A DNA stretch of 64,000 nt from Leptolyngbya sp. SIO1E4 (GTDB lineage Bacteria; Cyanobacteriota; Cyanobacteriia; Phormidesmidales; Phormidesmidaceae), in NCBI GenBank assembly GCA_010672825.2, contig JAAHFU020000002.1:1810001-1874000 (forward strand). The letters are read 5' to 3'. The notes under the pieces are model-generated. The model saw only the letters and a list, made by a program, of their open reading frames with translations, was not told the DNA's origin and searched no databases. A program made the translations under genes and the position numbers. Shown here in pieces: positions 1 to 64,000 of the stretch (positions within the stretch are counted from its first letter, which is position 1; every line of letters starts with the position of its first letter).

Positions 1-237
1 CTTGCACGAATAAAATAAGCCCCCTCCTATCCCCTAAGTCTGGGGAAGGTCGTGCTTCAACGGTCGAAAAATATAGCGGTATGCAGACTAATCAAGTACA
101 CCCTAGACCCCAAACCCTAGACCCGGTCTTGGCCAAGATGTACTGGACTCAACTGAACAAAGCCATATGAGGAAAGTGTCTAGAAGTTCCCCAATTTTGA
201 GGGATTAGGGGCCATTCAGAATTGAGGCAAGCGGTCT
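1..237. repeat. MITE-like repeat (family D), left end cut by window edge
   Basis: The left arm starts CTTGCACGAATAAAAT and runs into C-rich sequence; the right arm ends GAGGCAAGCGGTCT at 237. The arms are imperfect inverted repeats of one another. A second copy lies at 26797-26947 (ends AGACCGCTTTCACG and GCAAGAGGTCT). Removing the family B element at 73-168 from this copy leaves about 142 bp, plus about 6 bp lost at the window edge, close to the 151 bp of the intact copy. No coding capacity; presumably a non-autonomous element. Confidence 0.6.
73..168 (-). repeat. Dispersed repeat (family B) nested in family D element
   Basis: Begins ATAGCGGTATGCAG and ends CTGAACAAAGCCATAT, so the outer ends are imperfect inverted repeats. 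The core (101-124) carries four C-runs, which gives a G-quadruplex motif on the minus strand. Close copies are at 27254-27331 (same orientation) and 39706-39799 (opposite orientation), with partial copies at 8481, 9490, 44937 and 57728. It interrupts the family D repeat around it. Confidence 0.7.
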
Positions 238-283
238 GCTGAGCCGTCCCGACAGAAAGGGAGCATCTGCCTGATAAAGCAGG

Positions 284-1936
284 CTACACCTGGGCGAGAT
301 GGCGGTGGACAAACTGTACGCAAATAGAGCCTTCACCCACGCCGGAGGCAACTCGCTTCACTGACCCATGGCGCACGTCGCCCACTGCAAAAATGCCCGG
401 CACCGTGGTTTCTAACAAAAAGCGATCGCGCTCCAGGGGCCAAGCCGTTTTCAGGGGAATATCCGGACCGGTGTAAATAAAGCCCCGCTCATCCCGCTGC
501 ACCACCTCATCGAGCCAACGAGTGCTCGGGGTAGCCCCAATAAAAATAAACAAAGAGTTCGTTTCAAAGTGTTTGGTTTCCCCAGTTTGACTGTCTTTAA
601 CCAGAATCTTCTCGAGGCGGTCACCCCCTTTGGCTTCTACCACGCTGTGGAAGGGCAACACTTCGATATTGTCCGTGCTCTCAATTTGGTCAATCAAATA
701 CTGGGACATGCTCTTGGTGAGCGACTCACCCCGCACTAGAATGCGTACCCTACGGGCGTATTTGGAAAAATACATGGCTGCCTGACCGGCTGAGTTGGCC
801 CCGCCCACCACATAAACATCCTCATCCTGACAGGCCGCGGCTTCAGTTTGGGCCGCCCCGTAGTACACGCCAGCTCCGGTAAACTGCTCAATGCCAGGCA
901 CCGTGAGCCTGCGCCACGCGACCCCCATCGCCAAAATCACAGCGTGACAACTGATTTCGCTGCCGTCTGACAGGGTGATTGTGTGGTAAGTATCTTCGGT
1001 TCGAATTGCTGTGGCCTCTTGAGGGGTAAGAATCTCCACCCCAAAGCGCTTGGCTTGGGTGACTGCGCGGCGGGCCAGGTCGCTGCCGCTAAGCCCCACT
1101 GGGAACCCTAAGTAGTTTTCAATCCGAGAGCTGGTGCCAGCCTGCCCCCCCGGTGCTTCCCGTTCAATCATTACTGTGTGCAAGCCTTCTGATGCGCCAT
1201 ATACGGCTGCGGCTAACCCTGCTGGCCCCCCACCAATAATGACCAAATCGTAAAAGGGGTTAGCCGCCTCGGTTTGCATGCCCACTTGCTGAGCTAAGGT
1301 CGCAGTGTTGGGCTTTACCAGTTTCTCGCCGTTGGGCAGCAGTACGAGGGGTAAACAAGGATTGTCCTTTTCTCCGGCATAGGTAACTAGTTGCTGAGCC
1401 TCAGCGTTACGCTCAATATCGAGCCAGCGGTAGGGCACCTGATTGCGCGCCAAGAAATCCCGCAGGGCATGGGAGTCGGGGGACCAGCGATCGCTAATCA
1501 CCTTGACCCCTTGAAATTCAGGTTTGAAGGTGGCTTGCCAGTCATGGATCAAATCATCCAGTACTGGATAAAGCTTTTCTTCAGGGGGATCCCAGGGCTT
1601 CAGCAGGTAGTAGTCTAGCTGGGCCTTATTGATAGAATCAATGGCTGCATTGGTGTCAGCATAGGCCGTCAACAGCGCCCGCTTCGCCGCTGGAAACAGT
1701 TCGCTGGCCTGCTCCAAAAACTCTACCCCGCTCATTTCGGGCATGCGCTGGTCGGCTAAAAACAATGCCACCGTATTGCCCCGTAGCTTGAGTTGCTGTA
1801 AAGCCTCTAAGGCCGTGGCCCCAGAATCAGCGCGGACAATGCGGAAGCGATCGCCATACTGTTTGCGAAGATCTCGGGCAATGGCCTGAAGCACAGCTGG
1901 ATCGTCATCAATCGTCAGAATGACCGGTTTATCCAT
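284..1936 (-). CDS. Receiver-domain / thioredoxin-reductase-like FAD oxidoreductase fusion
   Basis: 550 aa, three parts. Residues about 1-130 are a CheY-like receiver (acidic DDD at 10-12, phospho-acceptor Asp in FLADQRMPEMSG). Residues about 140-215 look like a glutaredoxin-type fold (DRWSPDSHALRDFL) in which the usual CxxC is SPDS. Residues about 228-550 are a class II pyridine-nucleotide flavoprotein module: FAD motif GGGPAGLAAAVYG, NADPH motif VVGGANSAGQAA, and C-terminal FAVGDVRHG. The CxxC that lies just before the NADPH motif in thioredoxin reductase is absent (YYGAAQTEAAAC). Flavin and nucleotide binding should be kept, but ordinary thioredoxin reduction is unlikely. Proteins of this layout are known in bacteria with receiver or cNMP-binding N-termini; a signal-controlled NAD(P)H oxidoreductase is an inference. 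The gene stands alone. Confidence 0.85.
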   Translation of the reverse strand: MDKPVILTIDDDPAVLQAIARDLRKQYGDRFRIVRADSGATALEALQQLKLRGNTVALFLADQRMPEMSGVEFLEQASELFPAAKRALLTAYADTNAAIDSINKAQLDYYLLKPWDPPEEKLYPVLDDLIHDWQATFKPEFQGVKVISDRWSPDSHALRDFLARNQVPYRWLDIERNAEAQQLVTYAGEKDNPCLPLVLLPNGEKLVKPNTATLAQQVGMQTEAANPFYDLVIIGGGPAGLAAAVYGASEGLHTVMIEREAPGGQAGTSSRIENYLGFPVGLSGSDLARRAVTQAKRFGVEILTPQEATAIRTEDTYHTITLSDGSEISCHAVILAMGVAWRRLTVPGIEQFTGAGVYYGAAQTEAAACQDEDVYVVGGANSAGQAAMYFSKYARRVRILVRGESLTKSMSQYLIDQIESTDNIEVLPFHSVVEAKGGDRLEKILVKDSQTGETKHFETNSLFIFIGATPSTRWLDEVVQRDERGFIYTGPDIPLKTAWPLERDRFLLETTVPGIFAVGDVRHGSVKRVASGVGEGSICVQFVHRHLAQV

Positions 1937-2268
1937 GGGGGTTCTCTAGCGGCAAACACTAAAATTAATTTTGCCATCTTCTCAAGTGCCTGAGCGCATC
2001 ACCGTATTCGAGTGAACCACCTCGAGAGGCTTTTTCTTGCGGGAGGCGTTTACGACTTGGATAAGTGCCCGCAAGATTACGAAATGGGCAGATCATTTAC
2101 GGATTAAGGGTTCTCTGGGCTGCCATTTACACTTGAAGTACAAGCTACGCAATTGAGGGTATGCGTAAGCTCTAAGCGCTGAGGTATTTGTTTCTACTTA
2201 AGGATGTGCGATGCCTATTCTTTCCCTTAAATTGTATCCAACATGATCAGGAAGCAGAGCAAATATCC
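1937..2268. other. Intergenic region between divergent genes
   Basis: 332 bp between the starts of the flavoprotein gene (minus) and the AraC gene (plus). It must hold both promoters. No repeat, hairpin or RNA gene is apparent. A TTG at 2188 with GAGG just upstream could extend the AraC protein by 27 residues. Confidence 0.4.
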
Positions 2269-3165
2269 ATGCATCAATCCTTGACAATTGACTTTACTCG
2301 GGAAGATGAAGTGGAGAAACTTTTTCCTAGTAAACCTTTATTATCTAGCCGTGATGCTAGCTTGAACGGGATTCATCTTGAATATTATCAACATACTGCT
2401 AATGAAGTTCCTGAGCATGCTCCCAAACAGCATCTTATTCTTATTAATACCCAGGTTTCAGACTTAGCCCAATATGAACAAACTTTAGACGATCGCTGGC
2501 AGTGGGATCCTCTCAGAGAAGGTCATGTTGTTGTTGTCCCGGCAGAGGTTCGGAATCGAGCCTGCTGGCATACTGAGCATGGCTATATTCTCCTCAGTCT
2601 TGATCCAACGATATTTATGCTTCGTGCCGTTGAATGGATAAATTCCGATAAATTTGATCTTATTCCTCACTTTGCCAGCCCCGATCCGCTCCTGCACGAG
2701 CTTGGGCTGGCCCTTAAAAAAGAAACCGAATCAGGAAACCTAAACGGACAATTTTACTTTGACTCACTCACAGCAGCATTGATGGCACATCTTCTTAGTC
2801 ACTACACGGCCCAAAAGGGTCAGCTTTATCAGAATGCTGGCAGTTTATCAAGACAGAAAATCCGACAGGTGATTGACTATATTCATGACCACCTGAGTCA
2901 AGATCTCTCACTGGCTGAACTGGCTAAAATTGTACATGTCAGCCCCAACTATTTCGCTACCTTGTTTAAGGAGACAACTGGAGTTCCACCCCATCGATAT
3001 ATTATTCAATGCAAAATTGATCGAGCTAAGAAACTGCTACGAGATCGTGAAAAGTCTCTTTCAGAGATTGCCCATGATCTTGGATTTTCCCATCAAAGCC
3101 ATTTGACCTATCACTTCAAACGATTGGTCGGGGTGACTCCTAAAACTTTTCAAAGAAAACAGTAA
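2269..3165 (+). CDS. AraC/XylS-family transcriptional regulator
   Basis: 298 aa from ATG 2269, which has AGGAAG about 13 bases upstream. A TTG at 2188 would add 27 residues that do not look conserved. Residues about 1-190 are a poorly conserved sensor region. The last about 100 residues are a typical two-helix-turn-helix AraC domain: KIRQVIDYIHDHLSQDLSL, then the first HTH (LAKIVHVSPNYFATLFK), then the second (LSEIAHDLGFSHQSHLTYHF), ending in the family signature GVTPKTFQRK. AraC regulators often control the adjacent gene. The amine oxidase gene begins 150 bp downstream on the same strand, so its substrate may be the inducer; this is inference. Codon use is more A+T-rich than in the neighbours, as in the oxidase gene, which hints that the two may have been acquired together. 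Confidence 0.88.
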   Translation: MHQSLTIDFTREDEVEKLFPSKPLLSSRDASLNGIHLEYYQHTANEVPEHAPKQHLILINTQVSDLAQYEQTLDDRWQWDPLREGHVVVVPAEVRNRACWHTEHGYILLSLDPTIFMLRAVEWINSDKFDLIPHFASPDPLLHELGLALKKETESGNLNGQFYFDSLTAALMAHLLSHYTAQKGQLYQNAGSLSRQKIRQVIDYIHDHLSQDLSLAELAKIVHVSPNYFATLFKETTGVPPHRYIIQCKIDRAKKLLRDREKSLSEIAHDLGFSHQSHLTYHFKRLVGVTPKTFQRKQ

Positions 3166-3171
3166 GAATCT

Positions 3172-3303
3172 GCTAAAACTTTGTAAGAACTTGCAAGCGT
3201 TCCATCAAAAATTTCTCGATACTGAAAGACGTCAGGATGTCAGGGGCAAGTTTATTGCCATGCTTAAAATGGGCGTGCCTGATGACAGTATTGAGCTGAG
3301 TTA
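3172..3303 (+). pseudogene. Possible C-terminal remnant of an Rpn/PD-(D/E)XK nuclease gene
   Basis: An open frame with no start codon directly follows the AraC stop and ends at TAG 3301-3303. It reads ...ERRQDVRGKFIAMLKMGV then PDDSIELS. The pattern Arg/Gly-rich stretch, then IAxxLLKMGxxxxxI, resembles the C-terminal tail of Rpn-type recombination-promoting nucleases common in cyanobacteria. The catalytic part is missing, so this would be a dead tail. The match is by eye and short. Confidence 0.3.
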
Positions 3304-3315
3304 GCTGTTATTAAA

Positions 3316-4911
3316 ATGGCATACGATGGAGAACGAAGATTTCTATCTCAATTGAGTCGTCGCTGGCTTTTGCATAGTCTTGCTATGGTTGGGGGTATGG
3401 CTTTATCATCGCGTTTTCCTCATTTTGGTAGGAAAATTCGTGTAAATGCCTCTGAAGCAGTTATTCAATCTATCCATCTACTGAATCAATTAGAGGCGAT
3501 TTCTAATCCGAATCAGCCTTTGAAAGTGGTTATTTTGGGAGCAGGGATGGCAGGGCTTTGCGCCGCTTACGAACTGGAAAAGCGGGGGCATACTTGCGTG
3601 ATTTTAGAGGCAGAACGCAGTCATGTAGGCGGTCGGGTTCGTACGCTGCGCTTTGAAGAGGGCTTGTATGGTGAAGTTGGGGCCTCTCGAATTTCTAAAG
3701 TTCACGCGCTTACCCGCCACTATGTTCAAGCCTGTGGTCTGCAACTCCGTCCGGCTGTGATGGCAAACCCAGACAGCTACTATTACGTGCGCGGTCAGCG
3801 CATACGAGTCACAGATTCGGTGAGTCTGAATCGTCTTTATAATCTCAGAGGTTCGGAGCGTCAGTTAACCCCCCATGAGGTCTTAACCACTGTCGTTGGC
3901 AGCCATTGGGCGACCTTAACGGAGCAGGAGAAAGTCGAAATCTTTGCTCATCGTATACAGAGTGCAGCCGTCCGTGAGATGGATGAACAGTCTATGCTCC
4001 AGTGGTGCAAGGCTGCTGGATTCTCTGATGATGCGATTGAAATGATGTCAGCAACCCATGGTTTCTTGGGTGATGTCATTTACTTCTCAGCCCTGAGCTT
4101 TGTCCGAGTTGCCGAGAATTATGCTGAGATGGACGAGATTGTTGGGGGAACCGATCGCTTACCTGCGGCCCTGACAGATAAACTCAACGCTAAGCCCAGA
4201 ATGGGCTGCGAAGTGATTCAGCTAGAGCGAGATGACGCGGCCCAGAGAGCAGCTGCAGTCTACGTAGAAGGGGATACGATCAAGAGAGAAGACGGGGACT
4301 TTGTGTTGTGTACACTCCCTTTTTCAATCCTGTCGCGGCTGGAAACGCCCTTTTCTGCGGCTAAGCAGCGAGCCATTCGCGAACTGTCCTATGATTCTGC
4401 CACCAAAGTCTTAGCCGTTACCCACAACCGCTTTTGGGAAGCTGACGAGGGTATTTACGGGGGCAGTACCGCAACTGATTTACCCATTTCTACAATCCAC
4501 TATCCCTCAGATAATGCTCAAGCTAAAGACCCTGTCGTTTCTGCAGATCCAGCTGTGATGCTGGCTTCCTACACAATGGGCAGTCAAGCCCGCCGAATGG
4601 CTCATCTGTCTCCTGAAAAACGCAATCAGTTAGTTCAACACAACCTCAGCAAAATCCATCCTCAAGTCAGTCAAAACGGCGCGATCAGGCACATGGAAAG
4701 TTGGAGTTGGGACAATCATCCCTGGAGCTTGGGGGCTTGGTCTTTCATGAAGCCCTATCAACAGATGAGCTTATATGAGCATGTGATTGCTCCAGAGGGG
4801 CGTATCTATTTTGCAGGGGAACACACGTCAACAAATCCGGCTTGGATGCAAAGTGCGCTGGAATCCTCTCTGCGAGCCGTTAAGGCAATACTTACACAGG
4901 CCTACAGATAG
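3316..4911 (+). CDS. Tat-exported flavin monoamine oxidase / L-amino-acid oxidase
   Basis: 531 aa. The N-terminus has a twin-arginine signal (LSRRWLLHS followed by hydrophobic MVGGMALSS), so export of a folded, FAD-loaded enzyme to the periplasm or thylakoid lumen is expected. The Rossmann FAD motif is VVILGAGMAGLCAAYELE at about residue 73, followed by EAERSHVGGRVRT, the GG doublet motif of amine oxidases. The C-terminus has GRIYFAGEHTS and WMQSALESS, the second FAD contact of the monoamine oxidase / L-amino-acid oxidase family. The reaction would be oxidative deamination of an amine or amino acid, giving H2O2 and ammonia. The exact substrate cannot be read from the sequence. It follows the AraC gene and ends 48 bp from the convergent permease gene. 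Confidence 0.85.
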   Translation: MAYDGERRFLSQLSRRWLLHSLAMVGGMALSSRFPHFGRKIRVNASEAVIQSIHLLNQLEAISNPNQPLKVVILGAGMAGLCAAYELEKRGHTCVILEAERSHVGGRVRTLRFEEGLYGEVGASRISKVHALTRHYVQACGLQLRPAVMANPDSYYYVRGQRIRVTDSVSLNRLYNLRGSERQLTPHEVLTTVVGSHWATLTEQEKVEIFAHRIQSAAVREMDEQSMLQWCKAAGFSDDAIEMMSATHGFLGDVIYFSALSFVRVAENYAEMDEIVGGTDRLPAALTDKLNAKPRMGCEVIQLERDDAAQRAAAVYVEGDTIKREDGDFVLCTLPFSILSRLETPFSAAKQRAIRELSYDSATKVLAVTHNRFWEADEGIYGGSTATDLPISTIHYPSDNAQAKDPVVSADPAVMLASYTMGSQARRMAHLSPEKRNQLVQHNLSKIHPQVSQNGAIRHMESWSWDNHPWSLGAWSFMKPYQQMSLYEHVIAPEGRIYFAGEHTSTNPAWMQSALESSLRAVKAILTQAYR

Positions 4912-4959
4912 AGGCTCACAGAGGCCTTGCCCATAAGACAGCCAGACCGTGAGAACGAT

Positions 4960-5784
4960 TTAACCAGCGCCCACATACCGCTGGGCGACTTCTAACAAAA
5001 GGCGAACGCCCAGCAATAGCAAAAAGGCAGCGAACCAGCGCTTGAGGTGATGGGATGGCACTTGGTGACACAGTCGCGTTCCCAAAGGTGCCCCCAACAT
5101 CGTAAACGGGGCCACGAGCGCCACCGCTGGCCAGTAGATGGTGCCTGTGGAGAGCGGAATCACTTCAGTGTGGGTCGTTAACACCAAACCACTCAGCGTA
5201 CCCACGATAGCAATTGGCAGCGTAAACGAAGCCGAGGTGCCGCTCGCCTGACTCATTGGCAGGCCAGAATGTAGCAAAAACGGCACGCTGATGGCCCCGC
5301 CACCAATCCCCAGCACCCCTGACTTAATCCCCAGCACCGTCCCGACCAGGTTAGTCAGCCAATGTTTAGGATTGCCTGGATCTTCCGGCTTAGGTAGCCA
5401 GTCAAACAGAATTTTGAGGGAAACAAACAGTAAAAACAGCCCAAAAATGAGTTCTAAGATCTCTGTGTTGAGGTGACCGGCTAATAGTTTTCCAGAGAAG
5501 ACGCCCACAGCGATCGCTGGAATAATGTGCCAAAAGATCCGCCACTGCACATCTCCTTTGAGGTGATGAGACCATGCAGAGGAAGCGGATGTAAACACCA
5601 TGATGCACATAGAGCTGCCCGCTGCCATATGCATCAGCCATTCATGGGGAATTTCCAGGATGTGAAATAAATAGAACAGCCCGGGCACAATCACCATGCC
5701 GCCCCCGATGCCAAATAATCCAGACAGTAAACCAGCGGTCAACCCCAAAACCGCAAATAAAAGGACATCCCAAATACCCAACAT
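4960..5784 (-). CDS. TauE/SafE-family membrane permease
   Basis: 274 aa, almost wholly hydrophobic with about eight membrane segments. It has the two internally repeated glycine-rich motifs of the family: GLFGIGGGMVIVPGL near residue 25 and GVLGIGGGAISVPFLL near residue 157. Family members export sulfite, sulfoacetate or related organosulfur anions, or are of unknown substrate. Nothing nearby in sulfur metabolism narrows this down. It converges on the amine oxidase gene with a 48-bp gap and no clear terminator hairpin. Confidence 0.85.
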   Translation of the reverse strand: MLGIWDVLLFAVLGLTAGLLSGLFGIGGGMVIVPGLFYLFHILEIPHEWLMHMAAGSSMCIMVFTSASSAWSHHLKGDVQWRIFWHIIPAIAVGVFSGKLLAGHLNTEILELIFGLFLLFVSLKILFDWLPKPEDPGNPKHWLTNLVGTVLGIKSGVLGIGGGAISVPFLLHSGLPMSQASGTSASFTLPIAIVGTLSGLVLTTHTEVIPLSTGTIYWPAVALVAPFTMLGAPLGTRLCHQVPSHHLKRWFAAFLLLLGVRLLLEVAQRYVGAG

Positions 5785-6108
5785 CCGTTCTCGTTGCTCC
5801 CAACCGTGACGTAGCGCGATCGCCCTCTATATGACAATTCTCAGAAAAGTTGATAGATTCATGTTCCCGTAAACCTATTATGGCTCTGACTTCCAGCGAT
5901 TTACCAGCCTCTTTCTGATGACAAAGTGTCAAGAAATGTAACGCTGAGGTTGGTCACTCTATGGTTCATTGTCTATGAACTCCCTTTCGGGAAAAGTGCT
6001 CAGGCGATCGCAAACGGTAGTAGGGTGGAAAAATTGGATTTCAGAAAATTCTGAACCCTGGAATGAATTTAGTCTGAATTTTGCAAGAAAGCGCCTAAAT
6101 ATTGACTT
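5785..6108. other. Intergenic region between divergent genes
   Basis: 324 bp upstream of both the permease and the SUI1 gene. It holds two HIP1-like octamers (about 5815 and 6004) and presumably both promoters. Nothing else was recognised. Confidence 0.4.
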
Positions 6109-6474
6109 ATGGGTAAGCGCAAATCATCTCACTCCCAGGACAACACCCCTCAACGCGATCGCGTGGTGTATTCAGAATTTGCCACGGCGCGATCGCCTGC
6201 CACAGAACGAGGCGTGGCGGATCGCCCCCCGGCAGAGCAAACCCTGAAAGTGCAGGTGAGCCGTAAAGGCCGCGGAGGCAAAACCGTCACCATTATTAGC
6301 GGATTTCAACATCGTCCCGACACCTTAAAAACCCTGACGAAAAAGCTAAAGGCCCAGTGTGGCACTGGCGGCACAGCAAAGGACGACACCATTGAAATTC
6401 AAGGAGACCATGCTCAGAAACTCATGGAATTTTTACAGAAAGCGGGATACACCGTGAAAAGGAGTGGCGGCTAA
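6109..6474 (+). CDS. SUI1/eIF1-like translation factor (YciH family)
   Basis: 121 aa. After a polar, probably disordered first 45 residues, the SUI1 fold follows: LKVQVSRKGRGGKTVTII, then TLTKKLKAQCGTGGTAKDD and IEIQGDHAQKLMEFLQKAGY, the standard lysine-rich loop and C-terminal helix of the bacterial YciH family. Bacterial members bind the 30S subunit and influence initiation accuracy. The stop codon TAA (6472-6474) directly abuts the ATG of the next gene with no spacer, so the two are surely cotranscribed and probably translationally coupled. Confidence 0.9.
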   Translation: MGKRKSSHSQDNTPQRDRVVYSEFATARSPATERGVADRPPAEQTLKVQVSRKGRGGKTVTIISGFQHRPDTLKTLTKKLKAQCGTGGTAKDDTIEIQGDHAQKLMEFLQKAGYTVKRSGG

Positions 6475-8403
6475 ATGGCATCTTCGTCGGTAAAGGGAGC
6501 AGCACCGCAACGGCAGACCTCTTCAAGATGGCGCCGTTCTCTCTACAGGTTCTGGATCGGCATTGTTTTAGGCGCACTATTCGTCATCACACTGGGGTGG
6601 TTTGTACCGTTGCTGGCGCAATCTCCCGAACAGGTTATGCAAACCCTCACGGCCCAGAGTATTCCAGATAGCCCTGGCTTAGAGGATGCAGCTGTCGATG
6701 GCAGTCCTGAAGAACCGCAACCAGTAATTCCGACAGATATCGGTAACCACTGGGCCACGGGGTGTCTTCGTGAGTTAGCGCTGCGGCGACTGATTCCAGT
6801 GGATGATCAGGCTCGATTTTACCCGGATGACCCTACCACCTGGGCTGCATTAGCTGAGATGCTTAACCTCAGCTTGCCTACCGACGGTGCCTATGCGGGT
6901 GCCAGTGCTGCAGAAGCCGCATTAAATCTGCCCTCCGCAGTGAACGTGCTCTACACCTATCCCCAGCGCTATTACGATCCTGGTCGTTCAGTGGCGCGGG
7001 CGGAAGCGGTGACTGCGCTAGCAGCCAAAATGGCCCTGCCCTATGCTCCCCAGGCAAATGAACTGTTGACGGCCAGTCTTACCGATGGTCAGGCGGTGGC
7101 TGATTATGGGCGTGAGGGCGTGGCCGCAGCGTTGACTGCCGGGGTTTTGGTGAACTATCCTGAGCCGCAACAATTTGAGGGGAATCGCCCGATAACGCGG
7201 GGGGAAATGGCCGCATTAATTTGCCAGGCCCGCCCAGAAAGTGCCCTCCGCAGCACCATTCCCGCAGAATGGATTGCCCGCCCCCAAGACCTGCCGACCC
7301 AGCGTCAACCGAGTGCTGAATTGCGGGGGGTTTGGCTGACCAATATCGATAGTGAAGTCTTGTTCTCGCGAGAAAACCTGGAAGAGGCGGTGCAGCGGCT
7401 CAAAGCTCTCAATATCAATACCCTCTATCCGGTGGTGTGGAACTTTGGCTATCCTCAGTTTCCCAGCGCGACGGCAGAGCGGGTTTTAGGTCGAAAACAG
7501 CGCCTCTGGCCTGGCGAAAATCCTGCTTTCGAAGAAACCCAGCAAGATCGCGACATGCTGCAGGAAATCATTGAACTGGGTCACGCTGAAGGCATGGCAG
7601 TGATTCCGTGGTTTGAGTTTGGTTTCATGGCCCCAGCGGAATACAGTCTGCTAGATCAGCATCCTGACTGGTTTACCCAGCGACAGGATGGCAGCCGTGA
7701 GCTTCAATTTGGGGTAGAAACTTTTACCTGGATGAACCCGCTTCACCCCCGCACCCAACGGCTGTTGCTGTTGTTGATGGCGGAGGTGCTTGAAAACTAT
7801 GACGTGGATGGCATTCAGGTGGATGATCACCTGGGGATGCCGGTGGAGATGGGTTATGACCCATTCACGATCGATCTGTATCGCCAAGAACACGAAGGCG
7901 AGGATCCGCCAGAAGATTACAGTGACCGGGAATGGATGCGCTGGCGGGCGGACAAGGTCACTGCCTTTATGGCTGAGGTGAGGCGCTTGATTGATCTGCG
8001 GAAGCCAGAAGCGCTGTTGTCTGTCTCACCCAATCCTTATCCGTTTTCCTATGCCAAGTATCTGCAAGACTGGCCCACTTGGGAAGAAATGGGACTGCTG
8101 GATGAGCTGATTATTCAGGTTTATCGCAACGATGTGGATCGCTTTGTGTGGGAACTCAACAAACCCGCAACGGTAACTGCCAGCCGTAGCACCCCCACCA
8201 GCATTGGTTTGTTAAGCGGCCTGCGAGGACGACCCACGGATATTGAACTGCTCACAGATCAATTGGCTGCGGTGCGCGATCGCAACTATGCAGGGGTTTC
8301 TTACTTTTTCTACCAAAGCCTCTGGAGCCCTGGTGTGGAAACTCTGGAAGAACGCGAAACGCAATTCAGAACTTCGTTTTCTCAGCCAGCCATTCGACCG
8401 TAA
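6475..8403 (+). CDS. SLH-domain protein with GHL10 (DUF187-type) glycoside hydrolase domain
   Basis: 642 aa. A short basic N-terminus is followed by one membrane segment (about residues 27-48), so it is exported or anchored. Residues about 85-265 contain two or three S-layer-homology-like repeats (IGNHWATGCLRELALRRLI; RPITRGEMAALICQA) that would hold it at the peptidoglycan. Residues about 278-620 form a TIM-barrel domain of the GHL10 family, starting ELRGVWLTNIDSEVLF, with acidic residues at strand ends (GIQVDDHLGMP; VIPWFEFGFM). Relatives act on cell-wall or exopolysaccharide glycans, and the precise substrate is not established. AAGGAG at 6459-6464 inside the SUI1 gene serves as ribosome binding site. 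Confidence 0.85.
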   Translation: MASSSVKGAAPQRQTSSRWRRSLYRFWIGIVLGALFVITLGWFVPLLAQSPEQVMQTLTAQSIPDSPGLEDAAVDGSPEEPQPVIPTDIGNHWATGCLRELALRRLIPVDDQARFYPDDPTTWAALAEMLNLSLPTDGAYAGASAAEAALNLPSAVNVLYTYPQRYYDPGRSVARAEAVTALAAKMALPYAPQANELLTASLTDGQAVADYGREGVAAALTAGVLVNYPEPQQFEGNRPITRGEMAALICQARPESALRSTIPAEWIARPQDLPTQRQPSAELRGVWLTNIDSEVLFSRENLEEAVQRLKALNINTLYPVVWNFGYPQFPSATAERVLGRKQRLWPGENPAFEETQQDRDMLQEIIELGHAEGMAVIPWFEFGFMAPAEYSLLDQHPDWFTQRQDGSRELQFGVETFTWMNPLHPRTQRLLLLLMAEVLENYDVDGIQVDDHLGMPVEMGYDPFTIDLYRQEHEGEDPPEDYSDREWMRWRADKVTAFMAEVRRLIDLRKPEALLSVSPNPYPFSYAKYLQDWPTWEEMGLLDELIIQVYRNDVDRFVWELNKPATVTASRSTPTSIGLLSGLRGRPTDIELLTDQLAAVRDRNYAGVSYFFYQSLWSPGVETLEERETQFRTSFSQPAIRP

Positions 8404-8480
8404 GAGGGATTGGGGGATGAGGCGTGTGTGAGGGGGTAGGGCAATAGGGGGATGAGGGGATGGGGGAATAGGGCGATCTA

Positions 8481-8553
8481 AAGTACATCCGAAGCCTTAA
8501 ACTCTAGCTCCTGTCTTGACCCATATGTACTGGTTGCAATTGAACAAGCCTAT
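8481..8553 (-). repeat. Dispersed repeat (family B), diverged copy
   Basis: Contains AAGTACATCC, CCTGTCTTGACC and the arm GTACTGGTTGCAATTGAAC followed by AAGCCTATA, which matches the outer arm of the copies at 27254 and 39706. The G-rich core is degraded, so no quadruplex motif is left. A low-complexity GGGGATGAGGGG tract precedes it (8404-8475). Confidence 0.6.
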
Positions 8554-8643
8554 AAGCGAGCGATCGCCTTGGAGTAGAGGGAGTAACGCTCTTTTTCTAG
8601 AATGGGAAAAGTCAATGATGGGGCTAAGACGCCAGTATTGCCG

Positions 8644-9486
8644 ATGACCTACGCCACGGGCCACTCGATTCCTCAGGCTGATCCTCCCCGCTCGCCTCGG
8701 GAAACCCTGCCCACCATGTATGATTTGCCCAGCGAATTTCCTGAGGAACCAGGTTTGCCAGACGAGTTTCATGACCTCCAGCCTCAACTCCTCAGTCGCA
8801 CGCTTTCCCTGGCAGACTATCGCCGCGATAACTGGTTTACGGGGTCTGACCTTAACGTTTACTACGATGTGCATCACCCCCTTTGGCATAAGCGGCCAGA
8901 TTGGTTTCTGGCGCTGAATGTGCCCCGGCTCTACGATGGCCATGACTTGCGCCGCAGTTATGTGGTTTGGCAAGAGGGGCAGTCGCCCACGGTGGTGGTG
9001 GAGTTTCTCTCCCCCAGAACCGAACGAGAAGACTTGGGGCGGTTTTATCGTGATAGCGACCAAGTGAAAGAGGATCCAGAAACGGTGGTGCCGACAGAAT
9101 CGGCGAAAACTCCCAGCAAGCTAGAAGTGTACGAACGATATCTGCGAGTGCCGCACTACATTGTGTATAGCCGCTATAGTCAGCGCTTGCGATATTTCAA
9201 ACTGGTGGGCAGCCGTTATGAAGAGCAGTCGCTAGCGCCCAACAATCCGAGGCTTTGGCTGGAGGATTTGGGTGTGGGGTTAGGGCTGTGGCAAGGAGAC
9301 TTTGAGGGGATTTCAGGCTATTGGTTGAGGTGGTGTGATGAGGCGGGGACTTGGCTGCTGACGGATACTGAGAAAGCTGAACAGCGAGCTCAGCAGGCCC
9401 AGCAACAGGCCGAGCAGGCCGAGCAACGGGCAGAGCAATTGGCAAACCGGTTACGAGCTTTAGGGATTGATCCTGAAGAAGGGTAG
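8644..9486 (+). CDS. Uma2-family protein (PD-(D/E)XK nuclease fold)
   Basis: 280 aa from ATG 8644. An ATG at 8602 would add 14 residues, but relatives usually begin close to MTY...; neither has a clear ribosome site. The first half shows the cyanobacterial Uma2 pattern: MYDLPSEFPEEPGLPDEFH, GSDLNVYYD, then RSYVVWQEGQSPTVVVEFL with the E of the nuclease core, and KLEVYERYLRVPHYIVY. The C-terminal about 35 residues are a Gln/Glu/Ala heptad coiled coil (QQAEQAEQRAEQ). Uma2 genes are present in dozens of copies per cyanobacterial genome. Nuclease fold is established by structure for the family, but cellular role is not. The gene stands alone, flanked by family B repeats on both sides. Confidence 0.85.
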   Translation: MTYATGHSIPQADPPRSPRETLPTMYDLPSEFPEEPGLPDEFHDLQPQLLSRTLSLADYRRDNWFTGSDLNVYYDVHHPLWHKRPDWFLALNVPRLYDGHDLRRSYVVWQEGQSPTVVVEFLSPRTEREDLGRFYRDSDQVKEDPETVVPTESAKTPSKLEVYERYLRVPHYIVYSRYSQRLRYFKLVGSRYEEQSLAPNNPRLWLEDLGVGLGLWQGDFEGISGYWLRWCDEAGTWLLTDTEKAEQRAQQAQQQAEQAEQRAEQLANRLRALGIDPEEG

Positions 9487-9489
9487 CCT

Positions 9490-9540
9490 TATAGCCTTGT
9501 GCTCTTGAATCCAGTACATCTGAGCCAAGACAGAGTATAA
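9490..9540 (+). repeat. Dispersed repeat (family B), half copy
   Basis: TATAGCCTTGTGCTCTTGAA then CCAGTACATCTGAGCCAAGACAG (split here), matching the left arm of the copy at 39706-39799. The core and right arm are missing. It sits directly behind the Uma2 stop codon. Confidence 0.55.
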
Positions 9541-9659
9541 AGATGACCTCGCCGTTTGAAAGCAGACTATGGACATCTTTAACTTGCTAGCAAATCGCTA
9601 TTGGCGAGGCAGCAAAATACTATGGATGAACTTCAGTGGATGAACTTCAATGGGAAGTC

Positions 9660-10865
9660 TTAAACCTTGGCGAAGTTAGCTGGATCTTGATCGCGGCGAT
9701 GGTTAAGGGGAATGGGGGGACCTTGGCGATCGCCCGCTAAAGACGCGGTCTTTTCTAGCGCTTCCCGCAGACGCTTGGCGGCGTAAATAGACATGTCTCG
9801 GGGAACGTTGATGCGATCGCGTAAATAGCGCAAAGCCATGTCTGAACCGGTAGGCGGAGAACAAACTTCCCCCGTCATCATATAAGTCAGCGCACAGCGC
9901 AGCGCCTCATCAAACACAGGATCATCGGCAGGATTCACCCGAATAATATTGGCACGGTGTTTGAGAACCCGTTGGAGTGCTTCGGTACGAGAGGTTTCTG
10001 GTTCTGCATAAGTGACATCAGGCAGACCAAGCCAAGGGCCATTATCCACCTGCACTTTGTTGAGCTGCATTTGAGGCTCACCGTTTTCGTAGCAGCCCCC
10101 CATCTGAGGGGGCAAATCATGGGCGTGGGTGTGGAAGTCGCTCTGGGTACCGCGATAGGTGGGCCGACTCTCCATAGCATCAAACCAGGCCGATAGGCGA
10201 AGGTTCTCTTCCCGCAGGGAATAGCCCTTATAGTAATAGAGGCTGGCATTCATGCGCTCGACATAGGGCGTAAAGATCACATCGGCGGTGCTGAAGTCCT
10301 CTAAAAAATAGGAACCTGGGGTGCTGGCCAGGGTATCTTCCACCATTGCCACCACGTCTGTGAACTGCTTGCGGTTAGCTTGCTCTTGCCGAGGCGATCG
10401 CGTGGGGTAACAAAGCCAGGTACACCAAGCTCTAAACAGTAACCGTTCTAGCCGTCGCAGGGGAAGCACTTTGGGATCTGTCATACCCACATTTAAAGAC
10501 CCAAAAGTCCGCTCCAGCGCAATCAAGATGTCATCGCTTTCTGTGATCATGTGCCCATCTAGCTCAAGAGCTGGCAGCATTCCTGAGGGGACTTTGCGCT
10601 TATACCACCCCTCTTTCTTGCCGTAGCAAAACATCGTCACCTTTTCGATACGGTAAGGAATCTGCTTTTCTTCAAGCCACAGCCAAACCTTTTGACAGTA
10701 AGGACACCAGGCATGGTTGTCTCGGTACAGCGTCACCCGCACATCAGATTCAGTCTGGCCAAACAGACGTAAGCGCGACTGGGAATTGGTAGGGCCATTG
10801 ATGGGGTCGATGTCAAAGTCGGTGAGGGCTTCTAGCTCCGGCCAACTCAAGGGAGCAGTGGTCAT
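9660..10865 (-). CDS. Glutathione S-transferase family protein, long form
   Basis: 401 aa, nearly twice the usual GST length. Residues about 42-120 form the thioredoxin-fold N-terminal domain with a glutaredoxin-like C54-P-Y-C57 ([20 protein letters not shown]) and the cis-Pro/ESDDI glutathione-binding loop ([16 protein letters not shown]). A helical GST C-terminal domain follows to about 245. The last 150 residues are an extra region of unknown role with a helical [20 protein letters not shown] segment. Long GSTs of this kind occur in cyanobacteria and plastids. With both cysteines kept, glutathione-dependent thiol transfer or peroxide chemistry is plausible. The gene is monocistronic. Confidence 0.8.
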
Positions 10866-10979
10866 ATGGATGTGACTATCCTGATGGGCTCAACATCCTT
10901 AAGATAACTTAATGATGCGTCTGCTTAATGCTGCTGACGATGGAGAGTAACGGGGCCGTTGCGATCGCATGCCATGTAG

Positions 10980-11108
10980 TTACGATCTGCTCGCTGTTGT
11001 ATTGAGAAAACGCAAGTTACCGTTGAAATTCCTGACGAAGTTGCTCAACGGCTAACTATTTCTTTGGTCAACCTCTTGGGTCAGCGATTGTTATTTTCTT
11101 TTGCATGA
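10980..11108 (+). pseudogene. Remnant of an antitoxin-like gene (UPF0175 type)
   Basis: An open frame without a start codon reads EKTQVTVEIPDEVAQRLT (about 11004-11057). This closely resembles the N-terminus of UPF0175 antitoxin-like proteins (xVTLEIPDEVAQRL). After this the similarity ends, and the frame stops at 11106 inside the 3' end of the opposite GNAT gene. No partner toxin gene is adjacent. It is probably a truncated relic. Confidence 0.4.
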
Positions 11109-11502
11109 AGTAGAGCGTGTGACCTTCAGGATAATCATCGAGCTGACCAAATACAGCGTAGCCAAATCGCTCGTAAAACTCCCTTGCTTGAAAGCTAAAG
11201 GTCATGAGGCAGCTAGAGCGACACCCCCTCTGCACGCCAAGCCGCTCGGCCTCTTTTAATAATGACGAACCGATTCCGTCCTGCCGATAGGGGTCTTCTA
11301 TCCAAAGGACGTGAATATAGAGCCACTGTAGACCTGTGGAACCGGTTAACCCTCCCAACAAATTGCCGTCTGCATCCCTGGCTGCAAGCTGCAGGGGGCG
11401 CTCATTGGTAAAGCCTGTTTTCTGGGCATTGTAAGTATCAATGCGATCGCTCAGCATTTCAGCTTCTGCTGCTGAAAGTGTCTCATCAATCGTGAATTTC
11501 AC
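11068..11502 (-). CDS. GNAT-family N-acetyltransferase
   Basis: 144 aa, a single GNAT domain. The acetyl-CoA pyrophosphate loop is YRQDGIGSSLLKEAERLG, preceded by the beta-4 strand WLYIHVLWIEDPY and followed by ARDFYERFGY-like AREFYERFGYAVFG and a C-terminal YFMQKKI. The substrate cannot be told. It is the last of three closely spaced minus-strand genes (gaps 51 and 33 bp). Confidence 0.85.
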   Translation of the reverse strand: MKFTIDETLSAAEAEMLSDRIDTYNAQKTGFTNERPLQLAARDADGNLLGGLTGSTGLQWLYIHVLWIEDPYRQDGIGSSLLKEAERLGVQRGCRSSCLMTFSFQAREFYERFGYAVFGQLDDYPEGHTLYFMQKKITIADPRG

Positions 11503-11553
11503 GCCTGTATTCCCTCGTTAATCGATATCGTTTTTACAAGCAGTTTTGCGCGC

Positions 11554-12171
11554 CTATTCACGGCCTTTTAGAAATTGCCAAATAGGTCTGTCGTCCCAGA
11601 CTTGTGCTTCGATAAATCGGTCATATCGCCAGTGCTCTTCAGTTTTCCATCGATCGCCTGGCATGCCATATTCATTAACGATCACACTGATTTCTTCCCA
11701 CGTAAAGACTTGACCATGAATGGGTTTCCGATACGAATGCGCCCGTCCGGTGGTGTCTGTTGCGATCGCCAAGCTTGGCATACTGTCAGGATAGGTAAAC
11801 GAAATCATATCACTGCTAAACAGAGCTAATGGCAGCTGCAGCTTAATTGGATTGGTTGCGCTAAAAAAGCCATCTCTTTGAAAGAAATCATCATTTTCGC
11901 CGAGAACAAAATATAGCGGGTGTTTCAGGTGAGGGTGCTTACCCTTCTTTACAAATTCACGGTAGAGCCACGCTTCAACCCTTCGGCGTTCTTCAAGATA
12001 ACCAGGATGTAACCATGCTCGCTGACCGCTCTCCTTGAGGATAGATAAAAGTCCCTCAGCTACCATGTCAGGGGCGCTACAAACATTTTTCAATATATCA
12101 CTGCCTTCCTGATAGTAGTGTGTAATGTAGTTGGGGATTTCGTTGGGGATTTCGTTGGGGATTTCCTGCAT
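11554..12171 (-). CDS. Hypothetical protein with N-terminal NEIP tandem repeat
   Basis: 205 aa, no family recognised. It is soluble, aromatic-rich and without signal peptide. The second half has a compact, conserved-looking pattern (HPLYFVLGENDDFF; PLALFSSDMISFTYPDS; WKTEEHWRYDRFIEAQVW) compatible with a small alpha/beta domain. The N-terminus is a 12-bp tandem repeat giving MQEIPNEIPNEIPNY; an in-frame start inside or after the repeat may be used instead. It lies between two GNAT genes in the same orientation and may be cotranscribed with them. Confidence 0.7.
   Translation of the reverse strand: MQEIPNEIPNEIPNYITHYYQEGSDILKNVCSAPDMVAEGLLSILKESGQRAWLHPGYLEERRRVEAWLYREFVKKGKHPHLKHPLYFVLGENDDFFQRDGFFSATNPIKLQLPLALFSSDMISFTYPDSMPSLAIATDTTGRAHSYRKPIHGQVFTWEEISVIVNEYGMPGDRWKTEEHWRYDRFIEAQVWDDRPIWQFLKGRE
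12130..12165 (-). repeat. 12-bp tandem repeat, three perfect copies
   Basis: Unit GAAATCCCCAAC on the minus strand, repeated three times without a mismatch in the 5' end of the hypothetical gene (12130-12141, 12142-12153, 12154-12165). In-frame copy-number change would lengthen or shorten the protein by four residues. Confidence 0.9.
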
Positions 12172-12204
12172 CTAATTTCAGGACTCTCTACAAGACTGGT
12201 AACT

Positions 12205-12735
12205 CTATATTGTGCGCTGCTCTATAGAGTGATAAACCGCATCTAAATTGAAAATATGTATTTGCTTTTCATGGCGTAACCCTGCTTTTTCCATCACTCT
12301 TCTGGAAGCAATATTGTCAGGCAGTGCTAATGCAATGATCCTGTCTAAGTTAGCGACATCAAACCCGTATGCAATAGAAGCTTTGACAGCTTGAGTGGTA
12401 ATTCCTCTGCCCCAATACGCTTTAGCTAAACCGTAAAGAACTTCAACGTCATCTAGCTCAGCTAAGTAACGCAAACCGCAATAGCCAACCATCTGAGACG
12501 AAGCATTTTCTAGAATGGTCCAAATTCCATACCTGCGCTGTTGCCAATGCTCAACAAAAGACCGAATCGATTTTTCCACCTTTTCTCTAGAGATGGGGGT
12601 GCCTCGACTGGGGAGGAAGCGGGTCACTTCAGGATCCGCCCAAATGGTTGCGAGGGCATTCAAGTCAGCGGATTGAATGGGGCGCATTGTAAACCCATTG
12701 GGCAGTAAAGCCGTTAGCTCGGTAAAACTGACCAT
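12205..12735 (-). CDS. RimJ/RimL-type GNAT acetyltransferase
   Basis: 176 aa with the GNAT_3 arrangement typical of the RimJ/RimL class: N-terminal LRPI-like MRPIQSADLNALATIWADPE, TRFLPSRGTP, then the acetyl-CoA loop YWGRGITTQAVKASIAYGF, and C-terminal IIALALPDNIASRRVMEKAGL. This class acetylates protein N-termini or small molecules and antibiotics; the target is unknown here. First gene of the minus-strand trio. Confidence 0.88.
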   Translation of the reverse strand: MVSFTELTALLPNGFTMRPIQSADLNALATIWADPEVTRFLPSRGTPISREKVEKSIRSFVEHWQQRRYGIWTILENASSQMVGYCGLRYLAELDDVEVLYGLAKAYWGRGITTQAVKASIAYGFDVANLDRIIALALPDNIASRRVMEKAGLRHEKQIHIFNLDAVYHSIEQRTI

Positions 12736-12830
12736 TCGTCATCCATCAAGCCATCGCAATCAACCTAACACCAATGCTTCAGATTGCCCCGTATGATGCA
12801 AGGGATTCCTGGTTGTTCCCAGAGGCGAAG

Positions 12831-13268
12831 ATGGCGATTTTTCAGACCGTTTTGGAACTCTCCACCGATGACAGCATTGGCATCTACAACATCACCGAGA
12901 AAATTCAGACGTTTGTGGAGTCGACTCAGATCCAGGCAGGTCAGGTGCTGGTGTTCTCTCGTCACACTACAACGACCTTGGCGATTAACGAGTATGAGGA
13001 ACGGCTGCTGACGGATATTAAAACGTACCTGCGTAAACTGGCTCCCCCTGGGGACAAATACCTGCACAACGATTTGCACCTCCGAGAGGTGCCGCCTGAT
13101 GAACCTGAAAATGCCCATTCTCACCTGATGGCGATGACGTTAAGCACAAGCGAAATCGTCCCTGTTGTGGCCGGGCAACTCGCCTTAGGAACCTACCAGT
13201 CGATATTGTTTGTAGAGCTAGATGGGCCTCGGCAACGGACGTTGTTTGTACAGGTAACGGGTGAGTAG
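12831..13268 (+). CDS. YjbQ-family (UPF0047) protein, secondary thiamine-phosphate synthase
   Basis: 145 aa from ATG 12831, chosen because GAGG at 12822-12825 sits five bases upstream and the family is about 140 aa; an ATG at 12774 would add 19 residues. Family signature histidines are present: SRHTTTTLAINE, then HNDLHLREVPPDEPENAHSH (20 residues shown) with the metal-binding His cluster, and ALGTYQSILFVELDGPRQR. E. coli YjbQ has weak thiamine-phosphate synthase activity, but the physiological role remains unclear. It is divergent from the GNAT gene at 12735. Confidence 0.9.
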   Translation: MAIFQTVLELSTDDSIGIYNITEKIQTFVESTQIQAGQVLVFSRHTTTTLAINEYEERLLTDIKTYLRKLAPPGDKYLHNDLHLREVPPDEPENAHSHLMAMTLSTSEIVPVVAGQLALGTYQSILFVELDGPRQRTLFVQVTGE

Positions 13269-13312
13269 GGGATGCCAGTATCTTTCCGAGTTGAGGCTAC
13301 AAAGATTTGGAC

Positions 13313-14515
13313 CTAGTCAAGATGGTCGCGAATCATTTGTAATAACTGTTCGGGCTGAGGGGGTTTGACTAAGAACTCAGTAGCCCCTGCCAGACGAGCG
13401 CGCGCGCGATCGATGGGTTTATTCTGCCCGGTCAGAATAATGATGGGCGTTTCCTTAAAAACAGGGGTATCCCGTAAGAATTTACAGACGCTGTAGCCAT
13501 CTGCGTTGGGCAGCATCAAGTCCAGCAAAATCAGGCTGGGTCTATGCTCAATTAGCTGAGAAAAGCCCCGCATCGGTTCTTGAATGATCAACACACGATA
13601 GCCCGCCGAAACCAGGATTTTTTTAAGGCTATGGGCTAACACAGGGCTATCGTCAATACATGCAATTTCAGGGGGGCCATCGGTGGGAGCCTTAGAAGGT
13701 TTAGAGGCGGCGGCGGGTGTAGAGGGTATGGCAGGAGCCGCTTGAGGGGTCTTCGCTTTAACAGACTGTTCAGCTGATGGTGCTTTGTCTGATGGCTGCA
13801 CCAGAGGTAACGATAAATCAGGGACGGATTGTAGTTCTAGAGTCCCTGTCTGAATTAATGGAACGAGGGGTTTTGCGATCTCGGCAAGAGATTTGTCAAG
13901 ATACCCAGCGATATCCCAAAGCGTGAAGTCTCCCTTGAGGTATTCATCTGAGATCGGCAAGGATTGGGCTTCAGCCGTTCCCTTAAGCACCGGTGACAGG
14001 GTTGGATTAAGCTGCTCCAACCCCCCAGCTTGCCACTGCTGCTGCATATCGCTGACTTTATTCAGCGTCATTTGCATTTCCCAGCTAGACAGCGCAATGC
14101 TCTGGCAGGTGCGAGATATTGGAAATGACATCGGTTTCCAATCACTTTTCAGCTCAGTGCAATAACTTAACTCGAATAAACACTCTTGGATAATGGTACG
14201 AATCAGGAGTTTAGCTCGGATCAGACTCAACTGCTGTTGGCTAATCCCCTGGTCTAGTGAGCGTATCTGCCAAGAAGACTGATGGTCCAGAGACTGCGTC
14301 GTATCAGCCTGCCAATTGCAGTTAGGGAAATACTTCTTTAAAGTGCGGTTCCAGCGTCGAACGGCATGACGTCCATCCACAGCATAGAGTAACTGACCTT
14401 GAACAAAGTTAAGTGTCCAAGTGACTTGGTGATCGTTGAGAACTAGGTGCCCATCAAATTGTTTATCTGCGGGTTCTAATAGTTCAGCCAGCTCTGTGAG
14501 TTTCATTGGCAGCAA
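13313..14515 (-). CDS. PatA-type response regulator (PATAN domain plus receiver)
   Basis: 400 aa. The N-terminal part (residues about 1-110) has the PatA/PixG-type start, LTELAELLEPADKQFDGHLV and VTWTLNFVQGQLLYAVDG. A helical middle follows, then an Ala/Pro/Thr-rich linker (about 245-285) and a C-terminal CheY-like receiver with acidic IDDSP, phospho-acceptor Asp in LILLDLMLPNADG, Thr in IIILTGQ and Lys in FLVKPP. PatA-type regulators accompany cyanobacterial phototaxis/chemotaxis operons (e.g. PixG). Here the gene is divergent from the MCP-CheA operon across 1.2 kb, and phosphotransfer from that CheA is the obvious hypothesis. Confidence 0.85.
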   Translation of the reverse strand: MLPMKLTELAELLEPADKQFDGHLVLNDHQVTWTLNFVQGQLLYAVDGRHAVRRWNRTLKKYFPNCNWQADTTQSLDHQSSWQIRSLDQGISQQQLSLIRAKLLIRTIIQECLFELSYCTELKSDWKPMSFPISRTCQSIALSSWEMQMTLNKVSDMQQQWQAGGLEQLNPTLSPVLKGTAEAQSLPISDEYLKGDFTLWDIAGYLDKSLAEIAKPLVPLIQTGTLELQSVPDLSLPLVQPSDKAPSAEQSVKAKTPQAAPAIPSTPAAASKPSKAPTDGPPEIACIDDSPVLAHSLKKILVSAGYRVLIIQEPMRGFSQLIEHRPSLILLDLMLPNADGYSVCKFLRDTPVFKETPIIILTGQNKPIDRARARLAGATEFLVKPPQPEQLLQMIRDHLD

Positions 14516-15687
14516 TTAAGAAGTTAATGTCTTCAGGGTGATTTACCGATTTCCTATGCGCTTTAAGCAGAAACCTTGATCTAAGGAAGGCCACAAAATC
14601 GTCAAGCAAATACATCAATAAAAATTAATGAGTCAACCGTCTCACCAAATAACATTTTCGAGCTCTTTGAGAGAAACCAGGAAATATTTCTCTGAAGTTT
14701 CTGAACTCTGGCATGAAGCCTTGATAACCTCCCAGTCTCTCAGATTAGATATCTGCACTGTTAGGGTTTAAAAAGTTACTTGGCCTGGCCCGCATTATTA
14801 CTATGGCAGTCAGACGGGTGTCTGGTTGACCTCCGGCTCTGTGTCTTTGAATACACAAAAAGGATATTGATATCGTTTGAAAATTTGAGTTTGATAATCG
14901 GACTCATCGAGGTTTTCCACGCCCAAAACCTATCTTATGTTGATAAGATTTTTCCCTGTAAAGTATCTAAACTCGCTCAAACTTGACTCTGCTTATAGAC
15001 TTGATAAAGCTATAGTAAAGTTGCCACAGAGCCCCTTAAAAACTTACGATCGCCCATTAACTTTGTAAGTAAGCCCAACCACTGCTTTCGGGATTTGGCT
15101 TCCAGTAAAAGGCTGTAAGCCTCATAGGGCAACCATTTTGGCGAGTTTGTGGCGCTGTGACTAAATCCTTATGCCCCCAAGGATTACAGACATTTCTTGA
15201 TTCAGACTCCCCTCGCATCCCATTAGAGCCATTACAGATTAAATAAACTCTAGTCGTTGACTAAGAGTGCTAAGGGTGTCAGGCGCAGTCAACATCTACC
15301 ATTAACTTTTGTAAAGCTATCCTGCTCCTTAACTGTAAAGGAGGAAGGTTTTTGGGGTGATCAATCTCTGCCACTTAGTTTTATTTGTCTTCTCTTCAGC
15401 TAATGATTGAAATCAATTTATTTTGGTCAGTCCTTTGAGAAAAGAGCAGTCTTCTGCGTTTCCATAATTCTATTGATCGGCGCCCTGCTTAGGTGACTTT
15501 TGCCTCTTAGCGGTAGGTTGTACCGTCAGGCTTTGCTCTTAAATCTGCACGATGAAATCGAGATCGTGATGTTGCGCCTAAGGCCTCATTCTCTCGACTT
15601 TCATAGTTGCACTCTGTGCACCTCAACGGGCTCTTCGGAGCAGCGCAGGTGTCCTCTTTGATGTCCAATCGTTGTAGGTCAATCCTT
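14516..15687. other. Long intergenic region upstream of the chemotaxis operon
   Basis: About 1.17 kb with no convincing gene. It is A+T-rich and carries no member of the repeat families seen elsewhere. Near 15636 is a small GCTCTTCGGAGC hairpin just upstream of the MCP start region, and AAGGAGGAAGG lies at about 15337. It presumably contains the promoters of the PatA-like gene and the operon and may encode a long leader or small RNA; I cannot identify a known RNA family. Confidence 0.4.
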
Positions 15688-17577
15688 ATGTTTGCAAATT
15701 TTTTCGGCGGACTTCGGAAGCTCAAACTTCAACACCAACTCCTACTGCTAGTTTTGTTGAGCGCGGCAATTCCGGCCTCACTAGTGGGGGTGCTGGGTAC
15801 CGTTTCTGCCTCGGGGTCTTTGTCAGCCAGTGCTGAAGCTGTACTGCAGGAAGAGGCTGGGGACGAAATTGAAGAGATCGACGCTTTTTTAAGCGGCATC
15901 CGAAATGATGTCATATTCATGGGCAAGCTGCCTGCGATTCAGGGGATGGTCCGAGCGGAGGCTAACGGCGGGACTGATCCTGAAGATGGCTCTAGCTATG
16001 AAGAGTGGCGAGAGCGGCTGACAGGTATCTTAGTCGCCAAGATTGGTGAGCATTCCCAATATATGCAGCTGCGATATATCGATGAAGCCGGTCAGGAAGT
16101 GGTGCGGGTTGATTCCGTTGACGGTGTCGCCACCGTGATTGCAGATGCCGATCTGCAAAATAAAGGCGACCGAGAGTATTTCACCAACACCACAGTATTG
16201 GCTGAGGGGGATGTCTATGTTTCGGCTTTGAATTTGAACCAGGAACAGGGGGTGGTTGAAGAGCCCTACAGGCCAGTTATTCGATACGCCACCCCAATTG
16301 TTGATGAGGCTGGCCAACAGCGGGGAATTGTCATTGCCAATGTCTTTGCAAATCAGCTGCTGGATGAACTGTCCACCTCCGGCACTCGGTATACGGGCGA
16401 GGAGCTGTTGCTGGTGAATGAATCTGGCTATTTCCTGCATCACCCTGATCCGGCAAAGGAGTGGGGCTTTGATGTAGGCCATGACGAAACCCTGGCGAAG
16501 GATGTCTCGCCGGCTGTGGCTGAGCAAATCTTGGGCAATGAACAGGGCCTAATCGATATCGGCAGTCATATCCTGGCGTACAACAGATTTGTTCCCAGTG
16601 CTAATCAGCCCTATGCCTTAACGGTCATCAGTAAAGTCCCTCGGGGCAGCGTCTTTGCCTCGGTGAACTCCTTTAAGGTTTTTGCAACACTCACGGTTTT
16701 GATCTCCCTGGGGTTGGTGATGCCGGTTGCCGTTTTCCGAGGTCGACAGCTCGTGCGGCTGCTTGAGAAGCTGGCTTCGAACATTTCCACCTCCAGCCAA
16801 GAAATGGCCACCACGATCTCAGAGCAAGAGCGTATCGCCAGCCAGCAGGCGGCTTCGGTGAATGAAACCACCACCACCATGGATGAGCTAGAAGCTTCTT
16901 CTCGCCACGCGGCAGAACAGGCAAATGCGGCTGTTGAGGCAGCCAAACAGGCTTTCACCGCGTCAGAAGGGGGTGCCCAAGCGGTGGGTGAAGGGTTAGA
17001 AGGGATGTTTGCCCTCGAACAAAAAGTAGAGGCGATCGCTGAGCAAATTGTGAACCTCAGCGGCCAGGCAGGCCAAATTGGGAGCATTTCTCAGCTGGTG
17101 GCGGACTTTGCCAACCAAACCAACATGCTGGCGCTCAACTCATCGGTTGAGGCGGTGCGTGCAGGCGAGCACGGAAAAGGCTTTGCGGTCGTGGCCAATG
17201 AAATTCGGAAATTGTCCGACCAAAGTCAACAATCTGCTGACAAAATCAACACCCTGGTATCTGACATTCAGAAGGCCATTAATGAAACGGTCATGGTGAC
17301 AGAAGAAGGGACAAAAACCGTGAAAACAGGTGTGCACATTGCAAAACGAACCGAAGGTGCCTTCAACGAAGTTAAAGGCGCTGTCAATCAGGTGGTGTTG
17401 AACAACCAGCAAGTTTCTCTGAACTTGAAGCAACAGGTAGACGCCATTCAACAGGTTGTCGATGCAATGGACGTCATCAACCGAGGGGCGAAAGAGACTG
17501 CCAGTGGCTTGAACCAAACAAAAGCGGCGACAGAGCAACTCAATGAAGCTGCCCTAGACCTCCAGCAAGTGGTATAG
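15688..17577 (+). CDS. Methyl-accepting chemotaxis protein (Cache-type sensor)
   Basis: 629 aa from ATG 15688 ([15 protein letters not shown] then a membrane segment). Upstream starts at 15607 (TTG) and 15661 (ATG) are possible. A first membrane segment near residues 19-40 is followed by a periplasmic sensor of about 290 residues with a dCache-like pattern ([31 protein letters not shown]). After TM2 (about residues 330-352) the cytoplasmic part begins almost at once, with no recognisable HAMP domain. The hairpin tip is conserved ([20 protein letters not shown]). No C-terminal CheR-tethering pentapeptide is present; the protein ends LDLQQVV. First gene of the che operon, 20 bp before cheA. Confidence 0.9.
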
Positions 17578-17597
17578 CCAAACGGTAAATTCCGACC

Positions 17598-20500
17598 ATG
17601 ATGATTCAAGATGAAGAGCTCCGAAGTCTCTATCAGACGACGGGCACAGAGCGACTGCAAAAGCTACAAATGGGGCTGCTGCATTTAGAACAAGAGCCGA
17701 ACAATCCAGTGGTTCTTGAAGAATTGCGGCGAGAGATTCACAGTCTGAAGGGCGACTCTAACAGTGTTGGCTTAGCGGCTATTGCGACGTTAGCCCAACA
17801 GATTGAGGCCATTATCAAAGCCGTTCAGCGGCAGGAGTTGGCGTTTACCTTAACGGTGAGCGATCGCCTCTATCAGGGCCTCCATGCTGCGGGGCAACTG
17901 CTCCATGAAGCCGTATCGGGTGAACCCGGTGACGTAGATTTGGAGCACATGCTGAATCTCTTAGGGGTTGTTTTGGAGACTGCCACCCCGGCCCCTATCC
18001 CCTTGATGCCCCCCAGCATTATCCACCCCGGCACCCTTTATATTGAAGACGACGAACTGCGGGAGATATACCGCACCACCAGTGAAGGCCGACTGCAGAC
18101 CCTGGTGTTCAGTCTTCAACAATTGGAACAGGGTGCCGATGAGGACGTGTTGGAGGTGTTGCGGCGAGAAACCCATAGCCTGAAGGGTGATTCTCGAGCC
18201 GTTGAAGTTGATGCTGTCGCAGAACTGACCCAGGCGATTGAGGACATTGTTAAAGACATCCAGCGTCAATCAATGCCCTTCACCGCTGAAGTGAGCGAGT
18301 GTCTTGATCATGGATTAGCGGTCATCCATCGGCTTGTGCATGAAGCTGTATCGGGTGAACCCAGCGGGGTGGATGTTGACCAGATGCTGGATCATCTGAT
18401 GGCTGTGGCAACTGCAGCCATCGTCTCTCCCCCTGTGCTGCAACCGGCTGTTGAGCAAATGACTCAACCGTTGACCAGCACGATCGATGATGCCGAGTTG
18501 CGAGAAATCTATCGCGCAACCAGCGAAGAACGGCTGCAGCAGTTAGAAGCAAGCTTGCTGCATTTGGAGAAAAACCCCCACGATGATGCCACCCTCGCCA
18601 CCCTGATGCGGGAAGCCCATAGCTTAAAGGGAGACTCCAGGAGTGCAGGGGTTGACTCGGTAGAGGCCCTAGCCCACGCCCTGGAAGATGTGCTGACGAG
18701 CCTGCAGCGGCAGGAACTGGATCTCGGTTCAGCGGTGAGCGATAGCCTCTATCAAGGGCTAGATGCTATGGGTCAACTCGTTCGGGAAGCCGTGACGGGG
18801 GAATTGGCCAATATCAATACTGATCAGCTCCTGCAAGCCCTCAGAGCCAACATTCCGCGATCGGAAACCTCAGAGGCAGAGGTGGAGCCCCGCCCGGTTG
18901 AAACGACTCCTCAAGCCCTGCCAGCCCTGCCCCGCCGGGAAGAAGACGTCACTCAGATTGAAACTGTTCGGGTGCAGACCCGTGAGCTAGATGTCTTGAT
19001 GGCTCAGGCAGAAGAGTTAGCCGTTACGCGTATTCAGGTGGCTCAAACCTCGACTCAAACGGCACAGGTGATAACGCTCTGGGAAGAGTGGAAAGCCAAC
19101 CAGGACAAGCCCCAGGCCTTAGATCCTGCAGCGCCATCCTATGAAGAACAGTTAGAAGCACTGCTGCTGAATCTTAAATCAACGATTCAGGAAAACAGCA
19201 GCAAGCTGGAAGTGGTCGCTGAAGACCTCAGGGATCGCATTCGTAAACTGCAGCTGATTCCCTTATCAACCCTGTTTCAGCCCCTGCCCAGGGTTGTCCG
19301 CGACCTTTCCAAACAGCAATCGAAGCAAGTGGACTTGATCCTTGAGGGTGAAGACACAACAGCAGATAAACGACTTCTGCAAGGCATTAAAGATTCTTTA
19401 ATGCACCTCGTCCGCAACGCCATTGACCACGGCATCGAAACCCCAGAGGAACGGGAAGCCGCAGGCAAACCCCCCACCGCCACCCTGCGGGTAAAGGCGC
19501 ATCAGACGGCTATCAGCCTCATCGTTGAAATCACAGATGATGGCCGGGGGCTAGATACTGAACAAATTAAGCGCACGGCCATTAAACGGCGACTCTATGG
19601 GCCAGAAGAACTCGATGCAATGCCTGCCAGCCAAATTCAGAGGCTGATCTTAGCGCCGGGCTTTTCAACCCGTAGCTTTATTACAGAAATTTCTGGCCGG
19701 GGCGTTGGCTTAGATGTTGTGCGCACTCAGGTAGAGCAGCTAAAAGGCAATATCCAAATCGACTCTACCCCAGGTCAGGGGTGCACATTCCGCCTGCAGC
19801 TCAGTACAGCCTTGAGTACCACGAATGTGGTGCTCGTCGAAACCCAAGGCATTCCGCTGGCCCTGCCGATCGACTTCCTGCAAATGACGCTGCTGATTGC
19901 CCCTGAGCAGATTGTCACCACCGATGGGCAAGACACCATTGATGTCGATGGTCAAATGGTTCCAGTAGCAAGCCTGATGGATGTTCTAGAGCTGTCTGAT
20001 TCACCGATCTACGATTGGGTAGCAAAACCGCAACCTGCCGTTGGCGATCGCCGACCGTGTATTTTGCTTAAGGTCGGCAATGATCAAGCCGGATTCTTTG
20101 TTGATCAGCTTATTGATCAGCGGGAGGTGGTGAGCAAAGCCCTCAACCCCCTGCTCAAACGGGTACGCAACGTCACGGGTGCCACAATTCTGGGGACAGG
20201 GGATATCTGCATGATTCTCAATCCGCCAGATTTGATCAAGTCATTGCAGCGACAGCCGCTCTCCGAAACCCTGGTACCTGCCAAGCAAACCCCCTTACAT
20301 CAACGTGTCATTCTGTTAGTCGAAGATTCGCCGCCTGTTCGTATTCAGGAAAAACGCCTGTTTGAAGGCGCGGGTTACGAAGTCGTGATTGCCACCAATG
20401 GGCTAGAGGGCTACAACACCCTCAAAACGCGCAAGTTTGACGCGGTGGTATCCGATGTGGAAATGCCCCATATGGATGGCTTATCCCTCGTCGCTAAAAT

Positions 20501-20663
20501 TCGTCAGCTTCCGGAGTATGACGATTTACCGGTCATCCTCGTAACCACCTTGGACTCTGATGCGGATCGCAAGCGAGGAGCTGATGCCGGAGCAAACGCC
20601 TACATCATTAAAGGACGATTCAATCAGGAAGCTCTTTTAGGAGCCCTAGAAAGATTAACTTAA
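17598..20663 (+). CDS. cheA: CheA hybrid histidine kinase with three Hpt domains and receiver
   Basis: 1021 aa. Three tandem Hpt domains occupy about residues 1-130, 150-275 and 295-420, each with the phosphorylatable His in the motif HSLKGDS (His about 48, 193 and 340). A dimerisation segment follows (about 455-560; TRELDVLMAQAEELAVTRIQ), then the kinase ATP-binding domain with N box HLVRNAIDHGIE and G boxes DDGRGLD and GRGVGLD. A CheW-like domain (about 740-880) binds coupling protein. The C-terminal receiver (about 905-1020) has DAVVSDVEMPHMDG. The hybrid CheA with attached receiver is the usual form in cyanobacteria (PixL type); the triplicated Hpt is unusual. The kinase should phosphorylate its own receiver, CheB and probably the divergent PatA-like protein. 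Confidence 0.93.
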   Translation: MMIQDEELRSLYQTTGTERLQKLQMGLLHLEQEPNNPVVLEELRREIHSLKGDSNSVGLAAIATLAQQIEAIIKAVQRQELAFTLTVSDRLYQGLHAAGQLLHEAVSGEPGDVDLEHMLNLLGVVLETATPAPIPLMPPSIIHPGTLYIEDDELREIYRTTSEGRLQTLVFSLQQLEQGADEDVLEVLRRETHSLKGDSRAVEVDAVAELTQAIEDIVKDIQRQSMPFTAEVSECLDHGLAVIHRLVHEAVSGEPSGVDVDQMLDHLMAVATAAIVSPPVLQPAVEQMTQPLTSTIDDAELREIYRATSEERLQQLEASLLHLEKNPHDDATLATLMREAHSLKGDSRSAGVDSVEALAHALEDVLTSLQRQELDLGSAVSDSLYQGLDAMGQLVREAVTGELANINTDQLLQALRANIPRSETSEAEVEPRPVETTPQALPALPRREEDVTQIETVRVQTRELDVLMAQAEELAVTRIQVAQTSTQTAQVITLWEEWKANQDKPQALDPAAPSYEEQLEALLLNLKSTIQENSSKLEVVAEDLRDRIRKLQLIPLSTLFQPLPRVVRDLSKQQSKQVDLILEGEDTTADKRLLQGIKDSLMHLVRNAIDHGIETPEEREAAGKPPTATLRVKAHQTAISLIVEITDDGRGLDTEQIKRTAIKRRLYGPEELDAMPASQIQRLILAPGFSTRSFITEISGRGVGLDVVRTQVEQLKGNIQIDSTPGQGCTFRLQLSTALSTTNVVLVETQGIPLALPIDFLQMTLLIAPEQIVTTDGQDTIDVDGQMVPVASLMDVLELSDSPIYDWVAKPQPAVGDRRPCILLKVGNDQAGFFVDQLIDQREVVSKALNPLLKRVRNVTGATILGTGDICMILNPPDLIKSLQRQPLSETLVPAKQTPLHQRVILLVEDSPPVRIQEKRLFEGAGYEVVIATNGLEGYNTLKTRKFDAVVSDVEMPHMDGLSLVAKIRQLPEYDDLPVILVTTLDSDADRKRGADAGANAYIIKGRFNQEALLGALERLT

Positions 20664-20693
20664 TGACTCATTTAATGGTTGATTTAATCCCTC

Positions 20694-21764
20694 ATGTCCA
20701 TTCGCGTCCTAATCGTTGAAGATTCTCCCATTGCACTCACTATCCTCAAACGGATCTTTAAGTCAGCGCCTGAAATTGAGATCGTGGGCACAGCGAATAG
20801 TGGGGTAGACGCGTTAGAGCTGATTCCAAAGATTCATCCTGATGTGATCTGCACCGATTTCCATATGCCCCATATGAATGGACTCGAATTCACCTCTCAC
20901 GTAATGGCTCGCTATCCGCTGCCAATATTAGTGATTAGTGCCTCAGTTCAAGAAGAAGATAACCATCGTATTTTTCAACTGCTAGAAGCTGGGGCCGTAG
21001 ATATTTTGCCAAAACCCAAGGCAGGCTTAGATGTTGAGAATAGGTTACTTAAACAATCTCTCATTAATAAAGTAAAGGTTTTATCTGGGGTCAGAGTTTT
21101 TAAGAAAAAGCGACCGCTCTCCGTCGTTCATCAACCCTTGAGGCGATCGGCTCATACCAGTTTAGCGGCCAGAATTCGCAGCACCCCCAAAATTTTGGTA
21201 GTAGGGGCTTCAACCGGTGGGCCTTTAGCCTTGCAAGAACTCTTGATGCATCTGCCTGCTGATTTTCCGCTGCCGGTTATCTGTGTTCAGCACATTAGTC
21301 TAGGGTTTCTTCAAGGCCTCATTGATTGGTTAGCGGTGAGTTGTCAATTATCCATCCAGGTTGCCCAGGTGGGAGAAAGGCCCAGACCCGGCAATATTTA
21401 TTTTCCCCCGGAGCGTCAGCATTTAGTTATCGATCATCGGGGTCGATTTGCCCATTCTCAGGCACCCCCTGTAGATAGTCATCGTCCTTCTGTAACGACG
21501 ACATTTATATCGGCAGCTCAATTTTATGGCCGTAAAACCATCGGAGTTTTGCTCACCGGCATGGGGCGGGATGGTGCTGAGGGCATGCGGGTGATTGCCG
21601 ATGCTGGGGGGGTAACGATTGCCCAAAATGAAGCCACCTCTGTGGTATTTGGAATGCCTAAAGAAGCGATCGCCCTGGAGGCAGCCCATCAGGTGTTGCC
21701 GATCCAGGCGATCGCTCCAGCTGTGCTCAAGCTGGTACAAAAACGGTCTCTTGATCTCAGATAA
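20694..21764 (+). CDS. cheB: CheB chemotaxis methylesterase / glutamine deamidase
   Basis: 356 aa. The N-terminal receiver has LIVEDSPIALTIL, phospho-acceptor Asp in ICTDFHMPHMNG and PKPKAG. The C-terminal esterase domain keeps the catalytic triad motifs: Ser in VVGASTGGP, His in VICVQHIS, and Asp in TGMGRDGAEGM. It removes methyl groups from MCP glutamates, activated by CheA. Lies 30 bp after cheA and 36 bp before cheR. Confidence 0.95.
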   Translation: MSIRVLIVEDSPIALTILKRIFKSAPEIEIVGTANSGVDALELIPKIHPDVICTDFHMPHMNGLEFTSHVMARYPLPILVISASVQEEDNHRIFQLLEAGAVDILPKPKAGLDVENRLLKQSLINKVKVLSGVRVFKKKRPLSVVHQPLRRSAHTSLAARIRSTPKILVVGASTGGPLALQELLMHLPADFPLPVICVQHISLGFLQGLIDWLAVSCQLSIQVAQVGERPRPGNIYFPPERQHLVIDHRGRFAHSQAPPVDSHRPSVTTTFISAAQFYGRKTIGVLLTGMGRDGAEGMRVIADAGGVTIAQNEATSVVFGMPKEAIALEAAHQVLPIQAIAPAVLKLVQKRSLDLR

Positions 21765-21800
21765 TCATTCAGCTCTTTTGTAGTTACGGCAGCAGCTAAC

Positions 21801-22901
21801 GTGTCACAACCAGAGTCCTTAAATCTATGGCTAAAACAGGCTTTAATTCGATTAATTGCTAATCGGACTGGCTTGAAGATCCGAGAAAGTGATGAGGAAA
21901 TATTTCAAGAGATTATCCTCAAAAGGACTAGACTTATCGGGGTTTCTTTTCCAGAAAGCTATTACTATCTGCTAGAGTCAGACACGGACAAAAGTCAACA
22001 AGAATGGAAAAAACTGATTCTGGAGATCACGAATAACGAGAGCTTCTTTTTTCGCGATAAAGGTCAATTTAAGCTGCTCAAAGATGATATTATCCCTCGC
22101 CTAATACGGCGTAAGGCAGAGACTAAAATGCTCCGTATTTGTAGTGCTGGATGTTCTACCGGAGAAGAACCTTATTCCGTTGCCATTCTTCTTAAACAAT
22201 TGGTGCCCGACTTAGCCCAATGGGATCTGCAAATTTTAGGCATTGATATTAATTCATCAGCCATTAACAAAGCTAAGGCAGGCATTTACCGTCCTTGGTC
22301 ATTTCGAGGTGTTGATAAAGGTATCAAACAGCGATTCTTCCGAGAAATTAACGGCAAGTATCACATTGATCCCAACATCAGAAAGATGGTCAGATTTCAG
22401 ACCGTAAACTTACTCAATGACTCTTTTTCAGACCCCAATATCAACATTCAAAATATAGATCTTATCCTCTGCAGAAATGTCTTCATCTACTTTAATGAAG
22501 CAGCAATTAAGGTGGTTTTAAACAAATTTCATGATGCCCTTCTTCCTTTGGGTTATCTCCTTGTCGGACATGCCGAACTCTATAGTCAAAATCCTCGGCA
22601 ATTTCAAATCAAGGTCTTTGAAGAATCCATTGCGTATCAACGTCCAGATGATGGGGTAACCCCTTCAAAAGCGACCGCTGAGCAGGTGAGAGCTATTCCA
22701 CTATCACCCCAGAGAACTGCAACAGATATTGACTCTAAAAGCATCGATAACATATTTGAAGGGCAAGATTCTAAAATGCAGAAAGTGGCTCTTACTCTCT
22801 TGAAGCAGCTGCCTGCAAACACTAAAATATCTCGCCTAGGCAATCTGACTGCTTCTGAATTGATTCTTCGAATTGAACAGAATATGAAACCAGCTGATTA
22901 A
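21801..22901 (+). CDS. cheR: CheR chemotaxis protein methyltransferase
   Basis: 366 aa from a GTG start at 21801. The N-terminal helical domain is followed by the SAM-dependent methyltransferase core: TNNESFFFRDKGQF, SAM motif RICSAGCSTGEEPYSVAILL, LGIDINSSAINKAKAGIY, and LILCRNVFIYF. The C-terminal about 90 residues are an extension rich in Ser/Asp without recognised domain. It methylates glutamates of MCPs, opposing CheB. The MCP here lacks the C-terminal pentapeptide that tethers CheR in E. coli, so CheR must bind directly. It ends 11 bp before the CheW gene, whose AAGGAT ribosome site overlaps its stop. Confidence 0.95.
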   Translation: MSQPESLNLWLKQALIRLIANRTGLKIRESDEEIFQEIILKRTRLIGVSFPESYYYLLESDTDKSQQEWKKLILEITNNESFFFRDKGQFKLLKDDIIPRLIRRKAETKMLRICSAGCSTGEEPYSVAILLKQLVPDLAQWDLQILGIDINSSAINKAKAGIYRPWSFRGVDKGIKQRFFREINGKYHIDPNIRKMVRFQTVNLLNDSFSDPNINIQNIDLILCRNVFIYFNEAAIKVVLNKFHDALLPLGYLLVGHAELYSQNPRQFQIKVFEESIAYQRPDDGVTPSKATAEQVRAIPLSPQRTATDIDSKSIDNIFEGQDSKMQKVALTLLKQLPANTKISRLGNLTASELILRIEQNMKPAD

Positions 22902-22912
22902 GGATATAAGTC

Positions 22913-24001
22913 ATGAAGACCTCTTATTTTCTTTTCGATCTCCATCAACGACTGAGTGCGATTGAAGCGACTTATGTTGAAGAAGTTCTAGCGCTTCCCG
23001 AGCTGATTCTTATTCCAGATGCCCCGCTAAACATCGTGGGCATTCTCGATCTAAGGGGGGAAGTTTTGCCTGTGCTTGATCTGCGATTGAAAAAAGATGG
23101 TCAATCGCAACCCTATCAGTTAAGCGACAGTGTTGTGGTTTTAAATCAGGCCGAGTTGCGTATTGGGATTATCGTTAAGGATGTTCAAGATATTCGAGAG
23201 ATATCGTCCGAAGACATTACCCCTGAACTTGTAGAGCACCAGGATTCGCTCAATTTTGATGCCAGAAACCTGGCATCAGGCATGGTCACAGGTGAAGAGA
23301 CTATCTTCATCTTGAGTGAACCTAAAGCTTGGTTCAATGCAGGAGAGATTCAGCAATTTATCTCAGTGACGAGCTTTTTGGTTACTGAGATGCAAGCCAA
23401 AAGCCAGTCAAACGCTGATCAGGCGTCTGACAACGATTCTTCTGTCTCTAGGGCTCCTTTTTGTCCCTTGGCAACACCAGAAATGCTGAGGGTCTTTCGT
23501 CAGCGAGCAGAAAACCTGAGACTATCGATCGAGGATTATCAGATTGATGAAGAGATCAAAACGCTTGTCATTATTGCTCTAAACGATCGCCTTTTTGGTA
23601 TTGACTCGCAAACTGTTCGAGAATTTATTACCATCCGTCAGGCGACACCGATTCCCTGCTGTCCTCCACATGTTATTGGAAACATCAATCTGCGGGGTGA
23701 AATCCTGACCGTCGTCGATATTTGCAAACCCTTAAATTTATCCCTAGACAATCTTTCTAGAACGCCGAAGGCAGTTGTCCTAGAATTTGACAACACCGCG
23801 ATCGGTGTCGTTGTCGATGAAATTCGCGACGCAATGTTTTTGATTAACCCACAGGATATTCAAACCGTTCCAAATACAGATCTGGACATGAAGGGTGATT
23901 ATGTTCAGGGAGTGGCTTCTTACAAGGAGCAGCAGCTACAGATTCTGAACGTATCCACGCTTTTGCAGGGCAATGAGTTAGTCGTTGATGCAAGCCTTTA
24001 G
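22913..24001 (+). CDS. Double CheW-domain coupling protein
   Basis: 362 aa made of two CheW domains in tandem. The first spans about residues 1-150 (YFLFDLHQRLSAIEATYVEE; IVGILDLRGEVLPVLDLR) and the second about 210-355 (VIIALNDRLFGIDSQTVREF; VIGNINLRGEILTVVDI). The Asp/Ser-rich linker carries a run of polar residues. CheW bridges MCP and CheA; two linked domains could join neighbouring signalling units in the array. Last gene of the operon, followed by repeat DNA and a strong hairpin serving the convergent gene. Confidence 0.92.
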   Translation: MKTSYFLFDLHQRLSAIEATYVEEVLALPELILIPDAPLNIVGILDLRGEVLPVLDLRLKKDGQSQPYQLSDSVVVLNQAELRIGIIVKDVQDIREISSEDITPELVEHQDSLNFDARNLASGMVTGEETIFILSEPKAWFNAGEIQQFISVTSFLVTEMQAKSQSNADQASDNDSSVSRAPFCPLATPEMLRVFRQRAENLRLSIEDYQIDEEIKTLVIIALNDRLFGIDSQTVREFITIRQATPIPCCPPHVIGNINLRGEILTVVDICKPLNLSLDNLSRTPKAVVLEFDNTAIGVVVDEIRDAMFLINPQDIQTVPNTDLDMKGDYVQGVASYKEQQLQILNVSTLLQGNELVVDASL

Positions 24002-24029
24002 AGGAGTCCAGCTCAAAATCATCCTGCGA

Positions 24030-24104
24030 TACAGCGTTTCTGAAGCTAGTGAGGTACAAATTTCGATTGCCTGGGGTCAAGACAGGGCCTAGGGTTTGGG
24101 GTTT
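24030..24104 (+). repeat. Dispersed repeat (family A/B), incomplete copy
   Basis: Starts with the family A arm TACAGCGTTTCTGAAGC then TAGTGAGGTAC, followed by the shared G-rich core CAGGGCCTAGGGTTTGGGG (24084-24101) with a G-quadruplex pattern. The right arm is missing. A stray fragment of the family B right arm (TGCTTTATCCGAATAC) lies near 24217. It sits 29 bp after the che operon. Confidence 0.55.
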
Positions 24105-24264
24105 ATGGCGCTGGCCATTTTGATACTGTGCTGAGCATCAGAGCGATACTCGGTATCCTAATCAAAATGGTCAGCAGTCTTGTCCTAATCAGGCTGGCGA
24201 CTGCTATGAGGGAGTGCTTTATCCGAATACAAACCGTTTTAAGCCCAGTACATCCCGCGCGATC

Positions 24265-24311
24265 TTGATAAAAGTGCCGTACCGAGCATGATGTCATGCT
24301 CGGTACGGCAC
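24265..24311 (-). terminator. Rho-independent terminator, 18-bp perfect stem
   Basis: 24274-24311 is a perfect inverted repeat (arm GTGCCGTACCGAGCATGA, 2-base loop). On the minus strand it is followed by TTTTATC, so it terminates the gene at 24345-25700. It may also stop transcription leaving the che operon on the plus strand, though no T-run follows on that side. Confidence 0.8.
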
Positions 24312-24344
24312 CTAGGGCCCTAGAAGGCACTTGCACCTTAAGAC

Positions 24345-25700
24345 CTATTCGCTACGAAGGGCAGTTTTTGAAGCTGATTCATCCAGATCAACAACGTAGT
24401 GTCCAACGAGGAGGATGCGCTCGTAAGACATCGGATAGATGTGCAGGAGACTGGGTTCCTCCTCATCTCGGTGCAAGACTAGCCCATTCAGCCCAACATC
24501 CATGCGATAGTTCATGATGCGATCATTTTCGTCCAGCAACACGCTGAAGAAGGGATCCTGATCAGGGGGCAACTGCTTCAGATCTTCATAGTCTTGCGTG
24601 AACGGCGTCCCAAATCCCATGGGGCGATAGATACCGTCGGAATAATCTTCAGGCGACAATTCGGGGACTTGATCGAGATCGATACCGCTAATAATTAGGC
24701 GGCGGGGCACGCCTTCATTGTTGAGCAGAACTAGCTCAACTTCTGTCAGGGCTTTTTCTGAAAGTGGGGAGTCAACCTCTCTGACAATCGCGTGATCCAA
24801 GCTGGCAATTTCGCTCAAGTTTGAATCCCACAGACGCTGTTCGGTGTAGATGCCAGGCGAAACGAAGCTCTGAAACTTGACCTGAGACTGTCGCAGTTCT
24901 GCGTAGGTCTCCCAGTCGCCATCATAGACAACCAGATCGGCCTTATCTTCTTGCTCATTGCGCACCAACACCGCTGCATCAGCGAGATCAACAGCTTCAA
25001 CCGTCTGATCGCTGGCAACCGTGCGGAGCTGATCTATGGCGAAGGTACTCCCTTTGAGAAAGTCAAATCCAAGCCAGGGTTCCATTGAGCGAGCCTGCGC
25101 CATGTATGAAACATCTGGATTGCTATTCTGAACCATCTCTGCATAGGTTCCCATCGGGAAGTCAAAGAAGCCCTGATAGATTTTGCGGGTTGATCCGTCT
25201 TCTTCAACAACAGAGACTGCTAGCTCCCAATAGCCTGCGCCTAAACAATTGTTGGTTAATGCAATGACGAGTTCATCGCTGTCATAACCAGCAAACCCAT
25301 TGGGGGCGTCAATGTGCTCTGAGCCTGCCTTAAACATGGCCCGTTGACGGTTGAACTCTCGCTCAGACAGAAACCATCGAACGAGTTCAGTATTGCCTTG
25401 GACATGCTCAGGGACAGTTGGGATAAACAAGCTGAGATCGACCCCTCTCAAGCTCAAAGTCTCACTGACACCTTCTCCCTGTAGGTCAAACGAAATGTCA
25501 TAAAGATTAGAGGCGGTAGATGTGAAGCGAATGCCTTCGCCGACATAGGTGAGTTCACCAGATACCGGTTCACTGGTTAAAGCAATTTGGGCGAGGTTGT
25601 GATTTGCATATTTCATATGCAATTTTACAGCGCCAGCCCCTACAGCAATAAGTGTTCCAATACCTAGAAATAACGCACCGCGCTTCCACGATTTCCCCAT
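24345..25700 (-). CDS. Hypothetical protein with N-terminal membrane anchor
   Basis: 451 aa, family not recognised. A short basic N-terminus and one hydrophobic segment (about residues 9-28) suggest a signal anchor, with the rest outside the cytoplasm. The body is acidic and strand-rich, with segments such as YDISFDLQGEGVSETLSL, LVVYDGDWETYAELRQS and ILLVGHYVVDLDESASK, and no catalytic motif. It contains a single cysteine (NNCLGAGY). It is monocistronic with its own terminator, and convergent to the che operon, so no function can be read from context. Confidence 0.7.
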   Translation of the reverse strand: MGKSWKRGALFLGIGTLIAVGAGAVKLHMKYANHNLAQIALTSEPVSGELTYVGEGIRFTSTASNLYDISFDLQGEGVSETLSLRGVDLSLFIPTVPEHVQGNTELVRWFLSEREFNRQRAMFKAGSEHIDAPNGFAGYDSDELVIALTNNCLGAGYWELAVSVVEEDGSTRKIYQGFFDFPMGTYAEMVQNSNPDVSYMAQARSMEPWLGFDFLKGSTFAIDQLRTVASDQTVEAVDLADAAVLVRNEQEDKADLVVYDGDWETYAELRQSQVKFQSFVSPGIYTEQRLWDSNLSEIASLDHAIVREVDSPLSEKALTEVELVLLNNEGVPRRLIISGIDLDQVPELSPEDYSDGIYRPMGFGTPFTQDYEDLKQLPPDQDPFFSVLLDENDRIMNYRMDVGLNGLVLHRDEEEPSLLHIYPMSYERILLVGHYVVDLDESASKTALRSE

Positions 25701-26796
25701 GGGAAATACTCTCCTTACTATAAATTGACAGCCACAACAGCAAAAACCCAGCCGTAAATAATGCTACAAGAAGCATCCGTACATTATATGTACTTCTTAA
25801 TACAAAAATAAATTTATTCTGGATATTGAAAATCAAATTAAATTGATTTGAAAATCCACAAAGTGATGTGGAATACAAAGTTGATATGAAAGGCTCCAAA
25901 GGTGCTTTAAAAACCTTCTGAACCATTCGCATCAAGCTGCAAAATTATTGCTAACAATTGTCAAACACCAGAGAGTAAGGTTGTGTTCTTCGGCAAAATG
26001 CCAGTTTTCAAAACTAGTTAACCGAAGCCGAGCCTCTCTTACCTGACAAAAGCAATTTCCTCACAAGCTATATGTCAAGACGGCTGAGACCCCTCAGCTG
26101 TTCCGGAATAAATGAAAAAGATCGGTGATGACCTGTCTTTTTGGGGTCGCAGCGCGCTACACAAAGCTTTTAATTTCTTGGGGTGACATGCAATTATTCT
26201 TTCGGATGAAAATATGACTTTGTAGAAGAAATGCCCCGAAATTTTCTCGCCAGAGACGGCAAAAAAATTGAACAGCTTCATAAATGAGAATGGGTTTTAG
26301 TAGGTTTGTTTTATCGACTTAGGGGAAAGGCTTAAAGGATTGATTTTTATATATGATGAAGACTTGACAAAGTCGTATACTTGCAAATATTTTGATATTC
26401 AAAACATGCTAGAGTCGTGGTTTATTCTGAATTGACAGCAGCGCTTTTTTTAGTCGTTTAACTGTTGGCAAGGCGTTTTTGGCAACGGTTACACCTAGGT
26501 GAATACTCTGGCTGTTGCATAATGCACCCTTGGCTTTTAATTTCACAGTTTTGGGTTCTGATGGATTGGGAGACCTGATGTGACTGAGGATCCGGTAATC
26601 CCCTGAGGCATCCTTCCATCTTTGAACGTTAGCCAAGAGCGACGGGGTCACAAGGGTGCTCGTGCTCGCGTTGCAGAGCTATCCAGCTCCCCTGCCTGTT
26701 ATGACCGACTCTGTGACCCAGCCTTACGCGCGCCCACCTTGTGCTGTCTTTGCTTGCAGGTCTGCAGCATTGTTGCATCAGCCCTAATCGTGCTTT

Positions 26797-26947
26797 AGAC
26801 CGCTTTCACGAATGAAATGAGGCCCCCTTCCGTTCCCCAAAATTGAGGGAAACTGTTCTTACAGAGTCTGTGTAGGCCCAATCAAGGGGCGAACGTTCTC
26901 CAGCATTGAGGGATTTAGGGGGCGTTTAGGATTGATGCAAGAGGTCT
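26797..26947. repeat. MITE-like repeat (family D), intact copy
   Basis: 151 bp with imperfect terminal inverted repeats: AGACCGCTTTCACGAATG at the left and, read on the other strand, AGACCTCTTGCATCAATC at the right. Both arms continue into C-rich stretches (GGCCCCCTT / CGCCCCCTA). Same layout as the interrupted copy at 1-237. No coding capacity. Confidence 0.65.
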
Positions 26948-27020
26948 TTTTTCTCAAGGGATGCCCTGAGCCCGAGGTCGTTTAGCGACAAAACGAGAGA
27001 ACCCCTAAGGTCTAAAGGGA

Positions 27021-27110
27021 TATAGCAGAGGGCAGAAGGCAGAAATTAAACCCTTTCTGCATAAGGGTTCCAGGAAATGGATTGTCCTAACTGGCACTTC
27101 AGATGCCATG
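27021..27110 (+). repeat. Dispersed repeat (family C)
   Basis: Starts TATAGCAGAGGGCAGAAGGC and continues AGAAATTAAACCCTTTCTGC, ATAAGGGTTCCAGGAAAT, ATTGTCC. A closely similar copy, longer by one GGCAGAA block, is at 61493-61610. Related GGCAGAAGG-bearing elements are at 45071, 57861 and 61862. Confidence 0.6.
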
Positions 27111-27253
27111 GTCTGCTGAAGGGAGCGATCGCCTTGGGAGGCAACTTGTTGAAGTCTCACCCAGTGCATACGCCCAAAGTCCTACACATCTCGATTCGAA
27201 CAGTTTCAATGCTGCATGACCTCCCTCAATCCCTCCTAAGCCCTCCGAGCAGG

Positions 27254-27331
27254 CAGCGGTATGCAGGCTAATCAAGTACACCCTAGACCCTGTCTTGACC
27301 CAGATGTACTGGGCTCAACTGAACAAGGCTA
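27254..27331 (-). repeat. Dispersed repeat (family B)
   Basis: AGCGGTATGCAGGCTAATCA through GTACTGGGCTCAACTGAAC to AAGGCT. Same as the nested copy at 73-168 but with a shorter core (only one CCCTAGACCC), so the G-quadruplex motif is lost. Confidence 0.65.
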
Positions 27332-27400
27332 CAGACAGATGTTCTTAGACAAGCAGGGTGTCGTGACAGGTTCTGAACAGCAGTGCCTTGGCTGCTGTAG

Positions 27401-27439
27401 ACCCACAAAAGATAGGGGTGCCCAACTGGGCACCCCTAT
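27401..27439 (-). terminator. Rho-independent terminator of por
   Basis: Perfect 12-bp stem ATAGGGGTGCCC (27412-27423) with its complement at 27428-27439 and a 4-base loop. On the minus strand it is followed by CTTTTGTGGG. It lies 45 bp after the por stop codon. Confidence 0.85.
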
Positions 27440-27483
27440 GGTCGATGTTTCTCTTAATGGGAGGTGATAATCAGGCAGTGCCT

Positions 27484-28485
<1,002 letters not shown>

Positions 28486-28614
28486 TTAACACTGATTAGG
28501 ATCGCATAACTAGGGCTCCATATGTGTCTGCGAAATAAACCTTAAGCAGCGCTAGAAACCTTATGGAGTCAGTGTTTGTTAGCTCAATAGCAACAATAGA
28601 AAGAGCCCCGGTGA

Positions 28615-30294
28615 TTAACTCGGCAACGGGTTGGGAACATCGTTGGAGGTTGGATTGGTAGCCAGCAATGGAGCGGCGCTGAGCAGAATCCGGGTGTAAG
28701 GATGCTGGGGGTGTTCAAAAATCGCTTCCGTTGACCCAGCTTCAACAATTTTGCCTGCCTGCATCACGGCAATCCGATCGCACAAATACCGTGCCACCCA
28801 CAGATCATGGGTAATAAAGAGGTAGGTGAGATCAAAGTCTTCTTTTAACTGCAGCATTAGCGCCAGTACTTGAGCTTGAATGCTCGCGTCTAACATACTG
28901 ACGGGTTCATCACAGATCACGAGTTTGGGTCGGGTAATCAAAGCCCGGGCGATCGCGACTCGCTGCTGTTCTCCACCGGAAAGATCCCCCGGAAAACGAT
29001 GAATGTATTCTTCTGTAGGGGTTAACCCGACCCGCTCCATCATGGTGCGAACCTGGCGATCACGCTCAGCCCCGCTGGCCAGGTGATGAATCCGGAGCGG
29101 ATCACCAATGCCTTGCCCCACCGTCATCAGGGGATTTAAACAAGCGTGAGGATCCTGAAAAATCATTTGCATATCCCGCCGCTGCTGCTGGAGCTCTTGT
29201 CGGGATAGCTGAGTCATATCTCGCCCCAGGAAGCGGACCTGGCCTCCGGTGGGCGAGATGATTTGCAAAATCGTGCGGGAAAGGGTGCTTTTGCCGCAGC
29301 CTGATTCCCCCACTAAGCCGAAAATCTCGCCGTGGTGAAGGTCAAACGTGACCCCATCCACCGCTCGGATTACCGAGTTCGACTGTCTGCCTAATAAGCG
29401 GGCCAGTGGATTCACCGCTAAGGTGTAATGTTGCTGCAAGTTCTCGACCCGCAGCAGCGGGGCTTCGGTGACGCTGAGCTGATCGCGAATATCGGCCTGT
29501 TGCAGATCGAGGGCGGCCTGTAGCAGCGATCGCGTGTAGTCGTGTTGGGGCTGCTGCAATACTTGTTGAGCGGTGCCCAACTCCACGAGCTTGCCTGCGT
29601 ACATGACAGCGACGCGATCGCAGTATTCAGCCACTAAGGCTAAGTCATGGGAGATCAAAATCAAGCCCATGTTTCGCTCACGGCAAAGTCGCGTCAGTTC
29701 TTTTAGAATTTGGGCCGAAACGGTGACGTCCAAACTCGTGGTCGGTTCGTCAGCCACAATCAACTTAGGATTTAGCACCAACGCCAGGGCGATCGCTACC
29801 CGCTGCCGCATGCCACCACTAAATTCATGGGGATATTGCCCCCAGCGATCGGCTGGGATGCTGACGGCTTCTAGGGCAGCAAGGGCCTCTTGTTTAGCCA
29901 CCTTTCTCGATAGACCGGGGCGATGGGCCAGCAGCGTTTCCAGGCAATGTTCCCCAATGGTCATCAAAGGATCCAGCCGCGTCATGGGGTCTTGAAAGAC
30001 CAGGGAAACGGCTTCCCCTCGAAAATGCCGCAGTTCTTTAGGCGACAGCCCAGGAATGGAGCGCCCTTCAAAGGTTACGGTGCCCTCAATTCGAGAGCCC
30101 TTGGGGAGCAGCCGTAATGCGGCCCGACCCAGGGTGCTTTTGCCGCAGCCTGATTCCCCCACTAGCCCCAAAATCTCCCCTGGTGCCAGGGATAGAGAAA
30201 CTGCGTCTACCGCCCAAGTCGATTGGTGGGGATATGCGACGCAAAAGTTTTCAAGGGAGAGGAGGCTATCAGGCATTTTTAACGCAGGGGACAT
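28615..30294 (-). CDS. Fused oligopeptide-type ABC transporter ATPase (two nucleotide-binding domains)
   Basis: 559 aa with two complete ATPase domains of the DppD/DppF (OppD/OppF) class joined in one chain. Walker A is GLVGESGCGKSTLGR in the first and GLVGESGCGKSTLSR in the second. Signature motifs are SGGMRQRVAIA and SGGEQQRVAIA; Walker B are LIVADEPTTSLD and LVICDEPVSMLD. Each domain ends in the oligopeptide-family C-terminal extension (QHDYTRSLLQ; QHPYTRILLSAAP). No permease or binding-protein gene is in the window, so partners must be encoded elsewhere. Third gene of a minus-strand run, 15 bp after the zinc-ribbon gene. Confidence 0.92.
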   Translation of the reverse strand: MSPALKMPDSLLSLENFCVAYPHQSTWAVDAVSLSLAPGEILGLVGESGCGKSTLGRAALRLLPKGSRIEGTVTFEGRSIPGLSPKELRHFRGEAVSLVFQDPMTRLDPLMTIGEHCLETLLAHRPGLSRKVAKQEALAALEAVSIPADRWGQYPHEFSGGMRQRVAIALALVLNPKLIVADEPTTSLDVTVSAQILKELTRLCRERNMGLILISHDLALVAEYCDRVAVMYAGKLVELGTAQQVLQQPQHDYTRSLLQAALDLQQADIRDQLSVTEAPLLRVENLQQHYTLAVNPLARLLGRQSNSVIRAVDGVTFDLHHGEIFGLVGESGCGKSTLSRTILQIISPTGGQVRFLGRDMTQLSRQELQQQRRDMQMIFQDPHACLNPLMTVGQGIGDPLRIHHLASGAERDRQVRTMMERVGLTPTEEYIHRFPGDLSGGEQQRVAIARALITRPKLVICDEPVSMLDASIQAQVLALMLQLKEDFDLTYLFITHDLWVARYLCDRIAVMQAGKIVEAGSTEAIFEHPQHPYTRILLSAAPLLATNPTSNDVPNPLPS

Positions 30295-30309
30295 CTAAGG
30301 CAGGGGACA

Positions 30310-30882
30310 TCATTGCTCGAATCGTCGCATCAAATAAGCGACACCAAAGTCTCCATTGGGGTGATCTTCCAGCAATTCTGCCAGCTCAAAAAGTCGAGCC
30401 GCAATTTCTGGCCCCAGCTTCTCGATCGTGGCTTGCCGTTCCCGTTTGGCGAATTCTAATTCCTTGACAGAGGTTTGCCAAAGGTCAGAGAAAATATACT
30501 CCAAATGGGTATCTAGTTGAAGCTGTTGCAAGATTTCCCACTCACCGCGATCGCACCAATAGCCCTTACAGTTAGGACAGCGCTCCACAAAAAACATCAG
30601 TTTTTGCAGCTTAATCCGGCCTCGTACCAAATAGTGCTGACAGTCAGGGCACAGGGCCGCTCGATTATCTAAAGGAGAGGATGCCAAGGGCTCGGGGATT
30701 TCGCTAGGCAGAACATTAACCTGAGGATCTTGATCGCGGCGAATTCCTTGACGAGTTTGCCAGTTGAGATAATTTTCAGGGGGAATCCAAGCCCCGCCAC
30801 AGTCTGGACAGCATTTGGCAGCCAGCCCTGGGGAGAGGGTGCCATCCACCAGGCCAACTTTAGGTTCTTTAGGACACTGCAC
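30310..30882 (-). CDS. Zinc-ribbon protein (TFIIB-type zinc finger)
   Basis: 190 aa with three CxxC pairs or knuckles: AAKCCPDCGGAWIP near the N-terminus, LCPDCQHYL, and ERCPNCKGYWCDRGEWEIL. The last is the CxxCxGxWxDxxE hallmark of the zf-TFIIB domain. The C-terminal 80 residues are helical and charged (ELEFAKRERQATIEKL). No enzymatic function is apparent. It lies between the PatD-like and ABC ATPase genes (gaps 35 and 15 bp), probably one transcript. Confidence 0.8.
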   Translation of the reverse strand: MQCPKEPKVGLVDGTLSPGLAAKCCPDCGGAWIPPENYLNWQTRQGIRRDQDPQVNVLPSEIPEPLASSPLDNRAALCPDCQHYLVRGRIKLQKLMFFVERCPNCKGYWCDRGEWEILQQLQLDTHLEYIFSDLWQTSVKELEFAKRERQATIEKLGPEIAARLFELAELLEDHPNGDFGVAYLMRRFEQ

Positions 30883-30917
30883 AATCGCGGATATTGACGA
30901 GTAACGACTCTATTAAA

Positions 30918-31334
30918 TCATTCCAGCTCACGGGCGTCAGACTGTTCATTTTGAGCCGTTAGGGGCAGATTACCTAACTGATCTGCTAATCCTCGGCTGA
31001 ATTCTAATAAAGTACTCAGGCGCTGCTGCATTTGAGCTTGACGTTTCTGCACCGTGATTGCGTTTTTAGCCGTCTGCAAAAAGGTGACATCCATCCCTAA
31101 GAGGCGAAAGGCACGATTAATTTCTGTTTGGTAAGGGGTGAATGAAGCCGCAGCCGGAGACGCCGTCAGCGTAGGCAGTAGCTGTTGCTGGTAGAGTTGC
31201 TGAGCCGTTAGAAATTGCTGTTGTAGCGATCGCCCTTCAACATTGGCTTTGCCGATGCTAGCCTGCAACCCTTCCAGGGCATTGATAAAAGCAACCAGCA
31301 AATTTTGAGCAGGCAGATCTGGAGAAACGGCCAT
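30918..31334 (-). CDS. PatD-like protein
   Basis: 138 aa, all-helical and rich in Gln, without signal or membrane segment. The centre, YQTEINRAFRLLGMDVTFLQ, and the following TVQKRQAQMQQRLSTLLEF match my memory of PatD, a small Nostoc/Anabaena protein that affects heterocyst frequency. PatD-like proteins also occur in cyanobacteria without heterocysts, where the role is unknown. First gene of the minus-strand run leading to the ABC ATPase. Confidence 0.6.
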   Translation of the reverse strand: MAVSPDLPAQNLLVAFINALEGLQASIGKANVEGRSLQQQFLTAQQLYQQQLLPTLTASPAAASFTPYQTEINRAFRLLGMDVTFLQTAKNAITVQKRQAQMQQRLSTLLEFSRGLADQLGNLPLTAQNEQSDARELE

Positions 31335-31754
31335 TATACAATCCTGCGAACGACAAACAAACCTAGGGCAAAGCCCAGATAACCTTTAACGGAACTGGTC
31401 AACCGCTTGACCCTGGCAACTTTGTAACGAAATCTCGTAACTTTGTTTATAGTTGTTAAATAAAACCGTAACGCGTACGGGTAATTTCCTACCGTAGTTT
31501 TCTCCGTAGAAATTGAGAAACCTGGCTGATCCTAGTTCCCGCCAGGTCATTCATCGGTACTCGCGCTCCTGTTTAGTAGGTTTTATGCCCCCTATACTGA
31601 AGCCTCTAGGGAGTAGTCGGTGAGTCAGTCGCCTCCCGAGTGCCTGGCGACTAGCACTTAATTTCGTATCTTCAGCTTTGGTGATAGGTTCCTTGTCCTT
31701 TGCTAGCAACTGGCTAGCAGCCTTGTCGTTTACCCACTGATTCCCGTGGTGCTC
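31335..31754. other. Promoter region of the divergent rel gene and patD-like operon
   Basis: 420 bp between divergent starts. A direct repeat AACTTTGT occurs at 31418-31425 and 31439-31446, two helical turns apart, overlapping an imperfect inverted repeat (GTAACGA...TCGTAAC, 31424-31441). This could be an operator, but no known regulator consensus was recognised. Confidence 0.35.
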
Positions 31755-34109
31755 ATGATGACCTCTTCTCTTCCCCGCGATTGCGCAATTCCCAATTGGT
31801 TGGCGACCTGCCTGTTAGAGGTGCCTAAGTATGACAATGGGCACAACGGTCACGATAGCAATGGCTTAGCGGTTATCGATACCCCAGAAATTGATACCCC
31901 AGAAATCGATGCTCCAGAAATCGATGATGCCAGCGCTGAAAAATCTAATTGTGAACTTGTCCGTCAGGCCTTTGAATTTTCTTATGCCCTCCATCAGGGA
32001 CAAAAAAGAGCTTCAGGAGAACCTTACATTTGCCACCCGATCGAAGTTGCGGGGCTGCTGAGGGATTTAGGGGGCGACAGCGCCATGATTGCGGCGGGTT
32101 TTCTCCACGATGTGGTCGAAGATACTGAAGTGACTTCAGAAGAAATCGAAGCGACCTTTGGGGCTGAGGTTCGGCAACTCGTGGAAGGGGTCACCAAGCT
32201 CTCGAAATTCAACTTTCACAGTAAAACAGAGCGCCAGGCCGAAAACTTCCGTCGCATGTTCATTGCGATGGCCCAAGATATTCGCGTCATTGTCGTGAAG
32301 TTGGCTGATCGCCTCCACAACATGCGCACCCTAGAACACCTGAATGATGCCAAACGCCGTCGCATTGCACAGGAAACCCTGGAAATTTTTGCTCCCCTGG
32401 CAAACCGGTTGGGAATTGGGCGCTTCAAGTGGGAATTGGAGGACCTCTGTTTCAAATACTTAGAACCCGATGCCTATCGGCATATGCAAACCTATGTGAC
32501 CGAGAAGCGTACAGATCGAGAAACCCGGCTGCAGCAAGTGGCAGACATGTTGCAAGCGCGCCTAGAACAGACTGGGATTGGGATTGTGGAGGTCAGTAGC
32601 CGCCCCAAGCATCTCTACGGTATCTATCGCAAAATGGAGCGCCAACAGAAAGATTTCCATGAAATCTATGATGTGGCAGCGATTCGCCTCATTGTGAATA
32701 CCAACGATGAATGTTACCGGGCCTTAGCGATCGTCCATGATGCGTTTCGCCCCATTCCGGGTCGCTTTAAAGATTACATTGGTCTGCCTAAACCTAACCG
32801 CTATCAGTCGCTTCACACCGTTGTCATTGGCAGCCACGGACGCCCGATTGAAGTGCAAATTCGCACCCTGGAGATGCATCATATTGCCGAGTATGGGATT
32901 GCTGCCCATTGGAAATATAAGGAGTCTAATGGTGCTAGCAATATGCTTCTAAGCGCCGATGATGAGAAATTTACCTGGGTTCGCCAACTCTTGGAATGGC
33001 AAAGCGACCTCAAAGATGCCAACGAATTCATGGATGACATTAAGGGCAACCTCTTTGATGAGGATGTCTATGTCTTTACTCCCCATGGGGATGTGATTTC
33101 GCTGACGAGAGGGGCCACGCCCGTTGATTTTGCCTACCGTATCCACACCGAGGTGGGCAATCACTGTTCAGGGGCTCGCGTGAATGGGCGCATCGTCACC
33201 CTCGACACAGAGCTACAAAACGGGGACATTGTTGAAATCATCACGCAAAAGAACAGCCACCCGAGCCTGGACTGGCTAAATTATGTAGTCACCTCAGGGG
33301 CACGCAACCGGATTCGCCAATGGTATAAGCGATCGCACCGGGATGAAAACATGGCTCGGGGGCGCGAAATGCTCGAGAAGGCGTTGGGTAAAAATGGCTT
33401 TGAGGCCATGTTGAAGTCTGACCCGGCCCAAACCGCTGCGGAACGATGCAACTATCCCAATGTTGAGGATTTGCTGGCAGGGCTGGGCTATGGAGAGGTG
33501 ACGCTCAATTTGGTCGTCAATCGCTTACGGGAGGCTGTCAAGGCCCAACAGCCGATTGAGCCCACCAATACTGACGTTATTGAAGATTCTGAAACGCTTC
33601 TGGCTGAAGCCATTACCAGCCCATCGAGATCGCTAGATCGCACCTCAGATTCGCCAATTTTGGGTGTTGAAGGGCTGCTACATCACATGGCAGGCTGCTG
33701 CCATCCGCTGCCGGGCGAGCCCATTATTGGGGCAGTTTCAATGGGGTCTCGGGGCATTGCCATTCACCGTCAGGGCTGCCCCAATGTCGAGCGGATTCCG
33801 GGCGATCGCCTGATACCGGTTAGCTGGAATTCAGGCGAAACATCCTCCAGTAAACGCCCACCCACCTATCCGGTACAGGTACGGATTGAGGTGATCGACC
33901 GAGTGGGTGTCTTGAAGGATATTCTCAGTCACCTGTCAGATTTGCAAATCAATGTGCACAAGGCCCAGGTCAGAACCTTCCCTGGGCAAACAGCGGAAAT
34001 CGATCTGGGACTTGATGTCCGTGGCCATGGCCATCTAGAGCAGACGTTTAACCAGCTTCGTAAAATGACGGATGTGCTGTCGCTGTATCGCCTCAGCGAA
34101 GCAGATTAG
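31755..34109 (+). CDS. Bifunctional (p)ppGpp synthetase/hydrolase (Rel/SpoT)
   Basis: 784 aa from ATG 31755; a GTG at 31746 would add three residues. Order: HD hydrolase (about 75-230; HPIEVAGLL, HDVVEDT, LADRLHNMRTLEHL), synthetase (about 275-400; RFKDYIGLPKPNRYQSLHT), TGS (about 435-495; VYVFTPHGDVISL), helical and zinc-finger region (HMAGCCHPLPGEPI), and C-terminal ACT domain (VQVRIEVIDRVGVLKDILS). Both catalytic centres look intact, so it should make and degrade the alarmone as the housekeeping stringent-response enzyme. The N-terminal 70 residues are atypically long and contain an acidic tandem repeat. Convergent with the protease gene, 47 bp apart. Confidence 0.95.
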   Translation: MMTSSLPRDCAIPNWLATCLLEVPKYDNGHNGHDSNGLAVIDTPEIDTPEIDAPEIDDASAEKSNCELVRQAFEFSYALHQGQKRASGEPYICHPIEVAGLLRDLGGDSAMIAAGFLHDVVEDTEVTSEEIEATFGAEVRQLVEGVTKLSKFNFHSKTERQAENFRRMFIAMAQDIRVIVVKLADRLHNMRTLEHLNDAKRRRIAQETLEIFAPLANRLGIGRFKWELEDLCFKYLEPDAYRHMQTYVTEKRTDRETRLQQVADMLQARLEQTGIGIVEVSSRPKHLYGIYRKMERQQKDFHEIYDVAAIRLIVNTNDECYRALAIVHDAFRPIPGRFKDYIGLPKPNRYQSLHTVVIGSHGRPIEVQIRTLEMHHIAEYGIAAHWKYKESNGASNMLLSADDEKFTWVRQLLEWQSDLKDANEFMDDIKGNLFDEDVYVFTPHGDVISLTRGATPVDFAYRIHTEVGNHCSGARVNGRIVTLDTELQNGDIVEIITQKNSHPSLDWLNYVVTSGARNRIRQWYKRSHRDENMARGREMLEKALGKNGFEAMLKSDPAQTAAERCNYPNVEDLLAGLGYGEVTLNLVVNRLREAVKAQQPIEPTNTDVIEDSETLLAEAITSPSRSLDRTSDSPILGVEGLLHHMAGCCHPLPGEPIIGAVSMGSRGIAIHRQGCPNVERIPGDRLIPVSWNSGETSSSKRPPTYPVQVRIEVIDRVGVLKDILSHLSDLQINVHKAQVRTFPGQTAEIDLGLDVRGHGHLEQTFNQLRKMTDVLSLYRLSEAD
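31875..31919 (+). repeat. 15-bp tandem repeat in rel 5' coding region
   Basis: Three units of ATCGATACCCCAGAA (second with one change, third with two), then a partial fourth. They encode IDTPE / IDTPE / IDAPE / IDDA in the N-terminal extension ahead of the HD domain. Copy number could vary between strains. Confidence 0.85.
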
Positions 34110-34156
34110 TTTGGGGGTGCTTGCTGTGAGCCTCTCCTTGGGGAGAGTATGGCATT

Positions 34157-35188
34157 TCAAGGCAAAGACTCGGTGGGAATCACTGTCAGGTCTAATCGTT
34201 GGTTTCGACGCAGGAGGGTTAATTGCGATCGCACGCCAATGTGATTCTCCGTCAGCAGTCGATGCAAATCATCGACGGTGCGGATAACTTCTCCGGCGAA
34301 GGTCACGATCACGTCACGATCACGGATACCCCCTGCTTCAGCAGCACTCCCTGAATCCAGCCACGTGACCAGAACCCCGCTATCTGCCATTAACTGATGT
34401 TCACGCACAAGCCGCTGGGGCAGCGGCACCGTTTGACCTGCCAGGCCAATGCGGGCTCGACGCACACGCCCCATCTGCATCAGAGGGCCAATCACTCGCT
34501 TGGCTGTATTTACAGATGTGGCAAAGCAAATGCCCTGAGCGGCCTGAATGACAGCCGTATTCACCCCAACCACCTGGCCTTGGGAGTTGACTAAAGGGCC
34601 GCCCGAATTACCGGGGTTAAGCGCCGCATCCGTTTGAATGACGTTGTCAATCAAACGTCCAGTTTTGGAGCGAAACGCTCGCCCCAAGGCACTCACAACA
34701 CCCGCCGTCACTGTACATTGGAAGCCTAAGGGGTTGCCAATCGCAATCACCAATTGCCCTGCTCGCAATGCATCTGAGTTGCCCAATTCTGCATGGGTGA
34801 ACTGGGCACCAGGAATGCGAATGATGGCCAAATCGGTGTCTGGATCATCGCCAATCAGGTCGGCCCGGTATTGCTGACCGTCTGCTAGCGTCACTTCAAT
34901 CACATCTGTGTTGTGAACCACATGGCTGTTGGTGAGGATGTAGCCATCTGGCGTAAAGATAAAGCCAGATCCATTCCCAGAGACTTCTAGTGGACGCCGC
35001 ATGTCGGCCCGCAGCCGCAGGCGACGAACTTCGATATTGACAACCGCTGGGCTTACAGTCTCAACCACGCGGGTCACGGCCTGTGAATAGGCATCTAAGA
35101 GGGCCGCATCCCGATCTTCTCCATCGCGATCGCGGGACTGCGGCTGGGGTTGGTTTGTATCTGAAATGAGCTGGGGCTGAATTTTCAT
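34157..35188 (-). CDS. HtrA/Deg-family serine protease, no signal peptide
   Basis: 343 aa. The trypsin-like domain has all three catalytic motifs: His in LTNSHVV, Asp in DPDTDLAIIRI, Ser in NPGNSGGPLV. One PDZ domain follows (about 250-340; GVLVTWLDSGSAAEAGG, RDRDVIVTFAGEVIR). The N-terminus is polar (PQPQSRDRDGEDRD) with no signal peptide or membrane segment, so it is predicted cytosolic, unlike HhoA/HhoB/HtrA of Synechocystis, which are exported or membrane-associated. Its active site is intact, in contrast to the paralogue at 35627. Confidence 0.92.
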   Translation of the reverse strand: MKIQPQLISDTNQPQPQSRDRDGEDRDAALLDAYSQAVTRVVETVSPAVVNIEVRRLRLRADMRRPLEVSGNGSGFIFTPDGYILTNSHVVHNTDVIEVTLADGQQYRADLIGDDPDTDLAIIRIPGAQFTHAELGNSDALRAGQLVIAIGNPLGFQCTVTAGVVSALGRAFRSKTGRLIDNVIQTDAALNPGNSGGPLVNSQGQVVGVNTAVIQAAQGICFATSVNTAKRVIGPLMQMGRVRRARIGLAGQTVPLPQRLVREHQLMADSGVLVTWLDSGSAAEAGGIRDRDVIVTFAGEVIRTVDDLHRLLTENHIGVRSQLTLLRRNQRLDLTVIPTESLP

Positions 35189-35626
35189 AGGTTTGTAGAT
35201 AGGGAGGAGTAATGCCAGTTCTCAGTTCTTAGGTCTTAGGTCTCAGGGATGAGGATGAGTGATGAGTGTTGAGTGGTAGAGTCCCCATACAGCCAGGTCT
35301 GTGAAGATTTCATCTGTAGTCGATATTGAGGGATTTGGTATAACGGCGATCGTGCCGAGCCGATTAGGGCTGTGCCCAGTAGAGATATCCGTCATGGAGG
35401 GAAATTCTGGTCTGAACCATTGGCAACCCTGAATACCCTTGTCGGGACAGCAAATTTGCTGTCCCGACTGGTTGGCCACACAAACGGATGGTTGGCCAGA
35501 CAAACAGACGGCATTCAACATTCGGGCCTAGACATCTGGGTAGGTGATGCCTGCCCGCATCGGTGATGTGGGTACCCATGCCCTGCAGCAACAATAAAAG
35601 GGCCATTTCTCCCTTCCTGACATCTG
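35189..35626. other. Intergenic region between the two HtrA-family genes
   Basis: 438 bp. It contains low-complexity TTAGGTCTTAGGTCT/GATGAGTG runs near 35225-35275, a 28-bp palindrome (35441-35468) and, just after it, two imperfect copies of TTGGCCAxACAAACxGA (about 35470-35512) that resemble the ACAAACGGCC repeat inside the following gene. Confidence 0.5.
35441..35468. repeat. 28-bp perfect palindrome (family F)
   Basis: Arms GTCGGGACAGCAAA and its exact complement, centred on AAATTT with no loop. The palindrome at 41259-41286 has the same length and the same centre (arm GTAGAGACGCCAAA), and 9 of 14 or more arm positions agree, so the two belong to one family of small palindromic repeats. 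Confidence 0.7.
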
Positions 35627-36547
35627 ATGACAGTCTCTTTTGCAACCCTTTCTGATTCACTCTCAACCATCATTACCCAAACCAGCACCTGTGTTGTGGC
35701 CGTTAACGGTCGCCGATCAGCCAGCACTGGCATCCATTGGCGCCCCGGTCTGATCGTGACCTCGTGTGAGGCCCTGCATCACGGCGACGGTTTGACGATG
35801 ACCCTGCCTGAGGGGCAAACAAACGGCCAAACAAACGGCCGAGCAGTCGAAACCGAACTTTTGGGCAGCGACCCGTCTACCGATGTGGCCGTTCTCTCAT
35901 TACCGGAGGGCTCTGATCTGCCTGTGGCTTCTTTGGGAGACCCCCAGGGTTTAGCCTTAGGGCAGTTGGTGACTACCGTAGGCCGTTCCGCCCGTCGGGG
36001 CGTTTTCACTAGCCTGGGTATGGTGAGCCAACTCAGTGGCCCCTGGCGTAGCCAAAGCGGTGGCTCTATTCATCAGTACATTGAGGTGACGCTCAGTTTG
36101 CATCGCGGCAGTGCTGGATGCCCCTTAATTAACGCCAGCGGTCAAGTGGTAGGGTTCAACACCTATGGGCCTAACCGCAAAATTCTGACGATTCCGGCTA
36201 CGACGATCAATCAAGTGGTGCAGCAGCTGCAACAGCGCGGCAAAATCGCGCGGGGGTATCTCGGGCTCGGCATGCAGACCGTGCCTTTACCTGAGAGCAT
36301 GCGGCAGCAACAGGGCCTCCCCAATGAAACTGGCATCATCGTCGTTAGTGTAGAAGCCGGGGGGGCTGCTGACCAGGCAGGCATGCTGCTGGGGGACGTG
36401 ATTGTCACCATCAACGACGATGCCATTGAATCGGTGCAGCAAATTCAGTCTTTGCTAGGCCCCCAGAGCGTGGGTCAAGCGCTGTCTGTCACCCTGGTGA
36501 GAGGGGGAACAGTGCAGACGGTGACGGTGATGGTGGGTGAGCGTTGA
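35627..36547 (+). CDS. Inactive HtrA-like protein (degenerate trypsin domain plus PDZ)
   Basis: 306 aa. Two-domain HtrA layout, but two of three catalytic residues are gone. The His motif (LTNSHVV in HtrA) reads VTSCEAL, giving Glu; the Ser motif (GNSGGPL) reads GSAGCPL, giving Ala. The Asp motif STDVAVLSL is kept. The PDZ domain is well conserved (GYLGLGMQTVPLPESM; IIVVSVEAGGAADQAGMLLG). No signal peptide. It is therefore a pseudoprotease that may act as a peptide-binding adaptor or scaffold. A 12-bp repeat gives GQTNGQTNG. The next gene starts 3 bp after the stop codon. Confidence 0.85.
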   Translation: MTVSFATLSDSLSTIITQTSTCVVAVNGRRSASTGIHWRPGLIVTSCEALHHGDGLTMTLPEGQTNGQTNGRAVETELLGSDPSTDVAVLSLPEGSDLPVASLGDPQGLALGQLVTTVGRSARRGVFTSLGMVSQLSGPWRSQSGGSIHQYIEVTLSLHRGSAGCPLINASGQVVGFNTYGPNRKILTIPATTINQVVQQLQQRGKIARGYLGLGMQTVPLPESMRQQQGLPNETGIIVVSVEAGGAADQAGMLLGDVIVTINDDAIESVQQIQSLLGPQSVGQALSVTLVRGGTVQTVTVMVGER

Positions 36548-36550
36548 GGG

Positions 36551-37213
36551 ATGACTCGGATTGTTGTCTGTGCTGAGAATTCTGTCACGCGGGTGGGGTT
36601 GACAGCCATGGCCACAACGGCCGCAACCCAGGTGGTGGGGCAGGCTGCCTGCCTGGGTGACCTGATCACCTGGCTACAGACTCAAAGTGCTGATGTGGCG
36701 GTGGTAGAGCTATCGGCGCTGACCCCCGAACTGGCCCGAGACTTGATGCAGATAACGGCGGCCTGGCCATCTGCAGATTCTTTATCAATTCTGCTGTTGC
36801 TAGAAACGTGGGAAAATCATTGGCTGCTGACCCCAGTGATGAGTACGGGTGGGGTCAGCATTCTCCCCGTCACCGTCTCTGCAGACCAGATCAAAGGCGC
36901 GATCGCCACCCTCGCGATCGGTCTGATGGTTCTTCACCCTGAAATTGCTGAAACCCTCTCTGCTCCTATCGGCAGTGCCTTCACCCCGGTAGAGTCTTTC
37001 CCTGAACCCTCGCTAGAACCGCTGACTCCACGGGAAATTGAAGTCCTGAATCAGCTGGCTGCTGGGCTCAGCAACAAGGCAATTGCCACGACCCTGGCAA
37101 TTTCAGAACATACCGTTAAGTTTCACATCAGCGCCATTCTCTCAAAGTTAGGTGCCTCCAGCCGCACAGAAGCGGTTGCTGTTGGGATACGGGCAGGTCT
37201 GGTGATGCTTTGA
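36551..37213 (+). CDS. LuxR/NarL-type regulator with degenerate receiver
   Basis: 220 aa. The C-terminal about 65 residues are a clear LuxR-type HTH (LTPREIEVLNQLAAGLSNKA, IATTLAISEHTVKFHISAIL). The N-terminal 120 residues align to a NarL receiver, but the phospho-acceptor Asp is Glu53 (DVAVVELSAL), the upstream acidic pair is AEN, and the conserved Lys loop reads SILPVTV. It should not be phosphorylated in the ordinary way. Glu in that position can mimic the phosphorylated state in some regulators, so constitutive activity or control by protein binding is possible. The ribosome site (GAGGG, 36545-36549) overlaps the stop of the preceding pseudoprotease, so the pair is coupled. Confidence 0.88.
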   Translation: MTRIVVCAENSVTRVGLTAMATTAATQVVGQAACLGDLITWLQTQSADVAVVELSALTPELARDLMQITAAWPSADSLSILLLLETWENHWLLTPVMSTGGVSILPVTVSADQIKGAIATLAIGLMVLHPEIAETLSAPIGSAFTPVESFPEPSLEPLTPREIEVLNQLAAGLSNKAIATTLAISEHTVKFHISAILSKLGASSRTEAVAVGIRAGLVML

Positions 37214-37290
37214 ACAATCAGGCACCATATTCAGGTTTGCTAGGGTGAAGTTATCGCTTCTTTTATGCCACCTTTTATACTGTTGCAGCC

Positions 37291-37914
37291 ATGAAGCCCT
37301 CTCTTTTGTTTCCTGTCGGCAGCCTTTGTTTGGTCGTCAGTATCTTGGCTGGGTCAGCCCCCAGCAGGGCTCAGGGTGTCTGCTATATGACCGATGCCAG
37401 CGGGCAAGTCATCAATTTAGATGCTCTATGTCAGGGCAGTTCTGAACCGGAGCGGCCCTCGTCTCAATCGAGGACACCTACCGCTGCTACCAGCGAGGCT
37501 GACGCTTCTGAAACTAACCGCGAAGACTCATCTCCTCAGGTCACCCGCTTCACGATTATCAGACCTGTCGTCACTGGAGGGGCGTCAGAATCAGGAACCG
37601 TAACGGCAGTCCCAGCCGAGCCCCCAACCCCGACTCCAGGATCGGAAACCGTAACGGCAGTTCCATTAGAGACCGCTACCCCCACCGCCGCGCCCGATGG
37701 TAGAACGACGCGGGTACAAGTTCTGGAAACGCAAGACGCGACGATTACGGTGATTGACCAGCCCGATCGCGAAATCAACGGCATCGTCATTGAGGGCCGC
37801 GATCAGCTCATTATTGGCCCAGGCACATCCGAGCCTCCGCATGATGCTGCTGCACAGCCTGGCACGGAGGGAACCGGGGAAACGGGTGGCTTAGAAGAAG
37901 CGGGGGAAGAGTGA
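37291..37914 (+). CDS. Secreted low-complexity protein, function unknown
   Basis: 207 aa. Signal peptide with hydrophobic core (residues about 5-20) and cleavage near SRAQG. The mature start GVCYMTDASGQVINLDALCQ is a short, two-cysteine motif seen in other small cyanobacterial secreted proteins. The remainder is rich in Pro, Thr, Glu and Ala with the duplicate SETVTAVP / SGTVTAVP, then a compact VIDQPDREINGIVIEGRDQL segment. No enzyme motif. It follows the LuxR gene by 77 bp. Confidence 0.7.
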   Translation: MKPSLLFPVGSLCLVVSILAGSAPSRAQGVCYMTDASGQVINLDALCQGSSEPERPSSQSRTPTAATSEADASETNREDSSPQVTRFTIIRPVVTGGASESGTVTAVPAEPPTPTPGSETVTAVPLETATPTAAPDGRTTRVQVLETQDATITVIDQPDREINGIVIEGRDQLIIGPGTSEPPHDAAAQPGTEGTGETGGLEEAGEE

Positions 37915-37979
37915 AGAGTCGGGAGCAGGCCTTACTTTTCACAGATGGAACTTCACAGCTTGAACGTCTAATTGCATGG

Positions 37980-38408
37980 CTAATTTTCTGAGGTCTGGTT
38001 TCTCGCTCCTGACAAATCCTGCGGTGGACATTCATAGAGTTCCAGTGGCAGCCCGTCTGGGTCTTGAAAAAAAGTAAATCGCTGCCCGGTCAGTTCATCG
38101 GTGCGGATGGGTTCTGTTGTAATCCCGTTGGCGGCCAGGACAGCGATTTGTGCTGCCAGGTCTGCCACGGCAAACGCAAGATGCCGCAGCCCGCAAGCTT
38201 CTGGATAGCTAGGTCGAGCAGGTGGAGTTGGGAATGAAAACAGCTCAATTCGGTCTCGCCCATTCACCTGCAAATCGAGTTTGTAAGACTGGCGATCGGC
38301 TCGATAGGTCTCATTGACCACCTCAAAGCCCAAGACTTGCGTATAAAAATGCTTGGAGCGCGCATAATCAGCACAGATAATGGCAACGTGGTGAATGGCA
38401 GAAATCAT
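37980..38408 (-). CDS. VOC-family (glyoxalase fold) protein, GloA2-like
   Basis: 142 aa from ATG 38408 (MISAIHHVAIICADYARS). The vicinal-oxygen-chelate fold has its four metal-ligand motifs: His in IHHVAI, Glu in IELFSFP, His in LRHLAFAV, and Glu in LPLELYE, which would bind one divalent metal. It resembles the SMU1112c/YaeR group of glyoxalase-like proteins, of which few have a proved substrate. The start is 15 bp from the divergent cupin start, so each gene's promoter must overlap the other's coding region. An in-frame extension upstream to 38651 is open but runs antisense to the cupin gene and looks like its shadow. Confidence 0.88.
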   Translation of the reverse strand: MISAIHHVAIICADYARSKHFYTQVLGFEVVNETYRADRQSYKLDLQVNGRDRIELFSFPTPPARPSYPEACGLRHLAFAVADLAAQIAVLAANGITTEPIRTDELTGQRFTFFQDPDGLPLELYECPPQDLSGARNQTSEN

Positions 38409-38423
38409 CAGGTTTACCGGTTT

Positions 38424-38774
38424 ATGAAGCGAGTTTCCCTCGATACTATTCCCGCCCAGGGTGTTTCTCACAACGCCGCCATTCGCAAACAGGTCATCTT
38501 GCAAGCGGGTGACTTGCCGCACCTGACTCAATTTGCCCAGGCCCAGTTTGAACCGGGTCAGGTGGCCCCTGTCCACACCCATGCTGATATGCACGAGGTC
38601 TTTTTTGTGCAGGCTGGCCAGGGCACAATGACCGTTGACGGTGAGATTCACCCCTTAGCACCTGGGGTCTGTATCGCCATTGCCCCTGGGGAAGCCCATG
38701 AAGTGCGTAACACGGGTGTTGAATTGCTGGTGCTGACATACTTTGGCATTCTTCAATCAGGAGGTATCGCATGA
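38424..38774 (+). CDS. Small cupin-domain protein
   Basis: 116 aa from ATG 38424. Cupin motif 1 is PVHTHADMHEVFFVQAGQGT with two His and a Glu as metal ligands; motif 2 is PGEAHEVRNTG with the third His. Single-domain cupins of this type are metal-binding enzymes or sensors of unknown substrate. The stop codon overlaps the next gene's start by four bases (ATGA), showing coupling with the epimerase-like gene. Confidence 0.88.
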   Translation: MKRVSLDTIPAQGVSHNAAIRKQVILQAGDLPHLTQFAQAQFEPGQVAPVHTHADMHEVFFVQAGQGTMTVDGEIHPLAPGVCIAIAPGEAHEVRNTGVELLVLTYFGILQSGGIA

Positions 38775-39592
38775 AAGTGGCCATCGTCGGGTGTGGTTAC
38801 GTGGGCACAGCGATCTCCCAACGCTGGCAATCTCAAGACTTCACTGTTCTGGCGACGACTACCCGAGTCGAGCGCGTTAGCGAACTCAGCCTGGTTGCCG
38901 ATCACGTAGAAGTTGTGCACGGTTCAGATGCTGCGCGACTGCAGGCGATCCTGGCAGATCAGCAGATAGTTCTGCTCTGTGTGGGGGCCAAACGGGGGGT
39001 TGATTATGCCGACACCTATCTGAAGACGGCCCAGACCCTGGCCCAAATTCTCCCTGAGACAGCGGTAGAACAGCTCATTTACACCAGCACCTATTCAGTC
39101 TATGGTCAGCACCACGGCGTGTGGGTCACTGAAGAGATGCCGGCTGCCCCAGCAACAGAAAACGGCAAAGTTATCGCAGCAACTGAGCAGACGCTGCTAG
39201 ATGCCACAACTCCGCATCGTCGGGTCTGCATCCTACGGCTTGGAGGCATTTATGGCCCAGGTCGCACCCTCGAGAGAATTTACAGCCGCGCAGCAGGTAC
39301 AACAAAATCTGGCACAGGAGATGAAGGGAGTAATTGGGTTCATCTGGACGACATTGTGGGGGCCATTGATTGGGTGCGCCAACATCACCTATCCGGCATC
39401 TACAACCTGGTGCAGGATGAGGTGCTCACGGTTAGAGGCCTGATTGACGCGGTCTGTCAGCGCTACAGTCTCGATCCGGTGCAGTGGGATGAAACGAAGA
39501 CCAGCGATCGCCTTTACAACGTTCGGGTCTCTAATGCCAAGCTGAAGCGAACCGGTTATCAGTTTGTACATCCCACCTTCTGGCCCCAGTAA
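38771..39592 (+). CDS. NAD(P)-dependent epimerase/SDR-like protein (YeeZ type)
   Basis: 273 aa. Rossmann start MKVAIVGCGYVGTAISQRW with GxGxxG, followed by an extended-SDR body (LIYTSTYSVYGQHHG; RLGGIYGPGRTLERI; WVHLDDIVGAI; YNLVQDEVLTVRGLIDAV). The canonical YxxxK is altered (Tyr in VYGQH without the Lys), as in the YeeZ/atypical SDR group. Substrate unknown; a nucleotide-sugar role is only a guess. Start overlaps the cupin stop. Confidence 0.85.
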   Translation: MKVAIVGCGYVGTAISQRWQSQDFTVLATTTRVERVSELSLVADHVEVVHGSDAARLQAILADQQIVLLCVGAKRGVDYADTYLKTAQTLAQILPETAVEQLIYTSTYSVYGQHHGVWVTEEMPAAPATENGKVIAATEQTLLDATTPHRRVCILRLGGIYGPGRTLERIYSRAAGTTKSGTGDEGSNWVHLDDIVGAIDWVRQHHLSGIYNLVQDEVLTVRGLIDAVCQRYSLDPVQWDETKTSDRLYNVRVSNAKLKRTGYQFVHPTFWPQ

Positions 39593-39705
39593 CGCGTCTC
39601 ACCCACCCCATGCTTAGGCATCGCTGCCTGTCATGAGATGGGCAGCGAACCATTCGCTGCTTTAGAGTAGGGCTTTGTTCAGGTGAGTTCAGGATGCAAG
39701 CTGCC

Positions 39706-39799
39706 ATAGCCTTGTTCAGTTGAGTCCAGTACATCTGGGTCAAGACAGGGTCTAGGGTTTGGGGTCTAGGGTGTGCTTGATTAGCCTGCATACCGCTAT
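39706..39799 (+). repeat. Dispersed repeat (family B), full-length copy with G-quadruplex motif
   Basis: 94 bp from ATAGCCTTGTTCAGTTGAG to GCCTGCATACCGCTAT; the outermost ATAGC/GCTAT are inverted. The core at 39748-39771 has runs GGG-GGG-GGGG-GGG with loops of 3-4 bases, a textbook G-quadruplex pattern on the plus strand. Same element in opposite orientation at 73-168 and 27254-27331. Confidence 0.7.
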
Positions 39800-40114
39800 A
39801 TCTACAGCTATATCTACAGCGACATGTCTCGGGTAAAGCACTCATTAGATTATCGGAGTGTCTCGTAAAATCAGTCACATTGCTTCTTGGCAGGTTTTTG
39901 CGCAGATGAAGTTTTGGCTAAGGTCAACAATGTGTGGAACTTTTCCAAGAACCTACGTAATCCAACGGCTCCTTTTTCAAATTTAATTCACTGGGATAAC
40001 GCATAATTACGGGATGAGAATACCCAGACAAAAGGCCTCAAAGACAATTCCATAACGTTTTTCTTGATTGCCAAAACCCTTGCTTGGAGGGAATTTTAGC
40101 CTTTAGGAGGAACG

Positions 40115-40222
40115 ATGCCAGGGCGGGTTGGATTCGCTCTCGTCAAAGTATTAACACAAGCTTTATCCGATAAATGGGTTTATTCACACTACGTGAACAT
40201 ACCTGTTCTCCTCAGCGGATAG
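40115..40222 (+). CDS. Possible small ORF (35 aa) with consensus ribosome site
   Basis: ATG 40115 is preceded by TTTAGGAGGAACG, with AGGAGG ending four bases before the start, the best Shine-Dalgarno match noticed in the window. The product begins MPGRVGFALVKVLTQ and ends VNIPVLLSG; no family is recognised and there is no clear membrane segment. It could be a leader peptide or microprotein, a gene relic, or chance. It ends 193 bp before the next gene. Confidence 0.3.
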   Translation: MPGRVGFALVKVLTQALSDKWVYSHYVNIPVLLSG

Positions 40223-40415
40223 TATTGATTCAAAGGGAAATAACGGAGCTTTCTTGAGCCGAGTAAACCCATAAAATCAGGTTTGTTTTGCACAAAAACC
40301 TAAGTATGTGTCAGTGCTTATACGGACTTAGCTGATTTAGTTGTGGTGTGCTTCTACTAATTACTTCCTTACCTTTGCACGTTGCACCTCAGCATTATTG
40401 TTGGACAGAAGACCT

Positions 40416-41204
40416 ATGACTTTATCACCCTTGCAAAAAGCTCTCGTTTCTTCCGTATGTGTCAGTGGTGCCCTGTTTACAGCAACCACTGTGCCCCTGG
40501 CAATGTTTCGTTCTCAGCCTGTTGAGGTACAAGTGCAGAACCAGCCAGTGTTTGAATCTGAGTTAAATGCCCTCGCAGGCCCTTACCTGGGTGTTGCCGG
40601 TACCTTCAGTGTCGCTCTGGGCGCTAGTATTCTAGGCATGACCGGCTGGCGGTTAGCGGCTAGCAAATCAGAAGCTGAGCAAGCCAAGTCATCTGAATTA
40701 AAGCGAGATCTGTTAGCCTATCAAGCTGAACTGGAGCGGATTAAGTTCTCCGACGCACGGCTGAAAGCACAAGATCTTGAGGCCTTCCTGGAACCCCATC
40801 AGTCTGCCGGTATCCAACCTGCTGCCATGCCTATCCATCAGCAGGCGGCCGCGCCGGTTGTTCAACACAACTCATCTACTGTAAGAAACACTGTCTTGGC
40901 AGCTGAGAAAAAGCCTTTGACTGCAGTCCCGACTCCTCAAGGCAGTGAGCCCCAAACGCTGCATAATGCGAATGACCTCAAAACCATTAAGCAAAGCGTC
41001 CTTGAGTTGGTCATGCACCAGCTGCAAGAACCTGCGGCGACTATGGCAAACCAGGCGGCAGCAGATAAGCCATCGGCTCATGTCCCTAGCCGGCTTGAGA
41101 AAGCCTCTGAGAACCAACTAGAGTCGGTACTCCACCAGCTCCACACCCTGGCTGAGCAGGTCGAAGATCTACGGGCGAGTGGTTCTAGCCGGGCAGCGGC
41201 CTAA
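40416..41204 (+). CDS. Hypothetical membrane/coiled-coil protein
   Basis: 262 aa from ATG 40416. A hydrophobic segment lies near residues 8-30 (LVSSVCVSGALFTATTVPLA) and a second near 52-75 (YLGVAGTFSVALGASILG), with the loop QPVEVQVQNQPVFESELN between them. A charged coiled coil follows (SKSEAEQAKSSELKRDLLAY) and a long Ala/Gln/Pro-rich tail ending in another helical stretch (LESVLHQLHTLAEQVEDLR). The two-membrane-segment N-terminus looks like a conserved cyanobacterial family without known function. Monocistronic, followed by a 28-bp palindrome. Confidence 0.72.
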   Translation: MTLSPLQKALVSSVCVSGALFTATTVPLAMFRSQPVEVQVQNQPVFESELNALAGPYLGVAGTFSVALGASILGMTGWRLAASKSEAEQAKSSELKRDLLAYQAELERIKFSDARLKAQDLEAFLEPHQSAGIQPAAMPIHQQAAAPVVQHNSSTVRNTVLAAEKKPLTAVPTPQGSEPQTLHNANDLKTIKQSVLELVMHQLQEPAATMANQAAADKPSAHVPSRLEKASENQLESVLHQLHTLAEQVEDLRASGSSRAAA

Positions 41205-41936
41205 CCCCTGAGTTCAGCCTCGATATTGAGCCTCATCTAGCCTCAATTCTCCCCTTCTGTAGAGACGCCAAATTTGGCGTCTCTACGGGCGTTTAAAGGT
41301 GTCTAAAAATATAGCCTGGGTTCAGCTGGGTGCAGAATATCTGGGGAATGAACCCATGAGATGACAGGAACAAAGCGTTTAGCGTATTTTTCTCTGAAAG
41401 GAATTAATTATCCTGATTCTCGATTTTGGGCTGGAAGAGATCACTGACGTTAGGTGAATGAGGCCATGCCGGGAACATGGGCCTCTATTTTCCCATCTTC
41501 TAAAGCGGTGGTCTACCGAGAGCTAATTTTAGGATTGCGCTGGAGTCAGCGCGATCGCGACCACTCACCCCTAACTCAACTGACCTAGGCCGATTTGCTG
41601 TTGGCTGACGGTTTGAGCCCAACAGCCCGGAATCAGGAACACACCCCGAGTTGCATTGAGCCCGCTCCAAACAAAAGTCCGCCTATCTTTATCCAGGTGA
41701 ATGGCTGTTTAATATCCCTCTGGATTTGGTTTTAATCAACTTTTTGATGTAGGCGTAAACAGGTTAAAACGCCCCCCATTAGCAACCTTATGACTGGAGT
41801 GGATTGACCTAGTTCCCACAAGTCATCCCCTACTTTGAAGTCCCTCATTCGTTGCGATCTGCAGGCGCGATCGCAGGGCTTCAGCATGCTTGTGAATCTA
41901 GGCTTTCTTAGACCCGCGTCCTTAAGATAGAGATCC
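41205..41936. other. Intergenic region upstream of the GH9 gene
   Basis: 732 bp. A 28-bp palindrome lies at 41259-41286, 54 bp after the preceding stop codon. The remainder contains a HIP1 site (about 41550) and no recognisable gene. An in-frame stop codon immediately precedes the GH9 ATG, which rules out an upstream signal-peptide extension. Confidence 0.5.
41259..41286. repeat. 28-bp perfect palindrome (family F)
   Basis: Arm GTAGAGACGCCAAA followed directly by its complement, centred on AAATTT. Small palindromes of the TAGAGACG...CGTCTCTA type are widespread in cyanobacterial intergenic DNA. It can form a strong hairpin behind the coiled-coil gene, but no T-run follows, so a terminator role is uncertain. 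Confidence 0.75.
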
Positions 41937-44801
41937 ATGTATACAGTTGATTTGATCATCGCAAATGACTGGGGAACCGGTTTTACTGCCAACCTTGTAA
42001 TTACCAATCTCAGCAATGACCCCTTGGAATGGTCGCAGCTGGAGTTTGATGCACCGTTTACGATCACCAACTTATGGAATGGTGAAATTCTGAGCAGTGA
42101 AGGCGATCGCTATGTTGTGACCAACGCTGATTGGAATGGAACCATTGCTGCCGGTACCAGTATTTCCCTTGGTTTTAACGGCCGTAAAACTAGCGGGGCA
42201 CCCGTTGAAGTGACAAACCTGAATCTGGTTGGCTTAGGAGCGCCAACCGGCTCAGTGCCTCCCACATCGGAACCGGAACCGGAATTTCCCAAAATTACGA
42301 TCGCGGATATCAGCTTAATGGAAGGAGATAGTGCAACTAGCGCTGATTTTCAGGTGCGCCTGTCAGCCAGCAGTGATGACGCCGTTACCGTGCGCTACCG
42401 CACTGAAGACGGCAGCGCGATCGCCGGTGAAGATTACACTGCAACCAGCGGCACTGTGACCTTTGCCCCTGGTGAAACTGAAAAAACAATTTCGGTGCCG
42501 GTGATTGGCGATAGCCAGGTAGAAGCAGACGAGACCTTTAAGATTCGTCTATCGAACCCCAGCAACGGTGACCTCGAAGTCAGCACTGCTACCGCCACGC
42601 TGGAAAATGATGACGTTGCCCCACCGCCGTCTTCAAACCCGCCGCCTGCAACCTCCCCAGCGTCTGACTCAGCAGGAGCCATTAGCTTCGAAGTCACCGA
42701 CGATTGGGGCAGTGGCTTTACCGCCAATGTGACGATCCGCAATACAGGGAATGAGCCCATTGACAGCTGGACTTTAGGCTTTGACGCCCCCTTTACCATC
42801 CAGCAAATTTGGAACGCTAGCTTTACCCAATCCACCAATGGGGCTGTAGACGTTGCCCCTGTGGACTGGAATCAAACAATTCCGCCGGGGGCCACTGTCA
42901 CCTTTGGACTCGTCGGGGCCAAAGCGCCGAATGTTGACCCCACTCCCATAAACTACGAACTCAATGGCGCTGTCATCGGTGACCCGACCCCCGCACCGAC
43001 CCCCCTCCCCACCTTGACCATTAGCAACGCAACAGCAACTGAAGGTGCTGATGACGCTGCTGAATTTAGGGTGACCCTCTCTGAGGCCAGCGATGAAGCG
43101 GTGACTGTGAACTACACCACCGAAAACGGTAGCGCGATCGCCGGTGAAGATTACACTGCGACCAGCGGCACCGTGACCTTTGCCCCCGGTGAAACCGAGA
43201 AAACCATTCAGATTGCGATCGCTGATGATACCCAGGCTGAAGCCAGCGAAACCTTTACGGTGGAGCTGACCAACCCCGTTGGGGCCACCCTAGAAGATGC
43301 CCAAGGGACGGGCACTATTCTAGACAATGACAGTGATTCCCCCGATCCAGGCCCGAATCCCAATCCGGATCCCAATCCGAATCCAGACCCTGGTGATGGC
43401 AGTCCCTCCACAGGGGAATTTAACTATGCAGAAGCGCTGCAAAAATCCTTCCTATTTTATGAAGCCCAGCGCTCTGGCCCGCTGCCCGACGATAACCGCA
43501 TCGAATGGCGCGGCGACTCTGCCCTCAACGATGGGGCGGACGTTGGTCAGGATCTGACCGGAGGCTACTACGATGCTGGCGATCATGTGAAGTTTGGCTT
43601 ACCGATGGCCTACTCCATGACGATGCTGAGCTGGGGTGTTGACGAATATCGCGACGCTTACAGCCAAATCGGCCAGCTCGATGAAGCCCTGGATGCCATC
43701 AGGTGGGGCACCGATTACCTTCTCCAGGCCCATGTCACTGATGCCAACGGCACCCGAGAATTTTGGGGCCAAGTTGGAGATGGCAACCTCGATCACAGCT
43801 ACTGGGGTGCGCCAGAGGATATGACCATGGCCCGTCCTGCCTTCAAAATTGATCGCCAAAACCCAGGCTCTGACCTAGCCGCAGAGGCCGCCGCTGCCCT
43901 GGCCGCTGCCTCCATCATCTTTCGACCTACCGATGCCGTCTATGCAGATACCCTGCTCACCAATGCTCGGCAGCTTTATGAGTTTGCCGACACCTACCGC
44001 GGCAAATATTCGGATGCGATTCCCAACGCTCAAAGTTTTTACAACTCTTGGAGCGGCTACAACGATGAACTCGCCTGGGGCGCCGCTTGGCTCTATGAGG
44101 CTACCGGTGAGCGTGCCTATCTGCAGCAGGCCGAGTCTATCTATCAAAATCAAATTGGCAGCCTTAACCAAGGATGGACCCTCAATTGGGATGATAAATC
44201 CTATGGGGTAGCGGTTTTGCTGGCCCAACAAACCGGAGACCAGCGCTATCAGCAAGATGTTGAAGGCTGGTTAGATGCTTGGGTTGAAGGTCGTAATGGA
44301 GTGCAAATTACAGACGGGGGGCTGCGCTGGATCAGCCAGTGGGGGTCTTCACGGTACGCGGCGAACACGGCTTTTGTCGCTGGGGTCTATGCCGATACCG
44401 TTCGTGATCCAGGGGGAGACTATAGCGCCCTCGCTGAAACAACGGTGGACTATTTGCTGGGGGATAATCCTCGAAATGCAAGTTACGTGGTGGGTTTTGG
44501 AGACAACTACCCGCTACAGCCTCACCATCGAGGCGCCCACGGTGGCACAAGCAGCACGTTGAACAGCCCGGCACCCAACGACAATATTCTCTTTGGTGCC
44601 CTTGTGGGTGGGCCAAGTGAACCCAATGATTTTGCCTACGAAGACGAGCGGAATAACTACATTACGAATGAAGTAGCTCTGGACTACAATGCTGGCTTCA
44701 CCGGTGTTTTGGCCCGTATGGTAGATGCCTTTGGAGGCACGGCCCTGAGCCCAGCAGAATTAGATGCCCTCCCGGGTATCACCGTACCCGACGCCTTTTA
44801 G
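41937..44801 (+). CDS. GH9 cellulase with two CBM2 and two Calx-beta domains
   Basis: 954 aa. Order: CBM2 (1-106; NDWGTGFTANLVITN), Calx-beta (about 125-225), CBM2 (about 243-345; DDWGSGFTANVTIRN), Calx-beta (about 353-458), Asn-Pro-Asp linker (about 463-485), GH9 catalytic domain (about 490-940). The catalytic Asp pair is in YYDAGDHVKF (D546, D549) and the acid Glu in NEVALDYNAGF (E912). It would cut beta-1,4-glucan. There is no signal peptide: the CBM starts at residue 1 and a TAG precedes the ATG. Calx-beta repeats are frequent in type I-secreted proteins, so a C-terminal signal is possible, though no RTX repeats are visible. It lies 4 kb upstream of the cellulose synthase genes, on the same strand. 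Confidence 0.93.
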   Translation: MYTVDLIIANDWGTGFTANLVITNLSNDPLEWSQLEFDAPFTITNLWNGEILSSEGDRYVVTNADWNGTIAAGTSISLGFNGRKTSGAPVEVTNLNLVGLGAPTGSVPPTSEPEPEFPKITIADISLMEGDSATSADFQVRLSASSDDAVTVRYRTEDGSAIAGEDYTATSGTVTFAPGETEKTISVPVIGDSQVEADETFKIRLSNPSNGDLEVSTATATLENDDVAPPPSSNPPPATSPASDSAGAISFEVTDDWGSGFTANVTIRNTGNEPIDSWTLGFDAPFTIQQIWNASFTQSTNGAVDVAPVDWNQTIPPGATVTFGLVGAKAPNVDPTPINYELNGAVIGDPTPAPTPLPTLTISNATATEGADDAAEFRVTLSEASDEAVTVNYTTENGSAIAGEDYTATSGTVTFAPGETEKTIQIAIADDTQAEASETFTVELTNPVGATLEDAQGTGTILDNDSDSPDPGPNPNPDPNPNPDPGDGSPSTGEFNYAEALQKSFLFYEAQRSGPLPDDNRIEWRGDSALNDGADVGQDLTGGYYDAGDHVKFGLPMAYSMTMLSWGVDEYRDAYSQIGQLDEALDAIRWGTDYLLQAHVTDANGTREFWGQVGDGNLDHSYWGAPEDMTMARPAFKIDRQNPGSDLAAEAAAALAAASIIFRPTDAVYADTLLTNARQLYEFADTYRGKYSDAIPNAQSFYNSWSGYNDELAWGAAWLYEATGERAYLQQAESIYQNQIGSLNQGWTLNWDDKSYGVAVLLAQQTGDQRYQQDVEGWLDAWVEGRNGVQITDGGLRWISQWGSSRYAANTAFVAGVYADTVRDPGGDYSALAETTVDYLLGDNPRNASYVVGFGDNYPLQPHHRGAHGGTSSTLNSPAPNDNILFGALVGGPSEPNDFAYEDERNNYITNEVALDYNAGFTGVLARMVDAFGGTALSPAELDALPGITVPDAF

Positions 44802-44812
44802 GTGCACCCTTT

Positions 44813-44929
44813 ATACCAGTTCTCGTTGCTAAAGCTACAGATCAGACCCCTCCCAGCCTCCCCTTGCCAAGGGGAGGCGCCACAGGCGGTGGGGTGGCGA
44901 TGGGTAGCGCTGATTTGGAGAATTGGTAT
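44813..44929. repeat. MITE-like repeat (family E)
   Basis: 117 bp with terminal inverted repeats ATACCAGTTCTC (44813-44824) and GAGAATTGGTAT (44918-44929), one mismatch. It contains a perfect hairpin CCTCCCCTTG/CAAGGGGAGG (44857-44877). Ends of this type are common in cyanobacterial intergenic repeats. Only one copy is in the window. Confidence 0.6.
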
Positions 44930-44936
44930 TAATCCC

Positions 44937-44992
44937 TCTGGGCCAAGACAGGGGCTAGGGTTTGGGGGCTGGGTGTCCTTTATCCGAATGCA
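44937..44992 (+). repeat. Dispersed repeat (family B), partial copy with G-quadruplex motif
   Basis: GGCCAAGACAGGGGCTAGGG and following bases reproduce the family B core; 44951-44973 has four G-runs (4, 3, 5, 3). The right part (GTCCTTTATCCGAATGCAAC) is the alternative right arm also seen at 24217. The left arm is absent; family E lies in its place. Confidence 0.55.
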
Positions 44993-45015
44993 ACCCGCGA
45001 CGCCTCCTGCAAATG

Positions 45016-45051
45016 ACTCAGGCCCCGGCAAACCCTTGCCGGGGCCTGAGT
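45016..45051. terminator. 16-bp perfect hairpin between convergent genes
   Basis: Arm ACTCAGGCCCCGGCAA (45016-45031), 4-base loop, exact complement to 45051. It lies between the GH9 gene and the convergent lipoprotein gene and probably ends transcription from both sides, although the flanking T-tracts are weak on either strand. Confidence 0.6.
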
Positions 45052-45070
45052 GTTGATTCAGGTTGGTCTT

Positions 45071-45105
45071 ATAGCGAAAGGCAGAAGGCAGAGGGCAAAA
45101 GGCCG
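45071..45105 (+). repeat. Dispersed repeat (family C), short copy
   Basis: ATAGCGAAAGGCAGAAGGCA followed by GAGGGCAAAAGG, the left part of the element at 61493-61610. The remainder is missing. Confidence 0.45.
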
Positions 45106-45141
45106 AGTTGAAATGCTGGTTGCAAGAGGTATACAGCTTTC

Positions 45142-45246
45142 TACAGCCTTTTTGGGCGGAGTGAGGTACATCCCGGTCGCAATAGGGGCTAGGGTCTGGG
45201 GTTTGGGGTCTAAGGCGAGTACTTCATCAGAGTGGGAAACGCTGTA
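45142..45246 (+). repeat. MITE-like repeat (family A), 105 bp, with G-quadruplex motif
   Basis: Begins TACAGCCTTTTTGGGC and ends GGGAAACGCTGTA; the ends are imperfect inverted repeats (TACAGC...GCTGTA), and GAGGTAC/GTACTTC form an inner pair. The 105-bp copy at 62066-62170 differs at only about eight positions. The core 45185-45208 has runs GGGG-GGG-GGGG-GGGG with 3-base loops. Confidence 0.75.
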
Positions 45247-45285
45247 GATGTCTTAACCTAAGTGGCGACTGCTATAGAATCGCTT

Positions 45286-46029
45286 TTACTGCAGCATGTT
45301 AGAGGCTGGCAGTGGCAAATTGTCGGCCTCTGTAAAGGGTAGCTCTGGGGTCTCGTTAACCTGATCAACTCTGGGGTTGTAACTAGAGCGTTCTTGCCAG
45401 ATATCGTCGGTTTGCGCCAGGGTAAAGTCGTCACCTTGAGCGACTGTTCCTGGCGGGATTTGAATGGCCACTGACTGGCTGATTTGTAAATAAGGCTCCC
45501 CGTTAGCGGTGAAGCTCAATTGGGAGTCGCCGCCATTAATGACGGCATTGGTCAAAACGTCCTCGATATCTGCAGAAAAATGGGTCGGTTCCAACGTCAC
45601 CATCAATAAAACTTGAGGGCTTGGGGACAGCGTTTCCTGCATCAAATTTGGGTTGGACTGCCAGTTTTCGAAGGCAGCACCATTGGCGTCGACCTGTTGC
45701 AAGGCCAGGGTTGCCTGCCACTGAGCGTTTTCAACAACGGCAGACTGGCGATCGAGGATGGCATAGGCCAGGGAATCGGCGGCCTCGTTCGTAGCAGCCT
45801 CTTCTAAGATGCGCACGGCAGAAACGGCTAGCTGGGTGCCATCGGGGAGAGAAGCGGTGCCTTGGAGGCTAATGTTGCCGGATTGCCCGGCGATGTTAAC
45901 GTCATTCACTAAAAAATCGACCCCTATCTCTGGGTCGACAAAATTGCGCCAAGAACTTGACAAACGGCTACAGCCAGAACCTATTGCCATCAATAGAACC
46001 AGCAATACGGAAACAAAAACTTTATTCAT
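45286..46029 (-). CDS. Lipoprotein of unknown function
   Basis: 247 aa from ATG 46029 (AGG ribosome site nine bases upstream; an ATG at 46050 would add seven residues). A type II signal peptide ends in MAIGSGC, so the mature protein begins at a lipidated Cys. The mature part is strand-rich and shows a fibronectin-like pattern (VNIAGQSGNISLQGTASLPDG; QATLALQQVDANG). No enzyme motif is seen. It is divergent from the outer-membrane barrel gene and may share a regulatory region with the cellulose genes. Confidence 0.72.
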   Translation of the reverse strand: MNKVFVSVLLVLLMAIGSGCSRLSSSWRNFVDPEIGVDFLVNDVNIAGQSGNISLQGTASLPDGTQLAVSAVRILEEAATNEAADSLAYAILDRQSAVVENAQWQATLALQQVDANGAAFENWQSNPNLMQETLSPSPQVLLMVTLEPTHFSADIEDVLTNAVINGGDSQLSFTANGEPYLQISQSVAIQIPPGTVAQGDDFTLAQTDDIWQERSSYNPRVDQVNETPELPFTEADNLPLPASNMLQ

Positions 46030-46163
46030 AATCTTGCCTGAAAGTATCAAGACCTAAGTGAAAGAGTTTGATGTCGGCACCGTTGATATTCCACTTCTGC
46101 GGGAGTGTCGCTATGTCCTGATACGCATTGTTCCCCGTTTCAACTTTGGAGAATCAAGCTTTT

Positions 46164-48425
46164 ATGTCTTGCTCATCTGAGTTTAACTCCAGTTATCGGT
46201 TACCGATTAGGTCTATCTCATTATCAATAGCAGCTAGCTCCTGTTTTTGGGGTTATGCAGGGCTTGCACAAGCCGCCCAAGAAGACTCGCTTGTTTCCTC
46301 CGAAGACTGGGCTTCAATTAATGCTAATTCAATTGATAAGATATCTTTCAGCGATTCTTTTAATCTCTTAAGCGTTACTAGTGATGACTATCTCCAGAAA
46401 GTCCAAGAGATTACTCAACTTCAGGGTTCAACTGAGGTAGATGAACTGGACTCTGACTGGATAGATCAGGATACTAATTTCGAAGATCTGCCTGGGCCTC
46501 AGTCGTTCACCGATGCCGCAGTGCCGTCAACGCCAACAGCTTTGCCGCCAACGGACACGTCTGTCCCGTGGACTGTTCCTGGCGTTGCCCCCGCGATCGC
46601 CTCCACGCCTGCGGAAACCGCAAATATCGGGTCAACGGCCTGGCTACCTTACGAGATGCCTGCGGCACCTGCCAACTCGGCGACTGGCCATCCCAGCCTG
46701 CCGCCCAATAGTGCTCAACTGGTCTATGTTCCGGTCTGGGTGCCGGTAGCAACGCCCGAGTCAACCGCCGTGTTCAACGCTAGCCAAGGGATTACGCTTT
46801 ATCCAATCGCGAATCCTGCCCCAACGAGTTTCCCCCCTGGAACCGTGCTCTGGAACAACTCCGGAACCGCAACTGGTTATGGATATCCGGCTGCGGTTCC
46901 TGGCCCATCGGTTGGTCAAGCAGCGACTATCCCGCAGGTCTACAGCCCGCAACCCCCGGCTTATAGTGCTCCATTCCCGGTCTATGGCGCTCAGGTTCCG
47001 CTCTATAATCCGCAGCTGCAGCCTCAGGTTTATGATGCTCAGCCCCAGCTTTATACGCCCCAGCCCTCCTCCTTCATGGGCTATTCCCCTGCTCAGACAG
47101 CTCAAAATCCCTACATGCCAGCGCCATCAACCGCTGGTGTTGTACAGTCCATTCCAGTGCCAACAGCACCGAATAGCCCCCACACAATTCAAGCCCTGCC
47201 CAGCCCTCCCCCGGTGCCCGCTTCATCAGTGCCGACCGGCGTTTCTCCAGGGTTGGGTAATTTTTACCCAGTCGAAACCCCTTATCAGGTTGGATTCCGC
47301 AACGATGCCATCCCGATACCCTCGGCTGTGACGCCTTCTCCAGGGCTCTCTCAGATCCCGCCTCGGAGTTTGCCCCCGTATCCGATTCCACCGGCCACTC
47401 CGGTGCCGCCAGCCACTCAAATTCCACCGGCTACGCCGATTCCACCAGCCACCCCTAGCCTGCCTAACGTCGGCCAGCCTGCGCCCTTAGCGGGCGATGA
47501 AAGCAATAGCCCTGTGACGGATCCTACCCTTAACTTGCAGGGGCTCTACATGTTTCAGGAGGATGAGTTTTCGGCCAGGGCTCGGCTGAACGGGTCGGTA
47601 TTTTTGACCCGTAACCTGCTATTGGGGGGCTCGCTGGATATGGTGACCGGCCCCGATTTAACTAATGACGATGGTGTGCAGCTAACAGAACTCTATTTGG
47701 CAGGCTCGTTGCCCCAAAATCCTGGCCTGAGATTTCGCTTTGGCCAACTCGATTTGACGTCATATTTTGATCGCAACAGCTTTGCTAAAGACAGCAGTCG
47801 AGACTTCTTTAATTCAACGTTTCAGACGAATCCAGCCTTGTTTGCGGGGGCTAACGTGACGGCCTCTCGCCCAGGGGGGCTTGTACAGTGGGCCGTTACC
47901 GATGACGTTGCTATCACCGCCTCAGTATTTTCGTCTGATTCGGATATTGGTGATTTTGCCCTGGATGGCTTTGCTGGAGAAGCTGCGTTCCGCGCGGGCA
48001 ATTTGATTGTGCGAGGCACGGTTCTTAGTGCGATAGATACGGATTTTCAAGGCACCGGCGATCGCCTCAATGCCTTTGGCATCAATGCGGAGTGGTTTAT
48101 GCCTGACCTTAACCTGGGGGTCTTTGGTCGATATGGTCGGGTCGAAAATTCTAATACTGACTTTGAGGCAGATACCTACAGCATTGGGCTCACTTTCCTC
48201 GACCTCCTCATGGAGAATGACCGCCTCGGTCTGGCCTATGGGCGCAATCTGGACTTTAGTACGGATGACGAAGACACCCCCGACGTGGTGGAAATCTTCT
48301 ACGACTTTGAAGTGTTGCCTAATATCCGGACTGGGGTGACATTCCAGCAGCGGAACTCTTTCTCAGAACCCTTCTTTGGCTTCCGTATCCGGGGAGATGT
48401 GGATTTACTGCCTAGCCTGTTTTAA
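46164..48425 (+). CDS. Outer-membrane beta-barrel protein with proline-rich N-terminal region
   Basis: 753 aa from ATG 46164; a TTG at 46128 would only lengthen the signal peptide. Signal peptide ends near AGLAQAAQ. Residues about 30-430 are disordered and Pro/Ala/Tyr/Gln-rich, with a repeat PPATP(V/I) (four or five units near 47390-47455). Residues about 450-753 are a porin-like barrel: alternating strands such as RARLNGSVFLTRNLLLGGSL, GLRFRFGQLDLTSYFDR and LNLGVFGRYGRV, ending in Phe (DVDLLPSLF), the usual last residue of outer-membrane barrels. It resembles OprB-like barrels. Fifteen bp upstream of the TPR gene, it can supply the export barrel that this BcsC-like protein lacks. Confidence 0.75.
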   Translation: MSCSSEFNSSYRLPIRSISLSIAASSCFWGYAGLAQAAQEDSLVSSEDWASINANSIDKISFSDSFNLLSVTSDDYLQKVQEITQLQGSTEVDELDSDWIDQDTNFEDLPGPQSFTDAAVPSTPTALPPTDTSVPWTVPGVAPAIASTPAETANIGSTAWLPYEMPAAPANSATGHPSLPPNSAQLVYVPVWVPVATPESTAVFNASQGITLYPIANPAPTSFPPGTVLWNNSGTATGYGYPAAVPGPSVGQAATIPQVYSPQPPAYSAPFPVYGAQVPLYNPQLQPQVYDAQPQLYTPQPSSFMGYSPAQTAQNPYMPAPSTAGVVQSIPVPTAPNSPHTIQALPSPPPVPASSVPTGVSPGLGNFYPVETPYQVGFRNDAIPIPSAVTPSPGLSQIPPRSLPPYPIPPATPVPPATQIPPATPIPPATPSLPNVGQPAPLAGDESNSPVTDPTLNLQGLYMFQEDEFSARARLNGSVFLTRNLLLGGSLDMVTGPDLTNDDGVQLTELYLAGSLPQNPGLRFRFGQLDLTSYFDRNSFAKDSSRDFFNSTFQTNPALFAGANVTASRPGGLVQWAVTDDVAITASVFSSDSDIGDFALDGFAGEAAFRAGNLIVRGTVLSAIDTDFQGTGDRLNAFGINAEWFMPDLNLGVFGRYGRVENSNTDFEADTYSIGLTFLDLLMENDRLGLAYGRNLDFSTDDEDTPDVVEIFYDFEVLPNIRTGVTFQQRNSFSEPFFGFRIRGDVDLLPSLF

Positions 48426-48440
48426 CCTGAGGTGCCTTTA

Positions 48441-50762
48441 ATGAAACGATCCGATGCTTTCACCCCTGTTCGAGCGAGACAATTCGGGATTTTGGGTTTG
48501 GCTATCTTGGGGGTCATGATGGCAGGGGCTCCCGTATTGCTGGCTGCCCCTGCCGTATATGCCCAGGCTAGTCAAGGGGACATTACCCGGGGATACACCT
48601 TATTGCGTCAGGGGCGTGTTGATGCGGCCATTACCAACTTTGAGCGCATTCTGCGCCAAAATCCCAACAATCTAGAAGCGCTGCAGGGGTTAGGCATCGC
48701 CTATCGCCGCGCTGGCCGGGATGCGGATGCCCTGGCCATTTACCAGCAAATTTTAGGCATTGATGCGGATAACCAGCTTGCCCTCAGTACCCTGGGGTAT
48801 CTGGGGGAGTTTCGGGCTGAATGGCAGCCTATCGGTATTCAGGCCCTGACTCGCCTGCTGCAGATCACGCCAGATTCTATAGAGGCTCGGGCGCAACGGG
48901 CCAAACTTTACTTTTATCAAGGGCTGTTCTCTGAGTCATTGGCAGATTATGGAGTCGTGCTGCCCCGCACCGCTGCCCCGGATATTTTGCGCCCAGCGGC
49001 AGAAGCGTATACCTTTAGCGGTGACTATGTTACTGGGCTGAGCTTGTTTGAACGCTACCGCTCTAATGGTGGTGTGATTGAGGGAGACACCGCGATCGCC
49101 TATGCCCAGGCCTTGCAGGACAGTGGCCAGCTGACCCAAGCCGCTCAGATTTTGGACCAGGAGTTGCGCGGCATTGCTGAATTTAGCACTCAAAACATTC
49201 GGCTCCGGGGTGCCCTGGCCAGTACCTATGCTGCGAGTCGTCAGTTTCAACCGGCTTTAGACCTATTACAGCCCTTACGGGGGCGGCTAGATTCACGCTT
49301 AACCCTGGCTCGGGCGCTCAATGCGATCGGGGATTATAGTGGTCAAACGGCTTATAACCAGGAGGCTGCGGCCCTTTATCAAGAAGTGTTGGCAACGGGG
49401 CCAGGCCTTACCGTTGGAACCCAGCGGGAAGCCATTTCTGCCCTCAGTGCTCTCCCCAATCAGCGGGCCTTGGCCTTACAGCTGACCCAGCAGCTGGCTC
49501 AGATGCTGCCCAACGATAGCAGTCTGACCCTACAGCAACAGGTGTTAGCCTATCAAACTGGCACTCTCAGCCGGGCTAACTTTATTCAGCAGGTGCGCAC
49601 CACCTTCCCCAACTTACCGGCTGACCCTGTGCAGACGCGCAATATTGCCCAAATCCTCAGTCGCTTAGACCCGCCTTTGGCAGAGATATTCCCCCTGTAT
49701 CAAAGTTTGCTGGCGGCAGGGACGACAGACGCCTTCCTGAACTTTCGGGTCGCTCAGATTTATACCCAGCAGGGTCAATATGCTAATGCCCGCTCGGCCC
49801 TGTCTGCCTATATGGCAACCCCTGTGGGGAGCCAAGATCCGGCAACCATTCAGCTGTTGCTAGCCGAGGTTGATCGTCGAGAAGGCAACTTGGCGGCCAG
49901 TGCACAACGCTATCAGACGCTGTTGAGTACGGCCCAGTTACCGTCGGTTCGCAATGCCGCCGTCCAGGGGCTGGCGACGATATATCGCAATCAGGGATTA
50001 TGGAGCGATGCGATCGCCCTCTACGATCGACTGATTGCCGAAAACCCGCAAGACCTCTCTTATCAGCTGGGTCGAGCAACGGTCGCCTATCAGGTCGGTG
50101 AAATTACCGACGATCAGGCTGAAGCCATTCTCCAGCAAATACTGCGACAGTCGACAGGTGGGCCTTTACCCGCCGAGCTTGTGACCCTGGCGACGGCGCT
50201 GCCCCCTAGCCCCAGCCGGGTCGATCTTTACCAGCAGCTATTGGCCATCGAACCGAGCAACCCTCAATTACAGCTGCGATCGCTGCAGGTGTTAGCAGAG
50301 AGCAATCCTAGACAAGCCCAGGCGCAAATATCCCAGCTGATTGCTCAAAACCCTAACGCGGTTGATCTTTACTTCGTCCAAGGAGAAATTGCGCAACAGG
50401 TCGGAGACTACGAACTGGCTCGACAAATCTACACAGGGTTGCTCCAGCAACAGCCCAACAGCCTAGATGCCTGGCTAGCGCTGGCCGGGTTGGAGTTTCA
50501 ACAGGGCAACTACGCACAAGCGAATACCCTCTATCAATCTGCGCTTTCCCTCGATATTGAAAACAGCACAGCTCGGACATCGCTTGCGGCTTTAAATGCA
50601 GTTCAGGGGCGGCCGCTGGAAGCCCTTGAGCAGCTACAAGCCTGGCAACAGGTGATGCTGGCTCAAGGCAATGTGAATTCTCAAATGGCGGAACAAATTC
50701 AGCAAATTCAGGAAGGGTTGTTGCAGCAGCGAGGCATTCAACCCTATTGGGAGCGGTTTTAA
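48441..50762 (+). CDS. TPR protein, BcsC-like without the beta-barrel
   Basis: 773 aa from ATG 48441, chosen because GAGG at 48429-48432 is eight bases upstream; a GTG at 48432 is too close. Signal peptide (LGLAILGVMMAGAPVLLAAP) ending near VYAQA. The mature protein is almost wholly tetratricopeptide repeats (about 15-18), e.g. YTLLRQGRVDAAITNFERIL, NLEALQGLGIAYRRAGRDAD, and LDAWLALAGLEFQQGNYAQA. It ends IQPYWERF with no barrel, whereas BcsC of enterobacteria carries a C-terminal outer-membrane barrel of about 400 residues. In the periplasm it would guide the nascent glucan to the neighbouring barrel protein. Start of a plus-strand run through bcsA. Confidence 0.8.
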   Translation: MKRSDAFTPVRARQFGILGLAILGVMMAGAPVLLAAPAVYAQASQGDITRGYTLLRQGRVDAAITNFERILRQNPNNLEALQGLGIAYRRAGRDADALAIYQQILGIDADNQLALSTLGYLGEFRAEWQPIGIQALTRLLQITPDSIEARAQRAKLYFYQGLFSESLADYGVVLPRTAAPDILRPAAEAYTFSGDYVTGLSLFERYRSNGGVIEGDTAIAYAQALQDSGQLTQAAQILDQELRGIAEFSTQNIRLRGALASTYAASRQFQPALDLLQPLRGRLDSRLTLARALNAIGDYSGQTAYNQEAAALYQEVLATGPGLTVGTQREAISALSALPNQRALALQLTQQLAQMLPNDSSLTLQQQVLAYQTGTLSRANFIQQVRTTFPNLPADPVQTRNIAQILSRLDPPLAEIFPLYQSLLAAGTTDAFLNFRVAQIYTQQGQYANARSALSAYMATPVGSQDPATIQLLLAEVDRREGNLAASAQRYQTLLSTAQLPSVRNAAVQGLATIYRNQGLWSDAIALYDRLIAENPQDLSYQLGRATVAYQVGEITDDQAEAILQQILRQSTGGPLPAELVTLATALPPSPSRVDLYQQLLAIEPSNPQLQLRSLQVLAESNPRQAQAQISQLIAQNPNAVDLYFVQGEIAQQVGDYELARQIYTGLLQQQPNSLDAWLALAGLEFQQGNYAQANTLYQSALSLDIENSTARTSLAALNAVQGRPLEALEQLQAWQQVMLAQGNVNSQMAEQIQQIQEGLLQQRGIQPYWERF

Positions 50763-51001
50763 AGCTGGTTAAAAGTCACTGTAAAGCAATGCTGAACCTG
50801 CCCTACCCAGCCGCACCCACCCTTGGAGGTCACCCTACTATTTAATCAGTCGGCCTCGAGATCTCCAATTGCTCTATCGGCTCCATGCGCGGCAACATCA
50901 GGTCTGTGTTTACCCATCAACCGAACCATCCTAAGTCTGGATGTCTGCGGATATTCCTGACTTTTGTGAGTGGTTAGCCCTGTCATTGGCGTCTCGACAT
51001 C

Positions 51002-52342
51002 ATGCGACATCCCTCTCGTTCCTCTGTAGCGGCTGCCGCCTTTGATCGCAGCCAAGATCCCTTGAGCAGCTACCGCAGGCTTCTTTCCCTAACATTTTCT
51101 GGTTTAAGCTTGACCATGCTCACCCTGGGGACGGGGTGTATGCCCTCTCCCTCTTCTTCCGTCGCTGCCCCGTCTACGGAGACCGCAAACGATGCAGCCG
51201 CACCTTCCTCTGATACCGATGGGGCTGCTGTTGACACAGCGGCGCTGCTGACAGAGAGTTGGCAAGTCTATCGCCAGCGGTTTATCCAAACAGACGGACG
51301 GGTGATTGATTGGGAAAGCAACAGCCGAACGGTGTCTGAAGGCCAAGCTTATGCCATGCTGCGGGCCGTTTTAGTAGATGACGCCGATGCCTTTGAGCGC
51401 ACCTTACAGTGGGCTGAAAACAACTTAGCCCGCCCGCCTTTGCCGAATGATGCCGATGGCCAAGACTCTCTCTGGGCCTGGAAATGGGGAGAGCGGCCAG
51501 ACGGGGCTTGGGGCATTCAAGATGAAAACTTCGCAAGCGATGCTGATATTGATGCCATCACGGCCCTGATTTTTGCCGCCAGACGCTGGGAGCGCCCCGA
51601 CTATCTAGCGTTGGCCTACCAGAAACTCGAAGATCTCTGGGCCCAGTCTGTCTTGACCTTACCGGCAGTTGATCCAGCGGAAACTCGACATTATTTATTG
51701 CCGGGGCCGCTGGCTGCATTTCAACCCGAACCCGGCAAAGTGTATGTCAATCCTTCCTATCTGGCCCCTTATGCGTTTCGCCTGTTTGCTGAGGTTGACC
51801 CCAATCCTGAGCATGATTGGCTGGCCCTGGTTGATAGCAGCTACGACATTCTGGAGCAAACCCAAAGCATTTCCCCCCAGGGGTTACCGGGTGACTGGGT
51901 GGTTCTAGAGCTTGCGACCCAAACGATTCAGCCTGTTTCCCAGGAGTCGTCTTTGCAAAGCAGCTACAGCTTTGATGCCTATCGAGTCTGGTGGCGCGTG
52001 ACCTGGGATGCCGTTTGGTTTAACGAAGCGCGGGCTCAGCGGTTCCTGGACGATCATCTCCCCTACTTCCAAGAACTTTGGCAAGAAGACGGGGAAATTC
52101 CAGCGGTGATGGGCTTATCGGGTCAGGCCCTGGCGGATTATGATTCCACCTCTCAATACGCCATGCTTTATCCAGCATTTCAACAGGTTGATCCGGCGAT
52201 CGCAGAGGCTATGCTCCGGCGCAAACTGCTCACGACTTATCATCAGGGAATTTGGGACAATGCCGATGCTTATTATGTGCAAAACCTGGCCTGGCTAGGC
52301 TTATTTCCAGCGGAGACAATTCCACCCAAACTTTTAGAATAA
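51002..52342 (+). CDS. GH8 endoglucanase lipoprotein (BcsZ type)
   Basis: 446 aa. The N-terminus has a lipobox (TMLTLGTGC near residue 44), so it is probably a lipoprotein, unlike soluble periplasmic BcsZ. A short Ser/Ala/Thr linker is followed by the GH8 (alpha/alpha)6 domain: LTESWQVYRQRFIQTDGRVI, SEGQAYAMLRAVLVDD with the acid Glu, DSLWAWKWG, and ASDADIDAITALIFAARRW with the catalytic Asp. The end (YYVQNLAWLGLFP) matches the family. It hydrolyses beta-1,4-glucan. In bcs operons this enzyme is needed for normal cellulose output. It sits 239 bp after the TPR gene. Confidence 0.9.
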   Translation: MRHPSRSSVAAAAFDRSQDPLSSYRRLLSLTFSGLSLTMLTLGTGCMPSPSSSVAAPSTETANDAAAPSSDTDGAAVDTAALLTESWQVYRQRFIQTDGRVIDWESNSRTVSEGQAYAMLRAVLVDDADAFERTLQWAENNLARPPLPNDADGQDSLWAWKWGERPDGAWGIQDENFASDADIDAITALIFAARRWERPDYLALAYQKLEDLWAQSVLTLPAVDPAETRHYLLPGPLAAFQPEPGKVYVNPSYLAPYAFRLFAEVDPNPEHDWLALVDSSYDILEQTQSISPQGLPGDWVVLELATQTIQPVSQESSLQSSYSFDAYRVWWRVTWDAVWFNEARAQRFLDDHLPYFQELWQEDGEIPAVMGLSGQALADYDSTSQYAMLYPAFQQVDPAIAEAMLRRKLLTTYHQGIWDNADAYYVQNLAWLGLFPAETIPPKLLE

Positions 52343-52668
52343 TGTCCTGAAGGGGTCCGTGAATTGTTGAAAGAGGGGATGGTTAACGCTGGCAATGTCA
52401 GCGGAATTTGTTGTGTCTAAATTTGCCGATTAATTGTTTTTAATACCCCAGCCTGGCCCGATGATTCTCCATTAAGGCTGCCATCAAGAATGTTTGAGGA
52501 ACTCTTCTGAAGAAAACCCTGAAATATACGGCTAATTGGTGAAGAAGTATGAGGTCAGCGTTGGCTTAGCCACTATTTTCAATACCCCTGCGAATGCCCC
52601 CGAAAAATTGCCTAACGTTTATCGCGTTATCCCTATTTTGCCGCCCGCTTTCTAAATAGGTTAGTTGT
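52343..52668. other. Intergenic region between GH8 and bcsB genes
   Basis: 326 bp, A+T-richer than its neighbours. The gap is long for an operon, so bcsB-bcsA may have their own promoter here. No hairpin, repeat or RNA motif recognised. Confidence 0.35.
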
Positions 52669-55188
52669 ATGCTCTTTAATCTAAAAAAATTCCTCTTTGG
52701 GGGGCGATATCGTTCCCTGAGGCATGTTTGGTATTGGGGACTCAGCCTAGTCTGCCTCTGTCTGATCTTGACGACTCACCTGCCCCTGGGGCACGCCCAG
52801 TCCAACGATGCGGTTGAGAGCCAAGAAGATGCGGTGATTGAGCAGTATTCCCTGCCTGAACCTGCCCCTCAGGCTCCTGTGGTTCAGCCGCGCCCGCGTC
52901 CCGCACCCCGCCAACCGGCAACGTCAGCCCCACGTCCAGCGGCTGAGCTGACTTCCCCCGAACCTGTCGCCCCGCCTCAAGCGACGCCGCCTGAAACAAC
53001 ACCAGACGCCCCAGAACCAGACCCCCCAACCCAGGATCCTGACGGTGATGAGGCGTCTACGCCGCTGAGCCAGTATGTTTTACAGTTCAATCGTTCACCG
53101 ATAGTCGGCAATGCCCTGCAAATGGAAGGGATCTTGTCCGACGCCAGGCTAGGGTTTACCCGCCCCCGAAATTGGCAAGTAGAATCCGCTAAAGTGCAGA
53201 TTCGCTTTCGCCATTCCTCAGCGCTTTATGCTGAGCGCTCAAGCCTGACGGTGCAATTGAATAATATTCATTTGGGCAGTGTTCCCCTCAATCGGACTGC
53301 CGATGAAATTGGGAATGTGCTGTTCAATGTTCCTGCTGATGCCATTCAGGACTACAACACTGTTGTCATGCGGGTGCAGCAGCACACCTCTGCAGATTGC
53401 ACCGATCCGACGGATCCAGCCCTGTGGACAGAAATTTTGCCAGACTCTCGCGTCATCCTTGACTATCGACCCCAAGCGATCGCGCTGGATTTGGCCAACT
53501 ATCCCTACCCGTTCTTAAGTGAACTTGGGTTAGATGCGGATCAATTGGCCTACCTACAGCCTGAAAAGCCCGATGACGCTTGGATGACTGCGACGGCTCG
53601 ATACCAGGCCTCAGCCGCTCGCCTGACTAATTTTCGGCCGGTTCAAACCCGCTTCATTCCAGATTTAGAGAGCGCCAAAGCTGGGGAGCGACTGATCATC
53701 ATTGGAACCCCTGATAATCAGCCGCTGTTATCTGAACTGACGCTGCCCTTTGCCATCAAAAACAATAAGCTGCTGGATGGCGGTGGCAATGTTTTGCCCA
53801 ATGATGTTGGGGTGGTGATGGTGACAACGACAGCCGATGGTGGCCACCCCATATTAGTGGTGACGGCCAACGACGCCAAAGGGGTATTGAAAGCAGCACA
53901 GGCATTAGCTCAGCCAAGCGATCGTCAGCTGCTGACCGGCCAGGCTGCCTTGGTCAGTGAAGTTGCAGAGGTAGAATCCCCTGGCTCCAATGATTGGCCC
54001 GGTTATTTGCCCCAGGGCGTCAGTCGGTTCCAACTAGCTGATTTACAGACAGCTGACCTCCAGCCCTTTCAGGATGTGACTGTCAACGGTTTGCCAGTGC
54101 CGCCCCCGGTGCAAATTCCCTTTCGGGCGTTACCCGATGAGCATTTTCTCAAGGGCAGCACCTTTACCTTGCGGTATAGCTACAGCCCTAATGTTGATCC
54201 AGCGCGGTCATCGGTTTCGGTGCGGCTCGATGGCCAAGGGCTTGGCGGCAAGCGATTGCGGAATGTGAATGGGGGCAAAGACGCTATCACAGTCAATATT
54301 CCACCGGATCTGGTGACACCGGATTCCACGCTGTCGGTGCAGTTTTTCACCTATCCCAGAGCCGCCTTGAACTGTGGCAACATCCCCGATCAGCCCATGT
54401 GGGGGACTGTCCATGGCGATAGCAGCTTTAAGCTAAATCGCACCAGCCTGGTACAGCTGCCGGATCTCAAGCTCCTGAAAACGGGCTTTCCCCTGACAGC
54501 GCCGCAAGATCTCGCGCAGATGGCCTTTATTTTGCCGGAGCAACCCAGTGAGGCAGAAGTGCTGACGATGCTCCAGGCGAGCAGTCGCTTTGGTCGCCTC
54601 AGCCGCGCGGGTTCGGTCAAATTAGGGGCCTATTCAGTGAGCAGTCTCCCAGAAGACGTGCGGCGCAACAGCAATTTGGTCGGCATTGGCATTCGCGATC
54701 GCTTCCCCCTGCCTGAGCTATTTGAGGGACAAACCGGATTTGCCTTAGATAAGCAGTTTACACGTCGTCAAAATGGCAGCCAGGTTCAGGCCCTCCCTGA
54801 TGAGGCTGGCGTGATCGAAGCAGCCGTCTCTCCCTGGAACCCGGAACGGATTTTGTTGGGGCTAACGGGCCACACAGAGTCAGGGCTCGCCGATATTCAA
54901 GCGGTGCTGTACCGAGACGATCTCTTCTCACAGCTAGCGGGAGACACCCTGCTGGTGCAGCGCACCGATGACCCGTCTGGGAGTTTGACGGCGGATGACT
55001 TTCAGGTGATGCCTTTGACCCAAAATACCCCCGTCACCATTGATCGCCGTAGCCCCTTGAATCGGGCGATCGCGCTGCTACAAAACAACTGGTTTTTAAT
55101 CCCAGGAGGCATCGTTGTGCTCGCTCTGATGTTCTACGGAGTGTCTCAACTGTATTTGAATCGGTTTAGTCACTCGGGAGAAGCCTAA
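52669..55188 (+). CDS. bcsB: Cellulose synthase regulatory/periplasmic subunit BcsB
   Basis: 839 aa. Signal peptide/anchor (residues about 23-43, ending HAQSN), then a 70-residue Pro/Ala-rich segment, then the two carbohydrate-binding plus flavodoxin-like repeats of BcsB: first near 130-420 (QVESAKVQIRFRHSSAL; LTVQLNNIHLGSVPLN; ADCTDPTDPALWTEI), second near 480-770 (FTLRYSYSPNVDPARSSVSV; LNCGNIPDQPMWGTVHG). A C-terminal membrane helix (WFLIPGGIVVLALMFYG) anchors it in the inner membrane next to BcsA. It supports BcsA activity and passes glucan into the periplasm. TAATG: its stop shares one base with the bcsA start. Confidence 0.9.
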   Translation: MLFNLKKFLFGGRYRSLRHVWYWGLSLVCLCLILTTHLPLGHAQSNDAVESQEDAVIEQYSLPEPAPQAPVVQPRPRPAPRQPATSAPRPAAELTSPEPVAPPQATPPETTPDAPEPDPPTQDPDGDEASTPLSQYVLQFNRSPIVGNALQMEGILSDARLGFTRPRNWQVESAKVQIRFRHSSALYAERSSLTVQLNNIHLGSVPLNRTADEIGNVLFNVPADAIQDYNTVVMRVQQHTSADCTDPTDPALWTEILPDSRVILDYRPQAIALDLANYPYPFLSELGLDADQLAYLQPEKPDDAWMTATARYQASAARLTNFRPVQTRFIPDLESAKAGERLIIIGTPDNQPLLSELTLPFAIKNNKLLDGGGNVLPNDVGVVMVTTTADGGHPILVVTANDAKGVLKAAQALAQPSDRQLLTGQAALVSEVAEVESPGSNDWPGYLPQGVSRFQLADLQTADLQPFQDVTVNGLPVPPPVQIPFRALPDEHFLKGSTFTLRYSYSPNVDPARSSVSVRLDGQGLGGKRLRNVNGGKDAITVNIPPDLVTPDSTLSVQFFTYPRAALNCGNIPDQPMWGTVHGDSSFKLNRTSLVQLPDLKLLKTGFPLTAPQDLAQMAFILPEQPSEAEVLTMLQASSRFGRLSRAGSVKLGAYSVSSLPEDVRRNSNLVGIGIRDRFPLPELFEGQTGFALDKQFTRRQNGSQVQALPDEAGVIEAAVSPWNPERILLGLTGHTESGLADIQAVLYRDDLFSQLAGDTLLVQRTDDPSGSLTADDFQVMPLTQNTPVTIDRRSPLNRAIALLQNNWFLIPGGIVVLALMFYGVSQLYLNRFSHSGEA

Positions 55189-57728
55189 TGTCTAATCCAT
55201 CTTCACCGTTACCCCGTCAGTCTCGAAGCTGGATTACGCGGTTTATAGACGCTTTGCCCACTTGGCTAGAATCGACGCTTGGCGGCAACGGACGCTTTAA
55301 TGTGGTCTGGCTAATGCTGATCGGGTGGGTGTTCGCCATTCCGATCATCGTGACCCCGCTGTCTTTGGCCCAACAGGGACTCTTAGCCGTCTCAGTCATT
55401 GGGCTCGGATGGTTGTTGGTGTGGCTAGAACAGCGGCAGTCACACCAGTCACACCAACGCAGCGGTGAGCGTTTGCACCTTGTCCTGGTGTGGCTGAGCA
55501 TCTTAGTGACCCTGCGATATCTCTATTACCGCACCTTCAGCACCCTCAATCTAGACGGCTGGCTCGATGCCACCTTTAGTCTGCTGCTGTATGGTGCAGA
55601 GCTGTATGCGATTATGACGCTGCTGCTGGCCTACATGCAGACCTTGCGGATTCGGGAGCGTCAACCCATTGATATGACTGCCGTTCCCGGTAGCCAGTGG
55701 CCCCAGGTCGATATTTATATTCCGACCTACAACGAAGAAGTTGATATCGTTCGCAAAACCGCCCTAGCAGCCCTGGCTGTTGATTACCCAGCGGATAAAA
55801 AGGAGGTCTACATTCTGGATGACGGTCGTAAGGATCCGGCCCGTCGAGAGCGGCTCCGGCAGATTTGTTACGACTTAGGCTGTCACCTGATGACCCGGGA
55901 CAATAATGACCACGCCAAAGCGGGCAACATCAACCATGCGATGCTGCGCACCGAAGGAGAGTTAATTCTAATTCTTGACTGTGACCATATTCCGAGCCGC
56001 TGCATTTTGCAGCACACGGTCGGGTTCTTTTTGAATCCTAAGGTCTCTCTGGTGCAGACCCCGCACTGGTTTTATAACCCTGACCCGTTTGAGCGCAATC
56101 TACTGACCCAGGGACAGGTGCCTGTCAGCAACGAGCTGTTTTACAAAGTGCTGCAAAAAGGCAACGACTTCTGGAATGCAGCCTTTTTCTGCGGTTCAGC
56201 AGCGATTATCCGCAAAAACCATCTGCTAGAAGTGGGGGGGATTGCGGTGGAAACTGTCACTGAAGACTGTCACACGTCCCTACGGCTCCATTCCAAAGGG
56301 TACGAAACTGTCTACTATGACAAGGTCATGGTAGCGGGTCTTGCCCCTGAGAAGTTTTCAGCGTATGTGGGCCAGCAGGTACGCTGGGCCAGGGGGATGG
56401 CTCAGATTTTGCGGCTAGAGTGGCCGCTGTTTAATCGCAAGCTGACGCTACCCCAGCGCATTTGCTACACGTCTGCAACCACTCATTTCTTCTTTGGGTT
56501 TCCCCGGCTGATGTATGCGCTGGCTCCAATGGCGTTTCTGCTATTTGGGATTAACCCGGTACGAGGGTTGGGGTTAGAAACGCTGACCTATGCGCTCCCC
56601 TCGATTATTTTGGCGCTGAATGCCAACTTCATCGTTTATAAGGAAGTTCGTTTTTCATTCTGGAACGAAATTTTTGAGTATGCCCTGGCCTTTCAGGACG
56701 GACTGGTCACTTTTATGGCCCTCTTGAATCCGCGATTGGGCTCATTTAATGTGACGGAAAAAGGTCTACAGGTTACCCGACGTTCCTTTGACTGGTCTTC
56801 TGTGAAGTGGCTTCTGGTGATCTGTTTCTTGAGCCTCGTGTCGCTCGCGATGGTGCCCTACTGGCTCATTAGTGGCCTCCAGGACTCAGACGCTGTGCTC
56901 ATTAACGCAACTTGGTGCGTGGTGAATATAGGGCTGCTGATTGCTGCTCTTGTGGTTGCTTTGGAGCAACCTCAGCTCCGTCAGGCCCACCGTTTGGCCC
57001 GGCAACTCACTGCTGTGTTGCATTCCGGCAATGAAACCTTCACGGGTACAACGCTAGACATCAGTGAATCGGGGGCGCAAATCGTCCTCCATAGCTGGCC
57101 GAACCTGGCTGATCACATTGACTTAGAAATCCATGGTGATACGGTTGCATGTGCCTCGTTGCGCGGTCGGATTACTCGGGTGATTCCCCACCGTGATGAC
57201 CAGGTATTAGTAGCGGTCGCCTTTGAAGAAATGACCCCGCAGCAAAGGGATGATCTCACCTTAGTGATCTACTCGGATGTGAATGAATGGTATTCCCAAA
57301 AGAGAGTTCAGGTAGATAGCCCCTTTCAGTCCCTGTTCTTTTTGTTTAGCAGCCTGATGCGGGCGTTGCGAGATCCCAAGCCCGCTGAAGCCATGCAGAT
57401 TCGTAAACGGGTTCAGGCCAGTGCCCAGCTATATACCCAGGGATACTATGTATCGGCGATCGCAGGGGAAATCAATAGCCGTACACTGCAGCTGCTACTG
57501 CCCAATGATCGTCTTACCACGATTCATCCTGAAATTTTGGAGCCTGGTCAGCCAGTTGGCTTGCTGGTTAGCAGCGACAAGCGCGATGAGAGCACCCGGT
57601 TGATTGCCCAAGTAGATGAAATCAACCGCACCTCTGACGCCATTGTCCTGGAACTTTCATTCCCGCAGGTGTTAGATGTGCGGCAGAAAGAGCAAATTAA
57701 CTATCTGCTCCAAACACTGCCGGGATAA
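55188..57728 (+). CDS. bcsA: Cellulose synthase catalytic subunit BcsA with PilZ domain
   Basis: 846 aa. N-terminal membrane helices (about 38-83 and 97-150), then the GT2 domain: IPTYNE (178-183), DDG (D211, D212), DCDH (264-267), FFCG (333-336), TED (358-360) and the acceptor-site motif Q396-Q-V-R-W400. Further membrane helices follow (about 430-590). The PilZ domain has R598xxxR602 and D624xSxxG629, so c-di-GMP activation is expected. It makes beta-1,4-glucan from UDP-glucose and extrudes it through its own channel. The C-terminal extension after PilZ (about 690-846) is longer than in many BcsA. GGAG at 55177-55180 is the ribosome site. Confidence 0.95.
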   Translation: MSNPSSPLPRQSRSWITRFIDALPTWLESTLGGNGRFNVVWLMLIGWVFAIPIIVTPLSLAQQGLLAVSVIGLGWLLVWLEQRQSHQSHQRSGERLHLVLVWLSILVTLRYLYYRTFSTLNLDGWLDATFSLLLYGAELYAIMTLLLAYMQTLRIRERQPIDMTAVPGSQWPQVDIYIPTYNEEVDIVRKTALAALAVDYPADKKEVYILDDGRKDPARRERLRQICYDLGCHLMTRDNNDHAKAGNINHAMLRTEGELILILDCDHIPSRCILQHTVGFFLNPKVSLVQTPHWFYNPDPFERNLLTQGQVPVSNELFYKVLQKGNDFWNAAFFCGSAAIIRKNHLLEVGGIAVETVTEDCHTSLRLHSKGYETVYYDKVMVAGLAPEKFSAYVGQQVRWARGMAQILRLEWPLFNRKLTLPQRICYTSATTHFFFGFPRLMYALAPMAFLLFGINPVRGLGLETLTYALPSIILALNANFIVYKEVRFSFWNEIFEYALAFQDGLVTFMALLNPRLGSFNVTEKGLQVTRRSFDWSSVKWLLVICFLSLVSLAMVPYWLISGLQDSDAVLINATWCVVNIGLLIAALVVALEQPQLRQAHRLARQLTAVLHSGNETFTGTTLDISESGAQIVLHSWPNLADHIDLEIHGDTVACASLRGRITRVIPHRDDQVLVAVAFEEMTPQQRDDLTLVIYSDVNEWYSQKRVQVDSPFQSLFFLFSSLMRALRDPKPAEAMQIRKRVQASAQLYTQGYYVSAIAGEINSRTLQLLLPNDRLTTIHPEILEPGQPVGLLVSSDKRDESTRLIAQVDEINRTSDAIVLELSFPQVLDVRQKEQINYLLQTLPG

Positions 57729-57875
57729 AGTACATCTTGATCAAGGCATGGGGTCTAGGGTTTAGGGTATGGGGTCTAGGGCCTGGGGGCTAGGGTGTAC
57801 ATCTCGGTCAAGGCTGGGTTTAGGGTATGGGGTCTAGGGTGTACTTTATCCACACGTGAACTGCTATGTAGCAGC
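57728..57875 (+). repeat. Compound dispersed repeat (family B) rich in G-quadruplex motifs
   Basis: Two tandem cores, each starting GTACATCT(T/C)G(A/G)TCAAGG, followed by repeats of GGGGTCTAGGG and GGGTTTAGGGTATGG. Quadruplex-type G-run arrays occupy 57750-57793 and 57816-57839. It begins at the bcsA stop codon and ends GAACTGCTATGTAG. TTTAGGG units make it look telomere-like, but this is plainly a derivative of the family B core. Confidence 0.6.
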
Positions 57876-57961
57876 AGGCAGAAGGATGCATAGAAAGGCT
57901 TGACTAGAGAGCCGTTGAGTTATCTGGACTTGTCCTATCTGCCTTCTGCCTTCTGCCTTTC
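57861..57961. repeat. Dispersed repeat (family C), palindromic variant
   Basis: GCTATGTAGCAGCAGGCAGA, then AGGATGCATAGAAAGGCTTG, GCCGTTGAGTTATCTGGA, ending in CTGCCTTCTGCCTTCTGCC. The element at 61862-61951 shares GCATAGCAG, GTAGAAGGATGAATAGAAA and GCCGTTGAATTATCTGGA. The GGCAGAAGG at one end and its complement at the other could pair. It ends directly at the stop codon of the following minus-strand gene. Confidence 0.55.
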
Positions 57962-57962
57962 C

Positions 57963-60002
57963 CTACAGCTGCTCTTGCCAACGCTGAATTTCTTGCTGTG
58001 CCTGTTCGTAGGCCACGGTGCCCTCTGGCACCAAGGTGGCTGCAGCGATCGCCGCATCTAGTCTGCCTTGAGCTGCCCGGGCTCGGGAAATCGCCAAAAT
58101 ATCTTGGCTCCATTGATTAATGCGCTCTTGGGCGATGCTATATCCAGGCTGATCAGGGGTGATTTGCTGAAGGGCTCTAATCGCATCTTGAAAAGAGCTT
58201 GCCTGCCCCGGCTGCAAGGAATTCTGCATTTGTTGAATTAGCTGCTGATTCTCCAGCGTTTGCTGCCAAATGGCAATCCGCTGCTGGGCCAGCTGATAGA
58301 CAGCGGGGCGATCGTCTGGCACGAGTCCTGCGGCCGCAATAGCGCCAGGAATATCTCCGCTGGCGGCCCTGCCTTCAGCCAGATCCAAAATGACTCGGCT
58401 CCAGCGCTCAATATCGGCCTGGGCTTGCTCATAGTAAGGGTCTTCAGGGGGGACTTGCCGTGCCTGCTGAATCGCATCGTTAAATAAAGACGCGGATGCT
58501 GGTTGAATCAGCTGTCGAGCATCATTCAAAATGCCTTGGTTGCGGACAGCGGCTTCCGCTACTTCACTATTGGCCTGCTGCAGGAGGTCGTTATAAGTCT
58601 CTGTTTGCAGCTCTGGGGGCACCTGCGTTAACCAGGCCCGTGCCTCACCGTAACGCCCCTCTGCGATCGCCCCTTCTGCGCGCTGCAAAGCCGACTCTCC
58701 TGCTGCAATGGGGTCAACAGTGTTGGGAAACAGCGCCTCACCTTCTGCGGTCTCACCGCCCTCAGTCGTTCCTTCTGGGGGCGCATTGGGTACGGCTGGA
58801 GAGGTTTCTGTTGAACGGGGAGCACCGGCCTGCTCCACACCCCCTAGCAACCCTAGGGGACGATACCGAGCGAGTGCACCCACTATGAAGGCAATGCCTG
58901 CAGCTATGAGGCCCCATTTCCAGAGGCTCTTTAGGGATACCCCTTTTTCCGCTTCAGCGTCACTGGGCTTGTGGACGATTGCTCCGGTAGAGGGGGGCGT
59001 CACGGGGGGCGTCACGGGGGGCTGACTGGCGGCTGAACTGGCTGCCGAGCTGGAGGTTGGCTCCGGTTGGGGCGCCGAAAGATCGGCAGGAGGAACCGGT
59101 GGCGGGGTCGAGGGTGTGGGCGTTGGGAGCTGAGATGAGGGCGGAGGTGAGGGCGGAGCCGTCGAGGGTGGGGCACTGGCGGCTGCCACACTCAAGTCTG
59201 GCAGCCCTGCTCCCTCCCTAAAATCGGTGACTGCAGTTTCAGTGACCGGGAGCTGTGCAATGCTCTCGGCAGGCACCACCATCATGAACTTCCGCTCTGG
59301 GGGGAGGGCCGTCACTGGATTTTGTACCGGACGCCAATGGTGTTGGCTTAATTCGGGAACGCGATCGCTCAAGTAAGCAGCGAGCTGAGAAACGGTGATG
59401 CAGCCGTGGTATCGCAACCCTTCTAACAACGCTTTCGTAAACAGCCCATGCCGCACCGCCATGGTTTCATGGGCATATTGGTCAGGCTGGCAAGACATGA
59501 GGGTGGCCACCCCAAAATCATTAGCTAAGGTCAAGGTCTGCTGCCCAATATTTTGATGGCCGATCGCTCCTTGACTGCGGTTGATATCTAGAACCAGCAG
59601 TATCTGATCGGTTTTAGCGGTTTTAAGGATGTCAAAAACGGTCGAGACTGCGATCGCGGTTTCTGCTAACTGAGTGGGGTCAGCATCAATGGGCATCCAA
59701 TAGTCTTGTCCCATAGTGGCTAAGCCATAGCCACTGAAAAACACCCACAGCAAATCTCCAGGCTGCACCTTCTGCCGGCAAAAATCTTGGAGCTGAGCCT
59801 CAATATCTTTGCGCAGGGGATAGTGGGCATAGGGCTCCACCGCGGCTGACAGATCCGTCAACAAAATGCACTGCTCAATCGGAATGCCTAACTCATCCAC
59901 AAAAAAGTTACGCAGCGCCACCGCATCTGCCTGCGCGTACATTAACGGCTGTAGCGCAGTGTACTGGTTAATCCCGATGAGGAGAGCCCACTGATTAGCC
60001 AT
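57963..60002 (-). CDS. Pseudo-orthocaspase (caspase-fold protein, inactive dyad) with helical C-terminus
   Basis: 679 aa. Residues 1-230 are a peptidase C14-like p20 domain: MANQWALLIGINQYTALQPL, GDLLWVFFSGYG, and ILLVLDINRSQG. The catalytic His (SGHG) is Tyr92 and the catalytic Cys (DxC) is Asn141, so no peptidase activity is expected. Such Tyr/Asn (or Tyr/Ser) variants have been reported among cyanobacterial orthocaspase homologues. A Pro/Ser/Thr-rich linker (about 275-345) leads to one membrane helix (about 356-378, WKWGLIAAGIAFIVGALA) and then about 250 residues of TPR-like helical repeats (ALQRAEGAIAEGRYGEARAW). It is probably a membrane-anchored scaffold with the caspase fold in the cytoplasm. 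Monocistronic. Confidence 0.87.
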   Translation of the reverse strand: MANQWALLIGINQYTALQPLMYAQADAVALRNFFVDELGIPIEQCILLTDLSAAVEPYAHYPLRKDIEAQLQDFCRQKVQPGDLLWVFFSGYGLATMGQDYWMPIDADPTQLAETAIAVSTVFDILKTAKTDQILLVLDINRSQGAIGHQNIGQQTLTLANDFGVATLMSCQPDQYAHETMAVRHGLFTKALLEGLRYHGCITVSQLAAYLSDRVPELSQHHWRPVQNPVTALPPERKFMMVVPAESIAQLPVTETAVTDFREGAGLPDLSVAAASAPPSTAPPSPPPSSQLPTPTPSTPPPVPPADLSAPQPEPTSSSAASSAASQPPVTPPVTPPSTGAIVHKPSDAEAEKGVSLKSLWKWGLIAAGIAFIVGALARYRPLGLLGGVEQAGAPRSTETSPAVPNAPPEGTTEGGETAEGEALFPNTVDPIAAGESALQRAEGAIAEGRYGEARAWLTQVPPELQTETYNDLLQQANSEVAEAAVRNQGILNDARQLIQPASASLFNDAIQQARQVPPEDPYYEQAQADIERWSRVILDLAEGRAASGDIPGAIAAAGLVPDDRPAVYQLAQQRIAIWQQTLENQQLIQQMQNSLQPGQASSFQDAIRALQQITPDQPGYSIAQERINQWSQDILAISRARAAQGRLDAAIAAATLVPEGTVAYEQAQQEIQRWQEQL

Positions 60003-60593
60003 GGATCGCCTTTCACCTAAACTCGTCCTAAGTGTCGTCTGCTATGTTCAGCAACGAGACGCTGACATGCTAGCGACTGTGACACCAGACGATACCACAG
60101 CCTACAGAAAACGAAGCATCATTCTTCGGCAGCGCCTGCCTCGTGTCACTATTCTGGTCTGGGGGTACACAATCGCATCCCCGGTGATCCAGGCTTAGAG
60201 ATTCTGTCAATTTGATTTAGGCATCCTCAAGGGCATTTTTGCGGACGAACATCGTTTTGCCGTCATATGGCAAGGTTTGTGATGTGGTGATCTAGGGGCT
60301 GTCATCATTTATCCGTTGAGCGTAAACAGCGAAAGGGTTTCAGCCCCTAGCTGAGGTTCTGGGGCGGGCGCGGTAATGCTGATACCGCAAGCATTCTGGC
60401 TTAATTTGATGACGCGCCCTAGCGTCATCATGCTGAAATCGAATCGTTCGGCAACACTAGAATGCCATTTGAGGTCTCAGAATAGGCAAGAAGAGTAGTA
60501 TTCGCTACTCATTGATGGCTGATGGTCATGGTTGCGAGTATTTGGAACCCCAATCTGAACCATCGGCCAATCGCTACTAACTACGAATGATCG
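60003..60593. other. Intergenic region, no supported gene
   Basis: 591 bp. A perfect 10-bp inverted repeat CTAGGGGCTG (60291-60300) / CAGCCCCTAG (60340-60349) with a 39-base loop could form an RNA stem. A 65-codon frame at 60001-60198 overlaps the start of the pseudo-orthocaspase gene and is not credible. Nothing else was recognised. Confidence 0.4.
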
Positions 60594-61265
60594 ATGACCC
60601 AACTATTACGCTTCACAACTGGCCTTAAAAGGCTTTCCGTTTTATCCGCAGGAGCAGCTTTAGCCCTTGGTTTAGTGACAGGCTGTGTGGTACCTGGAGG
60701 GGGACAAGGGACCGCCAATCCAAGAATCCCCACAGGTGTTCCACTGCCACCGGGCCCTGTGAGCGATCGCGTCTTAGCCACGGCAGCCCAAGACCTTGGC
60801 TTGCCTCAAGCAGAACTCAGCATTCTGCGAGTCAATGAGGAAACCTGGACGGATGGCTGTCTGGGCATAGGTCTGCCCAATGAAGGTTGCTTGCAAGCAT
60901 TAGTGGAGGGGTGGCAACTGGAAATTGTTCATAACAACCAGAGTTGGTTTTATCGAACTGATGCTATAGGGGAGAACGTCCGCCAGTCTTATTTAGACGA
61001 CAATTTGCCACCCTCGTTGAGCGATGGCGTCCTAGCCATGGCAGCGACAGACTCGGGACTATCTAGGGAACAGTTGGAGATAATCAAAGCAGAGCCGCGT
61101 ACCTGGGATGGCTGTTTGGGTATTGAGGAGCCTGGTCAAGGCTGCCCGCAGGCGAGGTATTTTGGTTGGCGAGTAACGGTTATTGGGGAAAGGCAGCTGT
61201 TGGTTTACCACACTGACATGATCGGGTATCAAATTCGCCTCAATCCTCAGGATTCTGCGCAGTAA
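60594..61265 (+). CDS. Lipoprotein with two tandem cyanobacterial repeats
   Basis: 223 aa. Type II signal peptide with lipobox LVTGC (Cys near residue 31). The mature part is two copies of a domain of about 75 residues. Copy 1 runs VSDRVLATAAQDLGLPQAEL, TWTDGCLGIGLPNEGCLQAL, GWQLEIV, WFYRTDAIG; copy 2 runs LSDGVLAMAATDSGLSREQL, TWDGCLGIEEPGQGCPQARY, GWRVTVI, VYHTDMIG. Each has two cysteines that may form a disulfide (GCLGI...GC). The motif recurs in cyanobacterial secreted proteins; function unknown. Monocistronic. Confidence 0.8.
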   Translation: MTQLLRFTTGLKRLSVLSAGAALALGLVTGCVVPGGGQGTANPRIPTGVPLPPGPVSDRVLATAAQDLGLPQAELSILRVNEETWTDGCLGIGLPNEGCLQALVEGWQLEIVHNNQSWFYRTDAIGENVRQSYLDDNLPPSLSDGVLAMAATDSGLSREQLEIIKAEPRTWDGCLGIEEPGQGCPQARYFGWRVTVIGERQLLVYHTDMIGYQIRLNPQDSAQ

Positions 61266-61287
61266 CCGAGAGTGTTTTGAGGGGTGA

Positions 61288-61382
61288 TACAGCATTCCCT
61301 TTCTAGGTGAGGTACAGCTTATTTCCTGAGATCAAGGGTTCTAGGTAGATCTGTGTACCTCACTGGATTCAGAAACGCTGTA
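61288..61382. repeat. MITE-like repeat (family A), 95 bp
   Basis: Terminal inverted repeats: TACAGCATTCCCTTTCTAGG then TGAGGTAC on the left, and on the other strand TACAGCGTTTCTGAATCCAG then TGAGGTAC at the right. The core is degenerate (ATCAAGGGTTCTAGG) and has no quadruplex motif. Confidence 0.65.
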
Positions 61383-61492
61383 GGTGGGCCTATTCAGTTG
61401 CCATTCCTGTCACCTCTCAACATTGATTTTTCGATTGTCTAGCGAAAGCCCAACATGACTTGCCAGAGTAAATATTGACGGCAACTGACTGA

Positions 61493-61610
61493 TATAGCAA
61501 AAGGCAGAAGGCAAAAAGCAGAAGGCAGAAATCAAACCCTTGCTGCATAAGGATTCCAGGAAATCCGATTGTTCTGACCAGCACATCAGGTGCAATACCG
61601 TTGATCATGA
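61493..61610 (+). repeat. Dispersed repeat (family C)
   Basis: TATAGCAAAAGGCAGAAGGC, then AAAAAGCAGAAGGCAGAAAT, CAAACCCTTGCTGCATAAGG, ATTCCAGGAAAT, GATTGTTC. Clearly the same element as 27021-27110, with one extra GGCAGAA block. Confidence 0.6.
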
Positions 61611-61660
61611 CTCGTAAAAGCGCCTTTTGAGAATGCAATTGCTTTATCAATCAGGCCTGC

Positions 61661-61706
61661 AATTGATTTAAATCAAAATAGTCGACTATTTTGATTTAAA
61701 TCAATT
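61661..61706. promoter_or_regulatory. 46-bp perfect palindrome of three 14-bp palindromes (FNR-like boxes)
   Basis: The 46 bp are identical to their own reverse complement with no spacer. They divide into TTGATTTAAATCAA (61663-61676), AATAGTCGACTATT (61677-61690) and TTGATTTAAATCAA (61691-61704), flanked by AA/TT. Each 14-mer is itself a palindrome. The outer two fit the FNR consensus TTGATNNNNATCAA exactly and are centred 28 bp apart. The nearest downstream gene start on the plus strand is 530 bp away. A binding site for a Crp/Fnr-type dimer, or a structural element, is inference. Confidence 0.5.
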
Positions 61707-61861
61707 AGAGCAGCTTATTCTTTTTACGGGTGAAAGATATCATCGAATTAATCTCAGAAATCAGAGGTTCTTGAAGCAAAACCTGGAGCAAAAAGGCCGT
61801 ACTGCTGTTTAAAGACTTGATCAGTAATATCGAAAAAGGCAAAAAGATATCGCTTACTTCT

Positions 61862-61951
61862 GCATAGCAGGTAGAAGGATGAATAGAAACGCTTGGTGGA
61901 AGCGCCGTTGAATTATCTGGATTGTCCTAACAAAAATGCGTACTGCTATAT
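61862..61951. repeat. Dispersed repeat (family C-like)
   Basis: GCATAGCAGGTAGAAGGATG then AATAGAAACGCTTGG and GCCGTTGAATTATCTGGA, ending GCGTACTGCTATA. Close to the element at 57861-57961; ATAGCAG/CTGCTAT at the ends are inverted. Confidence 0.55.
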
Positions 61952-62065
61952 CAATTCGGTAAAACCGAATGACATTTCAATCTGTTTGAGGATCCCCAAA
62001 AACCCTTTTCAAACGTAGGCGATCCTCCGATTTCAGACAGATTTGTGAGCCATCTTCTAGATGAT

Positions 62066-62170
62066 TACAGCCTTTTTTAGCTGAGTGAGGTACATCCTGG
62101 TCGCAATAGGGGCTAGGGTCTGGGGTTTGGGGTCTAAGGTTAGTACTTCATCAGAGTGAGCAACGCTGTA
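62066..62170 (+). repeat. MITE-like repeat (family A), 105 bp, with G-quadruplex motif
   Basis: TACAGCCTTTTTTAGCTGAG ... GAGCAACGCTGTA. About 97 of 105 positions match the copy at 45142-45246, including the whole G-rich core (62109-62132: runs of 4, 3, 4 and 4 G with 3-base loops). Confidence 0.75.
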
Positions 62171-62236
62171 ACGGCTCAATGAACCCCTGATCACATCTGA
62201 GCCTGATGTCAACATTATCACTCAAAGGCTATGACG

Positions 62237-62899
62237 ATGAAACCAACTCAGCGATCGCAAATTCGATCAATCAAATTTCTGCTTGCTTGGATTGTTGCCA
62301 ACTTTATTGGCGGCTTCTGGGTGGGATATTTTGAGGATAACGGCATGCAGTTTATGGCCACGATAGTCTACACCGGGATCTTTATTGGCACCTTGCAGTG
62401 GGCCGTTTTATGGTGGGCCGGTAATCGGAGATCACGATGGTGGCTGTGGCCGTTAGTGAGTGCCCTAGGGTGGAATTTTGGCATTACCTTATTACTCTTC
62501 AGCGTGTCGTTTATTGGGGATATTGCCAATGGTCTAGCGCATCAGTTTGGTCTGTGGGCAACCTTCTGGTCTAACCTGATGCTTGGGCCGATTTGGGTGT
62601 CATTTATGGCGATCGCCCAAGGGGTTCTTCTCAGTCGTCGGACTCAATTTCAAGGATCGGTGTTGGGCATCTGGCTATTAGCCAGTTGGTTCGGGGGGGC
62701 AGTCAACGGCGCAACCGGTGCTGCTTTGTGTAGTGCCTATTGTCAGGTGCTGCCCCAGGCGCTAATCGGTCTGGTTAATGGGGCTGGCTGGGGTGCATAT
62801 GGGCTCATTACTGGAGTCGTGCTGTTTGTGAGACCTGGCTTGCTGTCAGGGTTTCAGGAACGTTTGCTGACCGACACCCCCGTTCGACGCCTTCGGTAA
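62237..62899 (+). CDS. Hypothetical integral membrane protein
   Basis: 220 aa from ATG 62237 (AGG eight bases upstream; ATG 62231 is too close). About six membrane segments, e.g. FLLAWIVANFIGGFWVGYF, MATIVYTGIFIGTLQWAVL, WLWPLVSALGWNFGITLLLF and LGIWLLASWFGGAVNGATG. Repeated GxxxG and GALxW-like patterns resemble small cyanobacterial membrane proteins of unknown function. Its 3' end overlaps the end of the convergent kinase gene by 54 bp. Confidence 0.72.
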   Translation: MKPTQRSQIRSIKFLLAWIVANFIGGFWVGYFEDNGMQFMATIVYTGIFIGTLQWAVLWWAGNRRSRWWLWPLVSALGWNFGITLLLFSVSFIGDIANGLAHQFGLWATFWSNLMLGPIWVSFMAIAQGVLLSRRTQFQGSVLGIWLLASWFGGAVNGATGAALCSAYCQVLPQALIGLVNGAGWGAYGLITGVVLFVRPGLLSGFQERLLTDTPVRRLR

Positions 62900-64000
62900 G
62901 CGCACGATGACATGGGTGCCTTTGCCCTGCTGGCTTTCGATGTCGAGGGTGCCGCCATGCAGCTCTACCGCAGCTTTGACAATGGGCAACCCAAGCCCCG
63001 TGCCTGGAATGGAGCCCACATTACTGCCGCGACTAAACGACTGAAAGAGCTGCGCCTGGTCGGCATCAGGAATGCCAATACCCTCATCTTTAACATGACA
63101 GATTATCTGGGTAGCTTCGCCAATGAGCTGCACCCGAACGGTGCCCCCCTCAGGAGAATATTTAATGGCATTGGAGAACAGGTTGCCAAAAACCTGTCGC
63201 AGCAAGCCGCGATCGCCCACAAAGCCTGCCAGATCACCTCGAATACTTAACGTCAGATGATGCTGCTCGCCGCTGAGCATCTGCTGCTCCGTAATTAAGT
63301 TGGATAAAAACGTATACACGTTGATCTGAGTGGGCTGTAGCTTCAGCTTGTCTAACTCAGCCTGATTCACCAGCAGCATGTCGCCCACCAACGCTGACAG
63401 GTGTTTCGACTTCTGCTCAATAATGTCCAGAAATCGCTCCTGTTTTGGCGGTGTCAGGTTGTGATGATGGGTTTTTAGGGTCGCGGCTGCGGTTTGAATC
63501 GCGGCCAGGGGCGCATTGTATTCATGGGAAACCGTTGCAATAATCTTGGATTTGAAGGTGTTGAGGGCCTTCTCTTTTTCTAAAGCAGTTTGGGTGGTCG
63601 CGAGGAGTTCAGCATGTTGAATTGCGATCGAAAGGTGTATGGAAGATTCATCCAACATCTGGACTTCATCGGGCTGCCACTGTCGCCCGTCGGTGCACTG
63701 ATGGGCCACGAGCAGTCCCCAGAGCCGGTTGGTTGGCGAGGGGTCAGCACCCATCAAAATGGGGGTAACTAAACTGGCCTTGACTTCAAATTGCTCCAGT
63801 AGGGCAATATGACAAGGATCTAACCCAGCGGTGTCAGTATCTACCACAATTTGCTGGCGTCCCTGGCGATATTCCTCAGCCCCGTAAGTTTGAAAATAGG
63901 TATCTTTGATGGCTTTGCCGAGGGCTGGAGTCCAGGTGTCACCCACAGATTCGGCAATAATCTGACCGCTCATGTCAGCTGAAAACTGGTAAGCCAGTAC
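62846..64000 (-). CDS. GAF-domain sensor histidine kinase, 5' end beyond window
   Basis: The frame stays open through 64000 (VLAYQFSADMSGQIIAESVG), so the N-terminus lies outside. The visible 384 residues are the end of a phytochrome-like GAF domain (WGLLVAHQCTDGRQWQPDEV), a coiled linker (TQTALEKEKALNTFKSKIIA), HisKA with the phospho-acceptor His in ATVSHEYNAPLAAI, and HATPase_c with N box NLFSNAIKYSPEGG and G boxes DEGIGIPDAD and GTGLGLPIV. It resembles GAF-HisKA kinases of cyanobacteria. The His is followed by EYNAP rather than the usual ExRTP. The 3' end overlaps the convergent membrane-protein gene. Confidence 0.9.
   Translation of the reverse strand, partial: VLAYQFSADMSGQIIAESVGDTWTPALGKAIKDTYFQTYGAEEYRQGRQQIVVDTDTAGLDPCHIALLEQFEVKASLVTPILMGADPSPTNRLWGLLVAHQCTDGRQWQPDEVQMLDESSIHLSIAIQHAELLATTQTALEKEKALNTFKSKIIATVSHEYNAPLAAIQTAAATLKTHHHNLTPPKQERFLDIIEQKSKHLSALVGDMLLVNQAELDKLKLQPTQINVYTFLSNLITEQQMLSGEQHHLTLSIRGDLAGFVGDRGLLRQVFGNLFSNAIKYSPEGGTVRVQLIGEATQIICHVKDEGIGIPDADQAQLFQSFSRGSNVGSIPGTGLGLPIVKAAVELHGGTLDIESQQGKGTHVIVRLPKASNGGVGQQTFLKP

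Follow-up and report, generated by a model that had tools for sequence, protein, structure and literature searches.

BcsC, the outer membrane component of cellulose export, is a single chain with 19 TPRs and a 16-strand barrel (PMC11379886). E. coli BcsC docks on BcsB through its first TPR, and a putative cello-oligosaccharide is bound by the TPRs close to the pore (PMC11379886). In alginate export, AlgK and AlgE are separate chains (PMC9734138). The type III bcs clusters of Agrobacterium and Shinella encode BcsK, a periplasmic TPR-only protein that replaces BcsC beside bcsAB (PMC11470070, PMC9012009). For cyanobacteria, a survey of the phylum from 2015 reported that the BcsC_C domain was absent and that neither AlgK/AlgE nor BcsC could be identified with confidence (PMC4594306). 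A review from 2025 describes cyanobacterial cellulose secretion as poorly defined and discusses only the XcsAB-TolC model, which is free of BcsB, is based on HlyD (XcsB) and TolC, and has its genes scattered over the genome in T. vulcanus (PMC12430437). Our literature search, confined to open-access papers, found no description of the arrangement reported here.

We analyzed a window of 64,000 nt from Leptolyngbya sp. SIO1E4 (assembly GCA_010672825.2, contig JAAHFU020000002.1, positions 1,810,001-1,874,000, forward strand). The window harbors a bcs gene cluster in which a gene for an outer membrane barrel is followed, 15 bp downstream on the same strand, by a gene for a periplasmic TPR protein (Table 1). 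The original prediction had placed a barrel protein with a Pro-rich arm directly before a 773 aa TPR protein with signal peptide and had named GH8, BcsB and BcsA as the next products. The coordinates of the pair were confirmed, and so, by domain matches, was the identity of the three genes that follow. The genes for a lipoprotein and for a membrane protein with a coiled-coil-like stretch were both absent from that prediction. The gene at 57963-60002 on the negative strand, downstream of bcsA, has a caspase-like (Peptidase_C14) product that contains a long stretch of low complexity rich in Pro and Ser. Two related clusters that were scanned (L064, L072) have a GH5-CBM2 cellulase at a place comparable to that of the GH9 cellulase, which in the window lies upstream of the cluster.

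Table 1. Features of the bcs gene cluster (positions in the 64,000 nt window).
Feature	Position	Strand	Size	Characteristics
Membrane protein	40416..41204	+		Conserved; coiled-coil-like stretch; co-occurs with the cluster
GH9 cellulase	41937..44801	+		CBM2 and Calx-beta domains, two of each; located upstream of the cluster
Lipoprotein	45286..46050	-		Divergent from the barrel gene; invariant Cys
Barrel protein	46164..48425	+	753 aa	Signal peptide, Pro-rich arm, predicted 16-strand OprB-type barrel (about 47511-48422)
TPR protein	48441..50762	+	773 aa	Predicted periplasmic solenoid; signal peptide without Cys; about 20 helical hairpins; tail RGxQPxWE
GH8 endoglucanase	51002..52342	+		BcsZ-like
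BcsB	52669..55188	+		PF03170, E 1.5e-89
BcsA cellulose synthase	55188..57728	+		PilZ domain; TIGR03030, 701.9 bits vs cut-off 699.1

Structure prediction had been proposed along with the original prediction as a check on the barrel, and AlphaFold2, run with 81 sequences, indeed gave 16 strands (mean pLDDT 90.4, pTM 0.85). The top solved fold for this model is OprB of P. putida (4gey; Z 27.2, rmsd 2.5, 285 residues aligned), with OmpT of V. cholerae (Z 23.7) and then OprP/OprO and general porins as the runners-up. The window protein matches the OprB family (PF04966) with 38.4 bits at full length and 42.4 bits for the barrel only, the cut-off being 22.9. Fourteen of 20 barrel family members match PF04966 at E<=1, and at this threshold none of the 20 matches PF05420 (BCSC_C) or PF13372, the alginate export barrel AlgE. 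A search with the barrel profile against PDB sequences gave no match. Judged by sequence and model, the barrel appears to be a recruited porin, and BcsC does not appear to have been simply cut in two. Since the barrel groups with OprB, the term split BcsC describes a functional analogy and not a history.

Members of the OprB family are sugar uptake porins. In 16-strand porins the pore is narrowed at the L3 position, and the residues that the barrel family conserves best, LTSYFDRNSFAKD..FFN..FQTNPAL, lie at this position, between barrel strands 5 and 6. The original prediction had noted a terminal Phe. This residue is present in the window protein, 6 residues beyond the last predicted strand, but it is not a feature of the family, because relatives end in ...EFDVTPRGR..Q or ...RADW. 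The Pro-rich arm comprises about 415-420 residues, 19% of them Pro. In relatives its length is about 175 to 910 residues, and it is about 190 in the second copy of the same genome; as far as the sequences tell, it does not form a conserved domain. The role first proposed for it, as a bridge across the peptidoglycan or a recruiter of the TPR protein, is weakened by this extreme variability.

The mature TPR protein comprises about 730 aa with about 20 predicted hairpins. It had been described as TPR to the last residue; the solenoid in fact stops about 11 residues before the C-terminus and is followed by the conserved tail. No Cys occurs near the N-terminus of the TPR protein from the window. 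Only a single TAA separates the barrel and TPR genes, which share one reading frame, and we therefore modeled the pair as one chain of 1088 residues, using seven paired rows from other genomes together with unpaired rows. Judged by pLDDT and pTM, both halves of this linked model are confident (mean pLDDT 89.3), but the pTM of 0.64 is close to the TPR share of 0.67, roughly the value expected of the TPR half by itself, and the model does not dock the pair with confidence. When the linked model was used for a fold search, the only additional matches were general ones to TPR proteins and porins, and among the matches listed for the barrel or the linked model there was no BcsC or AlgE barrel. Mirror-tree correlations were 0.93 for TPR-BcsB and 0.82 for barrel-TPR, but come without an unlinked control and are hence given no weight.

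Eighteen members of the lipoprotein family have in common the invariant Cys, which comes after a run of hydrophobic residues, and conserve the pattern W..E.WQ. In the window, the coding start of the lipoprotein is probably at 46029. Neither Pfam nor NCBIfam gave a convincing match for the members scanned.

A scan of the GTDB r220 genomes gave 189 relatives, and we examined the best 80 of these. All 80 come from cyanobacteria, including Leptolyngbyaceae, Nodosilinea, Oculatella, Scytonema, Brasilonema, Tolypothrix, Nostoc, Symploca, Moorena, Gloeocapsopsis and others. The TPR gene directly follows the barrel gene in 79 of the 80 loci, and the remaining locus stops at a contig edge. The two genes overlap by 4 nt in 31 of 72 intact pairs and lie within 20 bp in 54. 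We found no barrel-TPR fusion in the 80 loci, 79 of which could be tested. Both bcsB and bcsA are present in 57 of the 60 loci whose downstream sequence extends to 8.5 kb or more, and GH8 in 42 of the same 60. The divergent lipoprotein was found in 55 of the 65 loci having enough upstream sequence. In a few genomes (Moorena, UBA11370 and G360; at L148, L139 and L061 in Moorena-like genomes) the lipoprotein, barrel and TPR genes form a module detached from bcsAB, suggesting that the three belong together.

We then turn to the distribution over 386 cyanobacterial genomes, searched with a two-sequence barrel profile at E<=1e-20. This gave 20 barrels in 16 genomes, representing 15 genera. All 16 genomes encode BcsB (PF03170), which is found at full length in just one other genome, and two more genomes have weak partial matches. 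The association of barrel and BcsB has a Fisher p of approximately 2e-27, calculated over genomes that are not phylogenetically independent. The numbers of barrel and BcsB copies are equal in 15 of the 16 genomes, four of which carry both in duplicate. G011 departs from this with one barrel and two BcsB. Its second cluster, TPR-BcsB-BcsA (L077:6510-13907), has no barrel of its own, and perhaps the barrel of the other cluster is used by both. The lipoprotein profile hits exactly the same 16 of the 386 genomes as the barrel. The membrane protein family is found in all 16 and additionally in G286, a genome that also has a short BcsB remnant. The one other genome with full-length BcsB, G343, belongs to another class of the phylum and encodes two BcsB in tandem (L078:8195-12936), with no BcsA match in the stretch read. 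The proposed co-occurrence of the pair with bcsAB across cyanobacteria is thus borne out, both by the 16 genomes and by the order of the genes in the relatives.

The genome of strain SIO1E4 is 8.2 Mb in 12 contigs, and another contig carries a second cluster (L015:1253-11224). Here the barrel (505 aa), TPR protein (760 aa), BcsB, BcsA and lipoprotein are encoded in a row; GH8 is missing and the barrel arm is far shorter. The two copies share 50% identity over the barrel domain and 43% between the TPR proteins, and the two lipoproteins are 29% identical over 148 residues (E 5e-17). Chance adjacency or an assembly artifact is ruled out by this second cluster and by the 79 of 80 relatives. A full-length BcsC elsewhere in the genome had been named as a finding that would speak against the original prediction. 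No BcsC barrel (PF05420) above the cut-off was found in this genome. The sole BCSC_C match below the threshold is an unrelated outer membrane protein of 439 aa. Among the 386 genomes, PF05420 scored above the cut-off in two, neither of which is among the 16 with a barrel.

Based on these observations, we consider it likely that the barrel, the TPR protein and the divergent lipoprotein make up the outer membrane exit of a c-di-GMP-controlled BcsAB cellulose synthase, with separate chains in place of the one chain of BcsC. The barrel and the TPR protein are the best candidate for the export conduit because they are a fixed pair tied to bcsAB, because 16 strands are predicted and because BcsC is lacking. 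This much of the split BcsC idea stands; as a statement of descent it does not, the barrel being of the OprB and not the BCSC_C type. In brief, BcsA would synthesize the glucan, which we infer to be cellulose, and extrude it past BcsB. The solenoid, whose N-terminal TPRs may dock on BcsB, would span the periplasm as far as the outer membrane and lead the chain along this path. A like division of labor is suggested by the TPR contacts of E. coli BcsC. The conserved C-terminal end of the solenoid could contact the periplasmic mouth of the 16-strand barrel to form a complex, and the glucan would exit through this OprB-derived barrel. GH8 may cut back stalled chains, and the lipoprotein may anchor or assemble the contact between the TPR protein and the barrel at the outer membrane.

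We lean towards a wider reading, in which an OprB sugar porin was recruited as the exit for a beta-1,4-glucan, a free TPR solenoid holds it to BcsB, and an undescribed lipoprotein and membrane protein are assembled with it. This would be a cyanobacteria-specific class of secretion system. In the sampled phylum, those two proteins are found outside it only in one relic genome.

These observations count against export: the linked model without confident docking of the pair, the OprB-like barrel, a type associated with sugar uptake, the hyperconserved segment at the L3 position, the detached modules and the G011 cluster that lacks a barrel. The main rival explanation is that the barrel is an uptake porin recovering cello-oligosaccharides freed by GH8 and GH9, and that cellulose leaves the cell elsewhere. 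Family, fold and the L3 segment would all suit such a porin, as would the extracellular-type cellulases nearby (GH9-CBM2 in the window and GH5-CBM2 in the two related clusters). We nevertheless regard it as unlikely, since the barrel is tied 1:1 to the gene of a TPR scaffold, often with the 4 nt overlap, its copy number tracks that of bcsB, and a barrel without BcsB occurs in none of the 386 genomes. It would also leave the BcsAB clusters with no outer membrane exit, as they contain no other exit gene, and we noted no sugar transporter in the clusters read. An OprB porin with no link to bcs genes had been named at the outset as evidence against the export conduit; the OprB assignment proved correct (4gey, PF04966), but the lack of a link to bcs genes is strongly contradicted.

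It is very unlikely that the polymer exits by a TolC-type channel with an HlyD-like adaptor and that the barrel and TPR protein have just an auxiliary part, such as that of an anchor. XcsAB-TolC is the current model for Thermosynechococcus (PMC12430437). This model covers clusters having an HlyD-like protein in place of BcsB, whereas BcsB is present here, an HlyD-like gene is not a regular member of the clusters read, and the model is itself unvalidated (PMC12430437). Least probable of all is that an ancestral BcsC literally broke into two genes. This would account for the functional parallel and the similar TPR length but is opposed by the match of the barrel to OprB instead of BCSC_C, by the reversed order of barrel and TPR, and by the lack of a fused relative among the 80 loci.

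Returning to the exit formed by barrel, TPR protein and lipoprotein, the arrangement is a real, conserved and apparently undescribed variant of synthase-dependent export. Many filamentous cyanobacteria with a standard cellulose synthase have no one-piece BcsC, and the barrel, TPR scaffold and lipoprotein encoded beside the synthase are the best candidates for the exit route. This provides a gene-level candidate for the outer membrane exit in cyanobacteria that possess BcsAB and names two further undescribed components, the lipoprotein and the membrane protein. It suggests that a nutrient porin can become a polymer exporter. For annotators and engineers, it shows which genes to carry over in addition to bcsA and bcsB.

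Compared with BcsC of Komagataeibacter and E. coli, the cyanobacterial system has the same predicted 16 strands, about 20 hairpins, a location of its genes with bcsA, bcsB and bcsZ, and presumably the same job. It differs in having two chains, the barrel gene before the TPR gene, a barrel of the OprB and not the BCSC_C type, an extra lipoprotein, and a long variable arm on the barrel. BcsK is likewise a TPR-only protein in a bcsAB cluster lacking BcsC, a likeness seen in architecture; no dedicated barrel is established for BcsK clusters, whereas a barrel gene always accompanies the cyanobacterial TPR gene. The XcsA/XcsB/TolC model has cyanobacterial cellulose secretion in common with the cluster but differs in having no BcsB. 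The carbohydrate-selective porin OprB is the closest fold and the Pfam family matched above the cut-off, but its barrel domain is about 420 aa against about 300 aa here, and the barrel of the cluster is linked to bcs genes and has a TPR partner. The same genome encodes two further OprB porins, both with SLH-like N-termini, unlike the window barrel protein, in which no SLH match was found. In the AlgK/AlgE system of alginate export, a TPR protein and an outer membrane barrel are separate and encoded together, and export is synthase-dependent, as in the cyanobacterial cluster. The polymer and the synthase differ, AlgK is itself a lipoprotein whereas the signal region of the window TPR protein lacks a Cys, and AlgE is an 18-strand barrel whereas 16 strands are predicted here. 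An AlgE/AlgK-like arrangement of barrel, TPR protein and lipoprotein is the best explanation for the exit of the cyanobacterial BcsAB system.
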